Shown: positions 1 to 35,857 of the stretch, piece by piece
How positions within the stretch are numbered: the first letter of the stretch is position 1
Layout: each line of letters begins with the position of its first letter
Assembly: GCA_030597965.1 (NCBI GenBank)
Contig: JAUVQU010000002.1
Span: forward strand, 1-35,857
Length of the DNA: 35,857 nt
Direction of reading: 5' to 3'
Source: Cellvibrionaceae bacterium
GTDB lineage: Bacteria > Pseudomonadota > Gammaproteobacteria > Pseudomonadales > Cellvibrionaceae
The notes under the pieces: generated by a model
The model's database searches: none
Told to the model about the DNA's origin: nothing
Seen by the model: only the letters and a program-made list of their open reading frames with translations
Position numbers and translations under genes: made by a program

Positions 1-105
1 CACTTAAGTGTTGGGACAAATCCATCATCAGTTTTCTTATGCGGCCTAATTACAATACAAATGATTTTTTAACTGCCAGTAAGTGTAACCTATATCAATC
101 GCTGC

Positions 106-1254
106 CTATATTAACCTCTGATAGCCGCTTCCTGTCTGCGCTGCCATACCCTTAATCTCTAACGTCATTAATGCAGAAAGCACCTGCGCTACCGGCAATC
201 TGCTCCTGTTTACTAAGGTGTCGATACTGGCCCCTTCAAAGCCTAAAGAGCCCCAGAGGCATTTCTCATCATTAGACAGCTCAGGCAGCGAAGTCCCCTC
301 TATTAGCTGTTCAGGAATAGCAACCGAGGGACAATGCCAGCCGCATAACCCATTCAAAACATCCTCTGGCGATTCCACCATGGTCGCCCCCTGCTTAAGT
401 AGCTGATGACAGCCACGGCTTAGTGCACTCCTAATAGAACCTGGAACAGCAAATACCTCTCTGTTTTGCTCCACAGCATAGTGGGCTGTAATTAATGAGC
501 CACTTTTTACCGCCGCTTCAACAACCACTACGCCTAAACTCATGCCACTGATGAGCCGATTACGGCGGGGGAAATGGCTGGCCAATGGCGGTGTGCCGGG
601 TAAAAACTCTGTTACCAACGCGCCTCCAGTAGCTAAGATTTGGTCGGCCAATACCTTATGGCCTTTAGGATAAACACTATCAATACCTGTCCCCATCACA
701 GCAATGGTCGACCCACCAGCCGACAATGCACCCCTATGCGCCTCGCCATCTATCCCTGCTGCCAGGCCACTGGTCACCACCAAACCGCGTCGACTTAGCT
801 CGGATGAAAACTCAAATGCTGTTTCTTTTCCTGTCGGAGTGGGTCGGCGGCTACCAACAAAGGCTATTTGCTCCTCCGACAACAAATTCACCTCCCCACG
901 CACATACAAAATCGGCGGTGCGTTGTGGATATTACTGAGCAATGATGGGTAGCGCGCGTCTATGTGTGTAACAAGAGAAGCATTGAGTGGCTGTAGCTTT
1001 TCAACATCCATAAGATATTGTTGCCAGCAATCGCTTTTCTCTCTACCTTGATAAAGTTCTCGAAATTGCTTTCGCGCACGGCTCGGAAATTGAGGTAACA
1101 AATAATCCAGCGGTAATGAGAATAACGTCTCTATGCCGTTAATCGCTTCCAATAAATTCCAATAGCTGTGACAGCCAAAACCGGATATATATTGTAGTGC
1201 AGCAATCGAATGCTCTGGGGACTCCAGGCACGGAGGTGCATTGTAATCTGACAT
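106..1254 (-). CDS. dprA: DNA processing protein DprA/Smf
   Basis: 382 aa ORF with Rossmann-like DprA core (FVGSRRPTPTGKETAFEFSSELSRRGLVVTSGLAAGIDGEAHRGAL...GTGIDSVYPKGH...NRLISGMSLGVVVVEAAVKSGSLITA). Confidence 0.96.
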   Translation of the reverse strand: MSDYNAPPCLESPEHSIAALQYISGFGCHSYWNLLEAINGIETLFSLPLDYLLPQFPSRARKQFRELYQGREKSDCWQQYLMDVEKLQPLNASLVTHIDARYPSLLSNIHNAPPILYVRGEVNLLSEEQIAFVGSRRPTPTGKETAFEFSSELSRRGLVVTSGLAAGIDGEAHRGALSAGGSTIAVMGTGIDSVYPKGHKVLADQILATGGALVTEFLPGTPPLASHFPRRNRLISGMSLGVVVVEAAVKSGSLITAHYAVEQNREVFAVPGSIRSALSRGCHQLLKQGATMVESPEDVLNGLCGWHCPSVAIPEQLIEGTSLPELSNDEKCLWGSLGFEGASIDTLVNRSRLPVAQVLSALMTLEIKGMAAQTGSGYQRLI

Positions 1255-1300
1255 AACATCTTCCTTGATGTTGTTTGTGAAACTTTGTTCTTCCTGAACA

Positions 1301-1324
1301 AAAGACCCGGTTTCCCGGGTCCTA
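1301..1324 (-). terminator. Rho-independent terminator between the LysM gene and dprA
   Basis: Minus strand reads GACCCGG-GAAA-CCGGGTC-TTTT: 7 bp GC-rich stem, GAAA tetraloop, T run. Confidence 0.75.
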
Positions 1325-1359
1325 AAAACTGAAGGGACTTCTAATAATTTAAATACCCT

Positions 1360-2412
1360 TTAAGGGTTGCGCACAAAATCCGATACATGAAGCGGCCTTT
1401 CCGCCTCAAGAACCAGAGCAAAGCTCATTTTTTCAAAGGTACGGAATACCATCAGCAGGCCGGATTTTTCATCCGGCAAGCGAACCTTGTCCTTACCAAT
1501 ACGATCAGTGATTAAAGCCCCTTGTTGGTAGATAGCCAGTACATTGCCCACCTCAATACCCTCACGATCACCGCGATTGATCACCACAACGTCCATGCGG
1601 CCAACATTGGTCAAGCCACCCTCGACGGCCATGATCACACCATTAATATCTTCCTCTGGAGCCGATGGGAAAAAAGTGGACTCAATGGAGCGCTGCTCGT
1701 AGGGCAGCAAGCGGTCACCAATACGAATTTCTTCGGTTGTGCGAGTTACATCAAGCGTCGCCACTTCGTCGGCTATTGCTTTCACTTTTACAGTGCCAAT
1801 ATCTAAAGCTTGCAGACCCAGCAACTCTCCCGTTTGAGGGTCGACAAACCGTTCCCCTCGACGGTAAACACCATACACCTTCACACCATCAGAAAAATCA
1901 CCGCGCGCGTACATACTGTCGCCCGCACCAACAATCAACCGCTCCTCTTCACCCATCAATGCATAGGGAGCAGCATCTAACTCTCTCGTCTGAACCACAC
2001 GACTGCGTGACAGAAACTGTTCTATCTGATCCAACGGAATCGTCGAAATCGCCTCGTCCAATGGTCTGATGCGCACTGATGGCACCAACTTAATTGTCGT
2101 TGGCGACATTTTATACTTACGCCCCTCAACCACTAAACGCGGCTTGCCGTCGATATACACCAGCTTAATAATATCGCCAGGGAAAATAAGGTGCGGGTTA
2201 TCAACCTGTGGATTAGCGTGCCAAATTTCTGGCCACATCCAGGGATTCGCTAAAAATTTCTCTGAAATATCCCAAAGCGTGTCACCTTTCACAACCACAT
2301 GCTTCTGCGGGTGCGAACCACTAAGCTCAAGCTCTTCTGCACTGGCCCAAGCGGAGGAAATGGCCAGCCATAACACCGTAACGACTAATAGAGACCTTTT
2401 CACGAAAGCCAT
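1360..2412 (-). CDS. LysM peptidoglycan-binding domain protein, probably exported
   Basis: LysM motif (HVVVKGDTLWDISEKFLANPWMWPEIWHANPQVDNPHLIFPGDIIKL). The tracked ORF extends to 2547, but ATG at 2412 gives a signal-peptide-like N-terminus (MAFVKRSLLVVTVLWLAISSAWAS). Confidence 0.88.
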   Translation of the reverse strand: MAFVKRSLLVVTVLWLAISSAWASAEELELSGSHPQKHVVVKGDTLWDISEKFLANPWMWPEIWHANPQVDNPHLIFPGDIIKLVYIDGKPRLVVEGRKYKMSPTTIKLVPSVRIRPLDEAISTIPLDQIEQFLSRSRVVQTRELDAAPYALMGEEERLIVGAGDSMYARGDFSDGVKVYGVYRRGERFVDPQTGELLGLQALDIGTVKVKAIADEVATLDVTRTTEEIRIGDRLLPYEQRSIESTFFPSAPEEDINGVIMAVEGGLTNVGRMDVVVINRGDREGIEVGNVLAIYQQGALITDRIGKDKVRLPDEKSGLLMVFRTFEKMSFALVLEAERPLHVSDFVRNP

Positions 2413-2718
2413 TTCGCTTCCATGCTGCGTTAAAAACGTACTCAATCGGTCATTTATACATATAAACTCCCTCATTCCGTGCGTTTTTTCCTTGCCTGAA
2501 AGCGAAATCATCTTCCGTGCAAATATCTCTACTAATATTTTTTTCATAAAAAAACCAATCCTGTTAGTTTCGGCTCACGGGCAGTTAAAGGGTATAATGG
2601 CGTAATAATGCACGGCGCTGCGTAATCGCACCGTGCCCCCTTAACATACGCATAAACGCCGCCTGCTCCAATATTAGCAACGCTTATTGTTTATTTACTA
2701 GAAGTTTGTCACAAAGCC

Positions 2719-3222
2719 ATGTCCATTTTAGAAATTTTAGAGTTCCCGGATCCTCGTTTGAGGACCTCAGCCAAACCAGTCAAAGATGTTAATGACCGCA
2801 TGCACGCTATTATCGATGACATGTTTGAAACCATGTACGACGCCGCAGGCATTGGTCTGGCTGCCACACAAGTTAATATCCACCAGCAAATTGTGGTGAT
2901 GGATCTCTCGGAAGAAAAAAACGACCCACTGGTCTTTATTAATCCAAGTGTTGAAGTTTTAGCCGATGAGACGCAGCCTCACGATGAAGGCTGCTTGTCC
3001 GTTCCCGGCTTTTACGAGACCGTTGAGCGCCCCAGCAGCATACGGGTGAGTGCATTAGATAAAGATGGCAACGCGTTCGAATTAGAACCCGACGGGCTGC
3101 TGGCCGTTTGTGTTCAACATGAACTTGATCATTTAAACGGTAAGCTTTTTGTTGATTACATATCGCCAATAAAACGCCAGCGCATTCGAAAGAAGCTAGA
3201 AAAAGCTCATCGTCAGCGCTAA
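2719..3222 (+). CDS. def: Peptide deformylase
   Basis: Motifs [27 protein letters not shown]. Confidence 0.98.
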
Positions 3223-3256
3223 CAAAACATTCTTTTAACCTTACGATGAGACCATT

Positions 3257-4201
3257 ATGTCCGGTTTACGCTTAATCTTTGCGGGCACCCCAGAATTTGC
3301 CGCCCATCATCTGCAGGCTCTAATTGACTCAGAACATGAAGTGATTGGCGTCTACACCCAGCCTGACCGCCCTGCTGGTCGGGGCAAAAGATTAGTCGGC
3401 AGCCCGGTTAAAGGGCTTGCCGAACGTCATAACATACCCGTTTTTCAGCCAGCCTCTCTGAAATCAGAAGAGGCTCAAGAAGAGCTGCGTCAATTGAATG
3501 CCGACATCATGGTGGTGGTCGCTTACGGCTTACTGTTGCCTCAAGCCGTGTTAGATGCCCCAAAGTACGGTTGCATTAATGTACACGCATCTCTATTACC
3601 ACGCTGGCGTGGCGCCGCACCGATTCAGCGAGCCCTAGCCGCAGGTGATACTGAATCCGGTGTTACCATCATGCAAATGGACATTGGCCTTGATACTGGC
3701 GACATGCTGGTAAAAGCAACCTGCCCCATTCTTAATGATGACACGGGTGGCTCACTCCACGACCGACTGCTCACCCTGGGCGGCCCCGCTCTACTTGATG
3801 CGCTGGAGCAAATTAAAACAGACCGAACGCAACCTGAACAACAGGATGACCGCCTTGCCAATTACGCCCACAAGCTCAGCAAGCAAGAGGCGAACATTGA
3901 CTGGAGCCTGCCTGCCACGGAATTAGCGTTGATGATTCGAGCTTTTAGCCCTTTCCCTGTCGCCTATTTTTTAGAGGGTAAAGACCGAGTACGGGTGTGG
4001 GACGCGGTAGTCGTGCACCATACTGCTGGCAATCAACCGGGTTCCATTTTAAAGGCTGATGCGAACGGGCTTTTAATTGCCTGTGGCACACAGGCGCTTC
4101 TTCTTAAGCAACTACAACTGCCGGGGAAAAAGATATTGCCCTTCCGCGACATCCTAAACGGCCACGCTCAACGCTTTGCCGTTGGCGTACAACTTCCATG
4201 A
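3257..4201 (+). CDS. fmt: Methionyl-tRNA formyltransferase
   Basis: [35 protein letters not shown] motifs; directly downstream of def. Confidence 0.98.
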
Positions 4202-5544
4202 GCTCGCCCACGCCAGAAGGCAACGCCAACTCTGGTGTAAAGCTGCGTGTCGTCGCAGCTCAAACACTCGCTCAAGTGCTGCAGCAACAAGCTTCACTGG
4301 CTGGGCTAATGGCCCCAGCACAAGAAAAATTGCCCGCACAAGATCAGGCGCTTCTGCAGGAACTATGTTTTGGCACCTTGCGCTGGCAGCCAAAATTGCA
4401 ATCTATATTAGGTCGTTTGCTCGATAAGCCTCTTAAAGAAAAAGATCAGGATATACAGGCTTTATTGCTGCTTGGCCTGTACCAACTGCTCTATACTCGC
4501 ATTCCTGATCATGCTGCGCTGAGCGCAACCGTTGCTGCCGCCAAAGCATTGAAAAAGACGTCTTTCCAAAAACTAATAAACGGTGTTCTGCGAAATTTTT
4601 TACGCCAAAAAGACAGCCTTACCGTCGAGTTAGAGAAAAGCCCCGCCTACATTACCGCGCACCCTAATTGGTTGCGGAAGCGCATCGAACGATTTTGGCC
4701 GAATCACGCCGAGCAAATTTTTGAGGCAAACAACCGACACCCACCGTTTACGCTACGTGTCGATTTACAGCAGCAGAGCCGCGAAATATTTTTAGCGCAA
4801 CTAGGCGACGCCAAGATAGACGCCTCCCCTACAATTTATAGCCGTTTTGGTGTGACCTTAGCGCAGGCGATCCCCGTCGAGAAAATCCCGGGCTTCGCCG
4901 AAGGCAAAGTCAGCGTGCAGGATGAAGCCGCTCAACTTGCCGCCGACCTCCTCGACCTACAGCCGAATCAACGCGTATTGGATGCCTGCGCAGCGCCCGG
5001 CGGAAAAACAGGTCATATACTGGAAGCACAGCCGAAACTGGCCGAAGTCACTGCTTTGGATTTAGAAGAGCGCCGTCTCGTTCGGGTTAAAGAAAACCTT
5101 GCTCGGCTTGGAAAGAAAGCCAAAATAATTTGTGCCGATGCCGCAGACTTATCCAGTTGGTGGGACGGAAAAACCTTCGATCGTATTTTACTCGACGCTC
5201 CCTGCTCAGCTACCGGCGTCATTCGTCGGCACCCCGACATCAAATTACTGCGCAAAGCGGGAGATATTGCTAAGCTAGCTCAATTACAGCTCTCTCTGCT
5301 AGAGGCGCTATGGAAAGCCTTAGCCCCCGGCGGCCGCTTAGTGTACGCCACCTGCTCGGTATTACCTGTAGAGAATACCGACGTGATAGAGCGGTTTTTA
5401 CAACAGCAACACGATGCAAAGCACCTACCCATTGATGCAACATGGGGAATAGAACAAACCTGCGGACGTCAGCTTTTTCCGCAAATAAATGGCCATGACG
5501 GTTTCTACTACGCCTGTTTGGTCAAACAGGGCACAACCGAATAG
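4198..5544 (+). CDS. rsmB: 16S rRNA (cytosine-967-C5) methyltransferase RsmB
   Basis: NusB-like N-terminus plus [49 protein letters not shown] overlap with fmt. Confidence 0.97.
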
Positions 5545-5588
5545 CTCAACATTAAGGCTTAAATAAAAATAAGGGTCCACCTGAGAAC

Positions 5589-6974
5589 ATGAAAATAATT
5601 ATCTTGGGAGCCGGTCAGGTTGGCGGCACACTCGCCGAAAACCTCGCCAATGAAGACAACGACATTACTGTAATTGATCAAGATAATGATCGTCTGCGTG
5701 AGCTCCGTGATCGTCTGGATATTGGCGTCGTTCACGGTAACGGCGCGCATCCCTCAACACTCGCAGAAGCGGGCATTGAAGACGCTGATATGCTGATCAC
5801 CGTTACCAGTAATGACGAAATCAATATGATCGCCTGTCAGGTGGCCTACAGCCTCTACCGGACACCAACCAAAATTGCCCGGGTTCGAGCCAGTGCGTAT
5901 CTTGAAAAGGAACAGCTGTTTACCACCGAAGCCATTCCCATTGATGTTCTGATCAGCCCCGAGCAGTTAGTTTCAGACTATATCGCCCGACTTATCAACC
6001 GACCAGGCGCATTGCAGGTGGTGGATTTTGCCGATGGCGTCATTCAGCTGGTCGGCATGAAAGCGCTCCACGGCGGACCACTGGTCGGACAGGAAATCAG
6101 CTTTTTGCGCGAACATATCCCCAATGTTGACACCCGGGTAGCAGCCGTATACCGACGCGGCAGCGCCATAATGCCTGAGGGCAATACTATAATTGAGGCC
6201 GAGGATGAAGTCTTTTTTATTGCCGCCAAAGAAGATATTCGCGCAGTGATGAGTGAGCTACGCCGACTAGAGAAGCCCTACAAACGTATCCTTATTGCTG
6301 GTGGCGGCAACATTGGTTTCCGACTGGCGAGCTACCTTGAAAACAAATATAACGTAAAAATTATTGAGTTTTTTCACGATCGTTGTACTTTCCTTTCTGA
6401 ACAACTAGATAAAACAATTGTTCTGCACGGCAGTGCATCAGACCAGGAATTGCTGCAGGAGGAAAACATCGAAGACATCGATGTTTTCCTCGCGCTGACC
6501 AATGACGACGAAGCCAACATCATGTCCTCCATGCTCGCTAAGCGTATGGGGGCAGGTAAAGTGATGACACTGATTAACAACCCAGCCTATGTAGATCTAG
6601 TACAAGGCGGAGAAATTGATATCGCTATTTCTCCGCAGCAAAACACCATCGGCAGCTTGTTAACCCATGTGCGCCGAGGAGACATTGTTAAAGTTCACTC
6701 TCTACGTCGCGGTGCCGCCGAGGCCATTGAGGTAATCGCCCACGGCGACAGAAGAACCTCTAAAGTGGTCGGTAAAACCATAGAAACTGTCGACTTGCCG
6801 CCAGGTGCAACCATTGGAGCTATTCTTCGGGAAAATGAAAATGGCAGTGAAGTACTGATCGCCCACGATGACATTGTCATTAAAACCGGCGACCACGTAA
6901 TTGTGTTCTTGGTTAACAAAAAGTACACAAAAGACATCGAACAACTATTCCAAGTTGGTTTTGCTTTTTTCTAA
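5589..6974 (+). CDS. trkA: Trk potassium uptake NAD-binding protein TrkA
   Basis: [30 protein letters not shown] and a second repeated Rossmann/TrkA-C half. Confidence 0.97.
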
Positions 6975-6986
6975 AGGGCTGCGTTA

Positions 6987-8435
6987 ATGCATTTTTCAAT
7001 TATCTTTCGCATCCTCGGAATACTGTTGATGCTATTCAGCCTGACGCTGTTCCCGCCTATGCTGGTATCGTTCATTTACGATGACCATAACGTCGGCGCA
7101 TTTTTAATCGCGTTTTTAATCACGTTTATCTCCGGCCTTTTAGTTTGGTTTCCTGTATATCGCTCACGACATGACCTGCGTACCCGCGATGGCTTTTTAA
7201 TTACCGCTCTCTTCTGGATTGTATTAGGACTATTCGGCTCACTACCATTTATGTTCTCAAACGAGCTGCATCTATCCTTTACCAACGCACTGTTTGAATC
7301 ACTGTCCGGCCTCACTACAACCGGGGCAACCGTAATTACCGGCCTCGACGACCTACCTAAATCCATTTTGTATTATCGCCAGCAACTCCAATGGCTTGGA
7401 GGTATAGGTATTATCGTTATTGCTGTGGCCATTCTCCCAATGCTGGGTATTGGTGGTATGCAGCTTTACCGAGCAGAAGCACCTGGGCCAGTTAAGGATA
7501 GAAAACTAACCCCGCGTATTACAGAAACAGCAAAATACCTATTCTTTATTTATGTCACCCTGACCACAATGTGTGGGGTGGCCTACTGGGTTGCTGGCAT
7601 GAATGCTTTTGATGCTATTTGTCACGCTTTTTCGACCATCGCCATTGGCGGCTTTTCAACTCATGATGCCAGTATCGGGTTTTTCCAAAGCGAAAAAATC
7701 ATGTGGATCTGTACTGTTTTCATGGTGATATCCGGCATTAACTTTGCCCTTCATTTTTTCAGTTGGCGTGAAAAAAAGTTGTCACATTTTTTCCAGGATC
7801 CCGAATGCCGGTTTTATTTAACCGCAATACTGTTTGGCTCCATTCTCACAGTAAGCCTACTTTATTACTTTGGGACTTTTGATTTTAGAGGCAGCCTGAG
7901 CCACGGCGTTTTCCAACTAGTTTCCATCTTAACGACCACTGGGTTTGCTACTACCAACTTCAGTATCTGGCCCAATGTATTGCCGTTTATGTTGTTTTAT
8001 TTTGCCTTTATGGGTGGCTGTGCAGGATCAACCGCTGGTGGGATGAAAGTGATACGTATTCTACTCCTCATAAAACAAGGCTCACGAGAAATTAAAAGGC
8101 TCATTCACCCCAGCGCCGTTATTCCCATCAAGATTGGAAACACTTCAATCCCAAGCCGTGTTGTTGATGCCGTTTGGGGCTTTTTTGCGGTGTATATTGC
8201 CGCCTATTTCATTATGTTCTTGGCATTGGTTGGAACCGGCCTGGATGTGCTGACCGCCTTTTTTGCCGTAGGAGCCTGTATTAATAATCTGGGCCCCGGT
8301 CTTGCCGAAGTCGCCGCCAATTACGGCGACATTAATGACCCAGCCAAGTTAATTTTGTGCTTTGCCATGCTACTGGGTCGTTTGGAAGTATTCACTCTAC
8401 TGGTGTTATTTAGCCCCATGTTCTGGCGCCGCTAA
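6987..8435 (+). CDS. trkH: Trk potassium uptake membrane protein TrkH/TrkG
   Basis: Multi-TM protein with selectivity-filter-like segments (SGLTTTGATV, TTTGFATTNF, GGCAGSTAGGMKVIR); follows trkA. Confidence 0.95.
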   Translation: MHFSIIFRILGILLMLFSLTLFPPMLVSFIYDDHNVGAFLIAFLITFISGLLVWFPVYRSRHDLRTRDGFLITALFWIVLGLFGSLPFMFSNELHLSFTNALFESLSGLTTTGATVITGLDDLPKSILYYRQQLQWLGGIGIIVIAVAILPMLGIGGMQLYRAEAPGPVKDRKLTPRITETAKYLFFIYVTLTTMCGVAYWVAGMNAFDAICHAFSTIAIGGFSTHDASIGFFQSEKIMWICTVFMVISGINFALHFFSWREKKLSHFFQDPECRFYLTAILFGSILTVSLLYYFGTFDFRGSLSHGVFQLVSILTTTGFATTNFSIWPNVLPFMLFYFAFMGGCAGSTAGGMKVIRILLLIKQGSREIKRLIHPSAVIPIKIGNTSIPSRVVDAVWGFFAVYIAAYFIMFLALVGTGLDVLTAFFAVGACINNLGPGLAEVAANYGDINDPAKLILCFAMLLGRLEVFTLLVLFSPMFWRR

Positions 8436-8451
8436 ATTACATTTATTCAGT

Positions 8452-9357
8452 TCAATATATTTTTGGCGCGCCTTCTGGCTGCGCCCGAAAACGCTTGTAC
8501 TCCCATTGATATTGCTCGGGGATATCACGCACACAAGCTTCTATCGTTCGGTTCATGGCGGTCAGAGCAATGAGTGCATCGTCACTATAAACATCTGGAT
8601 CCACGCTTTTAAACACCACCTCAAAGCCACCCTTAACGCGCTTGGCATAGCCAGTAACAAGACGACAATTGGTTCGCTCACGCAAGCTATGCACCAGAGT
8701 CATTGTCAGTGCCTGATTATGGAAGAAAGGTGCAAATTCTCCACTTACAATTCCCGGGACCTGGTCCGGCAGGATACCCGTTAAACCCCCTTGCTTTAGA
8801 AATCGCAACAAACTGGCAACACCACGACTGTTGGTCGGCACCACTGCCGCACCCTGCTTCTGCCGCGCCTCGCGAATAATTACCCCTACCGAAGCCATTT
8901 CTGGAGGCTGATACAACACCATAGTTGGCGCCACCTCTACCAGATAGCCCCCGAATATCTCCCAATTACCAATGTGTGGAGCCAACAAAATAACCCCTCG
9001 GCCTTTAGCCAGTTCTTCTTCTAGTAACTCGCGATTAATAACGGATTTAATCCGTGGTTTTAGCCAAGTCTGGTAATCACGCAACCACACAGCCGGCATC
9101 TCTAACCCTAACTTTAAAGTTTCTATCATGCTTTTCCGAGACAGGGCTTCACGCTCCTGTACCGTGAGTTCAGGAAAACACAATTCAATATTCTTACGTG
9201 TAACCTGAGCAAAGCGGCTGTTTATATGAACAGCAAAAAAGCTGACAAATACTCCTAATGAACGGCTAACCGACAGTGGTAAATAAGAAACTGTTTTGAT
9301 GTATCCAACCGCAACACGCTCTTTGAGTGATCGGGTCTGTGAATTTGGAACCGTCAT
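8452..9357 (-). CDS. Lipid A biosynthesis lauroyl/myristoyl acyltransferase (LpxL/HtrB family)
   Basis: HIGNWEIFGGYL H-x4-E motif, LLRFLKQGGLTGILPDQVPG, EQYQWEYKRFR C-terminus. Confidence 0.92.
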   Translation of the reverse strand: MTVPNSQTRSLKERVAVGYIKTVSYLPLSVSRSLGVFVSFFAVHINSRFAQVTRKNIELCFPELTVQEREALSRKSMIETLKLGLEMPAVWLRDYQTWLKPRIKSVINRELLEEELAKGRGVILLAPHIGNWEIFGGYLVEVAPTMVLYQPPEMASVGVIIREARQKQGAAVVPTNSRGVASLLRFLKQGGLTGILPDQVPGIVSGEFAPFFHNQALTMTLVHSLRERTNCRLVTGYAKRVKGGFEVVFKSVDPDVYSDDALIALTAMNRTIEACVRDIPEQYQWEYKRFRAQPEGAPKIY

Positions 9358-9544
9358 AATACCTCTGACATCTATGAATTTACTGGTTTGGACGAGCCCT
9401 TATGCTACACCCACAAAAGGGGTAGTACATAAACGAAGCCAGCCAAATAATGCCAAAACATAGTCGTTTTTACCCTTCTTGTGTTACTTCTCCTGCACTT
9501 CTTGGTAATTAGAACAATATTTAGCCTCTTTTTATCCCCTTACC

Positions 9545-9574
9545 TTGGTCGTAGGGGCCTCGGAAGGCTATAAT
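9545..9574 (+). promoter_or_regulatory. Candidate sigma-70 promoter of glyQS
   Basis: TTGGTC (9545-9550), 18 bp spacer, TATAAT (9569-9574). Confidence 0.5.
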
Positions 9575-9630
9575 CTCGCCCTTTGTAATGTCATCTGTGT
9601 ATTTTCACAGGGACGCTTTTCTTTGATTAT

Positions 9631-10668
9631 TTGCTGGAGGCGCAGACAGCCGTGTCTGAGACCAATTCACCTGATCCAAAAACGTTCCAGGGACTCATTT
9701 TAGCTCTGCAACAATACTGGGCACGCCAAGGCTGCGTGATATTGCAACCACTCGATATGGAAGTAGGCGCAGGGACTTTTCACCCAGCCACTTTCCTGCG
9801 TGCGATCGGCCCAGAAACCTGGAACAGTGCTTATGTACAGCCCTGCCGCCGCCCAACCGATGGCCGCTACGGTGAGAACCCTAATCGCTTGCAGCACTAC
9901 TACCAGTTCCAGGTAGTCATGAAGCCATCGCCAATTAATATTCAGGAATTGTATCTTGAATCATTGCGCGAGCTTGGTATCGATACCAACGTTCATGACA
10001 TTCGTTTCGTAGAAGACAACTGGGAATCGCCAACTCTGGGCGCCTGGGGTCTGGGTTGGGAAGTTTGGCTCAACGGCATGGAGGTAACCCAGTTCACCTA
10101 CTTCCAGCAGGTCGGCGGCCTTGAGTGTTTCCCTGTTACCGGCGAAATCACCTACGGCGTCGAACGTATCGCTATGTACATACAGGGCGTCGACTCCATT
10201 TACGATTTGGTTTGGACCGTTGGCCCCGACGGCAGCAAAGTGACTTACGGAGACGTTTTCCATCAAAACGAAGTGGAAATGTCCCACTACAACTTTGAAG
10301 AAGCAGATGTCGATTTCTTATTCCAGACCTTTGATACCTGCGAGCGAGAATCTGCCCGTTTAATAGAAAAAAGCCTGCCGCTGCCCGCCTACGAAATGGT
10401 AATGAAAGCCTCCCACGCGTTTAACCTGTTAGACGCGCGCCATGCGATTTCTGTAACCGAACGTCAGCGCTTCATTTTGCGCGTCCGCACGTTAGCCCGT
10501 GCTGTAGCCCAGTCGTATTTTGATGCACGTAGAAAGCTGGACTTCCCGCTGGCTGAAAACAGCGTAAAACAACAAGTACTGCAACAGCTGGCTGAACTTG
10601 AAAAAGCTGAGGCCAAAAAAGCAGCAAAGGCCGCCGCCAAAGCGGCTAAAAAGGGAGGAGCTCGATAA
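9631..10668 (+). CDS. glyQ: Glycyl-tRNA synthetase alpha subunit
   Basis: [45 protein letters not shown]. Start uncertain: TTG at 9631 or GTG at 9652. Confidence 0.98.
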
Positions 10669-12749
10669 TGTCTGCTGATTTTCTTGTAGAACTGGGCACC
10701 GAAGAACTACCACCCACTCAACTTAAAACCTTAATGGAAGCATTTCATCAAGGCATTGAGCGTGGATTAAAGGAGCTCGAGTTATCCTACGACTCACTAG
10801 ACGCCTACGCCTCACCACGCCGTTTGGCCGTTGTCGCTAAGCAGCTCGCCAGTCAAACCCCGACCAAAGAAGTCACCGTTTGGGGGCCGCCGGCAAAGGT
10901 CGCATTTGATGCCGATGGCAATCCAACCAAAGCTGCAGAAGCCTTTGCCAAGAAAAACAACGTAGCCCTTGGGGATTTGCAAACCGCCAACGATGGCAAG
11001 GTCGACAAGCTCATGGCTTCCGTTAAAAGCGGTGGCGATTCCACTGTAGAAAAACTGGCCGCCATTGTTGAAGCTTCGATCAACTCCCTGCCTATTGCCA
11101 AGCGCATGCGCTGGGGCGCAAGCCGAACCGAATTCATTCGTCCTGCCCACTGGCTGGTGATGTTATTCGGCAATGATGTGATTGATGCCAACATCCTAAG
11201 TGTTACGTCTGGCCGCACGACTCGCGGACACCGCTTCCACTGTAACCAGGAACTCAGTATTGATAACGCCGACGACTATTTAGCGAAGCTGCCAACCACC
11301 GGTTACGTGCAAGTAGATTACGCCGCTCGACAGACAAGTATTCGAACGCAGGTTGAAGCCGAAGCGGCTAACGTAGGTGGTGTTGCGGTTATCGACCAAG
11401 CTCTTCTTGATGAAGTCACCGGTTTGGTTGAATGGCCAGTAGCCCTGACCGGACGCTTCGAAGACCGTTTCCTGGCGGTACCCGCAGAAGCCCTGATCTA
11501 CTCAATGAAAGAGCACCAGAAGTATTTTCCTGTGGTCGATGCAGATGGCAAATTAATGCCGCACTTTATTACTCTCGCCAATATTGAGAGTAAAGATCCA
11601 GCCCAGGTGATTGACGGCAATGAGCGCGTGATTCGCCCACGCCTTTCCGACGCCGCCTTCTTCTTTGAAACCGACAAAAAGAGCAACTTGGGTGAATTCC
11701 GTGAGCGCTTAAAACCCATAGTCTTCCAGGCGCAGTTAGGTTCTATCTTTGATAAAACTGAGCGTATTAAAACGCTGGCTGGCCACATTGCCGCACAAAT
11801 TGGTGCCGACCAGACCAAAGCCGAACGCGCTGCGGAACTGTGCAAGTCTGACCTCGTCACTAATATGGTGGGTGAATTTGATAAGATGCAAGGTATCGCC
11901 GGCTATTACTACGCTCTTAACGACGGCGAAGATGAAGAAGTGGCCATTGCACTTAACGAGCAATACCTGCCTAAATTCTCCGGTGATAAATTACCCACCA
12001 CCACCACCGGTACCATTGTCGCGCTGGCTGATCGCTTGGATACCTTAACCGGGATTTTCGGTATCGGCCAAAAACCTACCGGCTCCAAAGATCCGTTCGG
12101 TCTGCGCCGCTCCAGCCTTGCCGCACTGCGCCTGTTAGTGGGAAAAAAGTTAAGCCTTGATCTGCGTGATCTGCTGTCTGTTGCTGCCAATGGCCACGCT
12201 GCAAACATTAGCGATGTTGATGGCACAATAGCTACCACCTTCACCTATATGATTGACCGCTTCCGCTCCTGGTATGAAGAAGAAAATATTTCTGCTGAAG
12301 TTTTCCTCGCGGTGAATGCCAAGAATTTAAGTGAGCCACTGGATATCAACAATCGTGTTCACGCGGTTAACGCTTTCAACCAGTTACCCGAGGCGCAAGC
12401 CTTGGCCGCTGCGAACAAGCGAGTGTCCAATATTCTGGCCAAACTGAATGGTGAAAGTTCTACCGAGCTAAACCCTGACTTATTTGAGCTGGATGCAGAA
12501 AAAGCGCTGGCCAGTGCCGTTGCCCAAAAAGCCGAACTGGTTGCGCCGCTCTTCTCAAACCGTCAGTACACGGAAGCCCTGGCAGAATTGGCGGACCTTA
12601 GGGCCTCCGTCGATACCTTCTTTGATGATGTCATGGTCATGACCGACGACTTAGCGCTGCGTAACAATCGTATTGCCTTGCTGAATCAGCTGCGCAATCT
12701 GTTCCTTGAGGTAGCCGACATTTCATTGCTTGTCCCTACGAAGAGCTAA
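10668..12749 (+). CDS. glyS: Glycyl-tRNA synthetase beta subunit
   Basis: [20 protein letters not shown]-terminus, KDPFGLRR motif; TAATG overlap with glyQ. Confidence 0.98.
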   Translation: MSADFLVELGTEELPPTQLKTLMEAFHQGIERGLKELELSYDSLDAYASPRRLAVVAKQLASQTPTKEVTVWGPPAKVAFDADGNPTKAAEAFAKKNNVALGDLQTANDGKVDKLMASVKSGGDSTVEKLAAIVEASINSLPIAKRMRWGASRTEFIRPAHWLVMLFGNDVIDANILSVTSGRTTRGHRFHCNQELSIDNADDYLAKLPTTGYVQVDYAARQTSIRTQVEAEAANVGGVAVIDQALLDEVTGLVEWPVALTGRFEDRFLAVPAEALIYSMKEHQKYFPVVDADGKLMPHFITLANIESKDPAQVIDGNERVIRPRLSDAAFFFETDKKSNLGEFRERLKPIVFQAQLGSIFDKTERIKTLAGHIAAQIGADQTKAERAAELCKSDLVTNMVGEFDKMQGIAGYYYALNDGEDEEVAIALNEQYLPKFSGDKLPTTTTGTIVALADRLDTLTGIFGIGQKPTGSKDPFGLRRSSLAALRLLVGKKLSLDLRDLLSVAANGHAANISDVDGTIATTFTYMIDRFRSWYEEENISAEVFLAVNAKNLSEPLDINNRVHAVNAFNQLPEAQALAAANKRVSNILAKLNGESSTELNPDLFELDAEKALASAVAQKAELVAPLFSNRQYTEALAELADLRASVDTFFDDVMVMTDDLALRNNRIALLNQLRNLFLEVADISLLVPTKS

Positions 12750-12761
12750 AGGCGAAACCCT

Positions 12762-13343
12762 ATGAAGCTGGTAATTCTAGATCGTGATGGTGTCATTAAT
12801 CAGGACTCGGATGAGTATGTTAAATCTGCCGATGAGTTCCTGTTGATCAACGGTAGCGCCGAAGCGATTGCTCACTTACATAAAAACGGCTTTACCGTAA
12901 TAGTGGCAACCAATCAGTCGGGTTTAGCTCGAGGCTACTTTGAGCTGGATGACCTCGAAGCCATGCACAGTAAATTAACCGTCGCGGTTGAAGCCGCTGG
13001 TGGTGAGCTTGCCGGTATTTTTTATTGTCCTCACGGCCCCGACGATGGCTGTTATTGTCGCAAACCAGAATCCGGGTTGATTGAGGCTATTGAGGCTGAA
13101 TTTGAAGTTTCTGCCGCCGGCGCGCCATTGGTCGGTGACAGCATCCGTGATTTACAGGCGGGCCTAGCCAAAGGCTGTGAACCTATCTTAGTGAAAACCG
13201 GTAAAGGCCAGCGCTCTTTAGAAAAACTACAAAGTGACGGTGGCACTGCAGAAACAGGCATATCTTTAGAAACTCTGCCATGCTTTGATAACTTAAGTAC
13301 CGCGGCCGATTACATTATCGAGCACTACAGCGAAAACGAATAA
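12762..13343 (+). CDS. gmhB: D-glycero-beta-D-manno-heptose 1,7-bisphosphate 7-phosphatase (HAD family)
   Basis: VILDRDGVINQDSDEYVKS, ATNQSGLARGYF, CPHGPDDGCYCRKP zinc-binding loop, LVGDSIRDLQAG. Confidence 0.94.
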   Translation: MKLVILDRDGVINQDSDEYVKSADEFLLINGSAEAIAHLHKNGFTVIVATNQSGLARGYFELDDLEAMHSKLTVAVEAAGGELAGIFYCPHGPDDGCYCRKPESGLIEAIEAEFEVSAAGAPLVGDSIRDLQAGLAKGCEPILVKTGKGQRSLEKLQSDGGTAETGISLETLPCFDNLSTAADYIIEHYSENE

Positions 13344-13373
13344 TCACTCACTGCTTATAAGACAAACAAAATC

Positions 13374-14099
13374 ATGATGAACGCCATACAAACTCTGCGC
13401 GCTTTTTTGTTTTACCTCATCACACTGCCACTGGCGCTCATTTTTGGCGCCTTGGGCGTATTGCTTTTCTTTATTCCCTATCGTCAGCGCTACTCCATCG
13501 TTATGTTTTTCAATCAGTTCGCTATTTGGAATCTGCGCCTGTTCTGCGGCATTAAGTACAAGGTGACCGGCGATCAAAATCGCCCGGATGTTCCTTTTGT
13601 GGTAATGGCTAAACATCAGTCCACTTGGGAGACTTTTTTCCTACAGTTGCACTTCGCGCCGCTTTCAACGGTATTAAAAAAAGAGCTGCTACGTATCCCT
13701 GGGTTTGGATGGGGCTTGGCATTGCTCAAACCCATCGCTATTGACCGCAGTAACCCCCGTGCGGCGCTCAAAAAAGTAAAAGGTGATGGCATTAAGCGTC
13801 TCGGTGAGGGCAATAATGTACTAATTTTTCCAGAAGGTACTCGTACCAAAGCCGGTGAAGTGGGAACCTACGCTCGCAGCGGAGCCGATATTGCCATCAA
13901 CGCCAATGCACCAGTCATTGCCGTAGCGCACAACGCCGGGGTTTACTGGCCCAGTACAGGACTTGCCAAGCATCCGGGCACCATTGAGATTTCCATCAGT
14001 GATCCAATCTACGCTGAAGGCAGAAACAGTCGAGAACTCACCGCCTATGTAAAGGATTGGATTGAAGGTGAGATTGAGAAGATGGCAAAAGAACCGTAA
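13374..14099 (+). CDS. 1-acyl-sn-glycerol-3-phosphate acyltransferase (PlsC family)
   Basis: KHQSTWET (H-x4-D-like, E variant), IFPEGTRTKAGE motif. Confidence 0.93.
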   Translation: MMNAIQTLRAFLFYLITLPLALIFGALGVLLFFIPYRQRYSIVMFFNQFAIWNLRLFCGIKYKVTGDQNRPDVPFVVMAKHQSTWETFFLQLHFAPLSTVLKKELLRIPGFGWGLALLKPIAIDRSNPRAALKKVKGDGIKRLGEGNNVLIFPEGTRTKAGEVGTYARSGADIAINANAPVIAVAHNAGVYWPSTGLAKHPGTIEISISDPIYAEGRNSRELTAYVKDWIEGEIEKMAKEP

Positions 14100-14495
14100 G
14101 TAATTACTCACTTACTTTTTGTGGCGTGGTTTATATGGTTTCCAGCCCTCCTTTTTGAGTAAAAAGACCAGCTCGCCCACTGCTGCCTCACAAATAATTG
14201 CCAATTTTGCTTCATTGGCTGTTATTACTGATGTTTGTGTATTGGCAGTTCATACAAGACATGAAACCCAAATATTTCAGCGTCGTCATTGCACCAAGTC
14301 TCGTGCCAAGCCTTTATTTATGTCTATCCAGACCTGTGTCGTCGCAGAGACCAGAGACCCTGTTCAACTGTTGGCTTTAGTGTTTTGCTCTAACTCACTA
14401 GCCACATAGCCACGTGAACGTTAGACCGCAGGCGCTATCACCACATCAGAAATTACACTCCTTTTAATCTAGCCCCTATCTAGCCCCCAATAACG

Positions 14496-14524
14496 ACAAA
14501 AGCCACCTTATGGGTGGCTTTTGT
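14496..14524 (-). terminator. Bidirectional-looking terminator at the gyrB 3' end
   Basis: Perfect 12 bp inverted repeat ACAAAAGCCACC-TTATG-GGTGGCTTTTGT, flanked by T-rich sequence on either strand. Confidence 0.75.
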
Positions 14525-14550
14525 TTTAAATCATTCTCTAATAAAAGAGA

Positions 14551-17034
<2,484 letters not shown>

Positions 17035-17086
17035 TTATTGTTCTATGAGCTTATATTTTTATTTATACGCGTTTCGTCACTTGTTT

Positions 17087-18214
17087 CTATACGGCAATGC
17101 TGGGCAATTCAACCTCTTTCACCGCACCATGTTCCACGTGAAACATCTTTGTACAATCTTGCGTCTTTAGCTTATCTGGCCATGCAGCAAGTAAAATTTC
17201 CTGATCTACACCAGTAACAAACACCTGGGCCTGCATATCACAGAGCCAACCGGCCAATGTCGCCCTGAAATGAGCATCGAGCTCGGCTGGTAAATCATCA
17301 ATCAAGTACACACACTGGCGGTCGGTTTGCTGGCTAAACACCAGGCCCTGTGCGATCAAGAGCGCACAAGCTACAATCTTTTGCTGTCCTCTCGACAAAG
17401 TGTCGGCAGCCAAGTGGCGCCCAACCATCACGCGAATATCAGCTCGCTGCGGGCCCTGCCGTGTATACCCAAGGTCAATATCGCGCTGCTGGTGCTCTGC
17501 CAATAAAGCCTCTAATGTTTGTTCCCTGTCCCACCCTCGGTGGTAATTGAGAGCAACATCCGACAATCCTTCCAAACCACCAACCAAGCCTCTGTAGGCT
17601 TCGCTTAACCGCTCAAACACCCTTGCCCTCATCTCATCTATGGAGTGGGCCAATCGTGCCAGCTCGGCATCCCAGGGAGCCAGCTGTAAAGGATCTATTT
17701 TATCACGTCGGAGCAAACTATTGCGGTGTTTTAAGCACTTTTGTATGCCTTTCCACACACTTAAAAAGGAAGGTTCCACGTGAAACACTAGCCAGTCTAA
17801 ATACTGTCGCCTCACCGATGGTGACCCGCCCAACAAATCAAAAGCGCTGCTGTCAATTGCCAGTACGGGAAGGTTTTCAGCCAACTCAATCGCGGACAAA
17901 ACATTGCGACCATCAATACGAATAATCCCATCACCACTGCGTTCACGCTGAACACCCACGGAAACTTGTCCAGCAACATCCGAAACAGACTCCACCTTAC
18001 CGAACACAGTAAAAGATGGCTGGTCATACTGGATCATGGTTTTATGTTTTCGTGAGCGGAAAGATCGACCCAAAGAGAGGATGTTTATGGCCTCAAGCAA
18101 ACTGGTTTTACCGCTGCCATTAGCGCCATAGATAATATTGAGCCGTGTGGCTGGCTCAATATCTATAGATTGAAGATTGCGGAGGTTTTGCACTGACAGA
18201 CATCTTAAAGACAT
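17087..18214 (-). CDS. recF: DNA replication/repair protein RecF
   Basis: IIYGANGSGKTSLLEAINILSLGRSFR (Walker A), LSRGQQKIVACAL signature, YLIDDLPAELDA (Walker B). Confidence 0.98.
   Translation of the reverse strand: MSLRCLSVQNLRNLQSIDIEPATRLNIIYGANGSGKTSLLEAINILSLGRSFRSRKHKTMIQYDQPSFTVFGKVESVSDVAGQVSVGVQRERSGDGIIRIDGRNVLSAIELAENLPVLAIDSSAFDLLGGSPSVRRQYLDWLVFHVEPSFLSVWKGIQKCLKHRNSLLRRDKIDPLQLAPWDAELARLAHSIDEMRARVFERLSEAYRGLVGGLEGLSDVALNYHRGWDREQTLEALLAEHQQRDIDLGYTRQGPQRADIRVMVGRHLAADTLSRGQQKIVACALLIAQGLVFSQQTDRQCVYLIDDLPAELDAHFRATLAGWLCDMQAQVFVTGVDQEILLAAWPDKLKTQDCTKMFHVEHGAVKEVELPSIAV
17130..17145. promoter_or_regulatory. parS: parS centromere-like site
   Basis: TGTTCCACGTGAAACA matches the general parS consensus TGTTNCACGTGAAACA; parA and parB are in the same window. 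Confidence 0.85.
17772..17787. promoter_or_regulatory. parS: Second parS-like site within recF
   Basis: GGTTCCACGTGAAACA, one mismatch (first base) to the 17130 site. Confidence 0.75.
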
Positions 18215-18244
18215 CGAAGAAAAATAACGCCAACCAATACGCCC

Positions 18245-19345
18245 TTACAGGCGCATCGGCATAACAACATAAACAGAGTCGCCACCATCTGGCTCCTCTA
18301 ACAGGGCGCTGCTATTTGAATCAGAAAGCGTCATCTTGATGTTCTCCGAAGTTAATACTCCACATACATCCTGCAGATAGCTGACGTTAAAGCCTATTTC
18401 CAGTGTTTCGTCACTATAGTTGATCGAAACCTGTTCTTCTGCTTCTTCCTGTTCGGGGTTGTTCGCAACAATTGTCAACTGACCTTCTGCAAAGGTCAGG
18501 CGCACACCGCGATACTTTTCATTCGACAAGATCGCAGTTCGACTAAAGGCTTGGCGCAGCTCGTCGCGATCACCTATCACCTCTTTATTGCCACCACGCG
18601 GTAATACTCTGTCGTAATCTGGGAACTTTCCATCCACCAGCTTAGAGGTGAATGTATATTCGTCGGTAGAAACACGAATGTGGTTGCCGCTTAAATTCAC
18701 GTCTACAGCGCCAACACCGTCAAGCAAGCGCGCCAACTCAACAACACCTTTACGCGGCAAGATAGCCTGCACCGTTTCTGCACTCGACACAGAGATAGGA
18801 CGAGTACACATAGCCAGGCGATGTCCGTCGGTAGCCACAGAGCGCAACTGCCCTTCTGTCACTTCCCACAACATACCGTTCAAGTAGTAGCGAACATCCT
18901 GCTGGGCCATTGCAAAACTGGTGCGGTCAATTAAGCGCTTGATATCCTGTTGCTCACAACTAAAGCGCAAATCGCCTTGGGCAGATTCCACATTAGGAAA
19001 GTCCGTGGCAGGCAAGGTAGAAAGGGTAAAGCGGCTGCGCCCAGATTTAACAATGACACGCTGATCACTCTCGATAAAATCAATCACCGCATCGTCCGGT
19101 AAAGACCGACAAATATCGACAAGCTTTTTAGCGGGAACTGTCAGCTCACCACTCTCGCCAGCCTGCTCAAGATGAACTCGCGCAACAATTTCTACTTCTA
19201 AGTCGGTGCCGGTTAAAGACAATTGATCACCGTCCAGTACAATCAATACGTTGGCTAAAACGGGAAGCGTCTGACGGCGTTCAACCACACCACCCACCAA
19301 CTGCAAAGGCTTTAACAAAGATTCACGTGATACACTGAATTTCAT
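18245..19345 (-). CDS. dnaN: DNA polymerase III beta subunit (sliding clamp)
   Basis: MKFSVSRESLLKPLQLVGGVVERRQTLPVLANVL; C-terminal VYVVMPMRL. Confidence 0.99.
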   Translation of the reverse strand: MKFSVSRESLLKPLQLVGGVVERRQTLPVLANVLIVLDGDQLSLTGTDLEVEIVARVHLEQAGESGELTVPAKKLVDICRSLPDDAVIDFIESDQRVIVKSGRSRFTLSTLPATDFPNVESAQGDLRFSCEQQDIKRLIDRTSFAMAQQDVRYYLNGMLWEVTEGQLRSVATDGHRLAMCTRPISVSSAETVQAILPRKGVVELARLLDGVGAVDVNLSGNHIRVSTDEYTFTSKLVDGKFPDYDRVLPRGGNKEVIGDRDELRQAFSRTAILSNEKYRGVRLTFAEGQLTIVANNPEQEEAEEQVSINYSDETLEIGFNVSYLQDVCGVLTSENIKMTLSDSNSSALLEEPDGGDSVYVVMPMRL

Positions 19346-19392
19346 TTTATGGTCTCTTAGTCTTCTTAATTATTGTTGATATAAAATTATTT

Positions 19393-20979
19393 TTAACTGG
19401 TTAGAGAGCGCTTAAGATTTTTCCAGTCTTCTCTTAAATCCGAGTCTTCTTCCCGAAGAGACTTAATCTTGCGACACGCATGCAAAACCGTTGTGTGATC
19501 TCGTCCACCAAACGCTTCACCAATCTCTGGCAAACTGCGGGTGGTTAACTCTTTTGCCAGTGCCATCGCCATTTGTCGTGGTCGTGCGACTGAGCGACTA
19601 CGGCGCTTAGAGAGTAATTCACTGAGTTTTATTTTAAAGTATTCAGCAACCACCCGCTGAATATTATCTATGCTCACCTGCTTATCTTGCAGCGCCAACA
19701 AATCTTTTAAGGCTTCGCGTACCAACTGTACATCAATGTCACGAACAGTAAATTTCGCATAGGCAATAACACGCTTTAGCGCCCCTTCCAGCTCTCGCAC
19801 ATTCGATCGTATACGCTGAGCAATAAAGAAAGCTGCATCATGGGACAGGTCGATACGCGCCTGCTCCGCTTTTTTCATTAAGATGGCTACACGGGTTTCT
19901 AATTCCGGCGGCTCTACCGCTACCGTCAAACCCCAGCCAAAACGACTCTTTAGGCGCTCTTCTAAGCCATTAATTTCCTTCGGGTAACGATCACAAGTCA
20001 AAATGATCTGCTGTCCACCTTCCAGCAACGCATTAAAGGTGTGGAAAAACTCTTCCTGGGAGCGTTCTTTGCCCGCAAAAAATTGAATATCATCAATCAA
20101 CAAAGCATCCACTGAACGGTAATAACGCTTAAAATCGTTAATGGCGTTGAGCTGTAACGCTTTTACCATATCAGCAACAAAGCGCTCAGAATGTAGATAC
20201 ACCACCTTAGCGTTCGGGTTTTTCTTAACCAGAGCATTACCCACAGCGTGCATCAAATGGGTCTTACCCAAGCCAACGCCACCATATATAAAGAGTGGGT
20301 TATATGAACCGCCAGGGTTTTCGGCAACCTGCTGCGCCGCAGCCAAACCTAACTGATTAGATTTACCGCCTACAAAACTATTAAAATCAAAACTCTCATT
20401 AAGGTAGTTGCGGTGCTTAAGCCCACCTCGAACCTCAACGGTAGATGCACGCTCTTTCTTAGCACCCATCACAGAGGCTGGTACATGCAGCGCCTTACCG
20501 GCAGCAATAGTCTGCTGCTCATCGGGTGTCGCGGTAACAATTCTTGATGTTGTTGCACTGGTTATAGCCGATGTGGCACTAGCGCCATCCATAACCAACG
20601 CACCAGCCTCATCTAAAACAGGGCCATTACTATTCTGTTTTGTATGGCTGTTTTGAGCGGGTATTGCAGCTTGCAATTCAGAGTATTCAACTACAGGTGG
20701 CTGCTGCACAGTTCGACGCTGATAGCGTACAGGCTGTTGGGAGGTCACCTTCACTTCTACAGAAAGGCTGGTATCGGCGTTTTGCAACACCAATTCAGAG
20801 ATACGATCAAAAAATTTATCGTTGACCCAATCCATTACAAAGCGATTAGGCGCCTGCAGGGATAAGACTGACGTTACCGAATCATCGACCTTGAGGGGAC
20901 GAATCCAAGTATTAAATTGTTGGGCTGGTAGCTCATCACGCAAACTATCGACACACTTTTTCCAAACGGACGCTGGCAA
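19393..20979 (-). CDS. dnaA: Chromosomal replication initiator DnaA
   Basis: [22 protein letters not shown] (Walker A), [25 protein letters not shown]-terminal [15 protein letters not shown] DnaA-box binding signature. Confidence 0.99.
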
Positions 20980-21098
20980 TGTTTTCCCTCACAAGGAGCT
21001 GATATCTTTAAAAGTAAAAATTATTTTTATTGAAACGATTATGCAAGCAGACCTGCCTGTAAGCCGCGTAATTTTATTATGTGAAGCCACAACAAATG

Positions 21099-21362
21099 TG
21101 TGAACAACTTCCGCTTAAAGATTATTTAATAAGTCGTCAAAAACAGGCTGTGTAAAACTTACTGCTTATTGTAATATCAGTGGATTAAGTTATCCACAAA
21201 AAACTTAATTGCATCGCACATTTTTATAAAAAACTAATAAAATCAACAAGTTAAAATAAATCGCTGCTTATTTTAACTTGCATGAAAAGAAAAGAAAAAC
21301 TCCACTTTCTGCAGGCGTCTGTTGATAAGTCTGTGATTAAGTTGGATATAAGATGTGGATTT
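21099..21362. promoter_or_regulatory. DnaA-box-containing dnaA-rpmH intergenic region
   Basis: Perfect TTATCCACA at 21190-21198. Degenerate boxes on the minus strand at 21099-21107 (TTGTTCACA), 21149-21157 (TTTTACACA), 21332-21340 (TTAATCACA). Confidence 0.6.
21247..21280. repeat. Perfect inverted repeat in the dnaA-rpmH intergenic region
   Basis: CAAGTTAAAATAA - ATCGCTGC - TTATTTTAACTTG, 13 bp arms, 8 nt loop. Confidence 0.9.
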
Positions 21363-21388
21363 AACGTGGTTATAATTAATTTACATAT

Positions 21389-21446
21389 AAAGAGGCAAAA
21401 GGATTGCACTAATCCCTTAAAATCTATAAAATTCGGCCTCTTTTTT
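21389..21446 (+). promoter_or_regulatory. Candidate attenuator/terminator-like structure in the rpmH 5' leader
   Basis: AAAGAGGC (21389-21396) pairs with GCCTCTTT (21436-21443), running into a T6 tract; inner hairpin GGATT-GCACT-AATCC (21401-21415); TATAAT at 21371-21376 just upstream. Confidence 0.45.
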
Positions 21447-21505
21447 GCGCACCCTCATTATTGTGAATGGTGCAAATATATATTTTAATTCGGCAGGTTA
21501 GTCCA

Positions 21506-21640
21506 ATGAAAAGAACATTTCAGCCAAGTACTCTAAAACGTGCTCGTACCCACGGCTTCCGTGCCCGTATGGCAACCAAAGGCGGCCGTAGGATCCTAGC
21601 TCGTCGTCGCACTAAAGGTCGTAAAGAGCTATCAGCATAA
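21506..21640 (+). CDS. rpmH: 50S ribosomal protein L34 (absent from the ORF track, 44 aa)
   Basis: Direct translation [44 protein letters not shown], stop TAA. Confidence 0.99.
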
Positions 21641-21726
21641 GCTGATAGTTATTGGCTTACTATTAAAGTAAGCCGTTACGTATTTAAACTTGTGCTTTTA
21701 ACTACGTATAAAAAGGTTGTGGCGTT

Positions 21727-22134
21727 TTGAGTGAGTCATTTGGGAAAGATCTCCGCTTACTCAACGCCAACGACTTCAAAGCCGTCTTTGATGACGCGCC
21801 CTTTCGAGCTTCACATCAGCATTTACTCATTCTTGCTAGAACTAACCCTGCTTTAAATGCCCCTGTTTTAAGTGATGACGCAATGTGCCCGCGTATCGGT
21901 CTCGTTATAGCCAAGAAAAACATCCCCCTTGCTGTTCAGCGTAATCGTATTAAACGTATCGCCCGCGAAACCTTTCGTCAGCAGCAAGATAAGCTGTCTG
22001 GGATTGATGCTGTGGTTTTAGCTCGACGCAACCTAGACTCTCTGGATAATGCAGAGCTACACTCATTGTTTAATAAGCAGTGGCAACGCGTGATTAAGAA
22101 AGCCAAGAAAGCACAAGAAATGGCAGCAACATGA
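21727..22134 (+). CDS. rnpA: Ribonuclease P protein component
   Basis: RIGLVIAKKNIPLAVQRNRIKRIARETFR (RNR motif); follows rpmH. Confidence 0.96.
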   Translation: MSESFGKDLRLLNANDFKAVFDDAPFRASHQHLLILARTNPALNAPVLSDDAMCPRIGLVIAKKNIPLAVQRNRIKRIARETFRQQQDKLSGIDAVVLARRNLDSLDNAELHSLFNKQWQRVIKKAKKAQEMAAT

Positions 22135-22523
22135 AGCAGGAATCCCAACCAAGGTTTTCAGGCAGGCGCATTGCGATCAAGTTGATCCATATCTACCGCT
22201 ACCTGTTAAGTCCATGGATTGGTAATCAGTGCCGATTTTACCCTACCTGCTCGCACTACACAGAAGAAGCCATAGAAACGCATGGGTTTTTAAAGGGGTG
22301 TTATCTCGGCCTACGTCGACTATTAAAATGTCACCCTTGGCACTCAGGTGGGGTAGACTTAGTCCCCGAAAAGTTAGGCTCCAAAAACAGAGCCAAAGAA
22401 AACATAAACCCTGAAAACAGAGCCCCTCAAAATAGCACCACTATTTCAAAAGAACACTCTGAGAAAGAATGTTCTGAAAAAGCGACACACAATTCACAAT
22501 CACAACACGGCAGTAATTATTAA
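22131..22523 (+). CDS. yidD: Membrane protein insertion efficiency factor YidD
   Basis: IHIYRYLLSPWIGNQCRFYPTCSHYTEEAIETHGFLKGCYLGLRRLLKCHPWHSGGVDLVP; ATGA overlap with rnpA. Confidence 0.96.
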   Translation: MKQESQPRFSGRRIAIKLIHIYRYLLSPWIGNQCRFYPTCSHYTEEAIETHGFLKGCYLGLRRLLKCHPWHSGGVDLVPEKLGSKNRAKENINPENRAPQNSTTISKEHSEKECSEKATHNSQSQHGSNY

Positions 22524-24226
22524 TGGACTGGCAACGCATACTTCTAATTGGCTCTATTGTTATAGTCTCTATTCTACTAATTGATGAATGGGGTAACTTC
22601 CAGGAAGCAAACCAGCCAGTAGCAACAACTCAACAAACGGCTACATTGGCAACGACAAAGACTGTAGCTAATTCAGTGATCCCTTCTGCTGTAGAGCAAA
22701 TATCTGCTGATAGCGATCTTCCTCCAGTACACAATGACGCTGAAGAAGAAGAGACAACCAATGACTTTGTTACTTCATCTACCAGTCAATTGGTCAGTAT
22801 CACCAGCGACAAGCTAACCCTGCTGATCGATACCTACGGTGGTGATATTGTTAAGGTTTCTCTTAACGACCATTTAGACGAAATCGATAACCCCGATGAG
22901 CCATTTGTATTACTTAACCGCACAGAGCAAACCACCTACATTGCACAGAGTGGTTTAGTCGGCGCAAACGGAACTGACACTGCAGCCGGGCGCCCTATTT
23001 TCTCCAGCGTACAAAACACCTATGAATTATCAGACGGCCAAGACACAGTCAGCGCCGATCTGCAGTTCAAGCAGGGTGACGTGTTAATCACCAAACGCTT
23101 CACACTTACCCGTGGCGACAACCTGGTGAGTATTGAATACATCATCAACAATCGCAGTCAGGACAACTGGCAGGCAAAACTCTACGGCCAAATTAAGCGC
23201 GACAGCCACAACCCAATTGAAACCTCTGGTATGGGTATGAAGCCTTTCTTAGGCGCTGCCATCACCACCGACGATGTAAACTACGAAAAATTTACCTTTG
23301 ATGATTTAGCCGACGATGACCTGACAACCATAGGTGGTTTTAAAACATCTAAAGACGGTGGCTGGGTTGCCATGGTTCAGCACTACTTCTTAAGTGCCTG
23401 GGTACCAAACGCAGAAGACACCAACAACTACAGCCTGCGTAAAGGTAAAGGTGATATCTACCTATTAAGCTTTACCGGCCCGGCGACCAATGTTGCTGCC
23501 AACACCCAAACTACATTAAGTTCTAGTTTTTACGCCGGCCCTAAAGACATTGATCGTCTGGAAGAGATTTCTCAGTACCTTGATCTCACCGTGGATTACG
23601 GTTGGTTGTGGTGGATTGCAAAACCACTGTTCCACTTTATGCAATTTATCTACAGTGTTCTTGGCAGCTGGGGTTGGTCAATTATCGTACTGACTATCTG
23701 TATTAAAGCGGCCTTCTTTAAGCTATCTGCTACCAGTTATCGCTCAATGGCAAACATGCGCAAAGTACAGCCTAAAATGCAGGCTATGAAAGAGCGCTAT
23801 GGTGACAACAAGCAGAAGATGTCTGAAGAGACCATGAAGCTCTACAAGACAGAAAAGATTAATCCGCTCGGCGGCTGTCTGCCAATGCTTGTGCAGATGC
23901 CGGTGTTCATTTCGTTGTACTGGGTATTAATGGAAAGTGTTCAGCTGCGTCACACACCATTTATGGGTTGGATTCACGATTTGTCTGTAATGGATCCGTA
24001 CTATATTTTACCGGTCATTATGGGCATCACCATGTGGGTACAGCAGAAGCTTAACCCAACCCCTCCAGACCCAACACAGGCGAAAGTAATGCAGATGATG
24101 CCTTACTTCTTCACCTTTATGTTTATGTGGTTCCCGGCGGGTCTGGTTTTGTACTGGGTCGTGAACAACATGCTCTCTATTCTTCAGCAATACATTATTA
24201 CCAAGCAGATTGAAGCCGAAGGCTGA
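22523..24226 (+). CDS. yidC: Membrane protein insertase YidC
   Basis: MDWQRILLIGSIVIVSILLIDEWGNF N-terminus; GWGWSIIVLTICIKAAFFKLSATSYRSMANMRKVQPKMQAMKERYG, INPLGGCLPMLVQMPVFISLYWVL. Confidence 0.98.
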   Translation: MDWQRILLIGSIVIVSILLIDEWGNFQEANQPVATTQQTATLATTKTVANSVIPSAVEQISADSDLPPVHNDAEEEETTNDFVTSSTSQLVSITSDKLTLLIDTYGGDIVKVSLNDHLDEIDNPDEPFVLLNRTEQTTYIAQSGLVGANGTDTAAGRPIFSSVQNTYELSDGQDTVSADLQFKQGDVLITKRFTLTRGDNLVSIEYIINNRSQDNWQAKLYGQIKRDSHNPIETSGMGMKPFLGAAITTDDVNYEKFTFDDLADDDLTTIGGFKTSKDGGWVAMVQHYFLSAWVPNAEDTNNYSLRKGKGDIYLLSFTGPATNVAANTQTTLSSSFYAGPKDIDRLEEISQYLDLTVDYGWLWWIAKPLFHFMQFIYSVLGSWGWSIIVLTICIKAAFFKLSATSYRSMANMRKVQPKMQAMKERYGDNKQKMSEETMKLYKTEKINPLGGCLPMLVQMPVFISLYWVLMESVQLRHTPFMGWIHDLSVMDPYYILPVIMGITMWVQQKLNPTPPDPTQAKVMQMMPYFFTFMFMWFPAGLVLYWVVNNMLSILQQYIITKQIEAEG

Positions 24227-24245
24227 TCTGTTAAGTAACAATATT

Positions 24246-24270
24246 AAGGGAGCTTCGGCTCCCTTTTTTA
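24246..24270 (+). terminator. Rho-independent terminator after yidC
   Basis: AAGGGAGC-TTCG-GCTCCCTT TTTT: 8 bp stem, UUCG tetraloop, T run. Confidence 0.92.
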
Positions 24271-24293
24271 TAATTAGAATTTTAAATATAACT

Positions 24294-24378
24294 TTCGCTT
24301 GCAGGGCAAGCTCCTACACTTAAATACACCCCATCGGAGCTCCCTTAAAAGGGCCTACTTTTGGTGCCTGCAAGCGAA
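24294..24378. repeat. REP-like palindromic element between yidC and mnmE
   Basis: Terminal inverted repeat TTCGCTTGCAGG (24294-24305) / CCTGCAAGCGAA (24367-24378). The minus strand contains GTAGGAGCTTGCCCTGCAAGCGA, resembling Pseudomonas-type GTAGGAGC REPs. Confidence 0.6.
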
Positions 24379-24424
24379 CAATGTTAAATTAGAGCTACAT
24401 TATTTAAAAATAGACAATTTAATT

Positions 24425-25831
24425 ATGGTTTTAAACACCGACACAATTGCAGCTATCGCAACCCCACCCGGCAAAGGCGGTGTTGGAATTATTCGTGTGT
24501 CCGGTCCAAAAGTTCGCGAGTTATCAGAAAAAATAATTCAAAAAGAATTAAAACCAAGACAAGCGTTCTACGGTGCATTTCACGAGCTGGATGAACAAGA
24601 AAATTTTCAAGTTATCGATCAAGGCATCGCGTTATTTTTTCCTAGCCCAAATTCTTTTACCGGTGAAGACGTACTGGAATTACAAGGCCACGGCGGGCCT
24701 GTAATTCTCGACTGTTTATTACGAACATTAACAAAACTCGGCGTAAGAATTGCACGCCCGGGTGAATTTTCTGAGCGTGCTTTTTTAAATGACAAAATGG
24801 ATTTGGCACAAGCCGAAGCCATTGCTGATCTAATTGAAGCTTCATCGGAACAAGCCGCACGAAACGCGCTGCACTCTTTACAGGGAGTATTTTCCGATCA
24901 AGTACATAGCCTTGTTGAGAAGCTAACCCTCTTAAGAATTTACGTAGAAGCGGCGATAGATTTTCCAGAAGAAGAAATAGATTTTCTCGCCGACGGAAAA
25001 GTTTCTGGCGATTTAGAAAAAATTATCTCGCAATTAAAAACCGTAAAAGGTGAAGCCAAACAAGGCGCCATTATTCGTGAAGGCATGCGTGTAGTCATTG
25101 CCGGAAAACCCAACGCCGGTAAATCAAGTTTACTTAACGCACTCTCCGGAAGAGACAGCGCCATCGTTACCAGCATCGAGGGAACAACCCGCGATGTACT
25201 GCGTGAACATATTCATATCGATGGAATGCCACTGCATATTATCGATACCGCAGGCCTTCGTGAAAGCCCGGACGAAGTAGAGAAAATTGGTATAGAACGC
25301 GCCTGGCAAGAAATACATCAAGCCGATCAAATTCTATTAGTAGTCGACTCCAGCACTACCAACGAAACAGACCCACATAAAATCTGGCCGGAGTTTGTCG
25401 ATAAATTAAATACCGACGATCACCTCACTATTGTTTGGAACAAATGTGATTTATCCAATCACCAAATCGATTCAAACCAAAATAGCAGGCTCTCTCAAAA
25501 CGAACTCTCTAAAAAAGAGTATCCACAAATTGCCCTCTCGGCAAAAGCAGGTACAGGTATCGATGACCTGCGTAACCACTTAAAAACCTGCATGGGTTAC
25601 ACGGGTAATACCGAGGGTGGCTTCACCGCTCGCAGGCGCCACCTGGACGCGATAGACCGAGCAGAACAACTATTACTAACTGGTCAGGCTCAGCTTCTTT
25701 CTATGGGCGCAGGGGAGTTACTGGCAGAAGATTTACGACAAGCTCAAAACACTTTGAGTGAAATCACCGGTGAGTTCACACCAGATGATTTATTAGGAAG
25801 GATTTTTTCTAGTTTTTGTATTGGGAAGTAA
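24425..25831 (+). CDS. mnmE: tRNA modification GTPase MnmE (TrmE)
   Basis: [60 protein letters not shown]-terminal FCIGK. The tracked start at 24299 adds a non-homologous N-terminus running through the REP-like element, so ATG 24425 is preferred. Confidence 0.97.
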
Positions 25832-25843
25832 CACCATAAACAG
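25829..25843 (+). repeat. Left copy of direct repeat flanking the toxin-antitoxin module
   Basis: TAACACCATAAACAG; matches TAACACCGTAAACAG at 26479-26493 (14/15). Confidence 0.7.
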
Positions 25844-25905
25844 CCGTAATTGAAGCGAGCCTGACGGGTATCTCAGCCACGAACTAATTTGCCTTGTTAT
25901 AGTCT

Positions 25906-26169
25906 TTACTCATAGTGAGCCCAAAGCCGCAGAATTTTGATTGCTTTTTCTTCTTCTAGTACTTGATATACCAAACGATGCTGGATATTGATTCTGCGAG
26001 AATATGCTCCCGCTAAATCCCCAACTAATTTCTCGTATGGTGGAGGGTTTTGAAAAGGATTACTCTCAATAGTGCGTAACAATTTCTGGGCTTTATCCTT
26101 TAGTCCAGACGACGCCAATTTACGGGCGTCTTTTTGGGCTTGCTTAGTGTAATAGACTTTCCAAGTCAC
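25906..26169 (-). CDS. Type II toxin, Txe/YoeB family mRNA endonuclease
   Basis: (M)TWKVYYTKQAQKDARKLASSGLKDKAQ...NPPPYEKLVGDLAGAYSRRINIQHRLVYQV...LWAHYE. GTG start at 26169 forms a GTGA overlap with the antitoxin stop. Confidence 0.92.
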   Translation of the reverse strand: MTWKVYYTKQAQKDARKLASSGLKDKAQKLLRTIESNPFQNPPPYEKLVGDLAGAYSRRINIQHRLVYQVLEEEKAIKILRLWAHYE

Positions 26170-26408
26170 CAATCAAGCTCCTGATCGCACTCATCAAGCA
26201 CAGCATCCATGCCTTCCCGAATTGATTCGCGCATACCTGGAATTGATAAGAGGTGCAGAGTCTCATTTACGGCATTCCAGTCCTCTTCAGCCAATAGTAC
26301 GGCGTTACCTCTTTTTCCAGTAATAACAATAGGTTGATGACTGGTAGAGGTTTCATCTATCAGTGTGTAGAGCTTGGAACGAGCTTCTGTTGCATTAAGT
26401 GTAGTCAT
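26166..26408 (-). CDS. Type II antitoxin, Phd/YefM family
   Basis: MTTLNATEARSKLYTLIDETSTSHQPIVITGKRGNAVLLAEEDWNAVNETLHLLSIPG; strong SD (GGAGGTGA) upstream on the minus strand. Confidence 0.93.
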   Translation of the reverse strand: MTTLNATEARSKLYTLIDETSTSHQPIVITGKRGNAVLLAEEDWNAVNETLHLLSIPGMRESIREGMDAVLDECDQELDW

Positions 26409-26428
26409 GGGTCACCTCCGACCCACCA

Positions 26429-26457
26429 AGCGTACGCATCAGCGTACGTTATGTCAA
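26429..26457 (-). promoter_or_regulatory. Promoter/operator of the antitoxin-toxin operon
   Basis: Minus strand TTGACA (26452-26457), 17 bp spacer, TACGCT (26429-26434). Two CGTACG palindromes at 26431-26436 and 26443-26448, 12 bp centre to centre, overlap the promoter. Confidence 0.75.
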
Positions 26458-26478
26458 TATGCTAGTGCTGGGTGACTA

Positions 26479-26493
26479 TAACACCGTAAACAG
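26479..26493 (+). repeat. Right copy of direct repeat flanking the toxin-antitoxin module
   Basis: TAACACCGTAAACAG versus 25829-25843. Confidence 0.7.
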
Positions 26494-26615
26494 GGGCTGA
26501 CTTTAGCTGATCCCTGCATGCTTTACCTTGTGAATTAGCATTGTTATTGGGGCTGTTCGTGCCGTTGTGCCCGCAACAGCTCTATCAATCGCGATTGTTT
26601 ATACCAACTCATCCT

Positions 26616-26649
26616 GCCCTTCTAGATAAATTACGTTATCTAGAAGGGC
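26616..26649. repeat. Perfect inverted repeat near the candidate oriC
   Basis: GCCCTTCTAGATAA - ATTACG - TTATCTAGAAGGGC, 14 bp arms, 6 nt loop. Confidence 0.95.
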
Positions 26650-26662
26650 CCAAAAAATAAAG

Positions 26663-27085
26663 TTATCCACAGAAAAAACTGCCAAATCCTCTAAAAATCA
26701 CAGACTTCGCAAAGGTTATTAACACTCTTTCACAGGTTTATCCCCTAACCTACTGATTTTCATTGTTTTTAAGGTCTTAAAATCGAAGCTTGTGAATAAC
26801 TATCGTATAAACCATAGAGTCTGTACTGGACAAAAATGTTAATAACCCTGATTTCTAAAAAAAGACGCTTTTATCCACATTTCATACTCAGGTTTTTATC
26901 AACAATTGATCAGGAAATACGCAAAAAATACGGACTTTATAAGTGCTACAACCTATTGATTTATATATTTTTAATATGGTTATCCACTGAAAACAGGCTC
27001 AGTAACTATAACAACAATAATTAACTTATATATATACATACATATATTTATTTACTTATTAATTAATAATATTAAAAAAAGCTTC
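26663..27085. other. oriC: Candidate chromosomal replication origin (oriC)
   Basis: Perfect DnaA boxes TTATCCACA 26663-26671 (+), TTATTCACA 26791-26799 (-), TTATCCACA 26871-26879 (+); near-perfect TTATCCACT 26980-26988 (+). Region 27001-27080 is about 10% GC by hand count (8/80), a DUE candidate; mnmG adjacent. Confidence 0.75.
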
Positions 27086-27094
27086 GTTTATTTT

Positions 27095-27124
27095 TTGTAC
27101 AACCATCCTCCCACAACATATAAT
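27095..27124 (+). promoter_or_regulatory. Candidate mnmG promoter at the edge of the AT-rich region
   Basis: TTGTAC (27095-27100), 18 bp spacer, TATAAT (27119-27124). Confidence 0.45.
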
Positions 27125-27183
27125 GCTCGCCCTTTTAAATTTGCCTGTATCTGTAATGGGAATAGGCTCAGTAACAGACAGTA

Positions 27184-29085
27184 GTGAGACATCCTATGGA
27201 CTACCCTAAACACTATGACGTGATTGTCATTGGTGGTGGACACGCCGGTACAGAAGCCTGCTTGGCTGCTGCGCGCATGGGTTCCCGTACTCTGCTGCTT
27301 ACACACAATATTGAAACGCTGGGTCAGATGTCCTGTAACCCGGCCATTGGTGGTATTGGTAAAAGCCACCTGGTTAAAGAGATTGATGCCCTAGGCGGTG
27401 CTATGGCACTGGCTACCGACAAAGGTGGTATTCAGTTTCGTACGTTGAACGCTCGCAAAGGCCCTGCCGTTCGTGCGACTCGCGCCCAGGCCGATCGCGC
27501 ACTCTACAAAGCAGCAATTCGTAAGATTTTAGAAAATCAACCCAACCTCGATATTTTCCAGCAAGCCGCTGATGACTTGATTGTTGAAGCTGATCAGATC
27601 ACGGGTGTAGTAACTCAGATGGGGCTTAAGTTTTACGCACCAAGTGTGGTGCTGACGGTAGGTACCTTCTTGGGTGGTGTGATCCACATTGGTATGGATA
27701 ATCACTCCGGCGGCCGTGCGGGTGACCCCCCCTCGATTGCCTTGGCGCATCGTTTACGTGAGCTGCCACTACGAGTAGACCGTTTAAAAACCGGCACCCC
27801 TCCCCGTATTGATGCCCGCAGTGTCAATTTTGATGGTCTTGAAGAACAATACGGCGATGAAACAACGCCGGTTATGTCTTACATGGGCAAAGACGAAGAC
27901 CACCCTGAGCAGACGTGCTGCTGGATTACCCACACCAACGAGAAGACTCACGATATTATTCGCGCTGGTCTTGATCGCTCGCCAATGTACACAGGTGTAA
28001 TTGAAGGCGTAGGCCCACGCTATTGCCCATCGATTGAAGATAAGATTAATCGCTTTTCAGATAAGAGCTCGCACCAGATATTTATTGAGCCTGAAGGTTT
28101 AACTACTCACGAGCTTTATCCGAACGGTATTTCCACCAGTTTGCCCTTTGATGTGCAGTTGAATTTTTTGCATTCGATCAAAGGTTTTGAGAAAGCTCAT
28201 ATCACTCGCCCTGGTTACGCGATTGAGTACGATTACTTTAATCCGCAGGATTTGAAATACAGTCTGGAAAACAAGTGCATCGGCGGTTTGTTCTTTGCGG
28301 GGCAGATTAACGGCACCACAGGTTACGAAGAAGCCGGTGCGCAGGGTTTGTTGGCGGGTTTGAACGCGTCGCTGAAAGCGCAGGACAAAGGCGTGTGGTG
28401 CCCGCGTCGCGATGAGGCTTACATTGGTGTCTTGGTGGATGACTTGATCACCATGGGTACCCAGGAGCCTTACCGTATGTTCACCAGTCGCGCGGAATAC
28501 CGTTTGTTGCTACGTGAAGATAACGCCGATTTGCGATTGACCGAAAAAGGCCGCGAGTTAGGTTTGGTGGACGATGCCCGCTGGGGCGCCTTCAGCAAGA
28601 AACGTGAAGCGATAGAGCTGGAAAAACAGCGCTTAAGAGACACTTGGATTCAGGCCGGTAGTGATGAGGCTGAATCTTTGAAGGATCGCCTGAAGTCACC
28701 ACTGAATCGAGAATACAGTTTGCATGATCTGCTTAAGCGCCCGGAATTAACTTACAGTGATATTGCCAACTTCAAGGGTGAAGCGGTGGCCGATAAACAG
28801 GTCGCCGAGCAGGTACAGATTGAGGCTAAGTACGCTGGTTACATTGATCGCCAGCAGGATGAAATTGTGCGCTTGCGTCAACATGAAAACACCCCAATTC
28901 CTGCGGAGTTTGATTACAGCACCGTGGAAGGTCTTTCGAATGAAGTGAAGCAGAAGTTGATCGAAGCTCGACCAGAGACCTTGGCACGGGCATCCAGAAT
29001 TCAGGGTATTACTCCGGCGGCCGTATCGCTGTTGATGGTGTATCTTAAGAAACAAGGTCTATTGCGTAAGGCGGCTGTACACTGA
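27184..29085 (+). CDS. mnmG: tRNA uridine-5-carboxymethylaminomethyl modification enzyme MnmG (GidA)
   Basis: [64 protein letters not shown] 27199 (MDYPKHYDV) is the probable start. Confidence 0.99.
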
Positions 29086-29789
29086 TGTCTAGGAATATGT
29101 CACAGACAGTGCCGCAAACTTTACGAAATGATTTAGTTACGTTGTTAACTGATGGCTGTGATGCGATTGATGTTGTCGTATCAGAAGTGCAACAACAGCA
29201 ATTGATCGATTATATTTTATTGTTCGATAAGTGGAACAAAGCCTACAACCTTTCTGCGGTGCGTGATGTACGTAAGATGATCAGTCGTCATTTGATCGAT
29301 AGTTTGGTGGTTGCGCCATTGGTGGAAGGTCAGAGTTTGATTGATGTGGGTTCTGGCGGTGGTTTACCTGGTATTCCGCTGGCGATTCTTTTCCCTGAGC
29401 GCGATTTCACGTTACTGGACAGCAACGGCAAAAAAACACGTTTTCTGTTTCAGGTGAAAAATGAGCTGGGGCTGGATAATGTCACGGTAGTGAATACCCG
29501 TGTAGATGCTTTCCAGCCAGATGAATTATTTGACGGTGTGATCAGTCGCGCTTTTGCCAGTTTGTTGGATATGACGACCTGGTGTGAGCATCTGTTAAAG
29601 CCGAATGGTAAGTTTTGGGCGTTGAAGGGTATTTACCCGACAGACGAGTTGAGCGCCATAGAAAAACACTATAATGTTTCCGCTTCTTATCCTTTGCGCA
29701 TCCCCGGAGAAGAAGGTGAGCGTCACTTATTGGCACTGATTTCGACATTGTCCTCGACAGAGCCAGCAGACGCAGAAGTAACGATCTAA
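29085..29789 (+). CDS. rsmG: 16S rRNA (guanine-527-N7) methyltransferase RsmG (GidB)
   Basis: KWNKAYNLSAVRDVRKMISRHLIDSL, LIDVGSGGGLPGIPLAI. Confidence 0.98.
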   Translation: MSRNMSQTVPQTLRNDLVTLLTDGCDAIDVVVSEVQQQQLIDYILLFDKWNKAYNLSAVRDVRKMISRHLIDSLVVAPLVEGQSLIDVGSGGGLPGIPLAILFPERDFTLLDSNGKKTRFLFQVKNELGLDNVTVVNTRVDAFQPDELFDGVISRAFASLLDMTTWCEHLLKPNGKFWALKGIYPTDELSAIEKHYNVSASYPLRIPGEEGERHLLALISTLSSTEPADAEVTI

Positions 29790-29833
29790 ATGTTTATTTT
29801 ATTTGTGTACTTGAGTACACCAAGGATCTTGAG

Positions 29834-30637
29834 TTGAGTAAAATCTATGCGATCGCTAACCAGAAAGGTGGCGTTGGTAAAACCACCAGCTGCGTAAATA
29901 TTGCAGCGTCACTGGTGGCCGCCAAGCAAAAAGTATTGCTTATTGATCTTGATCCACAGGGCAATGCAACTACGGGTAGTGGTATCGAGAAGTCTGCACT
30001 GGAATATTCCATTTACGATGTGATGGTGGGTGAAAAAACAGCCGCTGAAGTAATTGAGCCGTCTCCTTCTGGCAAGTTTGATGTGATACCAGCCAATGGC
30101 GATTTAACCGCCGCCGAAGTGGAGCTGCTGTCGCTGCCGAACAAAGAGTTTCGTCTGCGCAGTGTATTGGAAGGTCTTGCTGACCAGTATGATTTTGTTT
30201 TGATTGATTGCCCACCCTCTCTGAACATGCTCACATTGAATGCTTTAACGGCAAGTAACGGTGTGATTATTCCTATGCAGTGTGAGTACTATGCGTTGGA
30301 GGGTTTGTCTGCCTTGATGAGTACGATCAATCAAATTCAGCAGGCGTTGAACCCTAAACTCAGAGTTCAGGGTATTTTGCGCACCATGTATGACCCGCGT
30401 AACAGTTTGACCAACGATGTATCCGCTCAGCTGACAGAGTATTTTGGCGACAAATTGTATAAAACCTGCATCCCAAGAAATGTTCGCCTGGCTGAAGCGC
30501 CAAGTTTTGGTCAGCCAGCGTTGATTTATGATCGCACATCGAAAGGTGCATTGGCTTATTTGGCGTTGGCCGGTGAGATTCTTCGCCGTGAGCGTGCAGC
30601 TCAATCAGAAGTGACAGTGGAAGCTGTTGTTTCTTAG
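29834..30637 (+). CDS. parA: Chromosome partitioning ATPase ParA/Soj
   Basis: IYAIANQKGGVGKTTSCVNIAASL, LLIDLDPQGNATTGSG, VLIDCPPSL; TTG start with AAGGA SD. Confidence 0.98.
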   Translation: MSKIYAIANQKGGVGKTTSCVNIAASLVAAKQKVLLIDLDPQGNATTGSGIEKSALEYSIYDVMVGEKTAAEVIEPSPSGKFDVIPANGDLTAAEVELLSLPNKEFRLRSVLEGLADQYDFVLIDCPPSLNMLTLNALTASNGVIIPMQCEYYALEGLSALMSTINQIQQALNPKLRVQGILRTMYDPRNSLTNDVSAQLTEYFGDKLYKTCIPRNVRLAEAPSFGQPALIYDRTSKGALAYLALAGEILRRERAAQSEVTVEAVVS

Positions 30638-30670
30638 AGATATTTACTTATTAAAACCTAGGGCAAGACA

Positions 30671-31600
30671 ATGGCGGGAAGAAGAAAAGGGTTAGGTAGG
30701 GGCTTGGATGCACTGCTTGGTGGTGCGACAGGTGCTGTTGCTGCCGAAGCCATTGCTGAAGTGAAATCTACCGATCCTGCAGAGAAAATGACCGGCGATC
30801 GCTTAATTGAGATACCGATTGAGTATATTCAGCGCGGTAAGTATCAGCCACGACGCGATATGCATCAGGAAGCGCTGGAAGAACTTGCCAACTCCATCAA
30901 AGCCCAGGGGGTTATGCAGCCGATTATTGTTCGACCAATTGGTGAGCGCGATGGGCACGCCACTTATGAAATAATTGCGGGTGAGCGTCGCTGGCGTGCA
31001 ACGCAATTAGCGGGTCTGGATAAGATTCCAGCCATCATTCGTGATGTGAGTGATGAAACTACCATTGCCATGGCGTTGATAGAGAACATTCAGCGTGAAG
31101 ATTTAAACCCAATGGAAGAAGCGGTCGCCTTGAAGCGGTTGCAGGACGAATTTGAGCTAACACACCAACAGGTAGCGGAGGCTGTGGGTAAATCTCGTAC
31201 CACGGTGACCAACCTGCTGCGTTTGATCGGTTTAACCGATGATGTAAAAACCATGCTGGAGCACGGTGATTTGGAAATGGGCCATGCCCGTTCGTTGTTG
31301 TCACTTGATGCGGCTGACCAACGCAGCGTTGCGCGACAGGTTGTTGCTAAAGGTTTATCCGTTCGCCAAACGGAAGCACTGGTTCGTCGACTGCACGAGC
31401 AACAGCAGAAGCCGATCGTGACGGATATTGTGGATAACAATCACGATGTTGAGAAGCTGGAAGAAAACCTCTCCCAGAAAGTCGGTGTCCCGGTAAAAAT
31501 TAGCTACAATGCTAAGGGTAAGGGTAAATTAGTCTTAAATTACAACAGCTTGGATGAGCTGGATGGTATATTGAGCCACTTGGGTTACAGTGAAGATTAA
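30671..31600 (+). CDS. parB: Chromosome partitioning protein ParB/Spo0J
   Basis: GLGRGLDALLGG, YQPRRDMHQEALEELANSIKAQGVMQPIIVRP, ageRRWRATQLAGL, NIQREDLNPMEEA, VGKSRTTVTNLLRL HTH. Confidence 0.98.
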   Translation: MAGRRKGLGRGLDALLGGATGAVAAEAIAEVKSTDPAEKMTGDRLIEIPIEYIQRGKYQPRRDMHQEALEELANSIKAQGVMQPIIVRPIGERDGHATYEIIAGERRWRATQLAGLDKIPAIIRDVSDETTIAMALIENIQREDLNPMEEAVALKRLQDEFELTHQQVAEAVGKSRTTVTNLLRLIGLTDDVKTMLEHGDLEMGHARSLLSLDAADQRSVARQVVAKGLSVRQTEALVRRLHEQQQKPIVTDIVDNNHDVEKLEENLSQKVGVPVKISYNAKGKGKLVLNYNSLDELDGILSHLGYSED

Positions 31601-31651
31601 GTAAGTTACCTTCTACTTGATCTCAAGCAAGGTGCTATACAGCTATTTGTC

Positions 31652-31680
31652 TTGATTGGATTAGGCATAATCCCTATAAT
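31652..31680 (+). promoter_or_regulatory. Candidate sigma-70 promoter of the atp operon
   Basis: TTGATT (31652-31657), 17 bp spacer, TATAAT (31675-31680). Confidence 0.65.
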
Positions 31681-31766
31681 TCGAGCGCTAAATTTGCGTG
31701 AGAAGTAGACGTATTAGCTGCAGAGAAACGGAGTATTGGTTGTGAGCGCCCCTCAAGAGATTCGCC

Positions 31767-32138
31767 ATGACTAGCATTAAAAGACCACCAGTAATGCGTA
31801 TCCCCTTGATTCAATTGGGGTTTTTATTGGTACTGAGCTTGATTGCTTTTGGCTTTCTGGAACAGTTACTCTCTTTTTCGCTCTTTGTGGGCGGCCTGCT
31901 TGTTATTGTTCCACATGCGTATTTTTCGTTTTATGCATTCCGTTATATGGGTGCAAGCTCGACCCGATTGGTTGCGCAATCGTTTTATCGGGGTGAATCG
32001 GGTAAATATATGTTGACCCTGGTGGGGTTTGGTTTGGTGTTTTGGCAGTTTGAAACGGTCAATTTACCCCTGCTGTTCACTGGGTATGTAGTAATGCTTA
32101 TGTTGCAATGGTGGCTAACAGCCAGGGCGATTAAGTAG
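31767..32138 (+). CDS. atpI: ATP synthase subunit I
   Basis: Small four-TM protein (HAYFSFYAFRYMGASST...) directly upstream of atpB. Confidence 0.85.
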   Translation: MTSIKRPPVMRIPLIQLGFLLVLSLIAFGFLEQLLSFSLFVGGLLVIVPHAYFSFYAFRYMGASSTRLVAQSFYRGESGKYMLTLVGFGLVFWQFETVNLPLLFTGYVVMLMLQWWLTARAIK

Positions 32139-32263
32139 CAGAGTCAGGATGATTCGCTGGATTGAGATAACGGAACTGAAGCAAAAGTGTTCTAAAAAGG
32201 CTTTATATCTTCTGAAGATAGTCAGAGAGTTTTTACAACATTTTTTAAGCGCACCCTTTTTAG

Positions 32264-33223
<960 letters not shown>

Positions 33224-33325
33224 GCATTTTATTTAACCCAGATAAAAGACGTTGTGTTTTTTATCTGGAGAAGAGAATTTTGAGAGCAGTTTTCGGGCTG
33301 TGATCAGATAATTTTGAAACTTTAA

Positions 33326-33589
<264 letters not shown>

Positions 33590-33637
33590 TCACCTCGGTC
33601 TTTATATAAATTTTCTAAAGAGTAATGAGGTGTCGGT

Positions 33638-34108
33638 GTGAACATTAATTTAACTTTGATCGGTCAAACGCTAACGTTTTTTGTATTCATTTGGTTTTGT
33701 GCAAAATTCATTTGGCCTGTGCTTATTTCCATGATGGAAGAGCGTGAAAAGAAAATCGCCGATGGTCTGGAAGCTGCAGAACGTGCAGATAAAGATCTGG
33801 AGCTGGCCCAACATAAGGCCGTTCAGCAAATGAGTGAAGCGAAGAAGGACGCAGCTGAAATTATTGAAGCTGCTAACAAGCGCGCATCACAAATTGTTGA
33901 AGAAGCGAAAGATCAGGCACGTGTTGAAGGCGACCGTATTAAGGCTGCTGCTGAAGCGGATGTCGAGCAAGAAGTGAGTCGCGCAAAAGAAGAATTGCGT
34001 GGCAAGGTGGCTGCTCTGGCGTTGGCTGGTGCTGAGAAAGTACTGGGCGCGTCAATTGACGCACAAGCTAACAGCGAACTGGTAAACCAGTTAGCAGCCG
34101 ATTTGTAA
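33638..34108 (+). CDS. atpF: F0F1 ATP synthase subunit b
   Basis: [29 protein letters not shown] followed by a charged helical stalk. Confidence 0.97.
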
Positions 34109-34120
34109 GAGAGGTACGAA

Positions 34121-34657
34121 ATGGCCGAACTTACTACTATCGCAAGACCCTACGCTAAAGCAGCGTTCGAATCAGCCGAACAGGCTGGCGAGCTGCAGCA
34201 GTGGTCTGAGATGTTAGCTTTGGCGGCAGCCGTGGCTCAACAAGACAAGATGAAACTGGTTTTAGTCTCTCCGGGCTTAACCACTGAAGAGAAAGCTAAA
34301 ACCTTCTTGGATGTTTGTGGCGATGCATTGAATGATGCAGCGGCCAACCTAGTTTTAACTCTAGCGGGTAACCAGCGTTTGTTACTGCTCCCTGAAGTTA
34401 AGGAGCTGTTTGAACTGCATAAGGCCCAGCGTGAGAAGTCTGTCGATGTTGAAGTTGCGACAGCGTTCGAGCTTTCCGACGAGATGCAAGACAAGTTGGC
34501 GAAGGCACTGAGTGCCAAGCTGGATCGTGAAGTGAGTTTGTCTACATTGGTAGATAAAAGCTTACTAGGGGGTGTCCTTGTTCGTGCAGGTGACACAGTA
34601 ATTGACGGTTCGGTGCGTGGTCGTTTGACCAAGCTCGCCGAAGCAATGAACTCCTAA
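34121..34657 (+). CDS. atpH: F0F1 ATP synthase subunit delta
   Basis: [15 protein letters not shown]-terminal [25 protein letters not shown]. Confidence 0.97.
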
Positions 34658-34691
34658 TCCTGCCAAGTAGGCGGATATTGAGGAACAGAGC

Positions 34692-35857
<1,166 letters not shown>

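Follow-up and report, generated by a model that had tools for sequence, protein, structure and literature searches.

Where does chromosome replication begin in a bacterium whose genes around dnaA are arranged as in Pseudomonas and whose best-developed cluster of DnaA boxes lies beside mnmG? The window analysed here, a contig of 35,857 nt from a member of the Cellvibrionaceae, carries gyrB-recF-dnaN-dnaA, rpmH-rnpA-yidD-yidC-mnmE and mnmG-rsmG-parAB in the Pseudomonas order. The Pseudomonas origin is reported between dnaA and rpmH (PMC3056050, PMC3596284), and in vivo melting at that site has been described in P. aeruginosa (PMC5109545). A sequence-only reading of the window had instead proposed an origin of the E. 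coli type directly upstream of mnmG, and had called this notable in view of the Pseudomonas-like arrangement of the surrounding genes. Vibrio shares the gene order and has its origin on the mnmG side. Our analyses indicate that the chromosomal replication origin very probably lies at about 26660-27090, as predicted from its sequence, and that this predicted mnmG-side oriC is an ordinary one, well conserved in its family.

DnaA boxes and an AT-rich element upstream of mnmG

The core array consists of three exact and four one-mismatch DnaA boxes in the gap between a YefM/YoeB pair and mnmG. The features of this region are as follows.

25906-26408, minus strand: YefM-type antitoxin and YoeB-type toxin pair, between mnmE and the predicted origin
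26663-26671, plus strand: exact DnaA box TTATCCACA, mnmG-distal end of the array; the family consensus here is also TTATCCACA
26716-26724, plus strand: DnaA box TTATTAACA, one mismatch; the family consensus at the same place is TTATCCACA
26791-26799, minus strand: exact DnaA box TTATTCACA; family consensus TGTGNATAA
26837-26845, minus strand: DnaA box TTATTAACA, one mismatch; aligns with TGNGGATAA of relatives
26871-26879, plus strand: exact DnaA box TTATCCACA
26896-26904, plus strand: DnaA box TTATCAACA, one mismatch
26980-26988, plus strand: R1-like, mnmG-proximal DnaA box TTATCCACT, one mismatch; the conserved unwinding element begins here
27001-27085: DNA unwinding element, about 7-15% GC
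27002-27025, plus strand: conserved tract of trinucleotide repeats, GTAACTATAACAACAATAATTAAC, separated by 13 nt from the R1-like box and supported by the family alignment and the profile
27119-27124, plus strand: TATAAT, family-conserved and probably the -10 box of an mnmG promoter whose -35 box would be TTGTAC at 27095-27100
27145: minimum of the cumulative GC skew (leading/lagging switch)
27199-29085, plus strand: mnmG (gidA; PF01134, E 2e-167), predicted first gene of the right replichore

The three perfect boxes of the sequence-only reading (exact TTATNCACA at 26663 and 26871 on the plus strand and at 26791 on the minus strand) and its near-perfect plus-strand box at 26980 were all recovered, the last with its single mismatch; the one-mismatch boxes at 26716, 26837 and 26896 are additions to its list. 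A further near-consensus box that it had placed at 26529-26537 on the minus strand is present, as TAATTCACA, but is probably no part of the array. We set it aside because the surrounding stretch fails to align among relatives. The three exact boxes fall within 559 bp, for which simulation gives a mean of 0.046; none of 5000 simulations at local composition reached three. Over the whole window, boxes with at most one mismatch are not in excess (36 observed, 33 expected), so it is the clustering that counts.

The AT-rich run described earlier, about 85 bp at about 10% GC on the mnmG-proximal side, is borne out by 60-bp windows of 7-15% GC between 27000 and 27099. The least stable 80-mer of the entire window lies here as well, at 27001-27080 (75.9 kcal/mol; next 88.8, median 111). 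Boxes, AT-rich run and mnmG follow one another in the order that had been given. The TATAAT and TTGTAC further downstream are, to judge by their sequence, a probable mnmG promoter.

A conserved box-spacer-repeat element

Alignment of the gap across the family reveals a conserved unit composed of the box TTATCCACA, 13 nt, CTAATAATAACAACAA, and then AT-rich DNA. A first scan for a box followed after 12-14 nt by CTAATAA, with fixed mismatches, gave many chance matches; we replaced it by a 46-nt profile of the whole box-N13-repeat unit, derived from 21 relatives and not from the window. Its score at 26980 is 39.3 bits, compared with 7.9 bits for the runner-up in the window; the simulation maxima were 15.5 (200 whole windows) and 20.1 (2000 local-composition sequences). 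In all 26 family loci for which both gaps could be read, the mnmG gap outscored the dnaA-rpmH gap (19-49 bits versus at most 13); as most of those loci trained the profile, independent tests come from the window and from non-family loci. The window deviates from the family consensus in its R1-like box (TTATCCACT) and in its repeat tract (GTAACTATAAC for CTAATAATAAC), which counts against an origin here.

In its DnaA box, 13-nt spacer and trinucleotide repeats, the unit resembles the BUS/DnaA-trio arrangement, and the spacing fits the published box-to-trio peak of 10-13 bp (PMC8287927). The family consensus reads 3'-GAT-TAT-TAT-TGT-TGT-5', that is, three trios with a middle adenine (GAT TAT TAT). 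The window departs from the known system here: several of its own trios lack the middle adenine, and fewer than three have it. We infer that the tract at 27002-27025 occupies the position of the DnaA-trio, or single-strand DnaA site. An Rfam search of the window gave no match.

Strand composition places the switch beside mnmG

Skew provides a test that is independent of the boxes. The window is one entire contig of a 260-contig MAG, and the skew of the source genome therefore covers that contig alone. From the left end onward, cumulative GC skew declines steadily; it reaches its minimum at 27145 and then climbs. The sequence-only reading had named a skew minimum at dnaA-rpmH or elsewhere as grounds for abandoning the mnmG site; so far as this comparison is possible, it favours that site, with the window minimum at 27145 and no switch at dnaA-rpmH. 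When the plus strand is read, all genes left of 27145 have negative third-position skew, whichever strand they occupy, including rnpA, yidD, yidC and mnmE. In mnmG the value is close to zero, and it is positive for rsmG, parA, parB, atpI, atpB, atpF and atpH, so that the sign changes between mnmE and rsmG irrespective of gene strand. The agreement of left-side genes on both strands means that transcription does not explain the skew. The partial atpA on the right side is an exception, with slightly negative skew, and counts against an mnmG-side origin.

The rnpA-yidD-yidC-mnmE block sits between the two candidate sites, and its composition therefore decides between them. On coding strands, fourfold-site skew is -0.39 (95% -0.50 to -0.28) for rnpA-mnmE, -0.01 for gyrB-dnaA and +0.06 for mnmG-atpB. 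The block thus has the composition of a lagging strand, which places the origin to its right.

In three single-contig relatives, the local skew minimum is no more than 0.15 kb from the start of mnmG (-22 in G022, 200 kb examined; over 120 kb each, -22 in G012 and +139 in G035). Counting against the site are minima at +4.2 kb in G031 and +28 kb past the mnmG start in G034, and some family loci with local minima several kb distant. Samples taken around the whole G034 chromosome nevertheless show one sign change across mnmG (3.79 Mb), from 3.69 Mb to 3.91 Mb, and another near 1.5-1.7 Mb. Raw cumulative minima were erratic in 20-kb Pseudomonas loci because skew is weak there, and we therefore compared a third-position block contrast measured on coding strands. 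Its mean is -0.21 in the family-group loci (n=26) versus +0.03 in the Pseudomonas-group loci (n=49). The Pseudomonas value fits the reported dnaA-rpmH origin, so the method passes this control.

Two box clusters and the comparison with Pseudomonas

The window holds a second cluster of boxes, missing from the earlier reading, in the gap that would correspond to the Pseudomonas origin.

20980-21505: dnaA-rpmH gap, the rival site; one exact and four one-mismatch DnaA boxes, without a match to the unwinding element or a skew switch

It is possible to imagine a bipartite origin, in which melting takes place at mnmG and the dnaA-rpmH cluster, some 6 kb off, provides a further DnaA site. Box clusters do occur in both gaps in nearly all relatives, and two autonomously replicating elements, one of them essential, are reported from P. 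aeruginosa in PMC4403523, which refers to Yee and Smith 1990 and Jiang 2006. Nevertheless, self-regulation of dnaA can explain the boxes in its own gap, and within this family the element is found in the mnmG gap only, which makes a two-site origin very unlikely.

Alternatively, replication might start in the dnaA-rpmH gap as in Pseudomonas, the mnmG cluster being a leftover or a regulatory site. The boxes of that gap, its two low-stability stretches, and the origin and melting reported from Pseudomonas would all suit this reading. It would, however, make rnpA-mnmE leading, where the composition is that of a lagging strand, and the gap has no skew switch. Its best score for an unwinding element is 0.0 with the Cellvibrionaceae profile, against 39.3 at mnmG, and -43.5 with a Pseudomonas profile; the active element reported from the Pseudomonas gap, TTATCCACAGA-N11-CTAGCTTTTATAAGC, is missing from that of the window. 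In Pseudomonas, moreover, the same block contrast shows no lagging block. We consider a dnaA-rpmH origin in this genome highly improbable. That the mnmG cluster merely titrates DnaA or regulates the mnmG promoter, as the conserved promoter-like TATAAT just downstream might suggest, is extremely unlikely, since the skew minimum, the unwinding element and the conserved 13-nt geometry would be left unexplained.

Pseudomonas shares the box-N13-CTA element. In most Pseudomonas loci tested such an element lies beside mnmG, at -194 to -236 where found, and the Cellvibrionaceae profile gives it about 20-30 bits. Many have a second, different element in the dnaA-rpmH gap. The mnmG-side cluster of Pseudomonas thus matches that of the window in place and in kind of element, but has no skew switch. 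We infer that it is probably the second of the replicating elements of P. aeruginosa. The contrast with Pseudomonas that had seemed notable is real, but the Pseudomonas-like arrangement is less striking than had been proposed: the same gene order accompanies an mnmG-side element in most of the family, and Pseudomonas retains such an element as its second one. Nor can the compact order be taken as a sign of a dnaA-side origin. A compact gene cluster around dnaA does not reveal where replication starts.

Of 63 Pseudomonas loci (L012-L081), 38 have the gammaBOriS motif for Pseudomonas origins, TCTATCCACAGAA (PMC7174414), upstream of mnmG, and one has it in the dnaA-rpmH gap. This distribution suggests that gammaBOriS may have been trained to recognise the mnmG cluster and not the origin reported for Pseudomonas.

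Comparison with E. coli oriC and its regulation

The oriC of E. coli K-12, between mnmG and mioC, likewise lies directly upstream of mnmG. In both, DnaA boxes are followed by an mnmG-proximal unwinding element, and the mnmG-proximal box has the same orientation and stands 13 nt from a CTAA-type tract. The string TTATCCACA-N13-CTAATAA occurs once in 40 kb of E. coli K-12, at R1 of oriC, 176 bases before mnmG; the window has a substituted version, TTATCCACT-N13-GTAA, also as a single site. Unlike in E. coli, the array of the window is longer (about 320 bp from the outer to the R1-like box, versus 180 bp), its outermost box is oppositely oriented, and dnaA is only 6 kb away. The YefM/YoeB pair stands where E. 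coli has mioC; in relatives, this place is taken by various other genes or by none. The full 46-nt profile did not recover E. coli oriC, and we therefore claim homology for the short signature alone. Common descent of the two origins is plausible on the grounds of position and that signature.

The control of initiation is another matter. The window has one GATC, versus 15 in the E. coli stretch; SeqA was not found in 59 genomes, and the Dam family had no match in six genomes, the source genome included. It follows that regulation must differ from that in E. coli. The earlier label of an E. coli-type origin is therefore apt for the position, the side of the unwinding element and the R1-N13-CTAA geometry, and does not extend to Dam/SeqA control. 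A second protein with a Bac_DnaA domain, about 240-280 aa long and probably Hda, is encoded in all six genomes examined.

Partition functions are encoded close by, as would fit an origin region.

17130-17145, plus strand: parS, exact match to TGTTYCACGTGAAACA, within recF
17772-17787, plus strand: parS, one mismatch, within recF
29834-31600, plus strand: parA and parB

Proposed initiation and the helicase loader

Boxes, unwinding element, geometry, family conservation and the strand-composition switch are seen in the sequence; to these, known oriC biology would add DnaA binding, melting and helicase loading. DnaA may occupy the boxes starting on the mnmG-distal side and ending with the R1-like box at 26980. 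An ATP-DnaA filament would extend from this box onto the single strand of the repeats (27002-27025), which lie 13 nt further on, and would melt the AT-rich DNA of 27001-27085. DnaB would then be loaded and two forks would depart: the first would pass through mnmG-rsmG-parAB-atp and the second through mnmE-yidC-rnpA-rpmH and dnaA-gyrB.

DciA (PF05258) was not found in any of 120 family genomes from 32 genera, and is present in several other families of the order. No dciA-like gene stands between lpxC and the next long ORF in six loci (L204-L209), and no host DnaC was seen in the six genomes examined. The absence of DciA agrees with, and extends, a remark that Cellvibrionales lack both DciA and DnaC/DnaI (PMC5109545). 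We suggest, tentatively, that the mnmG-side origin of this family could work without either known helicase loader, with DnaB loaded by an unknown protein or by DnaA alone. A DnaC-like ATPase in the source genome (L212, G000:C161) was considered as a host loader and rejected, since the contig that encodes it is phage DNA and also has terminase-, endolysin- and Rz-like genes. This contig, a phage or prophage of 9.7 kb, had its genes called by eye.

Implications for origin prediction and origin movement

The predicted site gives this family an origin position 5-9 kb from the one that Pseudomonas, its closest studied cousin, uses. Origin prediction and coverage-based growth-rate estimates in the family should use the mnmG side.

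In Porticoccaceae (L006, L011, L022, L056, L076), the rpmH-rnpA-yidD-yidC-mnmE block is inverted between dnaA and mnmG, with rpmH 0.6-0.7 kb from mnmG. The inversion makes the block co-directional with replication from the mnmG side. The block contrast is gone in these five loci (mean +0.05, with a wide spread), and a clear element is kept at mnmG in four of them. With Pseudomonas, which has an element in both gaps, and Porticoccaceae, with their inverted block, the order is a good system for studying how origins move. Oceanospirillum multiglobuliferum (L009) carries a strong element in each gap, of 31.5 bits at -193 and 34.7 bits at -9640 from mnmG, and it is possible that this species has two origins or an origin that has recently moved.
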